Of a stretch of 64,000 nucleotides of DNA, positions 1-64,000 are shown piece after piece. A model generated the notes under the pieces. It was not told the origin of the DNA. It saw only the letters and a list, made by a program, of their open reading frames with translations, and made no database searches. The position numbers were made by a program, and so were the translations under genes. The DNA comes from Hugonella massiliensis (GTDB lineage: Bacteria; Actinomycetota; Coriobacteriia; Coriobacteriales; Eggerthellaceae), in NCBI GenBank assembly GCA_001486445.1, contig LN908986.1:1411895-1475894 (forward strand), given 5' to 3'. Numbering within the stretch: position 1 is the first letter of the stretch; each line of letters begins with the position of its first letter.

Positions 1-2077
1 GCGACAGGCGCACGAGCATGCCCGAATCGCCCTTCACGATCACGCCGTTCGACGCGTGCTCCTTCTTGTGGCGCGGCGCGCGCACTTGGGTGATCATGGG
101 CGGCATGATCGACGTGGTCACGCTCGCGGTCTTCGAAGCCGCCTTGGCGGCCTGGGCGCTCTCTTCGGCCACTTCGGGCGCAAGCTCCTTCAAGAGGCGG
201 TTGGCCACGGAAAGGGTGCTTTCCTTGCCCGTGCCCACATGGGCGAACATCTCGTCGGGGTCTTTGAAGCCCATGCGTTCGGCCACAAGCTTCTGGGCGC
301 GGATGCTGCGGGCGTTCGAGATGCCGAACCCGTGCTTGCGCATTTCCGCCGCCACGCGGTCGCGCCCCAGCTGGACGTCGTCGGAATGGGAAGCTTTGGT
401 GAAGTAGGCGCGGATCTTGCTGCGAGCGCGCGGGGTTTTCACGATCTTGAGCCAGTCGCGGCTGGGGCCGGCGCTCTTCTGGGTGAGGATCTCGATGCGG
501 TCGCCCATCTGCAGCTCGTAGGTGAGGGGCACGATCGACCCGTTGACCTTGGCGCCCACGCAGTGGTTGCCCACTTCGGTGTGAATGGCGTAGGCGAAGT
601 CGACCGGAGTCGACCCGGCGCGCAGGCTCATGGCCTCGCCCTTGGGGGTGAAGACGAAGACCTCGCTCGGAGCAAGGTCGACCTTCAGCGATTTCAGGAA
701 CTCGCGGGAATCCTGGGTTTCGTCCTGCCAGTCCATCATCTGGCGCAGCCAGGCGAGCTGGCGGTCGAAATCGGCGTCGCCCTTGCCGCCTTCCTTGTAG
801 CGCCAGTGGGCGGCCACGCCGTACTCGCTCTTGCGGTGCATTTCCTCGGTGCGGATCTGCACTTCGAGCGGACGGCCGGCCGGACCGATGACCGTGGTGT
901 GCAAGCTTTGGTACATGTTGTACTTGGGCATGGCAATGTAGTCTTTGAAGCGCCCCGGCATGGGGTGCCACAGGCTGTGCACGGCGCCCAGGGCCGAATA
1001 GCATTCGGCCACCGTGTTCACGATGATGCGCACGGCAATGAGGTCGTAAATCTCGGAAAAGTCCTTGCCGCGCACCGTCATCTTCCGATAGATCGAGTAA
1101 AGGTGCTTGGGGCGGCCCATGATCTGGCAGTCGATGTGAACCTTGTCCATCTCGCCGCGCAGGATGTCGATCACGTTGCCCAGGTACTCCTCGCGCTGGG
1201 CGCGGCTTTCGGCCACCATGCGCGAGACCTGCTTGAATTTCAGCGGTTCGAGGTAGAAAAACGACAGGTCCTCGAGCTCCCATTTGATCGACCCGATGCC
1301 CAAACGGTGGGCGATCGGCGCGTAGATTTCCATGGTCTCGCGGGCCTTGAAAATCCGCCGGTCCTCGCGCAGGGCAGAAAGGGTGCGCATGTTGTGCAGG
1401 CGGTCGGCCAGCTTGATCACGATGACGCGGATGTCCTTGTTCATGGCCACGAACATCTTGCGGATGGTGGCCGCCTGTTCGTCGGAAAGCTCTTTGACCT
1501 CGATGCGGGTGATCTTGGTGACGCCGTCGACCAGCTGGGCGACGGCGGGATTGAACATTTCCGCAAGCTCGTCGAGCGTGGTGTCGGTGTCTTCCACCGT
1601 GTCGTGCAAAAGCGCCGCGCAGAGGGTCTCGACGTCCATGCGCAGGTCGGCCAGGATGATGGCCACTTCGACCGGATGGGCCACGAAGGGCTCGCCGCTC
1701 TTGCGGCACTGACCCTTGTGGGCCTTGCGGGCGAAGAGGAAGGCGCGCTTGAGCATTTCCTCCTCGTAGGGGCCCAGATACGACGAGGTGGCTTCCTGCA
1801 GGTCGGCGAAGCGCTCTTCGGGGGTCTTGGTGCGGGTCACCTTGGTGGGGTCGGCCGCACCGATCACGTTGGCTTCGAAGGACAGGGCCTGCGCCCCCTT
1901 GCGGCCGATCAGCTGGTCCGACCCGTCGCTGAAGCGCGGGGCTTGCGGTTCGCCAGCGTCCGAGGGGCGCGGATGCCCGATAAGCGGCTCGCCGCCCTCG
2001 TCGACCGACACCAGCTTCGCCTCCGCGTCGCCGGGCGTCCCTTCCCTTTCGGGAACGTCGTGTGCATCGCTGCCCAT
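1..2077 (-). CDS. RelA/SpoT-family (p)ppGpp synthetase/hydrolase, C-terminus cut by window edge
   Basis: Bifunctional Rsh enzyme that makes and degrades the stringent-response alarmone (p)ppGpp. The 692 residues visible contain, in order, the HD hydrolase core with LLHDTVEDT near residue 157, the nucleotidyltransferase/synthetase region (RFKDYIAMPKYNMYQSLHTT) and the TGS domain (FVFTPKGEAMSLRAGSTPVDFAY). The final ACT/RIS part lies outside the window. The ATG at 2075-2077 was chosen because a strong AGGAGG-type ribosome site sits just upstream. The first ~90 residues, before conserved sequence begins, are longer than in most family members. The gene starts 16 nt after the recJ-helicase stop, so the two are probably co-transcribed. 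The presence of both an intact HD motif and a synthetase domain argues for a dual-function Rel rather than a synthetase-only RelA. Confidence 0.93.
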   Translation of the reverse strand, partial: MGSDAHDVPEREGTPGDAEAKLVSVDEGGEPLIGHPRPSDAGEPQAPRFSDGSDQLIGRKGAQALSFEANVIGAADPTKVTRTKTPEERFADLQEATSSYLGPYEEEMLKRAFLFARKAHKGQCRKSGEPFVAHPVEVAIILADLRMDVETLCAALLHDTVEDTDTTLDELAEMFNPAVAQLVDGVTKITRIEVKELSDEQAATIRKMFVAMNKDIRVIVIKLADRLHNMRTLSALREDRRIFKARETMEIYAPIAHRLGIGSIKWELEDLSFFYLEPLKFKQVSRMVAESRAQREEYLGNVIDILRGEMDKVHIDCQIMGRPKHLYSIYRKMTVRGKDFSEIYDLIAVRIIVNTVAECYSALGAVHSLWHPMPGRFKDYIAMPKYNMYQSLHTTVIGPAGRPLEVQIRTEEMHRKSEYGVAAHWRYKEGGKGDADFDRQLAWLRQMMDWQDETQDSREFLKSLKVDLAPSEVFVFTPKGEAMSLRAGSTPVDFAYAIHTEVGNHCVGAKVNGSIVPLTYELQMGDRIEILTQKSAGPSRDWLKIVKTPRARSKIRAYFTKASHSDDVQLGRDRVAAEMRKHGFGISNARSIRAQKLVAERMGFKDPDEMFAHVGTGKESTLSVANRLLKELAPEVAEESAQAAKAASKTASVTTSIMPPMITQVRAPRHKKEHASNGVIVKGDSGMLVRLS

Positions 2078-2093
2078 AGGAGCCTCCTTGCAG

Positions 2094-5000
2094 TTAGTTG
2101 CCCGCACCGGGCAATATCGGCCGGATTATGCGGTCGCGCACGGCGGCGGGACTGCATGTCATCGCCCACTCGCCGAAGGCGCGGAAGATGCGGATCTCGT
2201 CGAGGCCTTCCCGGTAGCGCACGCTGTCGGTGAGCTCGACTTTGGCTTTCGCGGGCACCACCGAAAGCGCCCGCACCTCGGGCGCGCCCGGCACCGCAGA
2301 GGTCCTCACCAAGCCCAGCTCGCGGAAGACGGCAATCGCACAGGTCGCCGATTCGGGCGCGACGTCGCGAGACAGACGGGCCGCCGTGACGTGGGCGATC
2401 TCGTCGTCGGTATCGAGAATCGCGCCGCCCTTTTCGGACTTGGCCATGCCCGCGATCGTGCGGTAGACCTCCCCCATCATATCGTGGTCGGGGGTCCAGG
2501 CGGTGAGAATCTGCTCGTTGACCTTGGCATCGGCCGTACCGAAGAGCAAATGGACGGTGGCCTTTTCGCCGTCGCGACCCGCACGACCGCTCATCTGGTT
2601 GAACTCCACCTCGTTGAAGGGCAGATGGTAGAGGACCACATGGCGGATGTCGGGAATGTTGACGCCCTCCCCGAAGGCCGACGTGCTCACCAAGACGGCC
2701 AGCTGGCCGCGGCGGAACATCTCTTCGACGCGCTTGCGGTCGGCGCGGGGCAGGCCGGCGTTGTAAAAGCCGATGAAGGGGGCCATCTGGGGCACCTGCT
2801 TGCGCAGCATGCGGGCCAGGGCAACCGACTGGCGGCGCGAGTTCACGTAGACCACGGTCTTTTCGCCAGCAGCCACCAAATTGGCCAGGTAGGGATCGCG
2901 ATGGCGCAGATTGCGCTGATCGTCGACGACGAGGTTGTCGCGCGCCGTGTCGTCGAAGACGCAGCGGGTGATCCCGAGCGTGCGCTCGATGTCGTCGGCC
3001 ACGTCGGGACCCGCCGTAGCCGTGAGGGCGAGCACGCAGGGGTTGCCGAGAGCCTCGACCGCCGCATCGAGCTGGATGTAGGCAGGGCGCTGGCCCGCCT
3101 TAGCCTGGCCGATGTGATGGGCCTCGTCGACCACCAAAAAGCGGATGCGGCCGCTCGCGGCGAACTCGCGAGCATGGAAGCTTAAGAATTCGGGCGTGGT
3201 GAGGACGATGTCGACCGAACCGTCTTCCAGCCCGGCGAATACGGCGGCGCGCTCGTCGGGCGTCGACTCGCCGGTAAGCACTTCGGCGGCGATGCCGAAG
3301 GGCGCGAGCGATTCGCGCACATGGTAGGCCTGGTCGGCGATCAGCGCGCGCAGGGGGTAGACGAACAGGCTCGCCTCGCGCGCGGCGAGGGCCCGTTCGG
3401 CCGCATGCAGCTGGAAGGTGAGCGACTTGCCGCGGCCCGTGGCCATGACGGCCAGGGTCGACTGGCCCTGGGACAGGGCGTCGAGCACGGCTTGCTGGGA
3501 CGCGAACAGGTCGCCGTCGCCGATGAGGGCCGACACGATCTCGCGGCGCAGCTCGTCGGGGCGGTCGGCGGCAAGCTGCTCCCACTGGGCGCGATTGCGC
3601 TCGCGTTCCTCTTCCAGGCGATTGTCCTCTTCGGGGTTGTCGGCGCAGTCGGCGCAGAGGTCCGAATCGCTTTCGGCATACATTTCGGTCACGTAGTTGC
3701 GGTGTTCGCTCGAAATAAGGGCTTCGAGCGCACAGCAGGGCTTCACCGGGGCGATCGAAGACAGCATGGCCTTCACCGACCGGCGCCCCCGCCATTCGTC
3801 GACCTGCACTTCGAAGGCGGCGTTGACCACGCTGTCGCAGCGCATGAGCTGGTCGATGTAGGGGCAGTGGAACATGATGCCCGCCACCGAATGCACGCCG
3901 TCGGTGAGGGTGGTGGAAAAGTGGTTCTTGTCGGCGCCCACCGCGCGCGACCGCGTGAGGGTGACGTCGCGGGCCAGGTAGCGCGGCTGGCGGTTTTCCT
4001 GCCCGAAGGGGGCCAGGGCGTCGAGGGCTTCCACGTTTTCCAGCGTGAGCTCGCCCAAATCGACGACGGCGTCGATGTCGATGCGCGGGTGGAAGCTGCT
4101 CGCGGGCAGGGAATCCATGTAGGCGCACAGGCGGTCGGAAAACTCGCCCAGGCGGTCGGCCGGCAGGGTCACGCCCACGGCGGCCTCGTGCCCGCCGAAG
4201 CGGGTGAGGATGTCCTTGCAGCTTTCCACCGCTTCGAAGAGGTTGACCTGGCCCACGCTGCGGCCCGACCCGCGGGCCACGCCCTCGTCGTCGATCGTGA
4301 AGAGGATGCAGGGCACCCCGTAGCTGCGCACCAGGCGCGAGGCCACGATACCCTTCACGCCTTCGTGCCAGCCCTCGCCGCCCACCACGAGGGCGCGCTG
4401 GCCGTGGTAGACCTCCTTGGCCTGCAGGCTCGCGATTTCGGCGAGCTCGGCTTCGATCGCCCGGCGTTGGGTATTGACCTCTTCGAGCACGGCGGCCTTG
4501 CGGCTCGCGGCGTCGAAATCGTCTTCCAGGAGCAGGTCGAGCGCCACCGCGGCATCGCCCATGCGGCCAGCGGCGTTCAGGCGCGGGATCAAGCTGAAGG
4601 ACAGCGAGGTGGCGGCCACCGGTTTGTCGGCGGCGCCGGCGGCGGCCAGAAGGGCGGCGATGCAGGGTCGGGGCGCGTCGTTCATGCGAGCGACGCCGTC
4701 GGCGACGAGGGCACGGTTGCCCGCCTGCATGGGCATGAGGTCGGCCACGGTGCCCAGGGTCGCGAAATCGGTGTATTCGCGCCACAGGTGGGGCTGGCCG
4801 AAGCGGGCGCCGAGCACCTGCACGAGCTTCAAGGCCACGCCCACGCCGGCCAGAATGCTGCTTTGGCAATCGGGGTCGAGCTTGGGGTCGCAGACAGGCA
4901 CCCCTTCGGGGACGAGATCGGCCGGTTCGTGATGGTCGGTGATGAAGACCCCCACCCCGCGGTGCTTGAGCGTGCGCACTTCTTCGCGGCAGGCGATGCC

Positions 5001-5492
5001 GCAGTCGACGGTGACCACCACGTCGGGCTCGCAGGCCATGAAGCGATCGATCGCCGCCTGGGTGATGCCGTAGCCTTCGTCGGTGCGGCGCGGGATGAAG
5101 GGAATCGCCGTGGCGCCCAGGGCGCGCAGACCGCGCGTGAGCACCGTAGTGGCCGACACGCCGTCGACGTCGAAGTCGCCGAAGACCAGGATGCGCTTGC
5201 CGTCGCGGATGGCCGCTTCGAGCCCGTCGGCCACTTCTGCCATACCGGGGATGTCGTAGGGATTGCGCCAATCGCGTTCGAGCGAGGGATTCAAAAACTC
5301 GCGGGCTTCCTGGGGCGATTCGATGCCGCGGGCGACCAGGGTGGCGGCAACGATATGGGGAACGCCAAGCGTGCGTTCGAGAACGTCGACCACGGCAGGG
5401 TCGACGGTGCGGATGTTGAAACGTGCGGACAATGGAATCAAAACCTTATACGTGCTGTGTGTCTTTCGCTCGCTATTGTCGCACAGTCTCAT
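2094..5492 (-). CDS. recJ: RecJ single-strand exonuclease fused to a RecQ-like DEAH helicase
   Basis: A two-part DNA repair protein of about 1130 residues; bacterial RecJ alone is usually 550-800. The N-terminal half is RecJ: a DHH phosphoesterase core with DFDVDG near residue 106, the DHHEP motif, and then the DHHA1 and OB-like parts. The second half is a superfamily 2 helicase with Walker A GRGKS near residue 685, DEAH near residue 787, and a C-terminal helicase domain with FGEGVNIP and QMSGRAGRDG. RecJ digests 5'-ended single strands and RecQ unwinds for it in recombination repair, so the fusion couples known partners. The start is uncertain: the ATG at 5492 has only a weak ribosome site, an upstream TTG at 5552 is in frame, and similarity to RecJ begins about 20 residues downstream. 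It is followed 16 nt later by the Rel/Spo gene. Confidence 0.88.
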   Translation of the reverse strand: MRLCDNSERKTHSTYKVLIPLSARFNIRTVDPAVVDVLERTLGVPHIVAATLVARGIESPQEAREFLNPSLERDWRNPYDIPGMAEVADGLEAAIRDGKRILVFGDFDVDGVSATTVLTRGLRALGATAIPFIPRRTDEGYGITQAAIDRFMACEPDVVVTVDCGIACREEVRTLKHRGVGVFITDHHEPADLVPEGVPVCDPKLDPDCQSSILAGVGVALKLVQVLGARFGQPHLWREYTDFATLGTVADLMPMQAGNRALVADGVARMNDAPRPCIAALLAAAGAADKPVAATSLSFSLIPRLNAAGRMGDAAVALDLLLEDDFDAASRKAAVLEEVNTQRRAIEAELAEIASLQAKEVYHGQRALVVGGEGWHEGVKGIVASRLVRSYGVPCILFTIDDEGVARGSGRSVGQVNLFEAVESCKDILTRFGGHEAAVGVTLPADRLGEFSDRLCAYMDSLPASSFHPRIDIDAVVDLGELTLENVEALDALAPFGQENRQPRYLARDVTLTRSRAVGADKNHFSTTLTDGVHSVAGIMFHCPYIDQLMRCDSVVNAAFEVQVDEWRGRRSVKAMLSSIAPVKPCCALEALISSEHRNYVTEMYAESDSDLCADCADNPEEDNRLEEERERNRAQWEQLAADRPDELRREIVSALIGDGDLFASQQAVLDALSQGQSTLAVMATGRGKSLTFQLHAAERALAAREASLFVYPLRALIADQAYHVRESLAPFGIAAEVLTGESTPDERAAVFAGLEDGSVDIVLTTPEFLSFHAREFAASGRIRFLVVDEAHHIGQAKAGQRPAYIQLDAAVEALGNPCVLALTATAGPDVADDIERTLGITRCVFDDTARDNLVVDDQRNLRHRDPYLANLVAAGEKTVVYVNSRRQSVALARMLRKQVPQMAPFIGFYNAGLPRADRKRVEEMFRRGQLAVLVSTSAFGEGVNIPDIRHVVLYHLPFNEVEFNQMSGRAGRDGEKATVHLLFGTADAKVNEQILTAWTPDHDMMGEVYRTIAGMAKSEKGGAILDTDDEIAHVTAARLSRDVAPESATCAIAVFRELGLVRTSAVPGAPEVRALSVVPAKAKVELTDSVRYREGLDEIRIFRAFGEWAMTCSPAAVRDRIIRPILPGAGN

Positions 5493-5630
5493 TCCCGCGA
5501 GGCCGGGAAACGGGACACCTTTACGCGCGCGTAAAGCAAAGAGCGTCCACAATGCGCGTATCTAGGGGAAGCGTGCTTCCGAGGAAAGCCCGTCCGTTTC
5601 TGCGCCCGCGCCTCCCCTCAACACGAAGGG

Positions 5631-6521
5631 TTAGCGAATGCCCTGGTCAGCGAGGTAGGCCTTGAGTTCGGCTTCCATGCGCGCGAAGGCCGCACGCGTT
5701 GCGGGGCGCACGAAGGGGCGCTCCATCATCTGGAAGACGTAGCCCTGCTCCACCATGATGCGCCGGCTCTCCGGATAGGCGAGCTCCCAGGCGAAGCACA
5801 CGTGGCCGAGCAGGATATCTGCGGGATAGTGGCGGGCATCGCGGGGGATGGTCGAATGTCGGGAGAACCAGGAGACGGCCTCGTCGGACAAGGCGCTTTC
5901 GAGTATCGCGCTCTCCGGCATGCCGTAAATCGATTCGACGGAATCGATGCAATTCACCTTGAGGATGTCGACTTTATCGGCATCGCGCAGGATCTCGCAG
6001 AAATGGCGCGTGCGCTCGTCGAGGCCTTCGGGAAGCCGCCAGGCGCTGTGCAGGGCCACCGCCGTGCGGATACGGTCGTCTTCGGCATCGTCTTCGACGA
6101 AAGACCGAATAAGCGGCGGGCAGCCGTGCGCGCAATCGAACAGGATCCGAGCGCCCAGCTGGGCATGCCCCACCGACTGGGCGTCGTTGAAGGTGCCCCA
6201 GCGGCGCACCTGCTCGAAACGGCCTATGTCGTGCAGAAGCCCCAGAAGCCAGGCCAGCCCCGCATCCTCGTCGCCCGTGCCGGATGCTCCTGCGGATGCG
6301 CAGTCCGCGTCGGCATCGCCCTGCCCCGCCGCAGCAAGAGGGCCCGCGCAGGGCTCAAGGGAGCGCGCGATGCGCTCGGCAAGCTCGGCCACGCGATAGG
6401 TATGGTCGACCTTCAGGGAGATTTTCGGGTCGGCAGGGTCGTACGCCGCCACATAGGCAGCGAATGCCCCGAGCGCCCGGTCCTTGTCTATCTTCACCGC
6501 CACGTCGTCTTCGGTCCCCAC
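5631..6521 (-). CDS. HD-domain metal-dependent phosphohydrolase
   Basis: A 296-residue soluble protein. An HD-type metal site is visible: H in KVDHTYRVAELAERIA near residue 39, the HDIGRFEQ pair near residue 96, and a later DADKVD motif. These match the HD superfamily of nucleotide or nucleic-acid phosphohydrolases. A small Ala/Gly/Asp-rich insertion (about residues 65-85) separates the first histidine from the HD pair. The substrate cannot be deduced. It starts 5 nt after the pth stop codon, so it is probably translated from the pth transcript. A gap of about 140 nt follows before recJ. Confidence 0.8.
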   Translation of the reverse strand: MGTEDDVAVKIDKDRALGAFAAYVAAYDPADPKISLKVDHTYRVAELAERIARSLEPCAGPLAAAGQGDADADCASAGASGTGDEDAGLAWLLGLLHDIGRFEQVRRWGTFNDAQSVGHAQLGARILFDCAHGCPPLIRSFVEDDAEDDRIRTAVALHSAWRLPEGLDERTRHFCEILRDADKVDILKVNCIDSVESIYGMPESAILESALSDEAVSWFSRHSTIPRDARHYPADILLGHVCFAWELAYPESRRIMVEQGYVFQMMERPFVRPATRAAFARMEAELKAYLADQGIR

Positions 6522-6526
6522 ACGTC

Positions 6527-7084
6527 CTAGGACCAGCGGCGTTGGGCCTTGTCGAGGCCGTTACGCACGATGAAGTCGACGACCTGGGCCGCCTCGTCGC
6601 ATTCGGCCTCGAGCTCTTCCAAATCGCGCTTGCGCACGTCGGCAAGGACGAACTTGGCAACCGGCATCTTTCCCGGCGGGCGCCCGATACCGCAGCGCAC
6701 GCGGATGAAGTCATGGGTGCAGAGCTTGTCGCAGATCGACCGCAGACCGTTGTGGCCGGCATGGCCGCCGCCCTTTTTCACGCGCACCGCGCCCGCAGGG
6801 GTTTCCAGGTCATCGTGGACCACGATCAGGCGGTCGGGCTTCAAGCGATAGGTGGAAAGGACCTGCTTGACCGGCCCGCCCGACACGTTCATGAAGCTCT
6901 GGGGCTTGGCGAGCACCACGTCTTCCCCGCCGATGGTCGCCTTGGCGGTAAGCGAGCCGCACTCGGTTTTCCAATAGCGCACGCTCAAATCGGCCGCGAG
7001 GCGGTCGATCGCCATGAAACCGGCGTTGTGCCGGGTATGGGCATATTCTTCGCCGGGGTTGCCCAGCCCCACCACTGCGTACAT
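6527..7084 (-). CDS. pth: Peptidyl-tRNA hydrolase
   Basis: A 185-residue enzyme that releases peptides from peptidyl-tRNA dropped by ribosomes. Family motifs are clear: VVGLGNPGEEY at the N-terminus, HNAG with the catalytic histidine near residue 20, KPQSFMNVSG with the substrate-binding asparagine, VVHDDLE with the catalytic-site aspartate, and GGGHAGHNGL. The ATG at 7084 was chosen because GAGGTGGAG lies five bases upstream and the protein then starts directly with the conserved strand. It is preceded by prs (108 nt gap) and followed 5 nt later by the HD hydrolase. A prs-pth order is common in Gram-positives. Confidence 0.96.
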   Translation of the reverse strand: MYAVVGLGNPGEEYAHTRHNAGFMAIDRLAADLSVRYWKTECGSLTAKATIGGEDVVLAKPQSFMNVSGGPVKQVLSTYRLKPDRLIVVHDDLETPAGAVRVKKGGGHAGHNGLRSICDKLCTHDFIRVRCGIGRPPGKMPVAKFVLADVRKRDLEELEAECDEAAQVVDFIVRNGLDKAQRRWS

Positions 7085-7192
7085 GCGCACTCCACCTCTC
7101 ACAGGAAAGCGCCCCGCGGACGGGCGGAGCAGCCCCGAAGGACCGCACCTGCCGCACTCACGCGGGGCGCTCGGGATACGATTCGAAAATGC

Positions 7193-8161
7193 CTAGCTGA
7201 ACAGGGCCGACACGCTGCCGCATTCGTAGACGTTGCGGATGGTTTCGGCGAACAGCGGGGCGAGCGAAAGGACCTTGATCTTGCCGTTCTGACGGTCGAG
7301 CGGCACGGGCACCGCGTTGGTGACCACGACTTCCTTGATCTGGGAGTTCTCGATGCGCTCGTAGGCCGGGCCGCTGAACAGGCCGTGGGTGGCGCAGGCG
7401 TAGACCTCGCGCGCGCCGCGGTTGCGCAGGGTGTCGGCCGCGGCGACCAGGGAGCCCGCCGTGTCGATCATGTCGTCGTTGATGATGCAGATCTTGTCCT
7501 TGACGTCGCCGATGAGGGCCGTGATTTCCGACTGGTTGTGACGCGGACGGTCCTTGTGCATGATCGCGATGTCGCAATCGAGCATGGTCTGGAACTTCTT
7601 GGCGGCCTTGGCGCGACCCACGTCGGGCGACACGACGCAGACCTCTTCGGGGTTCCAGCCCTTCTGCTTGTAGTATTCCACAAAGATGGGCATGGCCGTC
7701 ATGTGGTTCACCGGCAGGTCGAAGAAGCCCTGGATGGCGTCCTGGTGCAGGTCGATCGTGATGACGTTGTCGGCGCCGGCCACCGAAAGCAGGTCGGCGA
7801 CGAGCTTGGCGGTGATGGGCTCGCGCGGGGCGGCCTTGCGCTCCTGACGCGCGTAGCCGTAGTGGGTGATCACGGCGGAAATGGAACGGGCGCTCGCGCG
7901 CTTGGCCGCATCCATCATGATGAGCAGTTCCATCAGGGCGTCGTTGATCGAGGGACCGGCGACCGACTGCACGATGAAGACGTCGGCGCCGCGCACGCTT
8001 TCCTGGTAGCGCGCGTAGATTTCCCCGTTCGCGAACTTCTCCAAGCGTACGTTGCCCAGCGGGACCTCGAGCTCTTCGGCGATCTCCTGCGCGAGCGAGG
8101 GGTTCACCGAACCCGTGAACAAGGCGAGGCGCTTCGTGATGGGAGTGTTTTCGTATGCCAT
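7193..8161 (-). CDS. prs: Ribose-phosphate pyrophosphokinase (PRPP synthetase)
   Basis: A 322-residue enzyme that makes phosphoribosyl pyrophosphate from ribose 5-phosphate and ATP, feeding purine, pyrimidine, histidine and NAD synthesis. Typical class I features are present: ALFTGSVNPSLAQEIA at the start, the ATP flexible loop (YARQERKAAPREPITAK), the metal site HLHQ-like VITIDLHQDAIQGFFD, and the PRPP loop IINDDMIDTAGS. The start ATG at 8161 has a GAAGGG ribosome site. An upstream in-frame extension lacks conservation. It lies 78 nt after glmU, the usual glmU-prs pairing, with pth downstream. Confidence 0.97.
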   Translation of the reverse strand: MAYENTPITKRLALFTGSVNPSLAQEIAEELEVPLGNVRLEKFANGEIYARYQESVRGADVFIVQSVAGPSINDALMELLIMMDAAKRASARSISAVITHYGYARQERKAAPREPITAKLVADLLSVAGADNVITIDLHQDAIQGFFDLPVNHMTAMPIFVEYYKQKGWNPEEVCVVSPDVGRAKAAKKFQTMLDCDIAIMHKDRPRHNQSEITALIGDVKDKICIINDDMIDTAGSLVAAADTLRNRGAREVYACATHGLFSGPAYERIENSQIKEVVVTNAVPVPLDRQNGKIKVLSLAPLFAETIRNVYECGSVSALFS

Positions 8162-8239
8162 GATCAACCCTTCTATTGTGGCAAGCAACACTTGGATTCT
8201 AACGCGCCGCACAAGCCGACGCCACGGACGGATGCGGCC

Positions 8240-9601
8240 CTAGTCGTCGACGGGGCGGTTGCGGTCGGGTTTGACGACCTGGCGAGCGCGACCCAAGGCG
8301 AGCGCGTAGTCGGGCACGTCCTGGGTGATGACGGAACCGGCGCCCACGAGCACATGAGCGCCCAGGTTCACGGGGGCCACCATCATGGTGTCGCTGCCCA
8401 CGAAGGAATCGTCGCCGATCGTGGTGGGCCACTTCTTTACACCGTCGTAGTTGCAGGTGATCGACCCGGCGCCGATGTTGACGCCCGAACCCATCGTGGT
8501 GTCCCCGATATAGGACAGGTGGGGAACCTTGCTGCCCTTGCCGATCGTCGATTTCTTGATCTCGACGTGGGTGCCGGCCTTGGACCCGTCGCAGAGGTGG
8601 GTCTGCGGGCGCAGGTAGGCGCGGGGGCCGCAGTCGACGTCGTTGTCAATCGTCGTTTCGATGGCGACCGTTTCGTCGATCGTGCAGTTGCGGCCCACCG
8701 TGGTATCGGTGAGGCGACTGCAGGGGCCCACCACGGTGCCGGTGCCGATGTGAGTCTTCCCCGCCAGCATGACCTGGGGCAGGATTTCCACATCGGGATC
8801 GATCGTGACGTCGGGGCCGATCCAGACGGTGTCGGGGTCGAGCATGGTTACGCCGGCAAGCATATGGCGCTCGTTGATGCGGCGCTGCATGATCTTGGTG
8901 GCGGCGGCCAGCTGCACACGCGTGTTGACGCCCAGGCATTCGGCCGCGTCGGCCGTGTAGGCCACCACGGCGCGTCCGGCCTTGCGGGCGATTTCAATCA
9001 CGTCGGTGAGGTAGAACTCGCCCTGGGCATTGTTGGTGTCGACCTTGCCCAAAGCATCGAAGAGGAGCTCAGCATCGAAGCAGTAGAAGCCCGAGTTGCA
9101 TTCGCAGATCTGCGCCTGTTCGGGCGTGCAGTCCTTCTGCTCGACGATACGCTCCACCTGGCCCTGGGCATCGCGCACGATGCGGCCGTAGCCGGTGGGG
9201 TCGTCGACCTTCATGGTAAGGACCACCACGCCGGCGTCGGCTTCGTCGCGCGCCTGGGCGAGCGCGGCGATCGTCTGCGGGGTGATAAGGGGACAATCGC
9301 CCGAAAGCACGAGCAGCGACCCCGTGGCGCCTGCAAGCGCGGGCACGGCGGCGGCCACCGCATCGGCGGTGCCGCGCTGTTCGACCTGCACGGCCACGCG
9401 CGCGTCGCCCGCCACAATCGGTTCGACCGCTTCGCGGCCATGGCCGAGCACGCAGACCACGTCTTCCACGCCGGCTTCGTGCGCGGCGTCGACGACCCAG
9501 CGCACTATCGGCTTGCCGAGTACCTCGTGCAGCACCTTCGGCTTGGCCGATTTCATGCGCGTGCCCTCGCCGGCGGCGAGAATGATTGCCTGAAGTCCCA
9601 T
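8240..9601 (-). CDS. glmU: Bifunctional GlcNAc-1-P uridylyltransferase / GlcN-1-P acetyltransferase
   Basis: A 453-residue cytoplasmic enzyme that makes UDP-GlcNAc, the peptidoglycan precursor, in two steps. The N-terminal pyrophosphorylase domain has the nucleotide loop LAAGEGTRMKS, the QRGTADAV segment and the VLSGDCPLI metal site. The C-terminal half is a left-handed beta-helix of hexapeptide repeats ending in the acetyl-CoA site region (YDGVKKWPTTIGDDSFVGSD). Length and domain order are normal. The ATG at 9601 follows a GGGGGA ribosome site. glmM, which supplies the substrate, is elsewhere in this window at 31.9-33.2 kb. Confidence 0.97.
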   Translation of the reverse strand: MGLQAIILAAGEGTRMKSAKPKVLHEVLGKPIVRWVVDAAHEAGVEDVVCVLGHGREAVEPIVAGDARVAVQVEQRGTADAVAAAVPALAGATGSLLVLSGDCPLITPQTIAALAQARDEADAGVVVLTMKVDDPTGYGRIVRDAQGQVERIVEQKDCTPEQAQICECNSGFYCFDAELLFDALGKVDTNNAQGEFYLTDVIEIARKAGRAVVAYTADAAECLGVNTRVQLAAATKIMQRRINERHMLAGVTMLDPDTVWIGPDVTIDPDVEILPQVMLAGKTHIGTGTVVGPCSRLTDTTVGRNCTIDETVAIETTIDNDVDCGPRAYLRPQTHLCDGSKAGTHVEIKKSTIGKGSKVPHLSYIGDTTMGSGVNIGAGSITCNYDGVKKWPTTIGDDSFVGSDTMMVAPVNLGAHVLVGAGSVITQDVPDYALALGRARQVVKPDRNRPVDD

Positions 9602-9626
9602 ATGTCCCCCTAGAGAATGCGCTCGA

Positions 9627-10541
9627 CTACTGGCAGTCGGCGGCAAGCGCCGCGCACAGGGCGTCGAGCAGAGTGATTGCGTAATGTTGGGCCGAACGGT
9701 CGGGCCCGGCGTCTTCCCACTGGCTACCCGGCAGGCAGACCGACACGCGATGCGGGTGCTGCTCGCGCGCCACGCCCAAGGCCGATTGCAGGCGCAGACC
9801 CAGCGTCGATTCGTTTTCGAATTCCACGAAGGGCACGCTCCCAGAAGCGTCCTGCTTGCTCGTGACGATGTGCACGAGCGTCATGTCGTCGCCCGGCAGC
9901 ACGAGCAGGTTGTCGGCGGAAACGATCTTCGACGAGGGGTTGGTGGCCAGTGACAGGTTGGACATGCGGTCGGCCACCGAACGGGTGAAGTCGTCAGTGC
10001 CGAACAGGCACACCGCGTTGGTTTCCAGCACGTCGGCCGCACGGGCGAAGCCCACGTGCTTGGTGGCCTGCGGGCCCGGTTTGCCCTCCCAGGAATGGTG
10101 GAGGTTGTTGATCGCGCGGTAGGTGAAGGCACCGGCGATGCCGTCGGAAGGCAGGCCCATATTGAGCTGGAATTTGCGCAAGGCCGATTCGGTGTAGGCC
10201 CCGAAGATGCCGTCTTCGCCGCAGGCGAAGCCCAAGGCGTTGAGCGCCGACTGCAGCTGCTTGACATCGTTGCCGTGGAAATAGGGCATGTGCAGGTAGA
10301 GGGTGCGATCGCCCAGGGTGAACGTGGCGTCGAGCAGGGCCGCCCAGATCTTGTCGTTAACCTCGCGCAGTTCCGGCAGGCCCTCTTCGCGACAGAAGGC
10401 CGCCACCGCTTCGGCGGTGGCTTCGTCGAAGGTGCCCGTTGCTTGCTTCGGCCCCAGGAATCCCAAATCGATCAGCTTCTGCTGAACATCGGATACGCCA
10501 GCGCCGGTGTCGTGTAACTGAATTGCTTCCATGTGCGCCAT
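9627..10541 (-). CDS. Protein with two peptidoglycan-binding domains and an unassigned C-terminal domain
   Basis: A 304-residue protein with no signal peptide that I can see. Residues ~5-70 and ~75-150 are two PG_binding_1-type three-helix modules (DVQQKLIDLGFLGPKQATGTFDEAT; DVKQLQSALNALGFACGEDGIFG), which normally bind cell-wall peptidoglycan. The remaining ~150 residues are not recognised. They sit where related proteins carry an N-acetylmuramoyl-L-alanine amidase domain, but I see no zinc-ligand histidine/glutamate pattern, so it may be a degenerate, non-catalytic version. Lack of an export signal is odd for a wall-binding protein. It lies 25 nt before glmU, probably in one operon, which fits an envelope role. 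Confidence 0.65.
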   Translation of the reverse strand: MAHMEAIQLHDTGAGVSDVQQKLIDLGFLGPKQATGTFDEATAEAVAAFCREEGLPELREVNDKIWAALLDATFTLGDRTLYLHMPYFHGNDVKQLQSALNALGFACGEDGIFGAYTESALRKFQLNMGLPSDGIAGAFTYRAINNLHHSWEGKPGPQATKHVGFARAADVLETNAVCLFGTDDFTRSVADRMSNLSLATNPSSKIVSADNLLVLPGDDMTLVHIVTSKQDASGSVPFVEFENESTLGLRLQSALGVAREQHPHRVSVCLPGSQWEDAGPDRSAQHYAITLLDALCAALAADCQ

Positions 10542-10558
10542 TCTATTCCGGAGGTGTC

Positions 10559-10583
10559 CCGCAGGCGCGGGCCTGCGGCTTTT
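10559..10583. terminator. GC-rich hairpin between two minus-strand genes
   Basis: Arms CCGCAGG and CCTGCGG with a six-base loop, followed by CTTTTT on the plus strand. The T-run favours plus-strand termination although no plus-strand gene precedes it. It may act in both directions after the polyprenyl synthase gene. Confidence 0.4.
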
Positions 10584-10621
10584 TCAAAGATATTCGCACA
10601 GCGTGCACGCGTCGCGCGCTG

Positions 10622-11686
10622 TTAGCGCAGACGATTCACAAACCAATCGGCCATGGACAGGAGCAAGTCGCGCGCCTGCGAAGGCTCGATCACGTCGACC
10701 AGGCGAATCTTGGCTACGCTCGTGAGGTTTTCGGCATACTCGCGCGCGTAGTCGATACTGCCCGATTCCTGCATGATGTCGACCGCTTCGGCGAGGACCG
10801 CCGGGTCCTTTTCGTGGGAGGACAGGATTTCGACGAGCCGGTCGCGCTGGGCGGAATGCTGCAGGGCGTGCACCACGACGAGGGTGCGCTTGCCTTCGGT
10901 GATGTCGCTGCGGAAGTCCTTCTTGGTGGATTCTTCGGCGCCGATCAGGTTGAGCAGGTCGTCTTGAATCTGGAAAGCGAGCCCGGTGTCGAGGCCGTAG
11001 TTGCGCAGACCCTCGATTTCGGTTTCGGTGCCGCCGCCGATGATGGCGCCCACGGCCAGGGGCACGGCCCCCGAGTAATGGGCCGTTTTGTGGGTGGCCA
11101 TGACCAGGTAGTCTTCGGTCGTGATGTCGTAACGGCCGTCGCGCGCCCAGCCCAAATCGAGGGCCTGACCTTCGATCGTGCGCTGGGTCATCTTGATGAG
11201 CTCGCGCACCACGCGCACCTTGGTCGCGTCGTCGAGGCTTTCGTCTTCCATCACCGTGCCGTTAACCAGGGAAAGCCCCAGGTCGCCGGCGTTGATCGCG
11301 ATGCCCTCGCCTTCGGTGAGATGCAGGCAGGGCTCGCCACGGCGCAGTTCCGCTTCGTCGGCGATATCATCGTGGATGAGAGCGGCGGTGTGGAAGTGCT
11401 CGATGGCCGCTGCGGCGCTCGTGGCCTTCACGATGTCGCCGCCCACGGCCTGGCAGGCCGCAAAGCAGATGAGCGGGCGATGGCGCTTGCCCCCGTTCTG
11501 GCTGTACGTGAACAGGGGGTCGTAGAGGTAGCGGTCCATATCGGGATGCGTGCCCCGCGGAATATAGGTGTTGATGAGGTCGCCTACCTGCTTGGCGTAG
11601 CTGTTCAGGTAGTCCTGGAAGTTGCCCGGTTGGGCATTCACCGAACGGATGATTTCGCGGATGTTTTGAACAGTGGTCTCAGACAC
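10622..11686 (-). CDS. Polyprenyl diphosphate synthase
   Basis: A 354-residue trans-isoprenyl diphosphate synthase that condenses isopentenyl diphosphate onto an allylic primer to make quinone side chains or related lipids. Key residues are visible: GGKRHRP near the N-terminus, the first aspartate-rich motif HDDIADEAELRRG, and the second aspartate motif QIQDDLLN. The GTG at 11686 is preferred. An in-frame ATG at 11830 lies inside tRNA-Leu and would add tRNA-encoded residues. Product chain length cannot be judged by eye. The gene is single, followed by an ~80 nt gap. Confidence 0.9.
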   Translation of the reverse strand: MSETTVQNIREIIRSVNAQPGNFQDYLNSYAKQVGDLINTYIPRGTHPDMDRYLYDPLFTYSQNGGKRHRPLICFAACQAVGGDIVKATSAAAAIEHFHTAALIHDDIADEAELRRGEPCLHLTEGEGIAINAGDLGLSLVNGTVMEDESLDDATKVRVVRELIKMTQRTIEGQALDLGWARDGRYDITTEDYLVMATHKTAHYSGAVPLAVGAIIGGGTETEIEGLRNYGLDTGLAFQIQDDLLNLIGAEESTKKDFRSDITEGKRTLVVVHALQHSAQRDRLVEILSSHEKDPAVLAEAVDIMQESGSIDYAREYAENLTSVAKIRLVDVIEPSQARDLLLSMADWFVNRLR

Positions 11687-11751
11687 GTGTGCCGCACTCT
11701 TTCCCGGGCGTATCGCGCAAGCTGCCCGCAGCTCTGCATCGGTTGTTACGG

Positions 11752-11836
11752 TGGTAGGAGCGGTGGGACTCGAACCCACATATCCGAAGATGGCGGATTT
11801 TAAGTCCGCTGCGTCTGCCAGTTCCGCCACGCTCCC
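11752..11836 (-). tRNA. tRNA-Leu (anticodon TAA)
   Basis: An 85-nt cloverleaf including an encoded CCA. The acceptor stem GGGAGCG pairs with CGCTCCT through one G-U pair. The anticodon stem GCGGA/TCCGC holds the loop CTTAAAA, giving TAA. A long class II variable arm (CATCTTCGGATATG) and a T arm GTGGGTTCGAGTCCCAC are present. Confidence 0.97.
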
Positions 11837-11859
11837 GCATCCTTTTGATGCAATTTCCC

Positions 11860-11868
11860 ATCATAGCA
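11860..11868 (-). promoter_or_regulatory. Extended -10 promoter of tRNA-Leu(TAA)
   Basis: On the minus strand TTTTGCTATGAT lies 24 bases before the tRNA. The TGC directly before TATGAT gives an extended -10. The same TTTTGCTATRAT block precedes the other tRNA-Leu at 51054. Confidence 0.55.
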
Positions 11869-11966
11869 AAAGGCGCAAGCCCACAACATAGTGCATAGAA
11901 AGCGCCCACGACGGAAGCAAATGCGCGAACGGCACGGTTGCAGGGCCCAATGCTGAGCCGAGCGGG

Positions 11967-12911
11967 TTAGGCGCGGCCGTCCATGCGCTGGGCGGTCGAC
12001 ATGATGATGCCCTGCAGGATGTCGTTTTCGCTCGCCGTGAACGACCCGGTGCCGGCCAGGTCGACCAGGTCCTGCAAGATGAGCATGCCGGCCACGATTA
12101 CCGGCGCCCGGCCCGCCTGCAGGCCCGTGATGCGCACGCGTTCGGCCAGGGGCACGCTCGCCACCTGCGTGGTGACGCGGGCAAGATCGGCGGCCGTCAC
12201 CTGGGCGCCCTGCACGCGCGACGAATCGTAGACTTCCATCCGGTCGCGAATCGACACGACTGTGGTGGCCGTGCCCGCCACCGACACCATGCGGTCGATT
12301 TCGAAACCCTGGGAGCGCACCTCGTCGAAGAAGGCCGCGAACTGCGGGTGGCACCAAGCGCGCGCGGCCGCGATCTCTTGGGCCGTGGGCGGGTCGCCCG
12401 CCAGGTTGCGTTCAGTCACGCGGCGGCACCCGATGTTGAAGGAGTGCTTGAACAGGGGTTCCTGGCCGCCTATGCCGCAGATGAGCTCGGTCGAGCCGCC
12501 GCCCACGTCGGTCACGAGCAGGCGCTCGCCCGGGAAATCGGCCGAAGCGCCCAAAAACGACAGGGCCGCTTCGCGCTCGCCGGGAATCACCGTAAGGGTC
12601 ACGCCCAAACGGGCAAGCTTATCCTGGAAGACCTGAGCGTTCTTGGCGTCGCGGCTTGCCGAGGTAGCCAGGGCGACCACGGTGACGGGCGCGCCGGGCT
12701 CTTCGAAGCCGCGCACCACGTCCATATAGGAAGCGACCGCGGCGCACGTGCGCTCCATCGCCGCTTCGGAAAGAACGCCCGTCGCATCGACGCCCTCCCC
12801 CAGGTTCACGATTTCAGCCCGCTTGGCGAGCTCGTCGAGGCCGTGTTCGGTGACGTCGGCCACCAGCAAACGAGCCGTGACCGTTCCGATGTCGATTGCC
12901 GCGATGCGCAT
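11967..12911 (-). CDS. Ppx/GppA-family phosphatase (exopolyphosphatase-like)
   Basis: A 314-residue ASKHA-fold protein. The phosphate-1 loop AAIDIGTVTARLLVA, the conserved VTVVALATSASRDAKN segment, GEREA and the phosphate-2 loop LLVTDVGGGSTELI all match Ppx/GppA enzymes, which hydrolyse polyphosphate or pppGpp. The length is that of the short, Actinobacteria-type Ppx without the C-terminal HD domain. The substrate is not decidable from sequence. It starts six nt after the FtsB-like gene ends, so the two are probably one transcript. Confidence 0.9.
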   Translation of the reverse strand: MRIAAIDIGTVTARLLVADVTEHGLDELAKRAEIVNLGEGVDATGVLSEAAMERTCAAVASYMDVVRGFEEPGAPVTVVALATSASRDAKNAQVFQDKLARLGVTLTVIPGEREAALSFLGASADFPGERLLVTDVGGGSTELICGIGGQEPLFKHSFNIGCRRVTERNLAGDPPTAQEIAAARAWCHPQFAAFFDEVRSQGFEIDRMVSVAGTATTVVSIRDRMEVYDSSRVQGAQVTAADLARVTTQVASVPLAERVRITGLQAGRAPVIVAGMLILQDLVDLAGTGSFTASENDILQGIIMSTAQRMDGRA

Positions 12912-12917
12912 GGTTAC

Positions 12918-13826
12918 CTACCCTTCGAAGCCGAACAGAGGATCGAGTATGCCGGAATACCAAGTAGCGGGCGCCGACGCATCGATGGATGAACTCGACA
13001 CAGTCGACGAAGCGTCGCTCGAATCGTCGAGACCCGCAACGTTGACCGCGCTCTCGTCGCCGCGCACCCAGCCGTACTGGTCGCGCACCGCGTCTTCCTT
13101 GCCTTCGTCGGTGGAAAGGTAGTTCACCTGGTTCTGCAGGTCGGTGTTGCGCTGGGAAGCGATGTCGTAGGCCGCTTGGGTCTTGGCCTGCTCGCGCAGG
13201 GCCAAGTAGTAGGACTGGGCCGGCGCGTAAAGGAAGGCCGCGCACATCACCGTGCAAGCCGCAACGACCACGGGCACGAAGAAGGCCGAATGGCCCGTGC
13301 GCGCCTTGTGGGCGTCGAACTTGGCGCGCACCCCCGACGCACTGCCGGCCGCCTCGTTCTGCAGGCGAGCCGACCGTTTATGGGACGCCCCCATCTTGCC
13401 GCGGTAAAGCGCGGCGCGCGGACCTTCCGGCGCCGGGGCGTCGTCGCGCACCGTGCGGTCGTAGAGGCGGTCGGCGCGGCGCTTGGCGGCCTCGCGGCGA
13501 CGACGGCTGCGCTCGTCTTCCGCTCCGGCTGCGCGGCCGTCTTCGGCATCGTCGTGCTCGTCGCGGCGGGCGAAGGCGTCACGTCCCACGGCGGCCGCTC
13601 GAGCCTCGCGGGCGCGCAGGCGCTCGCGGGCGGCCTCGCGCGCGTCTTCCGACATGTTGTCCAAGGGAGAGGAGGCCCCGCGTTCGGGGCGCGACTCGGC
13701 GTGAGCACCGCGGCGCACCGCGCGCGCGGACGCTCCGGCATGGCGGGCACGAGACCTGCTGGCCTCGTGTTTCGCCTGTTCAAAGTCGAGAATGCGAGCG
13801 CTTCGCTGTGTGTGGTCGTTGGGCAC
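12918..13826 (-). CDS. FtsB/DivIC-like septum formation initiator with a long charged N-terminus
   Basis: A 302-residue bitopic membrane protein. Residues 1-~175 are a low-complexity, Arg/Ala/Glu-rich cytoplasmic region. A single membrane helix follows (HSAFFVPVVVAACTVMCAAF, about 178-198). Next comes an extracytoplasmic coiled coil (YLALREQAKTQAAYDIASQR...LQNQVNYL) and the DivIC-type segment EDAVRDQYGWVRGDESAV. This matches the divisome proteins FtsB/DivIC, though the N-terminal part is far longer than usual. The C-terminus is Ser/Asp-rich. The start is a GTG. It lies directly upstream of the Ppx/GppA gene, a pairing common in Actinobacteria (eno-ftsB-ppx). Confidence 0.82.
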   Translation of the reverse strand: MPNDHTQRSARILDFEQAKHEASRSRARHAGASARAVRRGAHAESRPERGASSPLDNMSEDAREAARERLRAREARAAAVGRDAFARRDEHDDAEDGRAAGAEDERSRRRREAAKRRADRLYDRTVRDDAPAPEGPRAALYRGKMGASHKRSARLQNEAAGSASGVRAKFDAHKARTGHSAFFVPVVVAACTVMCAAFLYAPAQSYYLALREQAKTQAAYDIASQRNTDLQNQVNYLSTDEGKEDAVRDQYGWVRGDESAVNVAGLDDSSDASSTVSSSSIDASAPATWYSGILDPLFGFEG

Positions 13827-13935
13827 GAACGTCGGTCCTTTGCAGTTGGGTGGTACGTTTCGGTAGGCTGGATACTGCTTTGGTGGGACCTACTATAACA
13901 CCCGTTTCAAGGATCGGAGAAAGCCCTTTCGGAAT

Positions 13936-13970
13936 ATCAAAAACGCCCTTCCGCGTGTGGCGGAAGGGCG
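13936..13970 (-). terminator. Rho-independent terminator after yebC
   Basis: A near-perfect hairpin CGCCCTTCCGC/GCGGAAGGGCG is followed on the minus strand by GTTTTTGA. It ends the yebC transcript. Confidence 0.85.
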
Positions 13971-13995
13971 TTCGAAGAACCGCTTGAAACGGGGT

Positions 13996-14793
13996 TTACT
14001 CCTCTTCGAGAGCCGCCGCGATTTCGTCGGTGATGTCCATGGTGTGGTAGACGCCCTGAAGGTCTTCGAGCTCTTCGAGCTTGTCGACCAGGCGCATAAC
14101 CTTCTTGGCATCGGACACGGAAACCTGGGTCGGGGTGGTGGGCAGCATGACGAATTCGGCGCCGGCCGTTTCGATACCCTGGTCCTCGAGACCCTTCTTC
14201 ACGGCCATGAGGTCGGAGGGGTCGGTGTAGACGATCCAGCTGTCGTCGGCGTCTTCGTAGTCGGAGCCGCCCGCTTCCATAACCTGCATCATGAACTCGT
14301 CTTCGTCGACGGCGTTTTCCTTATCGGGAACCTTCTTCGAATCGGATTCGATGATCTTGGGAACGCGGATCTGGCCCTTGCGCTCGAACTGGAAGGCCAC
14401 CGAACCGCTCGTGCCCAGGTTGCCGCCCGCATGGGCGAAGGCGCTGCGCACGTCGGCCGCGGTGCGGTTGCGGTTGTCGGTCAGGGCCTCGCAGTAGATG
14501 GCGACGCCGGCCGGGCCGTAGCCTTCGTAGACGACCGTTTCGTAGTTCGCGGCGTCCTTGCCGGAACCGAACGCTTTGTCGATAGCCGTCTTGATCTTGT
14601 CCTTGGGCAGCGAATAGCCCTTGGCCTTTTCGATGGCGGCAGCAAGAGAAGCGTTGTTGTCCGGGTTGGGGTCGCCCCCCTCCTTCGCGGCAACGGTGAT
14701 GTTGCGGGAAAGCTTACCGAACAGCGCCGAACGCTTAGCGTCCTGAGCTGCCTTGCGGTGCTTGGTGGTAGCCCACTTTGAATGCCCTGACAT
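13996..14793 (-). CDS. yebC: YebC/PmpR-family protein
   Basis: A 265-residue soluble protein of the TACO1/YebC family, known as transcription regulators and as factors that relieve ribosome stalling at difficult sequences. The signature N-terminus MSGHSKWATTKHRKAAQDAKRS and the VYEGYGPAGVAIYCEALTDNRNRT segment are both clear. There is an acidic insertion (about residues 160-185) and an acidic C-terminus. It is a single gene with its own terminator. Its upstream region marks the border with the accessory island. Confidence 0.95.
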   Translation of the reverse strand: MSGHSKWATTKHRKAAQDAKRSALFGKLSRNITVAAKEGGDPNPDNNASLAAAIEKAKGYSLPKDKIKTAIDKAFGSGKDAANYETVVYEGYGPAGVAIYCEALTDNRNRTAADVRSAFAHAGGNLGTSGSVAFQFERKGQIRVPKIIESDSKKVPDKENAVDEDEFMMQVMEAGGSDYEDADDSWIVYTDPSDLMAVKKGLEDQGIETAGAEFVMLPTTPTQVSVSDAKKVMRLVDKLEELEDLQGVYHTMDITDEIAAALEEE

Positions 14794-14970
14794 AGCACTT
14801 CCTTAATTGTTGAATAGCCGGTGGATACGCACGCAGTCGTGCGGCAAAATGCAATTTGCTAGTGTAGCACAGGCGGAGCAAGCGTGCAGATGCACACCCC
14901 TCTCCCCCGTATCGTCAAATGGCGCCGAACGCCACCGGCGTACGCGATTTTCATGGGATCCCTCGCACCG

Positions 14971-14999
14971 CAGACCACCCCCGCGTGTGCGGGGAGCGC
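14971..14999 (-). repeat. Type I-E-like CRISPR repeat, solitary copy 1
   Basis: A 29-nt unit with the palindromic core CCCCGCGTGTGCGGGG followed by AGCGC. Read on the minus strand it has the G-C-TCCCCGC...GCGGGG pattern of type I-E repeats. No second repeat occurs within ordinary spacer distance. It lies ten bases from the stop of the first 84-residue gene. Confidence 0.6.
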
Positions 15000-15009
15000 A
15001 TGACTGCTC

Positions 15010-15264
15010 CTATTCCTCGAAGGCGGGCATGACAACCTCATAGCCCTCGTCGTCGACAATGCGCGGGCGCTTGAGCCCGTGCTTTGCGAAAATCTGCTTC
15101 ACCGCCAAGTCGAGCTCTATCACGCTGAGCGCCTTCACATGCTCGTCCAGCACGTATCCCTCCCATTTCTGAAACTTCGCATCGGCCGTGAACAACTGCG
15201 GGATCATCTCATCGTGCACCTTGCCCACGCACTTGTCGTTCCACATGATTGCCAACGTCTGCAT
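15010..15264 (-). CDS. 84-residue hypothetical protein, copy A of a tandem paralogue pair
   Basis: I do not recognise the family. The 84 residues start MQTLAIMWNDKCVGKV and end GLKRPRIVDDEGYEVVMPAF, and both ends are identical to copy B at 16022-16276. The central ~45 residues differ at about half the positions. There is no signal peptide or membrane helix; the protein is small, soluble and mildly acidic at the C-terminus. The first 45 coding bases are identical in the two copies, which points to a recent duplication or gene conversion. It ends ten bases from a solitary type I-E-like repeat, and the zinc-ribbon gene lies 75 nt upstream on the same strand. Its location beside a CRISPR locus invites a defence or anti-defence role, but nothing in the sequence proves one. 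Confidence 0.7.
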   Translation of the reverse strand: MQTLAIMWNDKCVGKVHDEMIPQLFTADAKFQKWEGYVLDEHVKALSVIELDLAVKQIFAKHGLKRPRIVDDEGYEVVMPAFEE

Positions 15265-15339
15265 GACCCCGCCTCTCCTCGAACGTCGTCCCGATTGTAG
15301 GGCAACAAAGCAGAGCAGCGCGCTGGAACGAAAAGGCGG

Positions 15340-15627
15340 CTATTTGAAAATCGAGGAGGGTGCACTTCCAAGCTTGTTCCCCTTTACCACCCACGAGTTG
15401 CCGCAGTCCTGGCAGATGGCTACCTTTTCCTGAACGGTCTTCGTTTTATTAGTGCCCTTCGATTTCTTCCAGAAGAGGTTCGACACCCCCAACGTCATAA
15501 CCGCAGTTGTCGCGCGCGCTGCGTTGTTCATATGTCCGCCGAAGCCAACCCCCTTTTTGTTAGTCATCTGCCCCTTTTCTACCATCTGGATGGTCACGTT
15601 GTTGGATCCGCAACTTGGGCACTGCAT
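15340..15627 (-). CDS. Small zinc-ribbon protein
   Basis: A 95-residue protein with two CxxC pairs, CPSC near the N-terminus and CQDC near residue 75, which would bind one zinc ion as a split zinc ribbon. Between them is a Gly/Ala-rich stretch with FGGHMNNAARATTAV and the NLFWKKSKG segment. The ATG at 15627 is chosen because the protein then opens with the first cysteine pair; the longer in-frame version has no recognisable sequence. The function is unknown. It lies upstream of the first 84-residue gene on the same strand, with a 75 nt gap, inside the segment bounded by solitary repeats 1 and 2. Confidence 0.72.
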   Translation of the reverse strand: MQCPSCGSNNVTIQMVEKGQMTNKKGVGFGGHMNNAARATTAVMTLGVSNLFWKKSKGTNKTKTVQEKVAICQDCGNSWVVKGNKLGSAPSSIFK

Positions 15628-15982
15628 TGTGCATGCTCCTCTCGTTCGTGCTATAGCGCACCTTGTCCTACAAACGACCAGGCAGTACGAGTATCGCTCG
15701 ACCATGAGCAGCGCACATTAGCTGTCAGCTAATAACGGAACCGCCAGCGGAAAGCAGCTTGGAGACAACATCGTTTGCGTTAGGTCGAACGCCAACCATT
15801 CTTGTGGGACATTCCATTCGGCGAAGCATTCAATCGGCCTGCCTACCGTCTCCTGAAAGGATTATTGAATGCCCTCAGCACATGGCATACCAGCACAAAG
15901 GAGACACGCGGTTGAGAGCGAAAAGGCCTTTCCGCCCGCAAGATAGCAGATAGGATTCATCAAGGGCCCCTTGGAACTGAAG
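15628..15982. other. Gene-free stretch inside the accessory island
   Basis: About 350 bases between the zinc-ribbon gene and solitary repeat 2. Short open frames occur on both strands but none has a convincing start, ribosome site or familiar sequence. It may hold the zinc-ribbon promoter or a decayed gene. Confidence 0.5.
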
Positions 15983-16011
15983 TGAACCCTCCCCGCGTGT
16001 GCGGGGAGCGC
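15983..16011 (-). repeat. Type I-E-like CRISPR repeat, solitary copy 2
   Basis: Same 29-nt frame as copy 1, with core CCCCGCGTGTGCGGGG then AGCGC. The next ~25 bases, which include the stop of the second 84-residue gene, are also shared with copy 1. This shows that repeat and gene end were duplicated together. Confidence 0.6.
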
Positions 16012-16021
16012 ATGACTGCTC

Positions 16022-16276
16022 CTATTCCTCGAACGCGGGCATCACGACTTCATAGCCCTCGTCGTCGACTATCCTCGGGCGCTTCAAACCGTGCCGCTTG
16101 AAAGCCTCGCGACACTTCATAGTGAGGTCGAGCGCACCGAATGCCTTTATCGGCTCATCGAGCACGTACCCACTCCATATTTGAAATTGAGCTTCGGAAG
16201 TCGGCAGCTGCTTCTTCATCCCGTCGCTCACCTTGCCCACGCACTTGTCGTTCCACATGATTGCCAACGTCTGCAT
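16022..16276 (-). CDS. 84-residue hypothetical protein, copy B of the paralogue pair
   Basis: Paralogue of the protein at 15010-15264, the same length with no gaps. The first 16 and last ~22 residues are identical between the copies. The centre (SDGMKKQLPTSEAQFQIW versus the copy A equivalent) has diverged. The 45 bases at the start of the gene match copy A exactly. The family is not recognised, and no membrane or export signal is present. It fills most of the 415-base segment between solitary repeats 2 and 3, like a single-gene cassette. The remaining ~150 bases upstream of the ATG presumably hold its promoter; I see no strong -35/-10 pair. Confidence 0.7.
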   Translation of the reverse strand: MQTLAIMWNDKCVGKVSDGMKKQLPTSEAQFQIWSGYVLDEPIKAFGALDLTMKCREAFKRHGLKRPRIVDDEGYEVVMPAFEE

Positions 16277-16426
16277 AGAACATCACTTCCCCATTGCTGC
16301 CGATGCACTCAAACAGATAGCGAATGAGCACGGTAACGCGAACGCTACCTGAACCATTAAGTCGTACATGCAACCTCTTACCATAGCCAACGCCTGAAAT
16401 GCCAGCCCGCTCGATGCAAGCGGTCT

Positions 16427-16455
16427 GGTATCAGCCCCGCGTGTGCGGGGAGCAC
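16427..16455 (-). repeat. Type I-E-like CRISPR repeat, solitary copy 3
   Basis: The best-preserved copy. On the minus strand it reads GTGCTCCCCGCACACGCGGG and continues GCTGATACC, 29 nt in all, very like an actinobacterial type I-E repeat. It abuts, in mid-gene, a truncated phage minor capsid reading frame. Confidence 0.65.
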
Positions 16456-17356
16456 TCACCAAGCTTCCCGACCGCAGTTTCGATGCCGAGCACCAGCGCT
16501 TCGTCATGGGGCCCAATGAGTACTACGAGGCCACGCAGCGGCAGCGGTCGATGGAGAGGGCGGCCGCAAGACCAAGCGCCAGGTAGCCGCGATGGAACAG
16601 GCGGGCGTCGGCCACGAGTCGCCGACCTCCGTGCAAAAGCGACTTGTGCTGGGGCGCCAGCAGAAGCGCCTGCGCGACTTCTGCAGCGCCAACCGCCTGC
16701 AGCGCATGCCCGACCGCGAGAGTGCCTACGGAGTGGCCAAGCAGCCAAGGGCGCTCACGGGCGAGAAGTGGAAGGGCGAAAGGGGAATACCGAAGAAGAA
16801 GAACGCCTTGGAAGGGGCTGAAGTGGACCTGAAGCTCATAGCTTCAAAAGAGTACGCCTCCTCATTCAAAGGCCTGACCGGCAATGACGCAGCAGACAAA
16901 GCAGTCTTGCAAGCTGCCAGGATGATGCTCACTCATAGGAGCGGGACGCATGGCGAGGACCTTTGCCTCGTTTCGATCGTCGACGGTGAAGTGAAGGTGT
17001 CGGTCACTGACAGCAAAGGATTTCTCGCGGTGACGCCGACAAGCGACATTCTAGACGCCGTTTCGAGCAATCCAGAGGGGACGTTGTTCTCAGTGCACAA
17101 CCATCCGAGCAACATACCGCCTATCGGTTCCGATCTCGCCGTATCGGCGTCGAGAAGGTACACAGGCGCCATTGTTGTTCTCCATGATGGCGGTGTGTAC
17201 TATTACAAGCATGGGGATATAGCGTTCACTTCAACGCTCTTCGATATGAAGTGCACTGAGCTGGTAAGCGCGGGCAAGTCCCAAACGGAAGCTGCGATCG
17301 AAGTGCTCGACGAGTTCAAGAAAAGGCACGGTGTCAAATGGAAAAAATTAAGGTAG
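16456..17356 (+). pseudogene. Phage minor capsid C-terminal fragment joined to a JAB/MPN-like metallopeptidase domain
   Basis: The 5' end is missing, cut at solitary repeat 3. The first readable residues (TKLPDRSFDAEHQRF, then EYYEATQRQRSMER) resemble the C-terminal part of phage minor capsid (gp2-like) proteins. A one-base frameshift near 16558-16568 moves the frame. After it the text continues KTKRQVAAMEQAGVG and LVLGRQQKRLRDFC, again capsid-like. From ~16830 the frame becomes a different domain of ~170 residues with FSVHNHPSNIPPIGSDL at about 17090-17137. That fits the H-x-H-P-x7-S-x-D zinc site of JAB/JAMM (RadC-like) peptidases. Phage head proteins often carry such C-terminal effector domains. 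From the ATG at 16592 an uninterrupted frame of 254 residues remains, so the JAB part could still be expressed. The partner gene overlaps its end. Confidence 0.6.
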
Positions 17357-17532
17357 GAGTAAAGCATCCAGAGCGACTTTCCATCCCCGACGCTCCCGTT
17401 TCGTGGAAATACGAAGGGTATACGGAAGAAGAGATAAAGGAAATCATAGCTATCGAGGAACAGAAGTCGTTGGCGATGGGCCACTGGCCTAAGCGCGGCG
17501 AGTTCCCAGACGATTGGCCAAACAACGTGTAA
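17338..17532 (+). CDS. Small 64-residue protein overlapping the JAB-domain frame
   Basis: The protein begins MEKIKVGVKHPERLSIPDAP and ends GEFPDDWPNNV. It is rich in Glu, Lys and Pro, with a helix-like centre (YTEEEIKEIIAIEEQKSLAM). The family is not recognised. The start overlaps the last 19 bases of the JAB-domain frame in another phase, so translation is probably coupled. A strong terminator follows 18 nt after the stop. Overlap with a gene for a possible effector, small size and a shared terminator suggest a cognate partner such as an immunity protein or cofactor. This rests on position only. Confidence 0.55.
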   Translation: MEKIKVGVKHPERLSIPDAPVSWKYEGYTEEEIKEIIAIEEQKSLAMGHWPKRGEFPDDWPNNV

Positions 17533-17550
17533 CGGACCGTATTAATGCAG

Positions 17551-17574
17551 GCCCCGCTTCGGCGGGGCTTTTTT
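17551..17574 (+). terminator. Rho-independent terminator of the JAB/partner pair
   Basis: Hairpin GCCCCGC-TTCG-GCGGGGC followed by six T residues on the plus strand. Confidence 0.9.
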
Positions 17575-17722
17575 CATGCCCTCGTGCCGAAAGCGACACC
17601 TGCGCGACCATCTCATCATCGCCTGGCCCGAGTGGAGAGGGCCGCATCGCGAGCGCCGAGCGGAGAGGCGCAACGTCAGCCGCGCAGTAAAGCGCGAACC
17701 ACACACGAGGGATGAAGCAGGC

Positions 17723-17863
17723 ATGGCAGAGGAAGCAAGCCAGCAGGCAGCCGCGCAGGAAGCGCCGAAGGGAGGCCTCGACCTCTCCGAGGCGAATAAG
17801 CGCCTCGGAGAGGTCGAGCAGGAATCGCCCCCGCGCGCGCGGGGAGCGCTATTTGTAATATAA
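17723..17863 (+). pseudogene. Truncated phage scaffold-like reading frame
   Basis: The ATG at 17723 has a GAGGGATG ribosome site. The text starts MAEEASQQAAAQEAPKGGLD and continues with a charged helix (LSEANKRLGEVEQE), the typical look of a phage scaffold protein N-terminus. In tailed phages this gene follows the minor capsid gene. The frame runs into solitary repeat 4 after ~32 residues and stops soon after, so the gene is cut exactly at the repeat. Sequence at ~17590-17720 looks like the end of another phage gene. Scaffold identity is inferred from composition and order only. Confidence 0.4.
17821..17849 (-). repeat. Type I-E-like CRISPR repeat, solitary copy 4
   Basis: Core CCCCGCGCGCGCGGGG, differing at one base from the other copies, followed by AGCGC. 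Same orientation as copies 1-3. It ends the phage-derived segment and lies 132 bases from the type II-A array. Confidence 0.55.
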
Positions 17864-17871
17864 AGTTTTTG

Positions 17872-17905
17872 ACGGCGGATGGCTCTGCATAGGGGCTTCC
17901 GCCGT
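17872..17905 (-). terminator. Hairpin beyond the leader-distal end of the array
   Basis: Arms ACGGCGGA and TCCGCCGT separated by 18 bases. It is positioned to end the minus-strand pre-crRNA, but no clear T-run follows. Confidence 0.35.
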
Positions 17906-17981
17906 ATTGATATCTTCTGTATAGATCCGTCGCTGTGGACCACTATTACACTGCGTATCCCACGATGGTCTGTCACCCGTT

Positions 17982-19918
17982 GTTTAACTACCAGTCAGAA
18001 CGACACTGCTCCAAAACAATCCACGCACCCGCGAGGGGTGCGACACGTTTGATTACCAGTCAGAACGACACTGCTCCAAAACAAGTTGTTGTTCGGCGCC
18101 GGTTCTAGCTTGGTTTGCTTACCAGTCAGAACGACACTGCTCCAAAACAACACAAACCTATATTTATGGCTTTCGTCTGTTTGCTTACCAGTCAGAACGA
18201 CACTGCTCCAAAACCTTCGCGCATCCGCCTTTCCCGTTCCAGGTGTTTGCTTACCAGTCAGAACGACACTGCTCCAAAACCGGGCACGCATGACTGTCCG
18301 ATGAATGACGGTTTGCTTACCAGTCAGAACGACACTGCTCCAAAACCACCGTTGACACTTATGCCCCCAGCTTGCCGTTTGCTTACCAGTCAGAACGACA
18401 CTGCTCCAAAACAACATCTCCGAATACGACAAGAACAAGGTAGTTTGCTTACCAGTCAGAACGACACTGCTCCAAAACGCATCCCTTGCGCCAATCGCGG
18501 GCCATTGCGTTTGCTTACCAGTCAGAACGACACTGCTCCAAAACGGTTTTCGCAGTGCGTACGGCTGTCGAAAGTTTGCTTACCAGTCAGAACGACACTG
18601 CTCCAAAACATGCTCAGAAGGCCGTGCGAGCTTGTGGTGGTTTGCTTACCAGTCAGAACGACACTGCTCCAAAACGCCACGCGCTCGTGCAGACGCGCTG
18701 CATTAGTTTGCTTACCAGTCAGAACGACACTGCTCCAAAACATGCCCCTTCCACGATGGTTGCCATTGCTGTTTGCTTACCAGTCAGAACGACACTGCTC
18801 CAAAACTACACGACGCCCAGCACGGACGGGCGGAAGTTTGCTTACCAGTCAGAACGACACTGCTCCAAAACGATGACCCCGAACACAACAACGGGGATAA
18901 GTTTGCTTACCAGTCAGAACGACACTGCTCCAAAACGAGCGCACGCTGGGGAAGAAGATTCACAGGTTTGCTTACCAGTCAGAACGACACTGCTCCAAAA
19001 CGCAGCCCTTGCTCCAATCGCGGGCCATGGCGTTTGCTTACCAGTCAGAACGACACTGCTCCAAAACGAGCGCACGCTGGGGAAGAAGATTCACAGGTTT
19101 GCTTACCAGTCAGAACGACACTGCTCCAAAACCCGCCTGAAAGCCTTGAGCTCAGCCGCCGAGTTTGCTTACCAGTCAGAACGACACTGCTCCAAAACCG
19201 AGCACCCGTTACAACCAGCTCGACGTTGTTTGCTTACCAGTCAGAACGACACTGCTCCAAAACCGAGCACCCGTTACAACCAGCTCGACGTTGTTTGCTT
19301 ACCAGTCAGAACGACACTGCTCCAAAACTCAAACGCCATGCGGTTGAGTTCGAGCATCGTTTGCTTACCAGTCAGAACGACACTGCTCCAAAACTGATGC
19401 AAGCGGGAATCGTGTCTTTTTCGAGTTTGCTTACCAGTCAGAACGACACTGCTCCAAAACATCGACCTTGTGCGTGTGGTTGATTCGCGGTTTGCTTACC
19501 AGTCAGAACGACACTGCTCCAAAACGCGCAAGGTCACGGCTGCAATTGCCAAGGGGTTTGCTTACCAGTCAGAACGACACTGCTCCAAAACGTTTCCTTT
19601 CTCTCGGTTGCCTTCTTATTGTTTGCTTACCAGTCAGAACGACACTGCTCCAAAACTTCACATTCATCGTGCTTTAGCGTTTTCGAGTTTGCTTACCAGT
19701 CAGAACGACACTGCTCCAAAACGAAGTCATCGCGTCAGAAGTCGAGATCATGGTTTGCTTACCAGTCAGAACGACACTGCTCCAAAACAGCTGTCTTCGT
19801 GTGATATCATGATGCAAGTTTGCTTACCAGTCAGAACGACACTGCTCCAAAACCGTCTATGTGGTCTACTATCTCGTATTTAGTTTGCTTACCAGTCAGA
19901 ACGACACTGCTCCAAAAC
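17982..19918 (-). CRISPR. Type II-A CRISPR array: 30 repeats of 36 nt, 29 spacers of 29-30 nt
   Basis: Repeat starts run from 17982 to 19883 in steps of 65-66 bases. On the plus strand each repeat begins GTTTGCTTACCAGTCAGAAC and ends CTGCTCCAAAAC. On the minus strand it opens GTTTTGGAGCAGTG, the classic 5' end of a type II-A repeat, so crRNAs come from the minus strand, the same as cas9. The repeats at 17982 and 18047 differ within positions 5-7 (AAC and GAT in place of GCT). Degenerate repeats mark the old, leader-distal end, so new spacers enter next to csn2 at 19918. Spacers 18937-18965 and 19068-19096 are identical, as are 19199-19227 and 19264-19292. Spacers 18479-18508 and 19002-19031 differ at three bases. 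Reading frames across this region are artefacts. Confidence 0.98.
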
Positions 19919-19967
19919 CGATGAGCTTAATTCCTCCTGCAAAGGAACGGTCGAACTGACTGTTTTT
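19919..19967 (-). promoter_or_regulatory. Array leader region between csn2 and the first repeat
   Basis: Only 49 bases separate the csn2 stop from the first repeat. On the minus strand they contain CTTTGCAGGAGGAATTAAGC and end CTCATCG at the repeat junction, the bases where type II-A adaptation complexes read the leader anchor. I see no convincing promoter here, so the array may be read through from the cas operon or from a promoter inside csn2. Confidence 0.5.
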
Positions 19968-20657
19968 TCACCAAGACTCTTCAACAAAGTCCTGGTCAAT
20001 AAGCAGTTTTTTCTCTCTTCCAAGAATATGCTCACGATGGCCGCGCTCAACAAGAAGAAGGCAAATTCTGGAAAAAAATGCCTGATCGTACAACGATTCC
20101 AGCTCCGATTCCGTTAAATATGCCGTCAAATTCACGAAGAGTAGCGGTCGATCGAGCCGCACATCCGAGGCAAGAGAGATAAGTAATATCAACTTGTCAA
20201 TGAGCGGCCCAGCATCGTCAACGTCAACACCGAAGCGAAACGTTTTCAATAGCTTGGGCACGTCCCATTCTAAGGCAAAGCTATAGTCGCCGTTCATCTT
20301 GAAGGCAACAAGGGTAACGAGGTTTTTCAGCTCGGCAAAGCCTCTTTCGAAGTCCTGTCTACAGCCATCTTCCTCGAAAGCGATATTCTCGAATCTCGAA
20401 AAGAGAGCGCCCGCCAAGCAGCGATCGTCCCAGGGAATCATCAGAGGCGAGGGCACCGAAAGGAATGCGTTGGCAGCACGAATCTCCTTCCCAGCATCGT
20501 CCCAAATCGTATAAGGCTCCTTCGCCTCTTCTCCAAGACCTGAACACAGAGATTCTGCCACCCTCGAAAACAGCGTGGGGTTTTCTATCTCCAGCACAAA
20601 CGGTCTATCGGGGGAAAGGGCAAGGGCATGTTCTACGCCTTCGATGTTAACCCTCAT
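19968..20657 (-). CDS. csn2: Csn2, type II-A adaptation protein
   Basis: A 229-residue protein, the normal length for Csn2 (about 220). Csn2 forms a tetrameric ring around linear double-stranded DNA ends and is needed with Cas1, Cas2 and Cas9 to capture new spacers. Identity is supported by the opening MRVNIEGVEHALALSPDRPF, a middle region with helix-rich segments, and the beta-strand PLLFVNLTAYLTESELESLY typical of the family's degenerate P-loop fold. Its position as the last cas gene before the array defines subtype II-A. The ATG overlaps the cas2 stop (ATGA). The G+C content is lower than in flanking core genes. Confidence 0.88.
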   Translation of the reverse strand: MRVNIEGVEHALALSPDRPFVLEIENPTLFSRVAESLCSGLGEEAKEPYTIWDDAGKEIRAANAFLSVPSPLMIPWDDRCLAGALFSRFENIAFEEDGCRQDFERGFAELKNLVTLVAFKMNGDYSFALEWDVPKLLKTFRFGVDVDDAGPLIDKLILLISLASDVRLDRPLLFVNLTAYLTESELESLYDQAFFSRICLLLVERGHREHILGREKKLLIDQDFVEESW

Positions 20658-20962
20658 AGGACCAAGAGCTCCTCCGGAGAGTCCACCTCGTCGAAATCAC
20701 CGCGCTTTCCCGTAACATACGTCATCGTTTCGAATTGACGCTCCGTCACCTTCAGCACTTGAACCAGCCCATGCGGCGGACGATATTTCTCCATGCGCGC
20801 TATTGCGGCATCAGCCGCTGCATCGGTGACCACGAGCTTGACATACACCGATTCTTGCATCATGAGAAAACCCTCTTTGATCAGGTTCTTTCGAAACCGC
20901 CGGTAGTCCTTGCGTTGCTTCGCTGTTTCAACCGGAAGGTCGAAAAAGCATACGAGTCGCAT
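20654..20962 (-). CDS. cas2: Cas2, CRISPR integration complex subunit
   Basis: A 102-residue protein that bridges two Cas1 dimers in the spacer integrase. It begins MRLVCFFDLPVETAKQRKDY with the ferredoxin-like first strand and the conserved aspartate. ESVYVKLV and the later VLKVTERQFE strand follow. The ATG at 20962 is chosen for the GGGGAAG ribosome site eight bases upstream; a GTG at 20989 is in frame but adds nine residues ahead of the conserved strand. With the ATG there is a 23-base gap after cas1 and a 4-base overlap with csn2. Confidence 0.95.
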   Translation of the reverse strand: MRLVCFFDLPVETAKQRKDYRRFRKNLIKEGFLMMQESVYVKLVVTDAAADAAIARMEKYRPPHGLVQVLKVTERQFETMTYVTGKRGDFDEVDSPEELLVL

Positions 20963-20985
20963 GTATCTTCCCCACTCAATAGAAC

Positions 20986-21864
20986 TCACGGAACATCAAA
21001 GCCTTCGATTTCATCGACGCATATCTTTTTATTAAGTGCGTTCAGGCAATCTTGCACATAGAGGCTCACAACGGAATGAAGCTTGTAGAACCCGCCCCTA
21101 TACGCAAGCTGCGAATTACCCACATCTACAAGCACGCGCTTCTCGTCTTTCCCGAATGAGCCGTTAATGTAGGTGCACACCAAGCGGTCGACGACGGGGC
21201 GAAAGGGTTCCATAAAATCACACGCGAGGTTCAGCTGGTTATATTCGTTCCTGTGGTTGACACCCATCTGAGTAAGATAACCGCGAGCTGCAATTTCCCG
21301 GCTTACCATCGAAAGCAAGATGGCGTACCCATAATCCAGACCCGCATTAATCGCGCAGTCAGCGCTACGGCTGAAATCAGCACCGAAGAGGGCGCTGAAA
21401 TAAATACGAGCTGCTTGCGCTTCTCGATTCGTTGCATCCCCGGAACGCACCTCAAGTACCGCTCCATGCAACGTTTTCGCTTCCTTCAGAAAGTCGTTAT
21501 CCTCCAGGACACGTGCTTGCTGAAATATCTTATCCTTCACCACACGTTGCCACACGCGCTTTTTGATCGGCAGCCCCCATTCAAGCTGCTCGTTAACGCG
21601 CGCACTCACATTGTGGGCACCGTAAAGCGGTAAGTACTGTCCTATGGGGTTATGCTTCTCGTCGGACACCACGAGAGGAATCTTGTTCTTCGCAAGTTCC
21701 GCCAACAAGTAGGCGCTCATCATTACCTGTTCGGTTCCAAGAACGAGAGACGAGATCTCCGACAGATGAATCTTCGTCGTATTGTCCTGCTGTCGGACAC
21801 AGAGGTACCCCGATTGATACGAGCAACGGCACGGGTTTTCAATTAAGACTGTCCTAAAGGCCAA
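20986..21864 (-). CDS. cas1: Cas1, CRISPR integrase
   Basis: A 292-residue type II Cas1, the metal-dependent integrase that inserts protospacers at the leader-proximal repeat. The active-site glutamate lies in NREAQAARIYFSALFG (near residue 149), the histidine in GVNHRNEYNQ and the acidic residue in ACDFMEPFRP. The N-terminal beta-sheet domain (KIHLSEISSLVLGTEQVMMS) is normal. Its start overlaps the cas9 stop by 11 bases, so the two are translationally coupled. No truncation or frameshift is visible, so adaptation should be possible. Confidence 0.97.
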   Translation of the reverse strand: MAFRTVLIENPCRCSYQSGYLCVRQQDNTTKIHLSEISSLVLGTEQVMMSAYLLAELAKNKIPLVVSDEKHNPIGQYLPLYGAHNVSARVNEQLEWGLPIKKRVWQRVVKDKIFQQARVLEDNDFLKEAKTLHGAVLEVRSGDATNREAQAARIYFSALFGADFSRSADCAINAGLDYGYAILLSMVSREIAARGYLTQMGVNHRNEYNQLNLACDFMEPFRPVVDRLVCTYINGSFGKDEKRVLVDVGNSQLAYRGGFYKLHSVVSLYVQDCLNALNKKICVDEIEGFDVP

Positions 21865-24800
21865 TTTCTTGCCGCCTTTCGAACATGCCTGTTACTGACT
21901 GGTCGATGAGAGCAGTTGTGCTATTTGAACTTAGTTCTTTGCTAAGAGTCAGCTGAATTTTACCCGCGAACGAAGGGCCATTTATCAGCTTCAGATTAGC
22001 GACATTTTTTTGCGCATTCACCAAATTCAAAATCTCGCAAATTATCTGCTGTTTGCCTTCCTCATTCAAGGAATAAAACGCTCGTGCACGTTCCTCGATC
22101 CGCAATAGACCTTCCTGCCTGGTCGCGTATCTATGAAGAAAACGCAGCAACGTGCCAAACGCTTCATCCAGTACGGCTTCATATCCCGTAGGATCGTCAG
22201 CCTCAATAGCCTCAGCCTCCGCAAGGCTAAAGCACGGCTCGATAGCGTTGCGCACTTCTTTATTACCGCGGATATAGAAGCGCTCCCCGTCAATCTCTAT
22301 CAGCTGATCCTGAAGAATCTTCCTTCGTACAATGGCTTCGAACGCAAGCCCTTCATTACGCGCAAGTTGTTCGGCATACTCAGACAGCACGAGATCGCCA
22401 CGTTTAATGCGAGAAGCGACAGAAACGGGAACGCCCGCATAGCGCAGCACCCTGCCCTTGGAACCTTCTGCTCTATACACGAAGAAATATGCGTTCTTAA
22501 GACTCGAATAGCCACCATATCGTGCAGGATCGAGACCACCCTTTAACGGAATGGTCGGCTTAGTTCTCCCGCCCTTCGGCGAGTAGATCGTCGCGTCCCA
22601 GAACGTTCCCGTCTCCTCGATAGGCATCCGCGAAATGAAGCACTGCCGATAGTTCATAAACTTTTTGATACGTGCGACTTCCGCATCTGCATCCCACGTA
22701 TCGCGGAAAATTTCACCGGTCTCCTTACTGAAGCCTGAGGTAAGGAAACTCTGCACGATAAATGAAGCGTCCTCGGGAAGACGCTTGGTCTTCGCATAGC
22801 GTTCGGCCTGCTCCTGAATGTATTTTCTGATCACATGTTGAAGTGCCACCGGGTTATCGAACACGATGCTATGCCTCAGCTCTATGAAGCGGCCCATCTC
22901 TTCAGCGAGATAGGCATCATGCGCATGGTGGAAGTCGTTCGCGATACGTGATTTGACCAAACCGCGGCGTACACGCAATTGGTGAGACAAGCTCGCCTTG
23001 ATAGACCGAACGTTGGTTTCCGGATAGCGCTCCTGCAGCATCGTGCGCACGAACTTGACCACTTGGCTTGTTTCAACAATCTGCCGATTAATGAAGCCCT
23101 TCATCTGCATGTTCGAGATGTGGCTACGCATAAGGTTGTTGAACTTCTTCTCCCCCATCAACCCGGCATCGTGAAGAGCCCGCCACGTCGGCGCCATTTT
23201 CCTGCGAATCGCATCGCTGAGCAGAAGCGAGTCCGTTTTACGTTGATTCTCTTCCGCGAGAACGAGCGCCTTGTTTTCGAAGCTGTCATCTTTCGTATAG
23301 GACTGCGGGATAATATGGTCTACCTGATAGGACGAAAGCTTCCTGATATCGAGCGGAGCACCCGAATAGAGCGACTTTCCGTTCTGCATGAAGTACAGCG
23401 CGAGCCGTTCGGTGTCGAGTTCTGCATACGACCTGCTCGCAAGGTCCTTCTTCAGATCTGCATCCGCTTCAGCGCCGAGCTTCTTCAAGGCCTCTTTAAT
23501 CGCATCGTAACGCTTCTTGGTGCGCTTGCCGCGTTTATCGACATCATCATCTCTCGTCGTTTCGATATAGATGTTCGCAGGCGCGCATCCTGCAATCGAA
23601 ACGATTTCATCTACGATTTTGAGCGCCTGATTAACGCTCCTGCGCAACGCAGGCGATCCGGGGATTTCGTCGATGCCGAGCTTCCCATGGGATTCCATCC
23701 ATGCCTTATTAGCTTCGGCGATGGCTTTTTCAAATCCCAGGTTATCGTCGTGGAGCGCCTCCATGAGCACCATCGCCGCACCCGGGTGGTTGTTGTTGGG
23801 GTCTCCCTCTTCAAGAACGTCCATGATTGACTTAGCGCCATTATCGGTCGGCACCGTGATACCCGTTAAGAACTTTTTCGAGAGCCGGCCCCATCCCGTA
23901 AAGCGCTTCTTGCAAATCTGCCTGATTTGGCTGGGCGAAAGCACGTCCCCGTAATGCCGTTGGATCCCTTCTTTCAAAATGTCGCGATCTTCGAACAGCG
24001 TGTTCCACAGCACGAGATTCTCGATCATTTCAATAGTCTGGGCATCAAAATCATCGATCCCAAGCACCTTTTTGAAGAAGAGATATGATCCAAGTTTAGA
24101 CTCGAACCCGGTTTCCCCTTGGCCGCCCTTTACGTGAGCGTTCAAGGCGATATTCTCACTTCGTAGCCAGTGTTCAATCTTCTTGTACGTAACCGTGCCG
24201 CGCGTAAATAGCTCATCGAAGATGCGCGCACGCAAATCGTACGAGAAGCGATGCCAATCGTCTCCGTCCTGAGACCAACGCGCCCCATTGAGCTCATTTA
24301 GCACGCAGAATTTTTCATACAGAAGCGACGCGCGGGGCAAGACTGGCTCGCCCTGAAGATAGGTGCAGGTTCCCGTCATGCGCTGAATAAACGCGGCTGC
24401 ACTCGCGTGCTTGTCGATTACCTCTTCCCAGTTCCACGGGCGAATTGGAGTGTTCTCTTTGCCAGGGTTGCGCACCGACCAAGCAAAGCGGGGCTCCCCA
24501 TGCGCAACCGCAGCGTTCTTCTGCGTGAGAGGTCCCACGTAATAAGGGATTCTGAACGTGACGAGAGACTCGATTTCCTTCTCGTGTTTCTTGAGGAAGG
24601 GATAATACCTACCCTGGTTCGCAATAATCGCCTTCATTTCTTCCAGATGGAGCTGGAAGGGGATGCTGCCGTTATCGCTTGTCTTCAGGCGACGGAGAAA
24701 CGTCTGCTCGTCGAAACGACCCATCATCTTGATATACCGTTCATCCGATTCGGCGCCTGTACCCTTGAAAAGTTTCTTAACCTGCGAAGCGAAATCGTCA

Positions 24801-25957
24801 TAGGAAAGCTTGGTGGTACCCAGATTGTAGAGCGTGTAGCCTTTAGCCTTCGAAGGATCGTAGTCTTTTGAGCAGGCACCTTCATAGTGGGGCCCACGGA
24901 AAAACTCATCATACCGAGTAGGGGCATACTGCCGCACTAAGTCTTTGAGTTCGCGCAAGTCTTTGCCGTACTGCTCGTATTCGTTGACCTTGCAGTAGGA
25001 AATCGTGCGCCCATCCCCTCCTTTGAGAATGCCCTGAAGGATAAAAGAAGAGTGCGCAGCCAGGAGAGAATCGAACAATTCGGCACCCTCGTCGGGAACC
25101 GAGCTGCGGAATTCTTCGACGGCGGCGTCATTAGAAAGATCGAATGTCGGGTCGTCGGTCTCAAGAAAGAATACCTTTTTCAGATCGGCTTTGTAGCCGA
25201 GGACGGCGCCGATAACCTGCTTCGCAATACGCTTATGGGCTGCGTCGGTCTCTAGCCCGAGGAACGGTAATCCCTTATCACGCATTTCGCCTCGCGAAAG
25301 CGAGACATCTTCCAGAACAGCGCGCAGCTTTTCGGGTTTTGGTTCGCAGGAACTTTCCGGGTCCACCTCGCCCATCCATTCTGCAAGGGCAGAGCAAAGA
25401 CGATCGACCGACTCTTTCATGTTGGCGTTCTTTGCGCTTAAGCGTTCGTTGTCCTGATGCAGAAAATTGCCACGCGTTTTCACTATGTTGTGAAGCGCGA
25501 GGTATACAAGCCGCACATCTGCTTGCTCGTCGGTTTCCATTAGCCACACGCGCAGGTGGTAGATCGTCGGGAACTTTTTGTAGTAATCACATTCGTTGAA
25601 ATCTTCATCGTTAAAGAGGGGCCAATGGTATGCGGCATGCTGCGGGTCGCGGTCTTGCGGCCACAGCTGTGACTGACGAAGCCGAATGAAGAATTCAGGA
25701 TCCACGGAAGCCATCGGCTCCAGGAAGAAGTCCTGCAGGAGGTCGAGTCGTTGCCTGCGCCTATCATAACGGCGGCGCTGTCCGCGATGGACACGTGCTT
25801 CTGCAGCGGTATTGGCACTGGGAAAAAGGCGGCTCCCCCAAGTAGGCTGTTTCTTGAAATGGTACAGTTCCCCGTTTTCATCGGTTACCGCCCACCCGAC
25901 TGAGCCCGTGCCGAGGTCGAGACCGATATTGTAATTTTCCGCATGCCTCAGTTGCAT
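21854..25957 (-). CDS. cas9: Cas9 nuclease, type II-A
   Basis: A 1367-residue RNA-guided double-strand DNA nuclease, matching the size of the large II-A Cas9 proteins. RuvC-I has IGLDLGTGSVGWAV with catalytic D14. The arginine-rich bridge helix follows (RRRYDRRRQRLDLL, ~61-74). A large helical recognition lobe occupies ~75-780. RuvC-II has IYIETTRDDD with E799. HNH has YQVDHIIPQS with D880/H881 and N904. RuvC-III has FHHAHDAYL with H1011 and D1014. The C-terminal ~300 residues form the wedge and PAM-interacting part, whose specificity I cannot read. All catalytic residues are present, so it should cut. ATG at 25957 follows AGGGG six bases upstream. Transcription runs away from the tracrRNA gene, and a cas9 mRNA beginning upstream would be antisense to it. 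Base composition is clearly less GC-rich than the neighbours, consistent with horizontal gain. Confidence 0.98.
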   Translation of the reverse strand: MQLRHAENYNIGLDLGTGSVGWAVTDENGELYHFKKQPTWGSRLFPSANTAAEARVHRGQRRRYDRRRQRLDLLQDFFLEPMASVDPEFFIRLRQSQLWPQDRDPQHAAYHWPLFNDEDFNECDYYKKFPTIYHLRVWLMETDEQADVRLVYLALHNIVKTRGNFLHQDNERLSAKNANMKESVDRLCSALAEWMGEVDPESSCEPKPEKLRAVLEDVSLSRGEMRDKGLPFLGLETDAAHKRIAKQVIGAVLGYKADLKKVFFLETDDPTFDLSNDAAVEEFRSSVPDEGAELFDSLLAAHSSFILQGILKGGDGRTISYCKVNEYEQYGKDLRELKDLVRQYAPTRYDEFFRGPHYEGACSKDYDPSKAKGYTLYNLGTTKLSYDDFASQVKKLFKGTGAESDERYIKMMGRFDEQTFLRRLKTSDNGSIPFQLHLEEMKAIIANQGRYYPFLKKHEKEIESLVTFRIPYYVGPLTQKNAAVAHGEPRFAWSVRNPGKENTPIRPWNWEEVIDKHASAAAFIQRMTGTCTYLQGEPVLPRASLLYEKFCVLNELNGARWSQDGDDWHRFSYDLRARIFDELFTRGTVTYKKIEHWLRSENIALNAHVKGGQGETGFESKLGSYLFFKKVLGIDDFDAQTIEMIENLVLWNTLFEDRDILKEGIQRHYGDVLSPSQIRQICKKRFTGWGRLSKKFLTGITVPTDNGAKSIMDVLEEGDPNNNHPGAAMVLMEALHDDNLGFEKAIAEANKAWMESHGKLGIDEIPGSPALRRSVNQALKIVDEIVSIAGCAPANIYIETTRDDDVDKRGKRTKKRYDAIKEALKKLGAEADADLKKDLASRSYAELDTERLALYFMQNGKSLYSGAPLDIRKLSSYQVDHIIPQSYTKDDSFENKALVLAEENQRKTDSLLLSDAIRRKMAPTWRALHDAGLMGEKKFNNLMRSHISNMQMKGFINRQIVETSQVVKFVRTMLQERYPETNVRSIKASLSHQLRVRRGLVKSRIANDFHHAHDAYLAEEMGRFIELRHSIVFDNPVALQHVIRKYIQEQAERYAKTKRLPEDASFIVQSFLTSGFSKETGEIFRDTWDADAEVARIKKFMNYRQCFISRMPIEETGTFWDATIYSPKGGRTKPTIPLKGGLDPARYGGYSSLKNAYFFVYRAEGSKGRVLRYAGVPVSVASRIKRGDLVLSEYAEQLARNEGLAFEAIVRRKILQDQLIEIDGERFYIRGNKEVRNAIEPCFSLAEAEAIEADDPTGYEAVLDEAFGTLLRFLHRYATRQEGLLRIEERARAFYSLNEEGKQQIICEILNLVNAQKNVANLKLINGPSFAGKIQLTLSKELSSNSTTALIDQSVTGMFERRQEIGL

Positions 25958-25986
25958 TGAATTCCCCTATCCAACCGTGTTACACT
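25957..25986 (+). promoter_or_regulatory. Promoter of tracrRNA
   Basis: TTGAAT (25957-25962), 18-base spacer, TACACT (25981-25986). The -35 box overlaps the cas9 start codon on the opposite strand, so tracrRNA and cas9 control regions are interlocked. Confidence 0.65.
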
Positions 25987-25992
25987 GGCACC

Positions 25993-26113
25993 GTCTTGAT
26001 ACCAGTCAGGACGACACTGCGAGTCAAAATAACGGCTTAGCCTTGAATGTCCTTTTGGACGCCACGTAGGTGGCAGCTTTTGACTTGCCAAAGAGCCCTT
26101 CGGGGCTCTTTTT
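25993..26113 (+). ncRNA. tracrRNA
   Basis: The anti-repeat at ~25997-26029 (TACCAGTCAGGACGACACTG) copies the plus-strand face of the CRISPR repeat with one mismatch in the core, so its RNA pairs with crRNA repeats transcribed from the other strand. The bulge region and AAAATAACGGCTTAG nexus-like bases follow. Two small hairpins come next, GTCC-TTTT-GGAC (26049-26060) and GCCAC-GTAG-GTGGC (26061-26074). A terminator AAGAGCCC/GGGGCTCTT with a T-run ends at 26113. The expected primary length is about 120 nt. The gene is divergent from cas9. Confidence 0.9.
26091..26113 (+). terminator. Rho-independent terminator of tracrRNA
   Basis: Hairpin AAGAGCCC-TTC-GGGGCTCTT followed by TTT and further T residues on the plus strand. 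It is the 3' stem-loop of the tracrRNA. Confidence 0.9.
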
Positions 26114-26550
26114 GTTTTCCTTCCCTTTCATAATTCTAGTCATTATTGGCTTTTACCTGCGGGATTCCAGCAGCGGGTGCTGTTCTGGACGACGAATGGA
26201 GCAGGTCCTATTGCATAAACACACCCTGATTCAGTATCGCTCTTTCCGTCAATACACGTGTACATCAATGAGGACACTTGAATATCCCTTAAGATTTATG
26301 GTGGAGAGTTATTCATAGATATAGGTACGGCAGTTCAAGTTGAACGAGATGTTCATAGATCCTGAACGCCAGACCTTTGCGCTTCAATAACAATCGCATA
26401 CGCTGAAGCGCCCAAAGGCGAATCGCAAGCCTTTGGGCGCTTCAGTTGTTGCTATGCAATTGAAAGAGGGTGCTACAACCTAAACTCGAAAAACAGGTTC
26501 GGCCAACTGAAACACCCCGCCAATAAGCCAAACAGATGCAGCCCCTCGAC
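26114..26550. other. AT-rich intergenic region between tracrRNA and moaC, with a perfect inverted repeat
   Basis: No convincing gene. It contains a perfect 16-base inverted repeat, TGAAGCGCCCAAAGGC (26404-26419) and its complement (26429-26444) around a nine-base loop. This may end moaC or other transcripts even though no long T-run follows. The part up to ~26400 is AT-rich like the cas genes, so the edge of the acquired CRISPR segment probably lies here. Confidence 0.55.
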
Positions 26551-27057
26551 TCACTCTTTGCGCTCCCACAGGCCGGTTTTGCCGCCGTCCTTCTTCAGCA
26601 GGCGCACCTCGCTGATTTCCATGCCGCGGTCGACTGCCTTGCACATGTCGTAGATCGTCAGGCAGGCCACGCTCGCCGCCGTCAGGGCTTCCATTTCGAT
26701 GCCGGTCTTGCCCGTCACGCCGAAGGTCGTGGTCACGTGGATGCCGCATTTCCCGTCGGCCCGATCGCCCGGGCGCACGGGCTCACATTCCACCTTCGAC
26801 TTGGTGATGAGCAGCGGATGGCACATGGGGATGATCGCCGACGTCTGCTTGCCCGCCATGATGCCGGCCACGCGCGCGCAAGCGAGCACGTCGCCTTTGG
26901 CCGCCTTGCCCTCCACGATGAGGTCCAGCGTTTCAGGATGCATGGCGATGAAGCCTTCGGCCACCGCCACGCGTTCGGTGTCGGGCTTGGCCCCCACGTC
27001 GACCATGCGCACCTGGCCCTTGGAATCGATATGCGTAAGCTGTTTCTCGTCGGACAT
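26551..27057 (-). CDS. moaC: Cyclic pyranopterin monophosphate synthase MoaC
   Basis: A 168-residue enzyme that, after MoaA, converts the cyclic GTP intermediate to cyclic pyranopterin monophosphate, the first stable molybdopterin precursor. The signature [32 protein letters not shown] and [26 protein letters not shown] segments are all present, with the active-site lysine and histidine regions intact. The ATG at 27057 is preferred because of the GGAAGGAAGAG ribosome site. It lies 56 nt after moaA and ends the modABC-moaAC cluster. Confidence 0.97.
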
Positions 27058-27113
27058 GGCTCTTCCTTCCCACTGCTGCCGTTTCGCCGTACCGCGCCCA
27101 CAGGCGCCGCGCC

Positions 27114-28127
27114 CTAACCGCCGATCGCGTTCATGTTCGTTTCGGTCGCGCGCGCATGGTCGAGCTCTTCGTGCTCTTCGGGCTTGGTATGCAGGGCACG
27201 CGCAAGCACCGCACGCACCTCGTCGTCGCTGCCTTCGCGCAGCACGCTGCGCAGGTCGAGCTCGCTGTCGCTGAACAAGCACGGCCGCAAGCCCCCCGTG
27301 CTCGTGATGCGCAAACGGTTGCAGTCGCCGCAGAAATGGCGCGACAGGGGCGAAATGAAACCCACCGTGCCCAAAGCGCCCGGGAACTGGTAGTAGCGCG
27401 CCGGCCCACCGCCCGTGGGCTTATGGGAATCGTCGACGGGCACAAGCCCTTCGAGCCCCTCTTGCGCGCATCGGTCGTTGATGATCTGGCGGATCTCGTC
27501 GCAGGGGATCACGTCTTCGGGACCCCAGCCCGCGCCGCCGCAGCCAGCTGAATCGCCCACCGGCATGTACTCGATGAAGCGCACGTGCAGGGGCTTTTCC
27601 ACCGAAAGGAGGGCGAAGCGGAAGTAGTCCTGGTGAAGGCTGCGCACGGCCACCGCGTTCACTTTCACGGGGTTGAAGCCCACCGCCAGCGCCGCATCGA
27701 TGCCCGCGAGCACCTGGTTCACGTCTCCCCCACGCGTGATCGCGCGGAAGTCGGCAGGATCGAGCGTGTCGAGCGACACGTTCACGCGGTGCAGGCCCGC
27801 ATCATGCAGGCCTTCGGCCATCCGCGCGAGCGCGATGCCGTTGGTGGTGAGCGACACGTCTTCGATGCCGGGCACCTGGGCGACCGCGCGCACCAAATCG
27901 ACCACGCCCTTGCGCACCAGGGGCTCGCCGCCGGTAAGGCGCACGCGCCGCACGCCCATCTGGGCCGCCACGCTCACGAGGCGCACGATTTCGTCGTAGC
28001 GCAGCACGTCGTCGTGCGCCACCTGGGCGATGCCGTCGGCCGGCATGCAGTAGACGCACCGCAGGTTGCACCTATCGGTGAGCGAGATGCGAAGATAATC
28101 GATTGTGCGACCGTGTGCGTCTTTCAT
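27114..28127 (-). CDS. moaA: GTP 3',8-cyclase MoaA (radical SAM)
   Basis: A 337-residue radical-SAM enzyme that starts molybdopterin synthesis from GTP. The N-terminal SAM cluster motif is CNLRCVYC (CxxxCxxC with the preceding DRC). [12 protein letters not shown] is the SAM-binding glycine motif. The C-terminal second cluster is seen in [11 protein letters not shown] and the later cysteine in LRPCLF. The ATG follows GGAGG. A His/Glu-rich tail follows the catalytic part; the canonical C-terminal GG is present as the last two residues (NAIGG). It sits between modC and moaC in one operon. Confidence 0.97.
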
Positions 28128-28169
28128 GCGGCAGCCTCCTAGCGTCAGCGCGCCTTAGCGCGATGAGGC

Positions 28170-29270
28170 TTATTCTGACACAAGATAAAGTTTTTCGGAA
28201 GGAATACGCACCAAGAGCTCCTCGCCCGTCTTCGGCAATCCCCCTTCGTCACGGTACGTCACGCGCCAGAAAAGATGCTGGTGCAGGAAATGCATTTCCC
28301 GGTCGTTGGCTTCCGGTTCGGCGCCGGGCTCGCGATCGAGAAAGGCCAGCTGGGCGCTGCGCTCGAATCGGGAATCGCTCACGCGGTCGACCCGCATGCG
28401 AAAGACGTTCTCGCCCGGCGCGCTCGCCCGTTCCAGATAGCTCGCGCGCACGCCCAGGGCTGCCACGTCGGCAGGCACCGCACCCGGCACGTGCAGGGTC
28501 ACGCCCCACTGGGGGCTGAAGACCGCGTGGTCGCCCGTGCGCGTCACATCGACCACGTTCTTGCAGCCCGAAAGCTTGAGCGCCGCCTTGCTGTGGGGCT
28601 CATCGACGATCTCGCGTCCCTCGTCGACTTCCACGATATGCCCGCGCTCCATCACGGCGATCGAATCGCAGAAGCGCAGGGCCTCGTCGATGTCGTGGCT
28701 CACGTAGACGATGGTTCCTTCGAAGGCGTCGAAAAGGCTCGAGAGGTTCTGCTCGAGCATCATCTTCAGGTGGGAGTCAAGAGCCGAAAAGGGCTCGTCG
28801 AGCATGAGAATGCAGGGGTTGGCCGCGAGCATACGGGCCAAAGCCACACGCTGTTGCTGGCCGCCCGAAAGCTGGTGGGGGTAGCGCTTGGCGAAGGAGA
28901 TCACGTCGAAACGGGACAGCTCGCGCTCGACGATGCATCGGCGCTCTTCGGCAGGGGTTGCGCGCGGGATGCCCGCGGCCACGTTCTCTTCCACCGTGAA
29001 GTTGGGGAAGAGCATGTAGTTCTGAAAGAGCAGGGCCGTTTTACGCTCTTGGGGCGAAAGGTTCACGCCCGCCGTGGAATCGAAAAAGACGCGGCCGTTC
29101 ACCACGATGCGCCCTTCATCGGGCTCTTCGATGCCCGCGATGCAGCGCATGGTGAGCGTCTTGCCGCAGCCCGACGCGCCCAAAAGGCCCACGACGCCCG
29201 ACCCCGCCGAAAGGTCGACGGACAGGTCGAAAGCCCCCATATGCTTGCGGATGGATACGTCCAAACTCAT
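28170..29270 (-). CDS. modC: Molybdate ABC transporter ATP-binding protein
   Basis: A 366-residue ABC ATPase that powers molybdate import. Walker A is GASGCGKT, the Q loop is [11 protein letters not shown], the signature is [14 protein letters not shown], Walker B is [13 protein letters not shown], and the switch histidine is in [11 protein letters not shown]-terminal ~120-residue domain follows, longer than a bare ATPase and in the position of the regulatory TOBE/MOP domain, though the match is weak by eye. The start overlaps the modB stop by four bases, so expression is coupled. Confidence 0.93.
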
Positions 29271-30625
29271 TCTTCAACCGCTCCTTGCTTGTAGCGCGTG
29301 GTGCGCCTGCCCCACAGGTTGATGAACAGGATCACGATGAAGCTGAAGATCAGGATGACGATCGTCCAGAAGATCGCGATGTCGGTGTTGCCGTTCATCC
29401 ATTCGAAGTAGATCGCGATGGGAATCGTGCGGGTGACGCCCAGGTAGTTGCCCGCCAGAAAGAGGGTGGCCCCGAATTCGCCCAGCGCGCGGGCAAAGGC
29501 GAGCACGGTGCCCGAAGCGATGTTGGTCCAGGCCAGGGGCAGCATGAGCTTGAAGAAGATCCGCCCGTTCGACCAGCCCAGCGTGCGGGCCGCATCGAGC
29601 ATGTTGGGGTCGAGGGCCTCGAAGGCGCCGCGGGCGCTGCGGTACATAAGCGGAAAGGCCACCACCACGGCCGCGATCACCGTGGCCGGCCAGCTGAAGA
29701 TGAGCGGAAAACCGATGTCGATGAACCAGCGGCCCAGAGCCGTGTTGTTGCCCAAAGCGAGCAGCAGGAGGAAACCGCAGACCGTGGGCGGAAGGACCAT
29801 GGGGATGGTGAAGATCGCGTCGAAGATGTCGCGGGCGCGCGGCGAGATGCGCAGGGTGAAGTAGGCAGCCGCCAAGCCCAGGATGAAGATAAAGACGATC
29901 GAGGTAAGGGTAGTCTTCAGCGTGACCCATAAAGGCGAGTAGTCGATGTGCGAAAGGAAGGTCGTCAGCTGGTCGAGCAGCGAAGGCTCGGCCAAAATGT
30001 TCGCCTCATGCGCATCGACGACCTGCGCGAAGGCTCCATGGATGAAACGCACGGCTTGGGAGTTGGCGCCATCGGTGGGGTCGGCGCCGTCTTCGGTGGT
30101 GACGAAATCGTAGCAGCCCTTATCCCCCTGCACGTTGAAGCGGAAGGTGAGTCCCTGGCAGGCGAAAGTGGCGTCGGTCGTCACATAGACGGGCAGCGAC
30201 TCATCGAGCTGGGCACCGCCCGACGCGTTGGCGTTGTCGATGGCCCGCACGAGCGTCGCAAGCTCGCTTGCACTCGCAGCGGCTCCTGGGTCGATGCCGA
30301 ACCGTTGGGCCGCATCGGGATCGATGTAGAGCACGGCGAAGTCGTCCGTGGCGATGAGGGACACGTCGTAACGACCCGTCCCCAAAAAGTAGCCGTAGCC
30401 CTTATAGCTTCCGTCGACGTCGCGGTTGCTGCCCGCTTGGGCGCGCTTGAACCCGCTCAGGGCATAGGAAACACCCTCGGCCGCCACCGCCTGGTTATCG
30501 GACGATATCGTCGCCTGGATATTCGCATCGCCCGTTACCGAGGTAGCGGCGGCATCCGCCCAAGCGGGCAGCGCCGGCCAAGCAAGGACGAGCGCAAGGA
30601 GCGCCACCAGTAGTTTCAGATTCAT
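29267..30625 (-). CDS. modB: Molybdate ABC permease ModB with an exported N-terminal domain
   Basis: A 452-residue membrane permease. A normal ModB is about 220-280 residues and corresponds here to residues ~210-452: about five helices with the EAA-type loop (EALDPNMLDAARTLGWSNGR) that docks ModC. The first ~205 residues are extra: a signal peptide (MNLKLLVALLALVLAWPALP, cut after AWA) then an extracytoplasmic domain of unknown fold with two cysteines (FACQG, KGCYDF). It could help receive molybdate from ModA or sense it. The ATG at 30625 was chosen for the AGGGAT ribosome site; in-frame ATG 30631 is an alternative. It overlaps modC by four bases and follows modA by 81. Confidence 0.9.
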   Translation of the reverse strand: MNLKLLVALLALVLAWPALPAWADAAATSVTGDANIQATISSDNQAVAAEGVSYALSGFKRAQAGSNRDVDGSYKGYGYFLGTGRYDVSLIATDDFAVLYIDPDAAQRFGIDPGAAASASELATLVRAIDNANASGGAQLDESLPVYVTTDATFACQGLTFRFNVQGDKGCYDFVTTEDGADPTDGANSQAVRFIHGAFAQVVDAHEANILAEPSLLDQLTTFLSHIDYSPLWVTLKTTLTSIVFIFILGLAAAYFTLRISPRARDIFDAIFTIPMVLPPTVCGFLLLLALGNNTALGRWFIDIGFPLIFSWPATVIAAVVVAFPLMYRSARGAFEALDPNMLDAARTLGWSNGRIFFKLMLPLAWTNIASGTVLAFARALGEFGATLFLAGNYLGVTRTIPIAIYFEWMNGNTDIAIFWTIVILIFSFIVILFINLWGRRTTRYKQGAVEE

Positions 30626-30677
30626 GGTCATCCCTAAAGAAAAAGGGGACTCGCTAAGGAATCCCCCCGACATGCAC

Positions 30678-30693
30678 GCCCGCAGTGGCGGGC
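30678..30693 (-). terminator. Short hairpin between modA and modB
   Basis: GCCCGC-AGTG-GCGGGC without a T-run. It may be an attenuator or RNA-processing hairpin that raises modA output over modBC, a common arrangement for binding-protein genes. Confidence 0.35.
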
Positions 30694-30706
30694 GAAGCTC
30701 CAGCGT

Positions 30707-31627
30707 CTAGTTGCCCGCGAGTTCGAAGCCCCACTTCTGCCAGATCTCCTGGGCGTTGGGGTCGTTCACGCACCAGTCAAGGAACGCCTGGGCTTCTTCG
30801 GCATTCTGCGTGGTAGAGGTAAGGGCCGCCGGATAGGTAATGGCCTTATGGGTGTCGTTGGGGACGGTGCCCACGACCTTCACGCCGCCGAAGCGGTAGA
30901 CGTCGGATGTGTAGACGAAGGCGATGTCGACATCGCCCGACTCGGCATGCTTGCACACGTTACCCACCGACGTGTCGGTGACCACCTTGCCCGCGAGCGG
31001 GGTGCCCGCGTAGGCGTCGGTGCCGTTGGCCTTGCCGGCGCTTTCGGAACCGGTCTTGCCGTCGGGGTCGACGAAGCAGCCCACCGTGGAAAGGGCCTGG
31101 TTGGCATAGTTACCGGCCGGCACCGAATCGTCGCCCACGGCTACGGTGTATTTCCCGGTGGCGATGTCGTCAAGGGTGACGCTCTCTATGCTGGAATTGT
31201 TGGCAGACGTTACCATGACCAGGTCGTTCTTGAACATGGTGAAACGGGAATCGGCCTGGGTGTAGCCGGCCTTTTCGGCGTCGTCCATCTTGCTCTTGGA
31301 AGCGGAAATAAGGATATCGGCCTGGCTGCCGGCAGCGAGCATCTGGTTGAGCTCGCCCGAGGACTTGTACTGGGTGTCGGCGAAGGTGACCCAACTGTGA
31401 TCGGCCGTATAGGCGTCCTGAGCCTCGGCCATGGCCTTCGAAAGCGAGTTGGCGGCGAAGATCTGCAGAGTTACGGGTTCGTGAGCATCGGTAGCCGACG
31501 AGCTCGAGCTCGAGGTCGACGACGAGCTGGTCGGGGCGTTCGACGAGCAACCCGTCAGGGCGAGGGCGCCCGCAAGCGCGAAGCACGCGCACACCGCCAC
31601 CAGACGCGTAAGGCGCTTCTGTTTCAT
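30707..31627 (-). CDS. modA: Molybdate-binding lipoprotein ModA
   Basis: A 306-residue substrate-binding protein anchored outside the membrane. A lipobox (ALALTGCSS, cysteine near residue 27) is followed by a Ser/Thr-rich linker. The family pattern follows: LQIFAANSLSKAMAEAQDAY, YKSSGELNQMLAAGSQADIL, LVMVTSANN, and the later VDIAFVYTSDVY. These match the TupA/ModA oxyanion-binding group. Molybdate rather than tungstate is inferred from linkage to moaA and moaC. The ATG at 31627 follows AAGGGAACC. It is the first gene of the operon, with its own strong promoter and a palindrome in the leader. Confidence 0.93.
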   Translation of the reverse strand: MKQKRLTRLVAVCACFALAGALALTGCSSNAPTSSSSTSSSSSSATDAHEPVTLQIFAANSLSKAMAEAQDAYTADHSWVTFADTQYKSSGELNQMLAAGSQADILISASKSKMDDAEKAGYTQADSRFTMFKNDLVMVTSANNSSIESVTLDDIATGKYTVAVGDDSVPAGNYANQALSTVGCFVDPDGKTGSESAGKANGTDAYAGTPLAGKVVTDTSVGNVCKHAESGDVDIAFVYTSDVYRFGGVKVVGTVPNDTHKAITYPAALTSTTQNAEEAQAFLDWCVNDPNAQEIWQKWGFELAGN

Positions 31628-31659
31628 AGTGGTTCCCTTCGTAGAGTGATCCGGTTTTC

Positions 31660-31679
31660 GTTGAGTCCCTATACTCAAC
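31660..31679 (-). promoter_or_regulatory. Palindromic operator-like site in the modA leader
   Basis: GTTGAGT-CCCTAT-ACTCAAC, a perfect 7-base inverted repeat placed at about +2 to +21 of the predicted transcript. The position suits a repressor site or a 5' RNA hairpin. It does not look like the E. coli ModE site. Confidence 0.5.
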
Positions 31680-31687
31680 AGAAGAGA

Positions 31688-31716
31688 ACTATACGAGTTG
31701 CACCCTTTATCGTCAA
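31688..31716 (-). promoter_or_regulatory. Promoter of the modABC-moaAC operon
   Basis: On the minus strand TTGACG (31716-31711), exactly 17 bases, TATAGT (31693-31688). This is a near-consensus housekeeping sigma promoter. Confidence 0.8.
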
Positions 31717-31833
31717 ATAAGAATAAGCGGGATATCCGAGCAGGAGCGCACGGGGCCGCCGAAACGCCTGCGCCAAGGGGCGTTTAAGGAAGGGCGAGCG
31801 GGGACTTGAGCGACCGCCCTTCCCCGAATATGC

Positions 31834-31864
31834 AAAAAAACGCCCGTCGGCAAACCGACGGGCG
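31834..31864 (-). terminator. Rho-independent terminator after glmM
   Basis: Perfect hairpin CGCCCGTCGG-CAAA-CCGACGGGCG (31841-31864) followed on the minus strand by seven T residues. Confidence 0.92.
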
Positions 31865-31895
31865 CATGACGAGCAGAGTAATGACAAGTGATCCC

Positions 31896-33233
31896 TTAGG
31901 CCAGCTCGTCTTCGACCACCTGGGCAATCGCGTTGGCATGATGAGCGGCCACTTCGTTGGTGGCGGCTTCGACCATCACGCGAATCAAGGGCTCGGTGCC
32001 GCTCGGGCGCACGAGGACGCGACCGTCGCTACCCAAGGCCTCTTCGGCAGCGGCGATGGCACGAGCGATGGCCTCGTTGCCGGAAAGACCGGCCTTGTCG
32101 GCCACCCTGACGTTCACGAGCTCCTGAGGGAAGCGGGTCATCTGGCCGGCCGCTTCGGCGGCGGACAGCCCGTTGCGCACGCAGACGCTGATGAACTGGC
32201 AGGCGGTCATAAGGCCGTCGCCGGTGGAATTGTGACGCAGCAGAATGGTGTGCCCGCTCTGCTCGCCGCCGATCACGTAGCCGTTGTCGCGCATGGCCTG
32301 CAGGACATGGCGGTCGCCTACCGCGGTCTGCAGGACGTCGATGCCGTGCGCCTCCATGGCGCGCACGAAGCCCAGGTTGCACATGACCGTCGACACGGCG
32401 GTGTTGCCGGCCAAAAGGCCACGGTTCTTCAGGTCGATCGCGCAGGCGGCTTCGACCATGTCGCCATCGATTTCGTTGCCGTTGGCATCGATGAACAAGA
32501 CGCGGTCGGCATCGCCGTCATGGGCGATGCCCAGATCGGCGCCAATTTCAGCCACCAGGTTGCGCACCTTGCCCAAATGGGTCGAACCGCAGTCGACGTT
32601 GATGTCGGTGCCGTTGAAGTCGTCGTTGATGACCGTGACGTCGGCCCCCAGCCGGCGCAGGGCTTCGGCCGTGGTGAGGCTCGAGGCGCCGTGGGCGGTA
32701 TCGAGGGCAATGGTGAGCCCCTCGAAGGTCACGCCCTGGGCCTTGATCGCGTCGACGGCATGCTCGATGTAGATTTCCACGGCGTTTTCAACGGGAACGA
32801 CCGTGCCCACCGCATCGCCGGGAACGCGGTCGGCCACCGGCAAGCCGCCGGCCACCGCGTAGTCTTCCACCTGCTGTTCAAGGTCGACCGGCAGCTTGAA
32901 GCCTTCGCCGTCGAAGAACTTGATGCCGTTGTATTCCGGCGGGTTGTGGGACGCCGAAATAACGATGCCCCCGTTGGCGTGGAGCTCGCGCGCAAGGAGG
33001 GCCACCGCCGGCGTGGGAATCACGCCGAGGGCGAGCACCGTGCCGCCCGCCGACATGATGCCGGCGTTGAGGGCGGCTTCGAGCATGTCGCCCGAAAGGC
33101 GCGTGTCCTTGCCCACGGCGATCGTGGTGCCCAGGAATTTCACCGCCGCCTGGCCCAGAGCGAAGGCTGTCTCGCAGGTAAGGTCGGTGTTGGCAACGCC
33201 GCGCGCGCCGTCGGTTCCGAAAAGCTTGCCCAT
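31896..33233 (-). CDS. glmM: Phosphoglucosamine mutase
   Basis: A 445-residue alpha-D-phosphohexomutase that converts GlcN-6-P to GlcN-1-P for UDP-GlcNAc synthesis, feeding GlmU. The family motifs are present: KLFGTDGARGVAN at the start, the phosphoserine loop ISASHNPPEYNG, the metal loop HDGDADRVLFID, the sugar loop GGEQSGHTI and the phosphate loop RPSGTEPLIRVM. The length is standard. Its ATG shares one base with the hisE stop (TAATG), so it is translated in tandem with hisE. Confidence 0.97.
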   Translation of the reverse strand: MGKLFGTDGARGVANTDLTCETAFALGQAAVKFLGTTIAVGKDTRLSGDMLEAALNAGIMSAGGTVLALGVIPTPAVALLARELHANGGIVISASHNPPEYNGIKFFDGEGFKLPVDLEQQVEDYAVAGGLPVADRVPGDAVGTVVPVENAVEIYIEHAVDAIKAQGVTFEGLTIALDTAHGASSLTTAEALRRLGADVTVINDDFNGTDINVDCGSTHLGKVRNLVAEIGADLGIAHDGDADRVLFIDANGNEIDGDMVEAACAIDLKNRGLLAGNTAVSTVMCNLGFVRAMEAHGIDVLQTAVGDRHVLQAMRDNGYVIGGEQSGHTILLRHNSTGDGLMTACQFISVCVRNGLSAAEAAGQMTRFPQELVNVRVADKAGLSGNEAIARAIAAAEEALGSDGRVLVRPSGTEPLIRVMVEAATNEVAAHHANAIAQVVEDELA

Positions 33234-33652
33234 TACTTTCCTCTTTTCACATGGTCGGGCGTAAGCATGACCGCGCCAGCGGGGCGTTCGTCGGCGCGCA
33301 TGCGCATATTGAGTTCTGCGGCGAATTCGTCAAGCTCGATCCCGTAGCGCTCGAGCACCACGAGCAGGTGGTACACCACGTCGGCCGCTTCGTAGCGCAG
33401 GTGGTCGGTTTCCGCGTCGCGCGCGGCACCCTGGGCGGCACCGGCGTCTTTGGCCGCCAGCGCCACTTCCCCGGCTTCTTCCATAACCTTCTTCAGGCAA
33501 TCGTCGTCTTTGCCGTTGAGCAAGCGCCAGGTGTAGCTTTCGGCACCTGCCTCGCGGCGCCCGTGGATGGTGGCCGCCAGCGCTTCGATCGTCGCTCCGA
33601 TCTGGCTGGCCGGCGCGCTTTCCCCTTCGGGCACGTAGGTCTTGTCGCTCAT
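33233..33652 (-). CDS. hisE: Phosphoribosyl-ATP diphosphatase
   Basis: A 139-residue all-alpha MazG-like pyrophosphatase for the second step of histidine synthesis. The metal-binding pattern is visible in LKKVMEEAGEVALAAKD (ExxE) and YEAADVVYHLLVVLERYG (ExxD). The C-terminal segment ELNMRMRADERPAG is a variable tail. Both ends are longer than in the ~90-100 residue core family. It is physically separate from any other his gene in the window and overlaps glmM by one base, which is an unusual partner. Assignment to HisE rather than another MazG-fold pyrophosphatase rests on these motifs. Confidence 0.88.
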   Translation of the reverse strand: MSDKTYVPEGESAPASQIGATIEALAATIHGRREAGAESYTWRLLNGKDDDCLKKVMEEAGEVALAAKDAGAAQGAARDAETDHLRYEAADVVYHLLVVLERYGIELDEFAAELNMRMRADERPAGAVMLTPDHVKRGK

Positions 33653-33673
33653 GTGCGTCTCTCCCTCTATGAA

Positions 33674-33703
33674 AGCGGGGCGCCCTGGGGCACCCCGCTT
33701 CGT
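33674..33703 (-). terminator. Terminator hairpin after rpoC
   Basis: On the minus strand AGCGGGGTGCCCC-AG-GGCGCCCCGCT, then TTC. It is a strong stem with a short T-run. Confidence 0.6.
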
Positions 33704-33721
33704 CGTTACCGGTAACGGCGC

Positions 33722-38134
<4,413 letters not shown>

Positions 38135-38138
38135 TTAC

Positions 38139-41100
38139 TTACTCCTCCCCGCCGATAAGGTCGTTGCCATTGTCGCTGTCTTTCAGATCGTCGCTGATGA
38201 GGCCGTCGAGCGCCGCGACCAGGCTGTCGAGAGCGCTGTCTTCGTCCTCTTCGGTCTTCTTGGCTTCGGCTTCCATGTTGTCGTAGATGTGCTTGCCAGC
38301 GCCTTCGGGTTCGTGGGTTTCCGACACGTCGAGCACTTCGTTGTTGTGGCCTTCGAGCTCGACGTTCAGGCACAGGGACTTCATTTCCTTGATGAGCACC
38401 TTGAACGATTCGGGCACTTCGGGGGCGGGCATGTTCTCGCCCTTGACGATGGCCTCGTAGGTCTTCACGCGACCCACGGTGTCGTCGGACTTGACCGTGA
38501 GGATTTCCTGCAGCACGTTCGACGCGCCGTAGGCGTAGAGGGCCCACACTTCCATCTCGCCGAAACGCTGGCCGCCGAACTGAGCTTTGCCGCCCAGGGG
38601 CTGCTGCGTGATGAGGCTGTAGGGGCCGGTCGAACGGGCATGGATCTTGTCGTCGACCATATGGCCCAGTTTCAGCATGTAGGGGTAGCCCACGGTGATC
38701 GGCTCGCGCAGGGGTTCGCCCGTGCGGCCGTCGTAGAGGGTGGTCTTGCCGAACTTGTTGAGCTGGGGCACGAATTCCTCGCGCGCATGCTCGCCGTACT
38801 TTTCCTTGGCCAGGTTGACCAGGTTGCGGTTGGTCTTCTGCAGAACGTCGGCGATTTCGTCTTCCGTCGCGCTATCGAAGACCGGGGTCGACACGAACAT
38901 GGGTCCGTGCACGGCCTTGTCGGAGTTGGGCTCTTCGTCCCAGCCCCACTTGGCGGCCCAGCCCAGGTGGCATTCGAGCAGCTGGCCAACGTTCATACGG
39001 GAAGGCACGCCCAGGGGGTTGAGCATGATGTCGACGGGGGTACCGTCTGCCAGGTAGGGCATGTCTTCAACGGGAAGCACGCGAGAGACGCAGCCCTTGT
39101 TGCCGTGACGGCCGGACATCTTGTCGCCCTGCTGCATCTTGCGCTTCTGGGCAACGTAGACGCGCACCTGTTCGTTGACGCCGGGAGCGAGTTCGTCGCC
39201 GGCTTCGCGGCTGAAGCGATGGATGCCGATCACGCGGCCGCCGGCGCCATGGGGCACCTTCAGGCTCGTGTCGCGGACTTCGCGGGCCTTTTCACCGAAG
39301 ATGGCACGCAGCAGGCGCTCTTCGGCAGTGAGCTCGGTTTCGCCCTTGGGGGTGACCTTGCCCACGAGCACGTCGCCCGGGTGCACTTCGGCGCCCACGC
39401 GGATCACGCCGTCGGCGTCGAGGTCGGTGGTCATTTCATCGGCCATGTTGGGGATTTCGCGGGTGATTTCTTCCGGCCCCAGCTTGGTGTCGCGCGCATC
39501 GATTTCGTATTCGGCGATGTTGATGCTCGTGAGAAGGTCTTCGGCCACGACGCGCTCGGAGATGATGATGGCGTCCTCGTAGTTGTAACCTTCCCAGGGC
39601 ATGTAGGCGACCAGGAGGTTCTGGCCCAGAGCGAGCTCGCCGCCGTCGCAGGACTGGCCGTCAGCGAGGACGTCGCCCTTCTCGACGCGGTCGCCCTTGC
39701 GGACGATCGGTTTGTGGTTGATGCAGTAGCCCTGGTTGGAGCGCTGGAACTTGGGCACCAGATACTCGTCGTACTCGCCGTCGTCGGTGAGGACGTTGAT
39801 GACCTCGCCGTCGACGTAGTCGATCACGCCGGCGTTCTGGGCGACGAGGATCTCGCCGGAGTCGACCGCGATCTGGTGTTCGATGCCGGTACCGACGAGC
39901 GGCGCGTGCGGGCGCAGCAGGGGCACGGCCTGACGCTGCATGTTCGAACCCATGAGGGCGCGGTGGGCGTCGTCGTGTTCCAGGAAGGGAATGAGCGAGG
40001 TGGCCACCGACACCATCTGGCGCGGGGACACGTCCATGTAGTCGACCATCGACACGGGCACTTCGGCAGGGTCGCCGAATTCGCCGTGGGAGTTCTTCGT
40101 ACGAGCGAGCACGCGGCGGGTTTCGACGAATTCGCCGTCGACCATGCGGCCGAGCACGCGGGTTTCGGGGTCGAAGGGCTCGTTGGCCTGGGCGATGACG
40201 TGGTTCTCTTCCTCATCGGCGGTGAGGTAGTCGATATCGTCGGTCACCTTGCCGTCGACGATGCGGCGGTAGGGGCTCTCGATGAAGCCGTAGGGGTTGA
40301 CGCGGGCGTAGCTCGCGAGCGAACCGATCAGGCCGATGTTGGGGCCTTCAGGCGTTTCGATCGGGCACATGCGGCCGTAGTGGGAGTTATGGACGTCGCG
40401 GACTTCGAAGCCTGCGCGCTCGCGCGACAGGCCGCCGGGGCCCAGGGCCGAAAGGCGGCGCTTGTGGGTGACGCCGGCGATGGGGTTCGACTGGTCCATG
40501 AACTGGGACAGCTGGGAGGAACCGAAGAATTCCTTGATCGATGCCACGATCGGGCGGATGTTGATGAGGCTCTGCGGCGTGATGTCGTCGGGCTCCTGAA
40601 CGCTCATGCGCTCGCGGACCACGCGCTCCATGCGCGACAGGCCGATGCGGAACTGGTTCTGAATGAGTTCGCCCACCGTACGGATGCGGCGGTTGCCGAA
40701 GTGGTCGATATCGTCGGTGACATAGCCTTCTTCACCGTCGTGCAGAGCCACGATATAGCGCATCGTGGCCACGATATCGTCCGTGGTCAGCGTGGAGGAA
40801 TCGTTTTCGGCGTCGAAGCCGAGCTTCTTGTTGATCTTGTAGCGGCCCACCTTGGCGAGGTTGTAGCGCTGCGGGTTGAAGAAGAGCCCGTCGAGCAGGG
40901 TACGCGCCGAGTCGATCGTGGGCGGTTCGCCCGGACGGAAACGCTTGTAGAGCTCGATGAGGGATTCGTCGCGCGTGGTGGCCGGGTCGCGGTCGAGAGT
41001 GCGCAGCACCATTTCCGACTCGCCCAGGCACTCCACCATTTCCTCGCGCGTTTCTGCCAGGCCCAGGGCGCGCAGCAGCAAGGTGGCCGGCTGCTTGCGC

Positions 41101-41669
41101 TTGCGGTCGATGCGGACCGAAAGGATGTCGCGCTTGTCGGTTTCGAACTCGAGCCAGGCGCCGCGGGAGGGAATGACCTTGGCGTTGTAGAGCGTCGCGT
41201 TGCTCGTCTTGTCGCGCTCGGAGCCGAAATAGACGCCGGGCGAACGCACAAGCTGGGAGACGACGACGCGCTCGGTGCCGTTGATGATGAAGGTGCCGCG
41301 CGGGGTCATGAGCGGGAAGTCGCCCATGAAGACGTCCTGCTCTTTGATCTCGCCGGTCTCGAGGTTCATGAAGCGCACTTCGGCGAACAGGGGGGCCTGG
41401 TAGGTCACGTCCTTCAGGCGGCATTCGTCGACCGTGTACTTCGGCTCGCCAAACTCATGCTTGCCGATTTCGACGCGCATGTTCTTGGTGTTGCTCTCGA
41501 TCGGGCAGATGTCCTGGAACGCCTCGTCGAGACCTTCATTCTGAAACCATTTGAAACTTTCCGTTTGAATGGCGATGAGGTTGGGGACGTCCATGACGGC
41601 CGGGATCTTCGCGAAGCTTCTGCGGCTCCTATAAAGGCTGGTGGGAGCGTTATTTTGTGCTTGCGCCAC
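38139..41669 (-). CDS. rpoB: RNA polymerase beta subunit
   Basis: A 1176-residue subunit that with beta' forms the catalytic cleft. The rifampicin-site region reads [17 protein letters not shown] and [20 protein letters not shown], with no evident resistance change by eye. The catalytic-region motifs GYNYEDAII and [10 protein letters not shown] and the C-terminal [20 protein letters not shown] are all intact. The GTG start at 41669 follows GGAGG nine bases upstream. The acidic C-terminal tail is longer than in E. coli. It shares a transcript with rpoC from the promoter at 41725-41753. Confidence 0.98.
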
Positions 41670-41724
41670 GGGGCTTTTCCTCCTTCAGAAAAATCCGTAC
41701 ATGTGCGAAAAGTCGCAATGTCCA

Positions 41725-41753
41725 AAGATACGTTCCTGTCAAGAGGAAGTCAA
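41725..41753 (-). promoter_or_regulatory. Promoter of rpoBC
   Basis: Minus strand TTGACT, 17 bases, TATCTT, ending about 55 bases before the rpoB start. A second TTGACA lies inside the spacer. Confidence 0.7.
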
Positions 41754-41886
41754 GAAATTTTTTTCTAAGCCGTGGATATCTGATGTGGTTTTGTGCTACA
41801 TGCGGGGTGAATCCGCGTGGTTTTCGGGGGTATTCGACGACGCTGACGAGCGGTCGCTACCTCCGTGCGCAGCCCTTCCCTACCCG

Positions 41887-42429
41887 TTACGCATGGCCGT
41901 CGCGCAGGGCCTTGAGCTTGGCCAGGGTGTCGGGGCTGATGCGTTCGGCCACCGTGTTCTTGCGCTTGACGCACGGGGCTTCGTCTTGGACGGTTTCCTC
42001 GTCGAGCAGCTGGGCCTCGCGCGAAAAGCCGTCGGCGCTCATGCGGTCGACGCCCAAGCCGAACACGGCATCCTGGATGCTCGCGTCGCTCGTGACCACC
42101 ATTACTTCCCGGTTGCGTTCGCGCGCATCATGCGAGAGCTTTTCGATCACGGTGTCGGCGGTGGTGCCGGCCGGCGAGAAGACCACGTTCACGCCGCCGA
42201 TGATTTCGGCTTCGCCCGTGGAATAGGGGTTGTCGGTGCCGTCGAAGACCACGTAGGCCGTGGCATAGTCGCGCCCCATGTAGGCGATCACATCGTTGAT
42301 GAGAACCTCGCGCGATTTGTTGAACCACTCGTCGGTCCAGTCGGGGTTCTCGCGCAGATAGCGATAGCGGCTCCCGCTGCGCAGGATGTTGTAGCCGTCG
42401 ACGATGAGGACTTTGTCGCGCGCCTTCAT
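41887..42429 (-). CDS. NYN-domain (YacP/Rae1-like) RNA endonuclease
   Basis: A 180-residue PIN/NYN-fold protein. KVLIVDGYNILRSG supplies the first conserved aspartate, YVVFDGTDNP the second acidic site, and MVVTSDASIQDAVFG the third. These match YacP/Rae1, a ribosome-dependent mRNA endonuclease in Bacillus. It lies seven bases after rlmB, an rRNA methyltransferase, and close upstream of rpoB; the rlmB-yacP pairing is widespread in Gram-positives and supports the family call. The start ATG at 42429 follows shortly after the rlmB stop. Confidence 0.88.
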   Translation of the reverse strand: MKARDKVLIVDGYNILRSGSRYRYLRENPDWTDEWFNKSREVLINDVIAYMGRDYATAYVVFDGTDNPYSTGEAEIIGGVNVVFSPAGTTADTVIEKLSHDARERNREVMVVTSDASIQDAVFGLGVDRMSADGFSREAQLLDEETVQDEAPCVKRKNTVAERISPDTLAKLKALRDGHA

Positions 42430-42436
42430 AGCGGAC

Positions 42437-43189
42437 TTACGCCCGTTCGTTCTGGCGAAGCCATTCGTACATGCAGGCCGTGGCCGACTGGGCCACGTTG
42501 AGCGAGGCGGTCTTGCCCATCTGGGGCAGGGCGACCAAGAAATCGCAGGTCTCTTGGGTGAGGCGGGCCAGCCCCTCGCCTTCGTTGCCCATGACGAGGA
42601 CGATCTTGCCCTTCAGGTTGGCATCCCAGATACTCTGATCGGCCTTTTCGCTCGCGCCGGCGACCCAGAAGCCCGCTTCCTTGCAACGCTCGAGCGCCTG
42701 CTTCAGGTTGGCCACCTGGGCGATGGGCATATTGGCCACGGCACCCGCCGAGCTCTTGTAGGTGGCGGCGGTCACCTGGGCCGACCGCTTGTTGGGGATC
42801 ACGACGCCGGCGGCGCCCACCACTTCGGCGCTGCGGACGATGGCGCCCAGATTGCCCGCGTCGGTGATGTGGTCGAGCGCCACGATGAGGGCGCGGCCGT
42901 CGGTGCGGGCGGCCTGAGCCTCGGCATGGGCCAGCACGTCGCCCATGCCCGCGTAGGGGAAAGGCTTTGCCTGGGCCGCGACGCCCTGATGGCTGCCGCG
43001 GGCGCTGATGCGGTCGAGGTCGGCCCGGCGCACCGTGCGCACGGGAACCTTCTGCGCCTTGGCCTTGCGCAGGATGTCGGAGATAAGGGCGTCGCGCTTC
43101 ACGTTGTCGGCGAGCAGCACGGCCTCGATGGGCACGTGCGTGCGCAGCGCTTCGATAACGGGGCGTTTTCCTTCGATGTATTCACTCAT
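42437..43189 (-). CDS. rlmB: 23S rRNA 2'-O-ribose guanosine methyltransferase (TrmH/RlmB family)
   Basis: A 250-residue SPOUT methyltransferase. A short N-terminal substrate-binding domain begins YIEGKRPVIEALRTHVPIEA. The trefoil-knot catalytic domain follows: ALDHITDAGNLGAIVRSAE (motif 1 with the catalytic arginine), VLVMGNEGEGL (motif 2) and PQMGKTASLNVAQSATACMYE (motif 3). The site G2251 is inferred from the family; other TrmH members methylate different nucleotides. It is divergent from the plus-strand phosphodiesterase gene and co-transcribed with the NYN gene. Confidence 0.93.
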   Translation of the reverse strand: MSEYIEGKRPVIEALRTHVPIEAVLLADNVKRDALISDILRKAKAQKVPVRTVRRADLDRISARGSHQGVAAQAKPFPYAGMGDVLAHAEAQAARTDGRALIVALDHITDAGNLGAIVRSAEVVGAAGVVIPNKRSAQVTAATYKSSAGAVANMPIAQVANLKQALERCKEAGFWVAGASEKADQSIWDANLKGKIVLVMGNEGEGLARLTQETCDFLVALPQMGKTASLNVAQSATACMYEWLRQNERA

Positions 43190-43244
43190 AATGACTGTAT
43201 TATGAAGCCGAAAATCGGACGTCGCACGCGAAAAGGGGAATTAC

Positions 43245-43688
43245 ATGAAAATCGGGATTGTGTCCGACCTGCACGGCAAGCTCCCCGGGGCCGCGGTCGA
43301 GGCCCTGCAGGGGGTCGACCGCATCATCTGCGCAGGCGACGTGGAACGCGAACCACTTCTGTGGGAGCTGCAGACGGTCGCACCCGTGATCTGCGTGATG
43401 GGCAACAACGATTACGGGCGCATCGACGCCCCCTTTTGGGCTTCGCCCACGATCGGAGGCGTGAAGTTCCTCATCGTGCACCGGCCCGAAGACGTGGGTG
43501 TGCCCGCCCCCGACGTGCAGGTGGTCGTCCACGGGCATACCCACATCCCGCGCAATCAGCGGATCGGGAATGTGCTCTACGTAAACCCCGGCAGCACCAC
43601 CCGCCCGCGCGGAGGCAGCGACCCGAGCATCGCAATCATGGAAATCGAAGACGGCGCCGTTGCCGACGTGCGCTTCGTTACGGTCTAG
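43245..43688 (+). CDS. YfcE/MJ0936-type metallophosphoesterase
   Basis: A 147-residue calcineurin-fold phosphodiesterase, one of the few plus-strand genes. Metal-binding motifs are intact: GIVSDLHGKLP (D-x-H), CAGDVE (GD), VMGNNDYGR (GNxD), IVHRPE (H) and VVHGHTHIPR (GHTH). The ATG follows AGGGGAAT. Substrates in this family range from cyclic nucleotides to generic phosphodiesters. It is a single gene, divergent from rlmB and convergent with mtnA. Confidence 0.92.
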   Translation: MKIGIVSDLHGKLPGAAVEALQGVDRIICAGDVEREPLLWELQTVAPVICVMGNNDYGRIDAPFWASPTIGGVKFLIVHRPEDVGVPAPDVQVVVHGHTHIPRNQRIGNVLYVNPGSTTRPRGGSDPSIAIMEIEDGAVADVRFVTV

Positions 43689-43712
43689 CGCCCCGCCGTG
43701 CTCCGCCGAGGG

Positions 43713-44756
43713 CTAGGCGAACAGGGCCCCGATGCTCTCGGTGAAGGGCGGGCGCAGGATGCCGCGCTCCGTTACGATTGCCGTGATGAGCTCGTGGTCG
43801 GTCACGTCGAAGGCCGGGTTGTAGCAGGTCACGCCTGCGGGCGCCATGGGGCGCTCGTAGAACATGGTCTTGATTTCGTTGGGATCGCGCAGCTCGATGG
43901 GAATGTCGTCGCCGGTCGCGCACGCCAAATCGAGCGTCGACGACGGGCACATCACATAGAAGGGCACGCCATAGTGGCGGGCGATGATAGCCAGCCCGCT
44001 CGTCCCGATCTTGTTGGCCGCATCGCCGTTGGCCGCCACCCGGTCGCAGCCCACGAAGCAGGCCTGCACCCAACCCTGCTTCATCACGATGCTCGCCATG
44101 TTGTCGCAGATCAGCGTCACATCGACCCCCGCGCGGTCGAGCTCGTAGCTCGTGAGGCGCGCCCCCTGCAGAAGCGGCCGCGTTTCGTCGGCGTAGACGT
44201 GGAAGCTCATGCCGCGCTCGTGACCCAGAAGCATGGGGCCGAGCGCCGTGCCGTAGGCACTCGTGGCCAGCGGGCCCGCATTGCAGTGGGTGATGAGCCC
44301 CCAGCCGTCCTCGATGAGGGACAGGCCCAATTCGGCCATGCGCTTACAGGTGCGCACGTCTTCGTCCTGCACGGCGCGCGCTTCGGTCACAAGGGCCGCT
44401 TCGATCGCCGGGCGACCTTCGCCCGCATGCGCGTCGAGCACGCCCATCATCCGGCGCAGAGCCCACGAAAGGTTCACCGCGGTTGGGCGGCTCGCGTTCA
44501 GGTAGTCGGCCATCTGCTGCATATGGGTGCGGAACTCCTCGCCCGTGCCCATCGGCGCGCGCTTGGCGAGCATGGCGAAGGCCGCCGCGGCGAAGATGCC
44601 GATCGCCGGCGCCCCGCGCACGGCCAGGCGGGCAATCGCGTCATAGCAGGCTTCGGCCGTGGTGAGGTCGAGATAGACCTCGTCGTTGGGCAGCCGCGTC
44701 TGGTCGAGGATGCGCACCGACATTCCGTCGGCCGCGAGTTTCACGTTATCGCACAT
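43713..44756 (-). CDS. mtnA: Methylthioribose-1-phosphate isomerase (eIF2B-like)
   Basis: A 347-residue enzyme of the eIF2B/MtnA family that converts methylthioribose 1-phosphate to the ribulose form in methionine salvage. It shows [15 protein letters not shown] (phosphate loop), [28 protein letters not shown] with the catalytic cysteine, and [19 protein letters not shown] with the catalytic aspartate. The ATG at 44756 follows GGAAGGAAC. The last 11 bases of the preceding FAD gene overlap its start. Other salvage genes are not in the window, so it may instead act in a DHAP or ribose-1-P shunt, as reported for some MtnA proteins. Confidence 0.92.
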
Positions 44757-46173
44757 GGGCAGTTCCTTCCGTTGCCACACCCGCTAGTTCCTTCCCCATA
44801 AGATAGCCCATGACCGAACTCATCATGAGGCCGCGCGTCCACCCGCTCGAATCGCCCAGGCAGTGCAGGCCGTGCAGGCTCGTGGCGAAACGGGCGTCCA
44901 TCTTCACGCGGTTGCTGTAGAACTTCAACTCGGGCGAGTAAAGCAGGGTCTCGCGCGCGGCAAAGCCGGGGATGGCCTTATCGACCGCGAACATGAAGTT
45001 GAGAATGTTGGTCATCGCGCGGTAGGGCATGGCGGCCGTGATGTCGCCCGCCACCGCGTCGGGCAGGGTAGGCCGCACGTTGGCGTGCGAAAGTTCCTTG
45101 GGCCAGGTGCGCTTGCCGTCGACGATATCGCCCAGGCGCTGGACGAGAATATGTCCCGCGCCGAGCATGTTGGTGAGCCTGCCCACCAACTGGGCGTAGG
45201 CGATGGGCTCGTCGAAGGGCTCGCGGAAGTTCTGCGAGCAGAGGATGGCCAGATTGGTGTTGGACGACTTGCGCTCCTTGTAGGAGTGGCCGTTGACCAC
45301 CGCCAGGCCGCCGTCGTAGTTTTCCTGCGACACGAAGCCGCCCGGATTCTGGCAGAAGGTGCGCACCTTGTTTTTGTAGGGCAAGGGATAGCCGATGAGC
45401 TTGCTCTCGTAGAGCACGTTGTTCACCGTTTCCATGATTTCGTTGCGCACTTCCACGCGCACGCCGATGTCGACCGGGCCCGCTTCGTGCGCGATGCCGT
45501 GTTCGCGGCAGAGCTGGTCGAACCAGCCGGCACCGCGCCGCCCGCAGGCGACGATCGTGTGGTCGGCGCGCATTTCGACGGTCTCCCCGCCCTGCACGAA
45601 GACGGCCCCCTTGCAGGCGTCGCCCTCGATGACAAGCTGCCGGCAGGTGGCCGAAAACCGCAGGTCGACGCCCGCATCGACCAGATAACGCTCGATGCGG
45701 GCGTAAATTTCCTGAGCGCGTTCGGTGCCCAGATGGCGGATGGGACAATCGACCAGCTGCAGGCCCGCTTCAATCGCCCGGCGGCGGATTTGGGCCACCG
45801 CGTCTTTATCGCCCACCCCCTCGACATGGGTGTCGGCCCCGAACTTCAGATAGAGGCCGTCGACGCGGTCGATCGTGCGCTCCACCAGGTCGGCCCCTAC
45901 CAGGTCGGGCAGGTCGCCGCCCACCTCATGCGAAAGCGACAGCTTGCCGTCGGAAAAGGCGCCCGCCCCCGAAAAGCCCGTCGTGATGCGGCAGGGGTCG
46001 CAGTTCACGCAGCGGCCCGTTTCGGCCTTGGGGCAATGACGCCGCTCGATTGGCAGCCCGCGGTCGATGAGGACGATATGGCGCGCGTCGCCCTCTTCGA
46101 GCAGCGATAAGGCCGTGAAGATACCGGCCGGGCCGGCCCCTATGATGCAGATGTCAGCGTGTTCGAGCTTCAC
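44746..46173 (-). CDS. FAD-dependent oxidoreductase (uncharacterised FAD dehydrogenase family)
   Basis: A 475-residue flavoprotein. A Rossmann FAD site is present ([20 protein letters not shown]). The family block [20 protein letters not shown], with closely spaced cysteines, and [15 protein letters not shown] follow. The C-terminus has the second FAD contact [16 protein letters not shown]. This matches the widespread YhiN-like/'FAD dehydrogenase' group, whose reaction is unknown. The cysteine cluster might bind a metal or act in thiol chemistry; that is inference. It overlaps mtnA by 11 bases, so the two are coupled. Confidence 0.85.
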
Positions 46174-46191
46174 GTGACCCCCTTACGCAAA

Positions 46192-46221
46192 GCACGCGCA
46201 CCCCGAAAAGGGTGCGCGTGC
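46192..46221 (-). terminator. Terminator hairpin after the universal stress protein gene
   Basis: Perfect 12-base arms GCACGCGCACCC/GGGTGCGCGTGC around a six-base loop. Only a short T-run follows on the minus strand. Confidence 0.65.
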
Positions 46222-46245
46222 GCACAGATTCGTGTGACTGCCGGG

Positions 46246-46710
46246 CTACTTGACGATGAGCACCGGGATATCGACCGAACGCAGCACCGCGTAGCTCACC
46301 GAGCCGAGCGCGCCGCGCAGGGCACCCAAGCCGCGGTTGCCCATGACGATCAGGTCGAACTCGCCAGACTTGGCGAAGCCGACGATTTCATCATGCGGCT
46401 TGCCCGAGGTGACGCGATAGACGACGTCTTTGAAATCACCCACAATGCCCTTCGTATTCTCGATGAGCGCGTCTTTCTGCTGGGCGTAGAAGGTGCGCTG
46501 CATGGTAAGGGTGTCCGCTTCGGAAAAACGGGCGACGCCGGCCATCTGGGCGGCGGCTTCGAAGGTCGGGTCGTCGAAATCGGGAAGCTCGGCGACGTAG
46601 AGCACGGTCACCTTGCCACCTTCGGTTTCGCGCGCCATTTCGACGGCGGTCTTCAGGGCGGTCTTCGCATGGTCGGATTTGTCATACGGAACAAGGATGT
46701 TGCGATACAT
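46246..46710 (-). CDS. Universal stress protein (UspA family)
   Basis: A 154-residue cytoplasmic protein with the alpha/beta Usp fold. MYRNILVPYDKSDHAKTALK opens the domain. The ATP-binding loop near the C-terminus is complete (MGNRGLGALRGALGSVSYAV, the G-2x-G-9x-G-S/T pattern), so this is an ATP-binding type. Usp proteins aid survival during stress or starvation by unclear means. It is a single gene with a strong hairpin after it. Confidence 0.93.
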   Translation of the reverse strand: MYRNILVPYDKSDHAKTALKTAVEMARETEGGKVTVLYVAELPDFDDPTFEAAAQMAGVARFSEADTLTMQRTFYAQQKDALIENTKGIVGDFKDVVYRVTSGKPHDEIVGFAKSGEFDLIVMGNRGLGALRGALGSVSYAVLRSVDIPVLIVK

Positions 46711-46814
46711 CTGAAACCCCTAACTATCGGCTGGGCATGATTTCACTGTAGCACAAAACCGCAGACGAACGCCGTGTTTCCGCCTGCGCAACCGCCGACG
46801 GGACCACGGGGCCC

Positions 46815-47300
46815 CTACTTGGAAGCGATGAAGTCGTCGACCTCTCCGGGCTCGATGCCAAGGACCACCGAAAAGATATCGCGGATGTGGTCCTGGGCGT
46901 TGCGCAGAATGCTCGAGTCGCTCGACGTGCTGCGCTTGCCGATTTCGGTCACCTTCTGCTTATGAAGGGCAAACGTCTTTTCCAACACGAGCAGCTCGAG
47001 CATAGAGCCCTGATCGATGACGTGGCGGGCGTGGGCGCGACGGGCGTCGTTGTCTTTGATCCAGGAAAGGGTGGCGTCTTTGGCCCCCTCGATCGCGTCG
47101 AGCACGGCCTGCTTTTCGGGCAGGGGGCGCATGCGGCCCACCAGATGCTCGTTGTCGACCGGCACGAGGAATTTCGTATGGCGTTTGTGCACGGAGCTGA
47201 GCGAATAGTACGCGCCCGTATCGCGTTCTTCGATTTCGTCGATACGGCAGACGCCGTTCGAGCCGTACAGAATGACATCATCACGTGCAAACTGAGCCAT
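46815..47300 (-). CDS. CarD/CdnL-family RNA polymerase-binding regulator
   Basis: A 161-residue protein. The N-terminal Tudor-like RNA-polymerase interaction domain is visible: FARDDVILYGSNGVCRIDEI, YYSLSSVHKRHTKFLVPVDN. An alpha-helical C-terminal part follows. CarD and CdnL proteins bind the RpoB lobe and stabilise open promoter complexes, particularly at rRNA promoters in Actinobacteria. The start at 47300 has a GGAG ribosome site; the in-frame extension to 47339 is not conserved in style. The conserved tryptophan that CarD uses to wedge the bubble is not obvious, so this may be a divergent paralogue. Confidence 0.82.
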   Translation of the reverse strand: MAQFARDDVILYGSNGVCRIDEIEERDTGAYYSLSSVHKRHTKFLVPVDNEHLVGRMRPLPEKQAVLDAIEGAKDATLSWIKDNDARRAHARHVIDQGSMLELLVLEKTFALHKQKVTEIGKRSTSSDSSILRNAQDHIRDIFSVVLGIEPGEVDDFIASK

Positions 47301-47461
47301 GCAATCATCTCCTGACCATAGTTTACTTCCTTTTTGCACGGAGATAATAGTTTTACGCTTCGGAAGGCCACTTTTTTCGTGATAACGGCCGCAAATGCAC
47401 TATATTGCAAAGTTTACTCTGCGTGCCCGCTCCCATTCGCACGGTCGCACCCGCTTGCATA

Positions 47462-47493
47462 TAAAGAAAGCCGGGGCGTTTCCGCTCCCGGCT
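47462..47493 (-). terminator. Rho-independent terminator after tRNA-Val
   Basis: Stem AGCCGGG/CCCGGCT with an eleven-base loop, then TTCTTTAT on the minus strand. Confidence 0.8.
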
Positions 47494-47505
47494 CTGCAGG
47501 TGAAA

Positions 47506-47580
47506 TGGTGGGCGATGCAGGGTTCGAACCTGCGACCTACTGCTTGTAAGGCAGCCGCGCTCCCGCTGCGCCAATCGCCC
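47506..47580 (-). tRNA. tRNA-Val (anticodon TAC)
   Basis: A 75-nt cloverleaf with an encoded CCA. Acceptor GGGCGAT/ATCGCCC is perfect. The anticodon arm GCTGC-CTTACAA-GCAGT gives TAC. The T arm is CGCAGGTTCGAACCCTGC. Confidence 0.96.
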
Positions 47581-47625
47581 AAACGTTGGTCTATCTTGCC
47601 ACACCCGTGGCGAGGGTGCAAGACG

Positions 47626-49347
47626 TTAGTCGTGCACGATGACGGCGTTGCCGATCTGGATGAGGTCGTAGAGGGCCGCCGCCTTCGCGGGAGGCAGGTT
47701 GCAGCAGCCGTGCGAGCCGTAGCCCTGCTGGTAGCGCGTGCCGCCGAAGGCCGCCTGCCAGCTCGCATCGTGGAAGCCGATACCGTCGGTGGTGAACTGC
47801 ATCCAATACTGCACCTGAGTGACGTATTCGGGCTTGCCCGTTGCCGGGTCGATCTTGCCGGTCAGCGTACCCGGGCTCTGCTTTTTGAAGATGCGGAAGA
47901 TGCCCCGGGTGGTGTCGTGGCCAGGCTTGCCCGAAACGATGTCGGACTCCCAGACCAGGTTTCCGTCGACATCGAAGAACCAGGCGTGCTGGGCCGAGAT
48001 GTCCACTTCGGCATGGGCGCCCCAATCGGGTTGGCCCACGCCCTTCCAGGTATAGCCTTCGCTCGTGGTGGCAACCTTGAGCTGACCCTGGGTATGGTTG
48101 TTGATGGCGTCCTTCAGATCGCTCGCGAACTGGTCTTTGTCGACCTTCCAGCCGTACGTGCCGCCGGAAACGCCGATCACGCCGTCGTTGACCGTTTGGT
48201 ACTGGCGGGTGGTGCCCACGGTGTTCACCGTGTCGACGAAATCGGACACCCAGGAATCGATCGCGCTCTCGTCGAGCGTGGCCGTGTAATCGTCGCCGAC
48301 CGTTACGAACTTCGCGATCTGGCTCGGCCCGACCTCGCCGGCATGGATGGCAGACGAACCCAGCACGAGCTCGACGTCGGCGCCCAGGAAGCCGTTGGCC
48401 TGTTCGGCAGCGGACGCGAGTCCCGGTTCGGTGGAAAGAACGGTGGGCTGCACGAGCTGGGCATCGGAAAGCTTCACTTGGGAGAGCATGCCGCCCAGAG
48501 CCGTATCGACCGCGGAAACGGCCGCGTCGCCATCGATTTTGGTGCCGGGCTGTTCGGGCACGACCTTGAAGGACCCCGAGGCGTCGTCGTAGCCGATCGT
48601 GGCGTTCACCGGGTCGGCGGCCTTCTTGTTGTACTGGTCGACCTGCTCGCCAACGAGCTGGGACACCTTGTCTTTGTCGTAGTCGTTGTCGAGCACCGTG
48701 GACTCGTCGTGCTGAAGGAAGACCTGCACCGGCCACTGCCAGGCCTGGTTGGCTTCAAGGGCCTTCTTGGCTTCAGCATTCCCGTCGACCTTCAGACCGA
48801 TCTGCTGGCTGGTGAGCGTGAAGTCGAGATCGTCACCCGACACGGCGAGCGTGTAGCTGTCGGCCAGGTCGTCGGCGAGCGAGGCCATGGCCTGCGGCCC
48901 CTGCAGGGAGATGTCTTTCCCGGCGAAGGTGGTGTGGGGATAGAAGATGTTGGAAAAGACGACGATGCCCACCACGTAGATGGCGACGAGCACGGCCAGG
49001 ATGATCGCCACGATCTTCGGGGCCTTGCTCTTCTGCTTGGGCGCCTGGGCCGAAGCAGGCATATGGGGCGTGGGGGAAACGGGGGCGGGCTGCGGAGGGC
49101 GCGGCGGTTGGGGGCCGCCGGCGAAGGCCATGCGCTGCGAGCCGCGAAGGGGCGCACCCCCAGCCGCGGCCGGCATCGCCCGCTGGCCCGTGCGCACGCC
49201 AGAAGCACCGTTCGCACGGGTAAAGGGCATGCGGGCAGCAGAAGCCCCCGCTGCGGAGGGCGCCGTGCGATATGCGTTGGGGCGCCCTACCCATGCGGCT
49301 TGCGAGGGGACGGCGCGCCCCTGAGAATGCTGTTCGAACCTGTTCAT
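47626..49347 (-). CDS. L,D-transpeptidase with YkuD domain
   Basis: A 573-residue membrane-anchored cell-wall enzyme that forms 3-3 peptidoglycan cross-links. The cytoplasmic ~105 residues are Ala/Pro/Gly-rich. One membrane helix follows (IVAIILAVLVAIYVVGIVVF, ~112-131). A long periplasmic region with two PG_binding_4-like repeats (~135-425) comes next. The C-terminal catalytic domain starts near HAEVDISAQHAWFFDVDGNL and has the active-site block GIGFHDASW...GYGSHGCCNLPP. The catalytic cysteine is the first of the CC pair in SHGCCNLP. The second cysteine is a small departure from the usual SHGCxRM/NL. The gene is single, with GAGGA before the ATG. Confidence 0.93.
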   Translation of the reverse strand: MNRFEQHSQGRAVPSQAAWVGRPNAYRTAPSAAGASAARMPFTRANGASGVRTGQRAMPAAAGGAPLRGSQRMAFAGGPQPPRPPQPAPVSPTPHMPASAQAPKQKSKAPKIVAIILAVLVAIYVVGIVVFSNIFYPHTTFAGKDISLQGPQAMASLADDLADSYTLAVSGDDLDFTLTSQQIGLKVDGNAEAKKALEANQAWQWPVQVFLQHDESTVLDNDYDKDKVSQLVGEQVDQYNKKAADPVNATIGYDDASGSFKVVPEQPGTKIDGDAAVSAVDTALGGMLSQVKLSDAQLVQPTVLSTEPGLASAAEQANGFLGADVELVLGSSAIHAGEVGPSQIAKFVTVGDDYTATLDESAIDSWVSDFVDTVNTVGTTRQYQTVNDGVIGVSGGTYGWKVDKDQFASDLKDAINNHTQGQLKVATTSEGYTWKGVGQPDWGAHAEVDISAQHAWFFDVDGNLVWESDIVSGKPGHDTTRGIFRIFKKQSPGTLTGKIDPATGKPEYVTQVQYWMQFTTDGIGFHDASWQAAFGGTRYQQGYGSHGCCNLPPAKAAALYDLIQIGNAVIVHD

Positions 49348-49530
49348 ACGATCCTCGTCTTACGGTAGCCAAAACGGCGTCATGTACGCACGCATTCTAG
49401 CAACCTCGCGCAACTGGGAGCGACGAGGCGCGGCATCTTCGTGCAATCGACACCAGCAATAAGAATTACTCCTATTTGCTAGTAATAATACCGCATTACT
49501 TCAGTTTGCCAACTAGGTTCGAACAATTTA

Positions 49531-49577
49531 CAAAAGCAGGGGGGGCGCATGCGTGCACCTGCATGCGCCCCCCCTGC
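49531..49577 (-). terminator. Rho-independent terminator after the M20 dipeptidase gene
   Basis: A very long stem GCAGGGGGGGCGCATGC/GCATGCGCCCCCCCTGC with an eight-base loop, then TTTTG on the minus strand. Confidence 0.88.
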
Positions 49578-49587
49578 GCAGGCGTTT

Positions 49588-50985
49588 CTACAAATCGAGC
49601 TTCATAAGCCGATCGAGGGCGACGGCGTACACCTTGAAGGCCTGCTTGAGCTGGTCTTCGGGCACGCCTTCGTCGGCTGCATGCATACCGCCCACCCAGC
49701 TGGGGATTTCTTCCCCGTGCACCGCCGAGCCGAACCCGGCCGCCGTGGCGAAGCTGCGCGCATAGGTACCGCCCCCGATAGTGAAGGGCGGCTGGTCGTC
49801 GCCCGACACGTCGCGATAGCTGTGCGCGAGCGCCCGGATGAAATCGCCTTGCGGATCCATGAGGAAGACGGGTTCGACCCGCGTGGCCTCCCAACAGGCC
49901 CCGCAGTCGGCCGCCTGCGCATCGAGAGCCTCCTGCAGCGCTTCGACCGGCAACGCCGACGTGAAGCGGACGTCAATCGTCAGGCGGCGCTCCCCTTCCG
50001 CTTCGCTTGCCAAACCGGCCACCATCGTGAGCGGGCCGAAGGCGTCGTCGGACGAGGCGATGCCGAACGACGACCCGTCACTCGCACCGCTCGCGCGCGC
50101 GACGAGCTCGAACCAGGGGCGCTCTGACGGCGCGCACAGATCATGTTCGAGCAGATAGGCGGCGAGAAGGTGGATCGCGTTCACCCCGCCTTCGGGCGTG
50201 GAAGCGTGCGCCTGCACGCCCTGGGCCACAAGGCGCATGCGCCCCGGCCCGGCAGGCTCTGCCGTGATGCGCGAGGCAGCGGGTGCTTGGTCGGCCCGCA
50301 CAATCACTTCCGCCCGAGCCGGCACCGCGTTGAGGGCCATCCCGCCCGTGAAGCGCTCGACGCGGGCATCGGCGGGCACGGGACAGGCGAAGGCCCCCTG
50401 CAGCTGCCCCTTCTCGCCGTAGCAGACGGGGAACTCGTCGTCGGGCGTGAAGACAAGGGCCGGGTCGGCGTAGACCTCGTGGAAATGTCGCACGTCGGCC
50501 ATGCCCGTTTCCTCGTTCGCTCCCAAAATGAAGCGGAGGGTGTAGGGGAAGCGGCCGGAACGGCCGAAAAGAAAGCGCGCCGCATGCAGGGCCATAAGCA
50601 GGGGCCCCTTGTCGTCGCCCGTGCCGCGGCCGATGAGGTAGCCCTTGGTGCGGGTGACGCGCCAGGGATCGAAATGCCAGCCCTCTCCCGCCGGTACGAC
50701 GTCCAGATGGCCGATGACGCCGATCTGCGTCGCGGACTCGCCCGGGAAATCGGCCACCCCGCAATACCCGTCGAGGTTTTCGGGACGGGCGCCGAAGCGG
50801 GCACACAGGTCGAGCCCCGCCTGCAGGGCGCGAGCGGGCCCCTGGCCGAAGGGGGCGCCGGGGCCGGCCGTCGCCGGATCTTCCACGCTTTGGATGCGCA
50901 CCAGGGAGTCGAGGTCGGTCACCATTTCGTCCCAATGGGCGTCGAGATAGGCATCGAGTTCGGCATCGAAAGTTTGATCAATCAT
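49588..50985 (-). CDS. M20-family metallopeptidase, Sapep/PepV-like dipeptidase
   Basis: A 465-residue di-metal peptidase. GVIGHLDVVPAGEGW holds the first metal histidine and the neighbouring aspartate. LIGRGTGDDKGPLLMALHA holds the bridging aspartate. FILGANEETGMADVRHF supplies the catalytic glutamate and a metal glutamate, and TPDDEFPVCYGEKG a further ligand. The lid domain sits in the middle and the last histidine near TIGGGTYARSFATAAGFGS. The size and pattern match PepV/Sapep, which cleave dipeptides and act on N-terminal residues. It is a single gene with a strong terminator. The start ATG at 50985 has a poorly defined ribosome site. Confidence 0.9.
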   Translation of the reverse strand: MIDQTFDAELDAYLDAHWDEMVTDLDSLVRIQSVEDPATAGPGAPFGQGPARALQAGLDLCARFGARPENLDGYCGVADFPGESATQIGVIGHLDVVPAGEGWHFDPWRVTRTKGYLIGRGTGDDKGPLLMALHAARFLFGRSGRFPYTLRFILGANEETGMADVRHFHEVYADPALVFTPDDEFPVCYGEKGQLQGAFACPVPADARVERFTGGMALNAVPARAEVIVRADQAPAASRITAEPAGPGRMRLVAQGVQAHASTPEGGVNAIHLLAAYLLEHDLCAPSERPWFELVARASGASDGSSFGIASSDDAFGPLTMVAGLASEAEGERRLTIDVRFTSALPVEALQEALDAQAADCGACWEATRVEPVFLMDPQGDFIRALAHSYRDVSGDDQPPFTIGGGTYARSFATAAGFGSAVHGEEIPSWVGGMHAADEGVPEDQLKQAFKVYAVALDRLMKLDL

Positions 50986-51035
50986 TGGCCCTCATTTCTC
51001 TCGCGCCTATTTTACCCTCGAGAGAGCGCACCTTT

Positions 51036-51044
51036 TGCTATAAT
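51036..51044 (+). promoter_or_regulatory. Extended -10 promoter of tRNA-Leu(CAA)
   Basis: TGC-TATAAT ten bases before the tRNA, inside the block CCTTTTGCTATAAT that is nearly identical to the one before the other tRNA-Leu at 11836. No good -35 box. Confidence 0.7.
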
Positions 51045-51053
51045 CGGCCAAGC

Positions 51054-51137
51054 GCCCGAGTGGCGGAATGGCAGACGCGGCGGTCTCAAAAACCGCTATC
51101 TTCGGATGTGCGAGTTCGACTCTCGCCTCGGGCACCA
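51054..51137 (+). tRNA. tRNA-Leu (anticodon CAA)
   Basis: An 84-nt class II tRNA with CCA encoded. Acceptor GCCCGAG/CTCGGGC is perfect. The anticodon arm GCGGT-CTCAAAA-ACCGC gives CAA. It has a long variable arm and the T arm GCGAGTTCGACTCTCGC. Confidence 0.96.
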
Positions 51138-51147
51138 TTTCGAATGC

Positions 51148-51174
51148 AACAACGCCCCTGTTGAGGGGCGTTGT
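51148..51174 (+). terminator. Terminator after tRNA-Leu(CAA)
   Basis: Hairpin AACAACGCCCC/GGGGCGTTGTT ten bases past the tRNA. The T-rich 3' arm serves as a weak T-run. Confidence 0.75.
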
Positions 51175-51179
51175 TCGTA

Positions 51180-51633
51180 TCTGGGCACCCATGCCACACC
51201 CCGTGGGGTGCGCTACGCACCGGGGTCGCCCCGTCCGGCTTGGGAGCACCGCTCCCCGGCCAATCCGTCCGGGCGCCGTCCGCCGAAGCCTCCATCAGAT
51301 GGCTGAAATTGCGCAGAATGCGGTCGTTTTCGCCGCCCGCTGGCTGAAATCGCACGGAATGCGGTGTGCGCCAGCCGCACCCTCGCGGGCGGGCTTGGCC
51401 CGCTTAATCAATGACCTGGGGTTTTGCAACCGGCGAAGCCGCCAAGAGACCCGATTCGCGCGATTCGGCGCGAATCGGGAACTACATTTCGGCACATCTC
51501 TGCCAGCAGCCCTCGAAATCGACTGCACATCGGCCAATTTCTGCCAGCCCGCGGGCGCCGCCCCAAAGCGCGCCGCATCCCGAGCGCGGGGCGCCGCCAT
51601 GCCGCTCGCACACGCGAGCAGCCGCGCCCGCCC
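51180..51633. other. Non-coding, GC-rich stretch with imperfect direct repeats
   Basis: No supported gene. TGGCTGAAATTGCGCAGAAT (about 51301) recurs as TGGCTGAAATCGCACGGAAT (about 51341). Two CGGC..TCTGCCAG units occur near 51495 and 51532. Inverted GATTCGCGCG/CGCGCGAATC-like elements also occur. The content resembles decayed repetitive DNA. Confidence 0.45.
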
Positions 51634-53058
51634 CTAGCGATCGCCCCCGCCCGTCAGGAGGTCCATCATCTCCTGCTTGCTGTGGACGTTGAGCTTCTGG
51701 TAGATATGGCGCGCATGGCTGCGCACGGTGTTTTCCGAAATGAACAGGGTTTCGGCGATGTAGGACTTCGACCGCCCCTTGCAGAGGAGCTTCATCACTT
51801 CTATCTCGCGCTTGGTGAGCTTGTGGGCGGTGCCTATTTCGGCGCACTTCTCGTCGATGGATTCGAAGGTCACCTGGCCGGGCACGGCGGTATCGAGGTC
51901 GCGGAAAAGGCGCCCTTCGATGAAGTTGCGGTCGTTGAGCGTGAGGATGGCCGTCACCGTGAGCACGTACGAAAGAAGGGCCACCAGAAACGAGGCGTTG
52001 GCCTGCGCCGCCACTACCGAGCCCACGCCGTTGCCCACGGCGACCGGCAGCGCATAGGCGACCCAGGCGCACCCGAAGACCGTAGAGGGAGATACCTTGC
52101 TGTGGTGCGACACGTCGGCGAGCATGGTCCACATGACGGCAACGAGCAGGCTTTGGTCGACGGCCACGAGGACGAGCACCCAGCCGACGAAATCGGGGCC
52201 GATATTGGGCAGGAAGAGCAAGGCGGTGGCCACGATAATCACGATGGCCCGCCACATGTTGGTGTAGTGCAGCTTGCCACGGAAGGAAAACACCCACCAG
52301 ATGACCATGAGGGCGGCGCACATCTCTACCCCGTGCTGGACGAGCGAAAGCTGCCAGCGGGGCGTGTACGACGGGGCGATCGCCACCGTCGACGCCATGC
52401 CGATGATGAAGGAGCACACCGCCACACCGAGCAGAATGACGAGGGGAAAAGCCTCTTTTGCGCTCTGGAAGTAGAGCTGGGGCGCCACGCGCGGGGCGGG
52501 AACGATTGTGCGCGCCTTAGACAGGAGCAGGGGGGACACCAGGGGAAGAGCGATGAGCAGGCAGGTCCAGGGAAGGACGAGCAGGTCGAAGGCGAGCTTG
52601 GCCGCACACCCGAAGAACATGGCCCCGAACGTGCAAGCAACCGCGTCGCGCAGGTCCATTTTGGCGTAGAGCGGCGCCCACGACAGGTAAGAGAGGGCCG
52701 TAGCCACCCCGCCCGCCGCCGCCCCGGCGAGAATCGCAGGCTCGGGCAGCTGCACGATACCGAGCAGGGGCACCGTGGAAGCCGCCATGAGGATGGACGC
52801 GGGCGCGCCCAGCACCGCGTTGGCACGATCGCCGGCCACGTGGTGCAGCACGATGAACAGCAGCATGCCGATCGAAAGGGCCACGAAGAAGACGAGGGGA
52901 ACGCGTGCGCCCGCCTGGCCAAGCGCCGCTTGATGGACGGCCTCGAAGGACCACACCTGCGGAATAGCCAAACCGAAATACGCCCATTGGAAATGGGTAA
53001 ACTCTACGGGCCAATCGTTCTGTAGCTGGCCTTGTGCTTCATGTTCGGACGCGCCCAC
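51634..53058 (-). CDS. Membrane-embedded LuxR-type transcription regulator
   Basis: About 474 residues. The first ~385 form roughly a dozen hydrophobic helices, and the last ~65 are a LuxR/GerE helix-turn-helix (KLTKREIEVMKLLCKGRSKS, then YIAETLFISENTVRSHARHI). This architecture, a transporter-like sensor joined to a DNA-binding domain, is greatly expanded in Eggerthellaceae genomes. The signal and targets are unknown; often such genes control a neighbouring respiratory or catabolic gene, but none is adjacent here. The GTG at 53058 is chosen because GGGGAGAG precedes it by four bases; the longer frame to 53163 adds polar residues without support. Confidence 0.88.
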   Translation of the reverse strand: MGASEHEAQGQLQNDWPVEFTHFQWAYFGLAIPQVWSFEAVHQAALGQAGARVPLVFFVALSIGMLLFIVLHHVAGDRANAVLGAPASILMAASTVPLLGIVQLPEPAILAGAAAGGVATALSYLSWAPLYAKMDLRDAVACTFGAMFFGCAAKLAFDLLVLPWTCLLIALPLVSPLLLSKARTIVPAPRVAPQLYFQSAKEAFPLVILLGVAVCSFIIGMASTVAIAPSYTPRWQLSLVQHGVEMCAALMVIWWVFSFRGKLHYTNMWRAIVIIVATALLFLPNIGPDFVGWVLVLVAVDQSLLVAVMWTMLADVSHHSKVSPSTVFGCAWVAYALPVAVGNGVGSVVAAQANASFLVALLSYVLTVTAILTLNDRNFIEGRLFRDLDTAVPGQVTFESIDEKCAEIGTAHKLTKREIEVMKLLCKGRSKSYIAETLFISENTVRSHARHIYQKLNVHSKQEMMDLLTGGGDR

Positions 53059-53225
53059 GCTTCTCTCCCCGTGCGCTGCTCTACTGCTTCTCCACCCTCG
53101 ACTATAACCGAACGGTGTGGCGCTCCCGCACGGATTTAGTAGAGCTGCAACGAAACGGCTCATTTGGGGACACAGCGCTCGAAAAAGCGAGCAGAAACCC
53201 GCACGTCACAGGCGTGGCGGCTCCT

Positions 53226-54566
53226 CTACTTCGCCAGGGGAAGGGTCACGGTGAAGACGGTTCCGTCAGAGGCCGAGCTTGCCGCCGATATGTCGCCGCC
53301 ATGGTCGCGCGCGATCGTCTGAGCGATCGAAAGGCCCAAGCCGTAGCCGCCCTTGCCGCTCGTGCGCGCCTTGTCGGCCCGGTAGAAGCGGTCGAAGAGG
53401 TGCGGGAGGTCTTCCGCTGCGATCGGCGCGCCCGTGTTGCGCACGCGCACCACGCACTGCCCGCCCCTCACGGCGAGGTCCACGTCAACCTTGCCTCCCG
53501 CGTCTGCGTACTTGCAGGCGTTGTCGACCAGGGTGGCAAGCATCCGCACAAGGCGGTCGCGCTGCCCCAGGACGAAGGCGCCGGGGGCGATGTGGGATTC
53601 CAGTTCAAGGCCGCGGTCGAAAGCCACCGATTCGAACGTGAGAACCACCCCTTCGGCGACTTCGTCCATATCGACGCGGTCGTTCACCACTGCGGCCCCG
53701 TCGTCTTCGACCTTGGCCAGGTAGAGCATGTCGTCGACGAGTCCCTGCATGAGGTGGGCTTCGGTGTCGGTGCTGTCGATCCACTTCATCTGGTTCGCCA
53801 CCGTCTGTTCGGGGCTCTCGCGCAGAAGCGCGTTGTTGGCAAGAATGACCGTGAGCGGGGTCTTGAGCTCGTGGCTCGCGTCGGCGATGAACTGGCGCTG
53901 GCGACGCCAGGCCCGGTCAACCGGAGCCACCGCACGCTTCGAAAGTACCATGCTCGCGATGAAGATCACGGCGAGAATCCCTAGCGAGGCGCCCGCCATG
54001 GCCCCCACCACCGAAAGGACGCTCCGCTCGACGAGCCCCGTCGAAGCAAGCGCCACGTCGACGCCGTCGTCGGTGGGCAGGGCGACAAAATAGAGGTTGA
54101 GCGAGCTCAGCTTTCCCCGAACGCTCAAGCCCCCCGACGAGCTTGCGAGCCCGTAGACGGACGACAGGGCACTCGAAAGCGTCGACGCGTCGAGGTCGAG
54201 CACGTCTTCGTAGGTCGTATAGGCCCCGTCCCAGCCGATGAAATAGGAAGAGGTGGCAACCGTGATATCGCCTGCGGCATCGCGCCGGGCGCCGCCCGTC
54301 TCGCCGCCGTCCCCCAGGTAGGATCGCTCCGACTGCAGGATCGCCTTGCCGAGCGCGCCCGAGGCCCGAAGGCCCTGGTTGGTGGTCACGCGGTGCTGGA
54401 GGGAATCGTAGACGGCGCCCTCGCTCTTTTGGAAGGTGAACACGCCGACCGCCACCGTGGCGACGGCGAGCACGAGGGCGACGAAGACCACGTTGGCGAC
54501 GACGAACTGCCGCCGGAAGGAAACGAGGAGGTCGCGTTCGCTTTTCGCCTTAGGCTTCTTCTTCAC
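53226..54566 (-). CDS. Two-component sensor histidine kinase
   Basis: A 446-residue kinase with two membrane helices (VVANVVFVALVLAVATVAVG, ~20-40; SLGILAVIFIASMVLSKRAV, ~190-210) around a ~150-residue extracellular sensor of no known family. The H box is FIADASHELKTPLTVILANN with the phosphorylated histidine. The N box LVDNACKYAD, G1/F box HLFDRFYRADKAR and G2 KGGYGLGLSIAQ complete the ATPase. The GTG start at 54566 overlaps the response regulator gene by 17 bases and has GGAGG six bases upstream, so kinase and regulator are coupled. The ligand is unknown. Confidence 0.93.
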   Translation of the reverse strand: MKKKPKAKSERDLLVSFRRQFVVANVVFVALVLAVATVAVGVFTFQKSEGAVYDSLQHRVTTNQGLRASGALGKAILQSERSYLGDGGETGGARRDAAGDITVATSSYFIGWDGAYTTYEDVLDLDASTLSSALSSVYGLASSSGGLSVRGKLSSLNLYFVALPTDDGVDVALASTGLVERSVLSVVGAMAGASLGILAVIFIASMVLSKRAVAPVDRAWRRQRQFIADASHELKTPLTVILANNALLRESPEQTVANQMKWIDSTDTEAHLMQGLVDDMLYLAKVEDDGAAVVNDRVDMDEVAEGVVLTFESVAFDRGLELESHIAPGAFVLGQRDRLVRMLATLVDNACKYADAGGKVDVDLAVRGGQCVVRVRNTGAPIAAEDLPHLFDRFYRADKARTSGKGGYGLGLSIAQTIARDHGGDISAASSASDGTVFTVTLPLAK

Positions 54567-55236
54567 CGTCGGCCTCCAAGCGATATCCCAGCTTGCGCAG
54601 GGAAACAATCCGCACCGAAGAGCCCACGAAGCGCAGCTTCTTGCGCAAGAAGGAGATGTAGGCTTCGACGTTGTTGTCGTCGGCATTGGAATCGTAGCCC
54701 CACACCTCGGTGATGAGGGCGTCCTTCGAGGTCACGCGCGTGGGATTCGACATGAGGATCTTCATGATCCCGAATTCTTTCTTGCTGAGGCGGATGCTTT
54801 TCGCCGCGCAGGAAAGCTCGTAAGAATCCAGGTCGAGCTTCACGTCGCCGAAGGACAGGCTCTCGAAGACCACCTCGCCCTGGCGGCGCGTGAGCGACCT
54901 GATGCGGGCGAGCAGCTCGACGGGGGCGAAAGGCTTGGTCATGTAGTCGTCGGCACCGGCATCGAGCCCGCCGACCGTGTCGGAAAGGGCGCTGCGGGCG
55001 GTGAGCATGAGGATGGGGATGCTGTTGTTCTCGCGGCGAAGCTGGGTGGCCACGTCGAATCCGTTCATCTTCGGGAGCATGACGTCGAGCACCATACAGG
55101 CGTAAAGCCCGCTCTGGGCGTACGCGAGGCCCGATTGGCCATCGTAGACGGCTTCGGCCTGGTAGCCGGCGTTTTCGAGAATGGCAACGAGGGCATCCGC
55201 CAACCGTTTGTCGTCTTCAACCACGAGAATCTGCAT
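54550..55236 (-). CDS. OmpR/PhoB-family response regulator
   Basis: A 228-residue regulator. The receiver domain (1-~120) begins MQILVVEDDKRLADALVAIL with the acidic pair, has the phosphorylation site CMVLDVMLPKMNGF (Asp51) and the switch lysine in DDYMTKPFAP. The C-terminal winged helix (~130-222) has LSKKEFGIMKILMSNPTRVT and VEAYISFLRKKLRFVGSSVR. It is upstream of and overlapping the kinase gene. Its DNA target is not evident. The gene is probably autoregulated, but I see no clear direct repeats upstream. Confidence 0.95.
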   Translation of the reverse strand: MQILVVEDDKRLADALVAILENAGYQAEAVYDGQSGLAYAQSGLYACMVLDVMLPKMNGFDVATQLRRENNSIPILMLTARSALSDTVGGLDAGADDYMTKPFAPVELLARIRSLTRRQGEVVFESLSFGDVKLDLDSYELSCAAKSIRLSKKEFGIMKILMSNPTRVTSKDALITEVWGYDSNADDNNVEAYISFLRKKLRFVGSSVRIVSLRKLGYRLEADGEEEA

Positions 55237-55309
55237 GGTCCCGCCTTTCGTACGAATCGCCCCTCATTTTACCAAGGCCGCTGAAAGCAAGCTGAAGGGA
55301 CGACCACGC

Positions 55310-55383
55310 ACGAAGGCCCCGCCGGTCGCGTCTGCAGGAGGGCGTACCCCCCCCCGCAGCCGGCGATCCGACGGGGCCTTCAC
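55310..55383 (-). terminator. Long GC-rich hairpin after the purine permease gene
   Basis: Arms GAAGGCCCCGTCGG and CCGGCGGGGCCTTC flank a ~45-base region with a run of nine G/C. It is probably the permease terminator and may insulate it from the downstream regulator genes. No long T-run follows. Confidence 0.55.
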
Positions 55384-55400
55384 GTGAAAGCGCGTGCGCC

Positions 55401-56726
55401 CTACATGAGCAGGAAGGCGATGAGGAAGGCTGCAGAAGCGCCCCACATAAGGGGGTGGACCTGCTTGGCCTTGCCCTGCACGAGCATGATGAAGCAGTAG
55501 AAGATGAAGCCGAAGCCGATGCCGTCGGTGATCGAGTAGGTCATGGGAATGCCAGCGATCACCAGGAAGGACGGAATGGCCATAGCAGGATTGTGCCATT
55601 CGATCGCGCCGATCTCGCTCATCATGAGGTAGCCCACCACGACGAGGGCGCCGCAGGTGGCCGACGACGAGATCATGCCCACGATCGGGGCGAGGAAGGC
55701 GCACAGGACGAACAGCACGGCCACGATCAGGCTCGACAGGCCCGTGCGCGCGCCGGCCGTCGCGCCCGACACGCTTTCGGCGTACGTGGTGATCGAGCTG
55801 CCGCCCGTGAAGCCGCCGACCATAGCGGCGATGGAGTCGATGGTGAGGATCTTGTGCATGTCGTCGACGCTGCCGTCGGGATGCGAGAACTCGGCCTTCT
55901 GCCCCACGGCGAACACGGTGCCCATCGTGTCGAAGAAGTCGCTCATGAGCATGCTGAAGACGAACAGCCACAGAATCGGCTGGGTCATCATTTCCACAAT
56001 GGCCACGGCGCCGTCGGGCGTGGTCTGCAGAGGGGCGGCGAACGCGCTGAAGTCGAAGCCGAAGTTCCATTCGGTGGGCAGCGGGGTCACGCCCAGCGGG
56101 ATGCCCGCCACCGTCGCGATCAGGATAGAGAGCAGCAGGCCGCCGCGGACGTTGAGAACGGTGAAAGCGATAGCGCACACGATGGAGATGATGGCGACGA
56201 TCGCCGTGGGCGACGAGATAACGCCCATGGTGATGTAGGAGGATTCGCTCGCCACGATGAGCGTGCCGCCCTTCAGGCCGATGAAAGCGACGAAGAGGCC
56301 GATGCCGATGCCGATCGCATGCTGCAAGCTGGCGGGGATGGCTTTCATGATCGCCTCGCGCAGACCGGCGAGCACGAGGATCAAGATGATCAGACCTTCG
56401 AAGACCACGCAGCTCATCGCGATGCGCCAGTCGACGCCCTGGCCCAAGCAGATGCTGTAGACGACGACCGCGTTGAGGCCCATGCCCGAAGCGAGGGCCA
56501 AGGGGCGGTTGGCCACCAGACCCATGAGGGCGGTCATGATGGCCGCGCCGAAGCAGGTCGCGGTGAGCGCTGCGGTAAACGGAATCCCCGTAAGACCGAG
56601 CATGGCCGGATTCACGGCGACCACGTAGGCCATCGTGAGGAAGGTGGTGATACCGCCCATAACCTCGGTACGGACCGACGAGCCGCGCTCGCTGATCTTG
56701 AAGAAGGCGTCAAGAGATTGTTCCAT
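55401..56726 (-). CDS. AzgA-type purine (hypoxanthine/guanine/adenine) permease
   Basis: A 441-residue membrane protein with 12-14 helices of the NCS2/AzgA group. Signatures include the opening FFKISERGSSVRTEVMGGIT, the loop PAMLGLTGIPFTAALTATC, GLMGLVANRPLALASGMGLN, and the substrate-site segment SDFFDTMGTVFAVGQ. TTYAESVSGATAGARTGLSS is the second conserved half-site. It imports purine bases with protons. The ATG at 56726 has AAGGAAT upstream and a TATAAT about 55 bases away. It is a single gene. Confidence 0.93.
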   Translation of the reverse strand: MEQSLDAFFKISERGSSVRTEVMGGITTFLTMAYVVAVNPAMLGLTGIPFTAALTATCFGAAIMTALMGLVANRPLALASGMGLNAVVVYSICLGQGVDWRIAMSCVVFEGLIILILVLAGLREAIMKAIPASLQHAIGIGIGLFVAFIGLKGGTLIVASESSYITMGVISSPTAIVAIISIVCAIAFTVLNVRGGLLLSILIATVAGIPLGVTPLPTEWNFGFDFSAFAAPLQTTPDGAVAIVEMMTQPILWLFVFSMLMSDFFDTMGTVFAVGQKAEFSHPDGSVDDMHKILTIDSIAAMVGGFTGGSSITTYAESVSGATAGARTGLSSLIVAVLFVLCAFLAPIVGMISSSATCGALVVVGYLMMSEIGAIEWHNPAMAIPSFLVIAGIPMTYSITDGIGFGFIFYCFIMLVQGKAKQVHPLMWGASAAFLIAFLLM

Positions 56727-56778
56727 CGTGTATTCCTTCACTGAAACCGATTTGATACCGAACCGTCAAACGCGAACG

Positions 56779-56784
56779 ATTATA
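56779..56784 (-). promoter_or_regulatory. -10 element of the purine permease promoter
   Basis: TATAAT on the minus strand about 53 bases before the start codon. The -35 box is poor. The 5' leader is too short for a purine riboswitch and I see none. Confidence 0.5.
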
Positions 56785-56936
56785 CCTGCAGATTCGCCGC
56801 CCACGGCTCAGAGGATCGCGCTCTCGGCAAAGAAGTTGGCGCGCGGCAGCGGAAGGGGACGCGGAAGCGCCGCCGGGGCCGGATGCACGGGATGCGACCG
56901 GCCTGCAGCGGCGGCCGCCCAATCGCCCCGCCAACG

Positions 56937-56969
56937 AAAAAGGGCGCGAGCCCGTTAAGGCCCGCGCCC
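56937..56969 (-). terminator. Rho-independent terminator after the aldolase gene
   Basis: Hairpin GGGCGCGGGCC-TTAA-CGGGCTCGCGCCC followed by TTTTT on the minus strand. Confidence 0.88.
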
Positions 56970-56993
56970 ATCGATCGCCTTTGATCGAGATGC

Positions 56994-57935
56994 CTACAGC
57001 GAGAAGTCCTTCTCGCCGCGGAAGACGGCTTCGGCTTCGTCGACCGAAGCGTCGGCCAGGGTGATGGCCGAAATGGCCTTGGTCAGGCGCACCGCTTCGT
57101 CGAGCGAACGCATGTGGATGTTGCGGCCGGTCGCATTACCGCAGGCGCCGCCCACATGGATCTGGTCGTAGAGGTTGGTGAGGAACTCGTTGGCATCGGC
57201 CTTCGAGCCGCCCGCGCACACCAGGCCGCAGCGGCCGGCAGCGACGGAGGCGATGTGCAGGTTCTCGGCGGAGCTGGCCCCTTCGGTGGCCACCGGCGGG
57301 TTGACCTTCACGAAGTCGGCGCCCAGGCACAGGGCCACGCCCGCTGCACCGGCAATGGTTTCGGGCGCCTTCTCGCGATCGCCCACCGCCTTGCCGCGGG
57401 GGTAGATCCACAGAACGGTGATCAGACCGGCGGCATGCGCTTCGGCGATGAGCTCGCCGGCTTCGGCCATCATCGTGGCCTCGTATTCGCTGCCCAGGTA
57501 GATCGTGTAGCCGATGCCCACGATATTCACGCCGGCGTCGCGCATGGCGAGCACGGCGTCGAGCTCGTGCAGCTGCGGGCTGTAGGGGTCGTCCTGGGCG
57601 CCCTTCACCAGGTTGGTCTTGGAGTTGACCTTCACCAGGTAGTTGATTTCGGGATAGTCCATGGCGTAGTGGGCGACCAGACCGCGTTGGGCGGCCATGA
57701 CGCCGATGGTGCCCTGGCTGGCGATCTGGAACAGATGCTCGGGGTCGGCGTCGGAGGGGTCAATGCCTTCGCCGTAGAAGTCGCCGTTGAGGTGCTCGAT
57801 CTTCTGGTCGCACGCGAACAGCATGAGGCGGCCGGTACCGCGCGTGGCGCTCATGAAATTGTCGATATAGGTCTCACGCGATTCGGGCATCACGTCTACG
57901 GGAACCTTCACCTGATCACGGGTAATGGTGGGCAT
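56994..57935 (-). CDS. Class I fructose-bisphosphate aldolase, DhnA/archaeal type
   Basis: A 313-residue TIM-barrel aldolase of the DhnA/LsrF/DeoC group, which forms a Schiff base with substrate. The likely catalytic lysine is in GADFVKVNPPVATEG. Other family features are LMLFACDQKIEHLNGDFYG with the DQKxEH motif, YLVKVNSKTNLV, the middle strands VLWIYPRGKAV and the phosphate site VCAGGSKADANEF. The expected reaction is fructose 1,6-bisphosphate cleavage or a related 2-deoxy/keto sugar aldol. The ATG follows a strong AAGGAGG. It is a single gene with a terminator. A TACAAT about 60 bases upstream may be its -10 box. Confidence 0.88.
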   Translation of the reverse strand: MPTITRDQVKVPVDVMPESRETYIDNFMSATRGTGRLMLFACDQKIEHLNGDFYGEGIDPSDADPEHLFQIASQGTIGVMAAQRGLVAHYAMDYPEINYLVKVNSKTNLVKGAQDDPYSPQLHELDAVLAMRDAGVNIVGIGYTIYLGSEYEATMMAEAGELIAEAHAAGLITVLWIYPRGKAVGDREKAPETIAGAAGVALCLGADFVKVNPPVATEGASSAENLHIASVAAGRCGLVCAGGSKADANEFLTNLYDQIHVGGACGNATGRNIHMRSLDEAVRLTKAISAITLADASVDEAEAVFRGEKDFSL

Positions 57936-58061
57936 GGATTTTCCTCCTTGGAAAACGATGGAATGTCACATCGAAGGCGCGTGCATCGCGCACCTTGGTA
58001 TTGTATCTCGATTGCCCGCAGCCCGCGTACGGTTGAGGGAAAAAACCAAAGGGGCGGCCGC

Positions 58062-58364
58062 CTAGAGCCATTCGCGTCGCGCGCGCACGTAGGTGTCTTC
58101 AAATTCTGCGGGCGAGCAGGTCAGGTAGAGCGCGCCTTCGATCACGCCCACCACCGCCATCACGATGAAGGCGGTCCCGAAGGACACGAGCGACCCCACG
58201 ACAGACACCGCAAGCACGATGAAGCCGGTCTGGATGTAGCCCAGATAAAACTTGTGCATCCCCAATCCCCCAAAGAAGATCGCGAGCAGGGCCGCCGTCA
58301 CGCGGCTGCGCTTTGGAACGAAGGGCGCGGGGTGCGCGGTCGTTTTGCCCTCTTCGGTGCTCAT
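58062..58364 (-). CDS. TM2-domain membrane protein
   Basis: A 100-residue protein with two membrane helices in the TM2 pattern: AALLAIFFGGLGMHKFYLGY followed by a helix with GFIVLAVSVVGSLVSFGTAF and a short C-terminal region. The G-x-x-G-x-H-x-F-Y-L-G signature is clear. TM2 proteins have no settled function. The ATG overlaps the stop of the TVP38-like gene (ATGA), so the two are translated together. Confidence 0.85.
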   Translation of the reverse strand: MSTEEGKTTAHPAPFVPKRSRVTAALLAIFFGGLGMHKFYLGYIQTGFIVLAVSVVGSLVSFGTAFIVMAVVGVIEGALYLTCSPAEFEDTYVRARREWL

Positions 58365-59215
58365 GCGCGCTTCCCATCTCCCGTCTTCGGGGCAGCGGTT
58401 TCGGATTCGTCGCCTGCCGCCCCCGCGTCTGCGACAGGATCGTCTGACGACGCGACCCTTTTCACGCCGCTGAAGTTCATGATGCGCTTGTGGAAAACGA
58501 GCGCCATGACGGCGAGCAGGGTCACCACGGCGAAAATCGCGATGCTCTGCACGTACTGGCCGTCGGCGATTCCCGCCGCCGCGAACGTGCTCATGAACAC
58601 GCCCGGGATGCGGGCCACCGTGGTGATCGCGATGAAGCGGCCCGTGGGCATTTCGGTAAGGGGCACCAGGTAGGTGAAGACGTCCTTGGGAAGGCCGGGG
58701 ATCAGAAAGAGGATGAAGACCATGACGTCGAGCCGGCCGCTCTGCTCGAACGTGTGAATCTTTCCCAGCTGCTCCATAGGCACCATATCGGCCACGAAGG
58801 GCTGGCCCAGACGATGCACGAGCTGGTAGATGATGAAAGTCGACAGCATGCAACCGAGCAGGATGATCGCCGAACCGCCCCAGGGGCCGTAGATCATGCC
58901 GGCGGCCACCTGGACAACTTCGCCGGGGATGAAGGCCACGATGATCTGCAGCAACTGCAGGGCGAGCAGCACGCACACGCCCAGGGGGCCCGCCTCGTGG
59001 ATCTTCGCCACCATGAGCTCGAGCCCACCGTCTTCGAAGAGCAGGCCCAGATAAGGCCACAGGAGCACGACCACCAACGCCGAAATCACCAGGAAGGCGA
59101 TAAGGCCGCCGGCCTTCACCGCATCGGATTTGGTGACCCTCCGCTTGCGCGTGCGACCCTTGTCATTCGCACGCGCGGGGACGTCGGGGGATGCGTTGGT
59201 GCGCTGGTGCTGCAT
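58361..59215 (-). CDS. TVP38/TMEM64-family (DedA-like) membrane protein
   Basis: A 284-residue protein with five or six membrane helices. The SNARE-associated/VTT domain core is seen in FIPGEVVQVAAGMIYGPWGG, IILLGCMLSTFIIYQLVHRL and FLIPGLPKDVFTYLVPLTEM. Proteins of this group move or flip lipids and affect envelope homeostasis. The N-terminus is basic and the C-terminus acidic, both cytoplasmic. It starts five bases after the PRC-barrel gene and overlaps the TM2 gene, giving a three-gene envelope unit. Confidence 0.88.
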   Translation of the reverse strand: MQHQRTNASPDVPARANDKGRTRKRRVTKSDAVKAGGLIAFLVISALVVVLLWPYLGLLFEDGGLELMVAKIHEAGPLGVCVLLALQLLQIIVAFIPGEVVQVAAGMIYGPWGGSAIILLGCMLSTFIIYQLVHRLGQPFVADMVPMEQLGKIHTFEQSGRLDVMVFILFLIPGLPKDVFTYLVPLTEMPTGRFIAITTVARIPGVFMSTFAAAGIADGQYVQSIAIFAVVTLLAVMALVFHKRIMNFSGVKRVASSDDPVADAGAAGDESETAAPKTGDGKRA

Positions 59216-59220
59216 ACGGG

Positions 59221-60051
59221 CTACTCGCCTTTCGCTTCGTCGTCTTCGCCGTGGAGGGCCTTGTCGAAGTTGTTCTTGAAGTCGGCGAACATGCCTTTGG
59301 TGCGGCCGATCTGACGGCCGGTGAGGTAGGCGGCCTTCTGCGAGGCCTCATCGGCGGCGTGGGCCGCCTCGTGCACCTTGGGCGCGGCCTTTTCCTTGGC
59401 TTCGTGAACCTTGTTCTGGGCCACCGCAGCGGCTTTGCCGCCCTTCGCGGCCAGGCCGCCTTCGACCACGATGTCGCGCACCTCGTCGGCTACGAGGATG
59501 GCGCCCGTCTGCACCTCGCCCTCTTCGGGTTCGGCGTCGCTGGTGATCGCGGTGTCGCCCACGCCCAGCTTGAAGCCGCGGATATAGGCGGCAGGGATTT
59601 CAAGCTGACCGAGCAGGGCCTTGTCGAGGGCGCCCTTGTCGGCGACGATCGACGTGACCTTGCCGCTCTGCTTGAGGAATTCGACGCTACCCACGCGGCC
59701 GAAGGCTTCGCCGTCCTCGGTGAGGATGGGCATCGCCTCCCACATGGTGCAGCGGTCCCACTCGATGCCCAGCTCCTTGCAGACGGCCGGACCGTTGTAG
59801 CCTTTCAGGTTCACGTTGGAAAGGCGCACGCGCCCGTCTTCCCATTCGAACCCGTCGATAGGGACGAACAGGTCCTTGCGGCGAAACATCCACAGCAAAT
59901 CGGGGCGTTTCACGAAGAAGCCCAGGCAGCGCTTCTCGGAGGGGTGGAAGACAAAGTGGCGCACCTTGCCGATGCGCTTGGTCCCCTTCTTGCCGCCCAC
60001 CACGCGCGTTCCGTAGAGGTCTTTGGTCGAGTAGGTCTTCGAAATTTCCAT
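59221..60051 (-). CDS. PRC-barrel protein with a coiled C-terminus
   Basis: A 276-residue soluble protein. Two PRC-barrel-like beta domains are visible: residues ~8-80 (DLYGTRVVGGKKGTKRIGKV, FVPIDGFEWEDGRVRL) and ~100-175 (DGEAFGRVGSVEFLKQSGKV). The last ~80 residues are Ala/Lys/Glu-rich, predicted helical, and resemble YtxH-like stress proteins. PRC-barrels bind RNA-processing or photosynthetic complexes in other groups; here the role is unknown. It is followed by the TVP38-like gene after five bases. Confidence 0.78.
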   Translation of the reverse strand: MEISKTYSTKDLYGTRVVGGKKGTKRIGKVRHFVFHPSEKRCLGFFVKRPDLLWMFRRKDLFVPIDGFEWEDGRVRLSNVNLKGYNGPAVCKELGIEWDRCTMWEAMPILTEDGEAFGRVGSVEFLKQSGKVTSIVADKGALDKALLGQLEIPAAYIRGFKLGVGDTAITSDAEPEEGEVQTGAILVADEVRDIVVEGGLAAKGGKAAAVAQNKVHEAKEKAAPKVHEAAHAADEASQKAAYLTGRQIGRTKGMFADFKNNFDKALHGEDDEAKGE

Positions 60052-60074
60052 CCTGCACCCTTTTGAACATGCGA

Positions 60075-60097
60075 AGGGCGCCCGTGACGGGCGCCCT
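60075..60097 (-). terminator. Perfect hairpin between the YtxH-like and PRC-barrel genes
   Basis: AGGGCGCCCGT-G-ACGGGCGCCCT, 11-base arms with a one-base centre. There is no T-run. It may end the YtxH-like gene transcript. Confidence 0.4.
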
Positions 60098-60110
60098 CAT
60101 CCCAAATCCG

Positions 60111-60650
60111 CTATTCCGCGTCGGCCTTCGATGCGTCGGCCGGGGTTTCAGCCGCCTCGGCAGCCTCGGCCGTCTGGGCCGGGGCATCGGCGACCGTTGC
60201 GTCGGTGGCGGCCACCGCTTCGACGTCGGCGGTCTTGGCGGCGTTGGCCGCTACCTGGGCGGCGATACGGGCACGGGCCGCTTCGATCTTGTCGCGAAGC
60301 TCGTCGTTGCGCTCGACGACCACAGGCGTTGCGTTGCCGCGGATTTCGTCGACGCGCGAGCGGGCTGCACCCAGCGCGTCCTGGGCGGAATCGCAGGCCT
60401 TGCCGTAGGTGGCGCGGGCGCCTTCGCTCGCCGTCTGGTAGGCCTCGTGTCCACGAGCGACGGCGTCGCTGTAGAACTGCTTGCCGCGGATCTGCGCTTC
60501 GTTGCCGTAGTGCTGGGCGGTACCCCACGCCTCGTTGGCTTTGTCGGCCACGAGGGCGCGCGTTTCAGCGCCACTGCGCGGAGCGTAGAGCAGCGCGCAG
60601 ACCGCGCCCACGACGCCGCCTGCCAGGAAGAATCCCAATTTACCCTTCAT
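60111..60650 (-). CDS. YtxH-domain (general stress-like) membrane-anchored protein
   Basis: A 179-residue protein. The N-terminal helix GKLGFFLAGGVVGAVCALLYAP followed by RSGAETR is the YtxH signature, linked to general stress proteins in Bacillus. The rest is a long Ala/Glu/Arg-rich helical region ending in a Thr/Ala/Glu-rich acidic tail. It could span or coat the membrane. The gene stands upstream of the PRC-barrel gene with a hairpin between them. Confidence 0.82.
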   Translation of the reverse strand: MKGKLGFFLAGGVVGAVCALLYAPRSGAETRALVADKANEAWGTAQHYGNEAQIRGKQFYSDAVARGHEAYQTASEGARATYGKACDSAQDALGAARSRVDEIRGNATPVVVERNDELRDKIEAARARIAAQVAANAAKTADVEAVAATDATVADAPAQTAEAAEAAETPADASKADAE

Positions 60651-60724
60651 ATGTCTCCTCCTTCGACCGCTGTGCAGTCCGAATGCTCGGTGGACCGTGC
60701 GCCATGTCGCACGTTTCGCTCGTC

Positions 60725-60730
60725 ATTATA
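60725..60730 (-). promoter_or_regulatory. Possible -10 element upstream of the YtxH-like gene
   Basis: TATAAT on the minus strand about 75 bases before the start codon, with no clear -35 box. Confidence 0.4.
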
Positions 60731-60811
60731 AGCGCTCGCCCGTGCGCGCCCGCGCGCAGTTGCCAAGGCGTAATGTGCCCGCACGGCGGCGCCACATCCT
60801 GCAGTAGCGCC

Positions 60812-61213
60812 CTACCCCACCAACCGGTTCACGAAACGGGCGGCTTCGGTGAGAGCCCTCAGGGCTTCGAGGTCGTCTGCGTAGGAAACCTCGATGCGGG
60901 CGCGTCCGCGCGCCGCGTCGACCCAATCCGTCGTGCCGGCGAACAGGGCGTCGTCGCGCGCCGACCGTTCCACCATCAGATCGATCGCCACATGTTCCAT
61001 CAGATGCGCGAGCGAGGTGCGGGTCATGACGCTCGCGAAGGTGCCGCCCGCCTCGTTGACGCAGGCGTGCGCCGGCAGATGCGGGCGGGAAAGCGCTGCC
61101 GCGCGGGCGATCGCCGGCGTGGTGTAGCGCCGTGCGGGATCGGGGGCTTCGACGAAGCAGGCAATGCGGTCGCGCTTCACCGAGAACCGCACGATGCGCA
61201 AGGCGTCCGCCAT
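60812..61213 (-). CDS. Stand-alone domain resembling the N-terminal domain of cyanophycin synthetase
   Basis: A 133-residue soluble protein. The text LAHLMEHVAIDLMVER, followed by GTTDWVDAARGRARIEVSYA and DDLEALRALTEAARFVNRL, follows the pattern of the cyanophycin synthetase N-terminal region (a histidine-glutamate helix, then a strand and a C-terminal helix). The catalytic ATP-grasp and Mur-ligase parts are absent, so it does not make cyanophycin by itself. The function is unknown. The ATG at 61213 lies just after the stop of the upstream membrane protein, and the two genes are probably co-transcribed behind serS. Confidence 0.6.
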   Translation of the reverse strand: MADALRIVRFSVKRDRIACFVEAPDPARRYTTPAIARAAALSRPHLPAHACVNEAGGTFASVMTRTSLAHLMEHVAIDLMVERSARDDALFAGTTDWVDAARGRARIEVSYADDLEALRALTEAARFVNRLVG

Positions 61214-61214
61214 G

Positions 61215-61826
61215 CTAGTCGTCCGACCGCGCAAGCACGGTCATGCCACTCGGCACGTCGCTGGGGGCGGCGTCGATGACGTCGTCGTCCTGCAGATGGA
61301 GCACGATCGGCCAGTTGGTGCCGTTGTCCTCGTCGAGCACGATGCGCGTGCGGTTTTCGTTGAAGCGATAGGAGGCGTGGCCTTCCGACGTCCCGAAGGT
61401 GAAGGTGAGCGTTTTTGCCTGCGTGTCGAGCACGTAGGCGTAGGCCACGTCGTCGGAGACATGAATCTGGTTGGCGTCGATCGTGAGGACAGCACCTTCC
61501 GAAGAGGTCCAGGTGCCCTGGAAATCCGCCGCGTCGTCGTAGCGAAACCAGGTGTTCCACACCGTATAGAGCGAGAAGGCGACAAGGGCTGCCAGAGCGA
61601 CGAGGAGGACGGCGACGACTGCGCGACGCACGGGATGACGTCGGCGCTCGGGCATGCGGGGCATGCGGCCGACGCCGGCGGGGGCTGCATGCGTGTGCGC
61701 GCTCGCTGCGTGCGAGGAGCGCGCGCGGCCGCGCGCGGCCTGCGAACCCCGGGGGTCGCTCGGCTGCACGCGGCCGTATGCCTGCGAGGAGCTGCGCGAA
61801 GGCGCGCCGCTACTTCTGCGGTTCAA
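61215..61826 (-). CDS. Single-pass membrane protein with an extracellular beta-rich domain
   Basis: The family is not recognised. A Ser/Ala/Arg-rich N-terminal region is followed by one membrane helix ([21 protein letters not shown]). An extracellular ~125-residue domain follows with lipocalin-like strand patterns ([40 protein letters not shown]). This is similar in style to small DUF4825/DUF5640-like lipid-barrel proteins of Gram-positives. The start is uncertain. The TTG at 61826 would overlap the serS stop by 17 bases; an ATG at 61664 or 61655 just before the helix is an alternative. The region 61690-61760 is unusually GC-rich. Confidence 0.6.
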
Positions 61827-63105
61827 TGACCTTCACGCCGCCCATGTAGGGAACGAGAACGTCGGGCACCGTGATTGTGCCGTCGGCATTCTGGTAGTTC
61901 TCCATGAGGGCCGCCATGCAACGGCCGATGGCCAGGCCGGAGCCGTTGAGGGTGTGGACGTAGCGCGTGCCCTTGAAGTTTTCGGGGTCGCGGTACTTGA
62001 TGTTGGCGCGGCGGGCCTGGAAGTCGCCGCAGCAGCTGCAGGAGCTGATTTCCTTGTAGGCGTTGTAGCTGGGCATCCAGACTTCCACGTCGTAGGTCTT
62101 GGCGGCAGAAAAGCCCAGGTCGCCCGTGCACAGGCTGATCACGCGATAGGGAAGCTTGAGCTGCTGGAGGATGTATTCGGCTTCGTTGGTGAGGCTTTCC
62201 AGTTCGTCGTAGGAGGTTTCGGGCGTGGCGAACTTCACCATTTCGACCTTGTCGAACTGGTGCACGCGGATGATGCCGCGCGTATCGCGGCCCGCCGAGC
62301 CAGCCTCTTCGCGGAAGCAGGGGGTGAAGGCGGTGTAGTAGAGGGGCAGGTCCTTGGCGTCGAGCACGTCGCCGGCATGGATGTTGGTCAACGGCACTTC
62401 GGCGGTGGGGATCAGGTAAAGGCTTTCGTCCTTGGTCTTGAACAGGTCCTCTTCGAATTTGGGAAGCTGACCGGTGCCCGTCATGGTCTGCTTGTTCACC
62501 AGATAGGGGGTCCACCATTCCTTGAATCCGTGCGCGGCATGGGAGTCGACCATGAAGTTCATGAGCGCGCGCTCGAGGCGGGCACCCATGCCCCCGAGCA
62601 GGACGAAACGGCTGCCGGAAAGCTTGATCGCGCGGTCGGCGTCGATGATGTTGAGGTCGGCGCCCAAATCCCAATGGGGCTTCATCTCCATGCCCTCGGC
62701 TTCGAAATCACGCGGGGTGCCCCAACGGCGCACTTCGGGGTTCTCGGTTTCGTCCTTGCCCACCGGCGTGGTCTCATGCGGGATGTTGGGCGTGGTCATG
62801 AGGATATGGTGCAGCTCGCCTTCGGCCGCTTCGCGCTTGGCGGTAAGGGCCTCGAGCTTTTCGTTGACGACGCGCACCTGCTCTTTGGCGGCCTCGGCCT
62901 CGTCTTTCTTGCCCTGGCCCATGAGCTTGCCGATTTCCTTCGACTTGGCGTTGCGCTCGGCCTGCAGGGCCTCCTGTTCGGTGATGGCCGCACGGCGGGC
63001 TTCGTCGAGCTCGGTGAAGCGGGCGGAATCCCACTCATGGTTGCGGTTCTTCATCGCCGTTTCAACCAGTTCCAAATTTTCTCTGACAAAACGTGCGTCC
63101 AGCAT
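61810..63105 (-). CDS. serS: Seryl-tRNA synthetase
   Basis: A 431-residue class II aminoacyl-tRNA synthetase that charges tRNA-Ser. The N-terminal long coiled-coil arm (about 30-105) contacts the tRNA long variable arm. Class II motif 2 is [20 protein letters not shown] and motif 3 is [19 protein letters not shown]. The ATG at 63105 follows AGGAGG, and the protein then begins with the canonical [14 protein letters not shown]. It is single, divergent from the small membrane protein, and followed closely by two small genes. Confidence 0.97.
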
Positions 63106-63138
63106 GAATCCTCCTGCACAAGAGCTATAGCATGGCGT

Positions 63139-63150
63139 TTGTTCGAACAA
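63139..63150. promoter_or_regulatory. 12-base perfect palindrome in the serS/small-gene divergent region
   Basis: TTGTTCGAACAA, centred about 40 bases before the serS start and near its presumed -35 region (a TATAGC -10 candidate lies at ~63124-63129 on the minus strand). It may be an operator. Confidence 0.35.
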
Positions 63151-63159
63151 TGCCCGAAA

Positions 63160-63189
63160 TTGCTTCGAGTTACAAACGAATAGTATACT
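63160..63189 (+). promoter_or_regulatory. Promoter of the 68-residue membrane protein gene
   Basis: TTGCTT (63160-63165), 18 bases, TATACT (63184-63189) on the plus strand, 65 bases before the start codon. Confidence 0.6.
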
Positions 63190-63253
63190 CTACCAGCTGA
63201 AACGAGTTTCCCCGGCGCACGAATCGCCGACATTTTCTACGAGAGGCACCTGT

Positions 63254-63460
63254 ATGGATTTCGACAGCATGTACCACTTCCTGTTCGAGACGTACGCCGG
63301 CTTGGGCGCGCTGTTCGCTATCGCCATCGTGGTCTGTCTGCTTGCCTGCGTGATCATGGAACGACGCACGCGCAAGATCTACAAGAACCACGAGAAGACC
63401 GACGACGACTGGAGCTTCTTCGACGACGATGACGAAGAGGACGAGGAAGCGTCCAAGTAG
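63254..63460 (+). CDS. Small single-pass membrane protein with an acidic tail
   Basis: 68 residues. A helix spans about residues 12-35 (TYAGLGALFAIAIVVCLLAC). A basic segment (ERRTRKIYKN) marks the cytoplasmic side. The last ~20 residues are almost all acidic (SFFDDDDEEDEEA). The family is unknown. The ATG follows a GAGAGG ribosome site eight bases upstream. It is single, divergent from serS, and ended by a strong hairpin. The acidic tail could bind a basic partner or cations; that is inference. Confidence 0.75.
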   Translation: MDFDSMYHFLFETYAGLGALFAIAIVVCLLACVIMERRTRKIYKNHEKTDDDWSFFDDDDEEDEEASK

Positions 63461-63485
63461 GGGGGCGTTCCCCTAAGAAGCGTGC

Positions 63486-63524
63486 GGAAGCGGCGCGGGC
63501 GATTCGGTTGCCCGCGCCGCTTCC
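63486..63524 (+). terminator. Strong hairpin after the small membrane protein gene
   Basis: Perfect 15-base arms GGAAGCGGCGCGGGC/GCCCGCGCCGCTTCC with a nine-base loop, 26 bases after the stop. No T-run. Confidence 0.6.
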
Positions 63525-64000
63525 ACGTAAGAAGGCACCGTCTGGAGCCCGTTTCGTTTTCGTGCACGGGAGCCGCGGGCCGTGCCCGTCCCACCGCGCG
63601 AGCGCTGGCTGTCGCACCCGAGGCGACCCGTTCACGCTCAGAGCGCGCAAATGGCGTGCCAATCGAGTTTTCGAGGAATATCGGCAGCGATTCGCAATTT
63701 TCAGCCTCATTGATAAACACATCATTGATATATGTTTATTAAATTGCTCAAATATTCGGAAATCAGCTCGAAAACTTGATCGGCATGCCATAGGGACGCC
63801 GTTTTCGTTTCGCCGTGCAACCGCAGGGAACGCGCCCCGCCCCGCAGGTGGAATGCGACCCGCGACAGGGGCGACAGCGAAGCGCCTCGCCCCGTCCCGC
63901 AGGTTGACCCTGCCACCCGGCACTTATACCCAACAAGAAGTGTATAAGAGAAAGGGAAAGGCGCACGCGCCCGTCTTCCCATTCGCACCCGCCGAGAAGG
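63525..64000. other. Non-coding end of window
   Basis: No supported gene. An AT-rich patch at ~63715-63760 (TTGATATATGTTTATTAAAT) stands out against GC-rich surroundings and may hold a promoter for a gene beyond the edge. GCCCCGYCCCGCAGGTKGA occurs twice (about 63836 and 63890) as a direct repeat. Confidence 0.4.

What the first reader, a model, noticed from the sequence alone, without database searches (positions are those of the whole stretch)
14971..17849. Four lone type I-E-like repeats in one orientation bound gene-sized segments next to a type II-A array
Seen: 29-nt units at 14971, 15983, 16427 and 17821 share the CCCCGCG-YG-GCGGGGAGC core and lie all in the same direction. The gaps are 983, 415 and 1365 bases, not the ~32 of a real array. 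The segments hold a zinc-ribbon gene plus an 84-residue gene, a second 84-residue gene, and a phage fragment. Known: type I-E repeats have this hairpin. Inference: either an old I-E array opened up by insertions or recombination, or a cassette site where such repeats act as joining points. No type I-E cas gene is in the window.
Basis: partly seen in the sequence, partly recalled or inferred. Interest (0 to 1): 0.8.

Follow-up and report, generated by a model that had tools for sequence, protein, structure and literature searches.

The report
Gene-sized inserts between CRISPR repeats
Four leftover CRISPR repeats in this bacterium fence off gene-sized pieces of DNA, one of them a phage toxin-type module, and arrays of related bacteria show the same layout many times, as if CRISPR arrays could store whole genes and not only short spacers.

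Summary
Four 29-nt units (R1-R4) share a type I-E repeat core, lie on one strand with gaps of 983, 415 and 1365 bp, and are the only copies found in the 2.09-Mb genome. Outside the hairpin they still match the I-E repeat (24 of 40 positions, P=3e-6). cas6e and cse1 were not found, so they are orphan I-E repeats.

The layout is not private to this locus. In 36 array regions with type II-A repeats (own included), 59 gaps of 124-2536 bp lie between near-perfect repeats in 17 regions, beside normal spacers, named isolates included. Identified pieces are phage or mobile genes, some starting mid-gene at the repeat: a terminase piece in Lancefieldella rimae and, repeatedly, the C-terminal part of MuF/minor-head proteins plus the next small gene. 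Segment R3-R4 is such a piece.

Best reading: a relic array with giant spacers. Capture of long DNA by Cas1-Cas2, with retention of useful immunity genes, is inferred, not shown. Against it: giants are trailer-biased and carry an end signature that normal spacers lack. My searches found no published description.

The parts
14971..14999 (-). R1, orphan type I-E repeat (reads GCGCTCCCCGCACACGCGGGGGTGGTCTG on the minus strand)
15000..15982 (.). segment 1, 983 bp between R1 and R2
   Evidence: tblastx to IMG/VR phage locus L094 over the zinc-ribbon part, 29 residues, E 6e-8
15010..15264 (-). 84-residue gene a, no Pfam family; 87% identical copy in sister G001 at the same locus without the repeat
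15340..15705 (-). zinc-ribbon protein gene (weak Pfam matches below cut-off); its G001 homologue is cut off by the II-A array
15983..16011 (-). R2, orphan type I-E repeat
16012..16426 (.). segment 2, 415 bp between R2 and R3
16022..16276 (-). 84-residue gene b (69% identical to a), duplicated together with its repeat
16427..16455 (-). R3, orphan type I-E repeat, closest of the four to the consensus
16456..17820 (+). segment 3, 1365 bp phage head-module piece: minor-head (MuF-type) protein C-terminal part from nt 3 onward, small gene, terminator, start of a scaffold-like gene (the last by eye)
16592..17356 (+). ORF of 254 aa, C-terminal part of a phage minor-head protein; the stretch before it is in another frame
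17338..17532 (+). 64-residue gene directly downstream, in the position of an immunity gene (function inferred from position only)
17821..17849 (-). R4, orphan type I-E repeat (2 changes in the core loop)
17982..19918 (.). type II-A array, 30 repeats, 29 normal spacers, no giant gap
19968..25957 (-). csn2, cas2, cas1, cas9 of the II-A locus

Best explanation
R1-R4 are the repeats of an orphan type I-E array whose 'spacers' are gene-sized. Pieces of phage or mobile-element DNA of 0.4-1.4 kb sit between repeats where a 32-nt spacer would be. The same architecture occurs in many arrays with type II-A repeats in the class Coriobacteriia and at a few other I-E sites. How it most likely arises: a long DNA fragment is joined between two copies of the repeat, most simply as an oversized spacer integrated by Cas1-Cas2 with duplication of the repeat; pieces that carry a working immunity or antitoxin gene are kept, while normal spacers are lost by recombination, so giants collect at the old end and outlive the cas genes. 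Shown: repeats, boundaries, recurrence, phage cargo in part of the pieces. Inferred: the integrase and the selection.
For: Repeat identity. Census: 59 gaps of 124-2536 bp between repeats with at most 2 mismatches (41 of 59 with none on either side), in 17 of 36 array regions; 690 normal spacers over all 36, 205 of them in those 17. Of all gaps outside 25-36 nt only one (74 nt, G003) lies between 37 and 123 nt, so the lengths are bimodal. Perfect repeats flank giants in arrays with cas9-cas1-cas2-csn2 beside them: G044, G065, G173; Lancefieldella rimae ATCC 49626 has 7 giants in 12 gaps beside csn2, cas2 and a cas1 cut by the end of the fetched stretch. Phage homology reaching a repeat: window segment 3 from nt 3 (E 7e-7); L. 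rimae g1, an internal piece of a large terminase whose IMG/VR homologue has a frame of 580 residues, aligned to its last codon; L. rimae g7 matches minor-head phrog_115 from residue 1, O. phocaeensis g11 Phage_min_cap2 from residue 2, G065 g20 VG15 from residue 4. I-E gaps in G366 (tblastx) and G089 (by eye) hold the same phage region. 8 of 8 IMG/VR phage stretches with one of these toxin domains hold no such repeat. In 15 of 15 toxin-plus-small-gene pieces picked by eye the small gene is complete.
Against: The window's own I-E repeats have decayed and no normal I-E spacer is left among them (0 of 3 gaps), so this locus alone cannot tell giant spacers from later insertion. Seven I-E arrays in genomes with cse1 have 368 normal gaps; their one gene-sized gap inside the array region (G366, 1036 bp) ends at a repeat with 7 mismatches, and the third G089 repeat has 6. 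Giants lie nearer the trailer (mean relative position 0.34 against 0.50, 0 of 20000 shuffles), as later insertion would also give. 56 giants have a purine excess at the second base of the leader-side end (G 28, A 16; max-column P=0.003) that 681 normal spacers lack, so the process may differ from normal acquisition. Several giants share a boundary, which suggests duplication or a preferred cut. Two regions counted (G029, A. agrestimuris) have no normal spacer at all and look like decayed arrays. In L. rimae g1 the 15 residues at the other end do not align. No DNA-level source of a giant was found. Two of 59 hide a damaged repeat; two carry transposase-like ORFs by eye. Only 20 of 65 pieces match the phage panel. 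Segment 1 genes exist in G001 without I-E units.
Confidence: 0.6

Rival explanations
1. Late insertion: array parts that are no longer used collect foreign DNA by illegitimate recombination or by mobile elements, and the repeats survive by chance.
For: Trailer bias of giants; decayed repeats around the giants of G066, Adlercreutzia agrestimuris and the window; transposase-like ORFs in two giants by eye; five giant-bearing arrays lie in genomes where Cas9 was not found.
Against: 41 of 59 strict giants have perfect repeats on both sides; random insertion should hit repeats (more than half of an array) and leave half-repeats inside the gap, but only 2 of 59 hold an exact 12-mer of one repeat consensus (array-specific variants could be missed); phage homology reaches the repeat at one side in several pieces; giants also occur beside cas genes.
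Confidence: 0.22
2. Double homologous recombination: two old spacers matching the same phage act as homology arms, and the phage stretch between them replaces the array part in between.
For: Would give repeat-exact boundaries without Cas proteins and would favour old array parts; conserved phage regions recur as cargo.
Against: Predicts a PAM motif inside the giant about 30 nt from one end. In 56 giants no position 26-42 from either end is clearly enriched (KL at most 0.10, noise about 0.04).
Confidence: 0.08
3. A cassette system: an unknown recombinase uses CRISPR repeats as attachment sites, as an integrase uses attC.
For: One orientation of repeats, toxin/immunity-like cargo, duplicated repeat+gene blocks in the window, non-random bases at one giant end.
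Against: Some cargo has no complete gene of its own (terminase piece) and cargo lies in both orientations (by eye); normal spacers alternate with giants in the same array. No recombinase was sought.
Confidence: 0.07
4. Solitary repeats with a regulatory or anti-CRISPR role (CreTA-like, or RNA anti-CRISPRs of phages).
For: Lone, degenerate repeats are known for such elements (PMC9458426: abstract and passages; PMC10651486: start of abstract in a search listing).
Against: cas6e and cse1 not found, four co-oriented copies with gene-sized gaps, same layout with II-A repeats.
Confidence: 0.03

Closest known systems
Type I-E CRISPR arrays of the order (e.g. genomes G018, G359)
   Same: Repeat sequence: G359 has the identical core GCTCCCCGCACACGCGGGG; one orientation
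   Different: Those arrays have almost only 28-37-nt gaps and their genomes have cse1; the window has gene-sized gaps and no cse1 or cas6e
Arrays with type II-A repeats and gene-sized gaps in Coriobacteriia, found here
   Same: Same-orientation repeats bound pieces of similar size and partly the same kind, MuF toxin region included
   Different: Other repeat family; perfect repeats and normal spacers are interleaved in most of them
MuF polymorphic toxins of temperate phages (PMC5576092, abstract read)
   Same: Segment 3 and several giants hold the C-terminal part of a minor-head/MuF protein and the next small gene
   Different: In phages the domain is fused to the whole MuF protein; here the head part is cut at a CRISPR repeat
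Integron gene cassettes (recalled)
   Same: Hairpin sites in one orientation between small genes
   Different: No attC structure or IntI shown; sites are CRISPR repeats; pieces include gene fragments
CreTA and other ectopic repeats (PMC9458426, abstract and passages)
   Same: Degenerate repeats outside a normal array
   Different: Need the cognate Cascade, of which cas6e and cse1 were not found here; one or two repeats in most cases

Membership tests
Type I-E CRISPR-Cas array | 28-29-nt repeat with the GCTCCCCGC-GCGGGG hairpin and ATGATCC-like 3' part | tested here: met
   core 19/19 in R1-R3, 17/19 in R4; flanks 24 of 40
Type I-E CRISPR-Cas array | spacers of about 32 nt | tested here: not met
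   gaps 983, 415, 1365
Type I-E CRISPR-Cas array | I-E cas genes (cas6e, cse1) in the genome | tested here: not met
   TIGR01907, TIGR02547: none in G000
Giant-gap CRISPR array (group described here) | co-oriented repeats bounding pieces over 100 bp | tested here: met
   the window's repeats are partly decayed (2-6 mismatches to consensus)
Giant-gap CRISPR array (group described here) | phage or mobile cargo starting at the repeat | tested here: met
   segment 3, homology from nt 3 after R3; not shown for segments 1 and 2
Giant-gap CRISPR array (group described here) | normal spacers interleaved | tested here: not met
   0 of 3 gaps
Integron cassette array | integrase IntI and attC sites | not tested
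   no search made for IntI
CreTA / RNA anti-CRISPR | cognate Cascade in the cell | tested here: not met
   cas6e and cse1 not found
Ordinary intergenic palindrome (REP-like) | many copies genome-wide | tested here: not met
   4 copies in 2.09 Mb, all here

The most novel reading that the evidence does not exclude
CRISPR adaptation in Coriobacteriia, in both type II-A and type I-E arrays, captures kilobase-long DNA as giant spacers, and the arrays thereby serve as banks of phage toxin-immunity and toxin-antitoxin genes: protein-level memory next to RNA-guided memory, by a reaction close to the casposon-like ancestor of Cas1.
Probability: 0.35. Interest if true: 0.95.

Novelty: new variant of a known kind. 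Interest (0 to 1): 0.75.

Why it matters
CRISPR spacers are thought to be held near 30 nt by the Cas1-Cas2 ruler (recalled). Arrays in which many intervals are gene-sized would break that rule, would be passed over by detection programs that expect short spacers (recalled), and would let an immune memory locus collect whole immunity genes. The recurrent MuF toxin region gives a testable reason for keeping them, and the system offers a natural case for the step from casposon-like integration to CRISPR adaptation.

Tried and rejected
1) Generic palindrome: rejected, 4 copies only. 2) 'Only arrays without Cas9 have giants': first suggested because Cas9 was found in 0 of 5 giant-bearing genomes but in 4 of 5 normal-only ones (G130, with only two repeats, lacks it); then contradicted by G044, G065, G066, G173 and L. 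rimae. 3) Double recombination between two spacers: internal-PAM test negative. 4) Phages carry the repeats: 8 phage stretches with a toxin domain have none; the I-E 19-mer occurs in 4 IMG/VR stretches, three of them with short mini-arrays of 49-61-nt period, not gene-sized gaps. 5) Source phage at DNA level: none; protein-level relatives only. 6) Normal spacers against giants and phage loci: only short matches, best 21 nt at E 2e-4 and 19 nt at E 1e-5. 7) Left out of the census: 6.2-kb distances in G016 and G156a, which reach a repeat-like site near the far end of the cas operon; an N-filled gap in G044; G130; and of the 49 stretches those that repeat regions already fetched or hold one or two repeats, and L144 (32 repeats, no large gap). 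Of 43 genomes with a DNA match, 24 were fetched; the census is not exhaustive. In one search the printed '37-123: 0' counts only gaps above 100 nt; the full list is. 8) Family searches: 7 of 10 pieces had a match in Pfam and 7 of 10 in PHROGs; the rest had none. 9) Literature: 9 searches, titles and abstract starts seen; none listed describes gene-sized spacers. Passages of PMC8616872 were read. Most subscription papers and bioRxiv preprints are not held.
Full report
THE OBSERVATION. Window 14971-17849 holds four 29-nt units on one strand at the stated places, with gaps of 983, 415 and 1365 bp. The core is exact in three and has two changes in the fourth. In the whole genome (2.09 Mb, 9 contigs) the core pattern with up to one mismatch occurs four times, all here, all on one strand. 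The palindrome alone at two mismatches is near chance (24 against 14.6 expected). Read on the minus strand the units are GYGCTCCCCGC..GCGGGG plus eight bases; outside the 19-nt core 24 of 40 positions agree with the I-E consensus of relatives (P=2.8e-6). So these are type I-E repeats, partly decayed. cas6e was not found in the genome (8 of 149 genomes have it, not this one), nor was cse1 (0 of 4 genomes with lone units, 7 of 7 with a real array).

WHAT LIES BETWEEN. R1 and R2 belong to a duplicated block, repeat + 17 nt + an 84-residue gene. Sister species G001 carries the 84-residue gene and a zinc-ribbon gene at the same locus without any I-E unit; there the II-A array cuts the zinc-ribbon gene. 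Segment 3 is phage DNA: from its third base it reads as the C-terminal part of a minor-head (MuF-type) protein (tblastx of its first 150 bases: E 7e-7 to prophage locus L063, whose frame goes on upstream). It lies in two frames, so it is not one intact gene. tblastn finds phage minor-capsid proteins (best E 3e-13, 5 records), and 16 of 149 genomes have relatives, own genome included. A complete 64-residue gene, a terminator and a scaffold-like start (by eye) follow, and R4 cuts the last ORF.

THE KEY FIND. One relative of that phage piece, in G082, starts directly at a type II-A repeat. That contig has 16 repeat-like sites in one orientation with 7 gaps of 497-1001 bp among 29-30-nt spacers; the last site reads as a tracrRNA anti-repeat (by eye). 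I then collected arrays with such repeats: 10 of 149 genomes with the exact motif, own included, more by DNA similarity (43 of 198 genomes, 24 of them fetched), and 49 stretches in the GTDB collection. I scanned 36 array regions from at most 33 genomes (G046 and E06b18, the two G156 and the two P4559 regions are one genome each; the window is one of the 36). Result: 690 normal spacers; 84 gaps of 100-3000 bp in 21 regions, 59 of them between repeats with at most two mismatches, in 17 regions, 41 with perfect repeats on both sides; lengths 124-2536; one gap of 74 nt is the only one between 37 and 123. The 17 regions hold 205 normal spacers; two of them (G029, A. agrestimuris) hold none. Named strains include Lancefieldella rimae ATCC 49626, Olsenella phocaeensis Marseille-P2936T, Olsenella sp. 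Marseille-P4559 and Adlercreutzia agrestimuris DSM 109821, so a metagenome-assembly artefact is unlikely as a general cause, though I could not see reads. Two of the 59 hide a damaged repeat 30 nt from one end.

WITH AND WITHOUT CAS GENES. At first giants seemed limited to genomes without Cas9 (found in 0 of 5, against 4 of 5 normal-only genomes). The wider set contradicts this: G044, G065, G066 and G173 have the cas operon beside giants, and L. rimae has csn2, cas2 and a cas1 cut by the stretch end beside 7 giants. Giants lie nearer the trailer: mean relative position 0.34, 0 of 20000 shuffles as low, 15 arrays, 50 giants (the leader side is known from csn2 where present and assumed equal elsewhere).

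CARGO. L. rimae g1 is an in-frame internal piece of a phage large terminase; the alignment (72%) covers residues 16-199 of 199, so it reaches the repeat at one side and leaves 15 residues at the other; the IMG/VR homologue has an open frame of 580 residues. HMM matches begin at or next to the boundary in three minor-head pieces: L. rimae g7 (PF04233 E 2e-13; phrog_115 from residue 1), O. phocaeensis g11 (PF06152, from residue 2), G065 g20 (PF25310, from residue 4). Others: papain-fold toxin 1 (PF15644, G082 g5), HipA C-terminal domain (G065 g4 above cut-off; G011 gap 11 below), nucleotidyltransferase (G114 gap 14), head scaffold (G046 g7, phrog_194). Three of the ten proteins had no match in each library. 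Against a panel of 28 phage and prophage loci 20 of 65 pieces match by tblastx; the panel was fetched with window segment 3, G082 g5 and L. rimae g1 and g7 as queries, so those four match by construction, window segment 1 does not. The terminator GGGGCTTTTTTCATGCC or a near form is shared by window segment 3 and pieces of G065, G081 and G082. Type I-E gaps in G366 (1036 bp; tblastx) and G089 (1093 bp; by eye) hold the same phage region, each with one decayed flanking repeat. In 15 toxin-plus-small-gene pieces chosen by eye the small gene is complete in 15; the choice was mine and partly depended on seeing the gene, and for three further pieces from such regions (G081 g1, G366, O. phocaeensis g5) I could not name a complete immunity gene. 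'Immunity' rests on position only. MuF toxins of temperate phages were described in PMC5576092 (abstract read).

MECHANISM. Four models were weighed. (a) Capture of a long fragment with repeat duplication, as Cas1-Cas2 does with 30-nt fragments, explains repeat-exact boundaries, perfect repeats, interleaving with normal spacers and gene fragments as cargo. (b) Late insertion explains the trailer bias but not the rarity of broken repeats. (c) Recombination between two spacers predicts a PAM inside the piece about 30 nt from one end; 56 pieces show none at positions 26-42 from either end. (d) A site-specific recombinase is open. The second base at the leader-side end is G in 28 and A in 16 of 56 pieces (max-column P=0.003 against random internal windows), not so in 681 normal spacers. 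So the pieces have a sequence-dependent end, and it is not the signature of normal spacers. Some pairs share a boundary: G082 g1/g12 in opposite orientation, O. phocaeensis g11/g13 (same start, the second with an IS-like ORF), and the two window blocks. I favour (a) with retention of useful genes, without certainty.

THE WINDOW AGAIN. The I-E units fit as the relic of such an array: all three gaps are gene-sized, one is the phage region that recurs in giants, and the locus lies beside a II-A array with 29 normal spacers and its cas genes. Two arrays with II-A repeats and giants likewise lie next to another type of array with cas1 and cas2 (G011, G114); in G011 a cas12a-like and a cas4-like ORF follow, named by eye, while the G114 contig ends inside cas1. 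Seven I-E arrays in genomes with cse1 hold 368 normal gaps, one of 72 nt, and one gene-sized gap at a decayed trailer repeat; a 6.4-kb distance in G120 to a 7-mismatch site was not counted.

NOVELTY. Nine full-text searches list no description of gene-sized spacers; only titles and abstract starts were seen, and the library lacks most subscription papers and preprints. I rate it a new variant of a known kind: CRISPR repeats and phage modules are known, their regular combination is not known to me.

Noticed in passing
L069:7058-7180 (G082): The array's last 'repeat' reads by eye as a tracrRNA anti-repeat followed by a terminator, 29 nt after the last true repeat, with no Cas9 found in the genome: the cas operon may have been lost by recombination between a repeat and the anti-repeat.
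   Followed up: partly
L076:12300-19901 (G011), L077:9850-14588 (G114): Arrays with II-A-type repeats and giant gaps lie beside another array type with cas1 and cas2; G011 also has cas12a-like and cas4-like ORFs (by eye), the G114 contig ends in cas1.
   Followed up: partly
L037:9735-9838 (G001): In the sister species the trailer end of an 82-repeat II-A array cuts the zinc-ribbon gene.
   Followed up: partly
window 18901-19263: Two spacers of the window's II-A array occur twice (27 distinct of 29), a sign of internal duplication.
   Followed up: no
L048:2628-2768, L049:4714-5012, L051:1403-1543: IMG/VR viral contigs carry short mini-arrays of varied I-E-like repeats.
   Followed up: partly
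L055:9733-10479 (G043): A distant relative of the 84-residue gene lies just before a gene that looks by eye like a Phd/YefM antitoxin.
   Followed up: no
L052:11304-13989 (G089): The lone I-E units of G089 lie beside genes that look by eye like parts of a Wadjet-type defence system.
   Followed up: no
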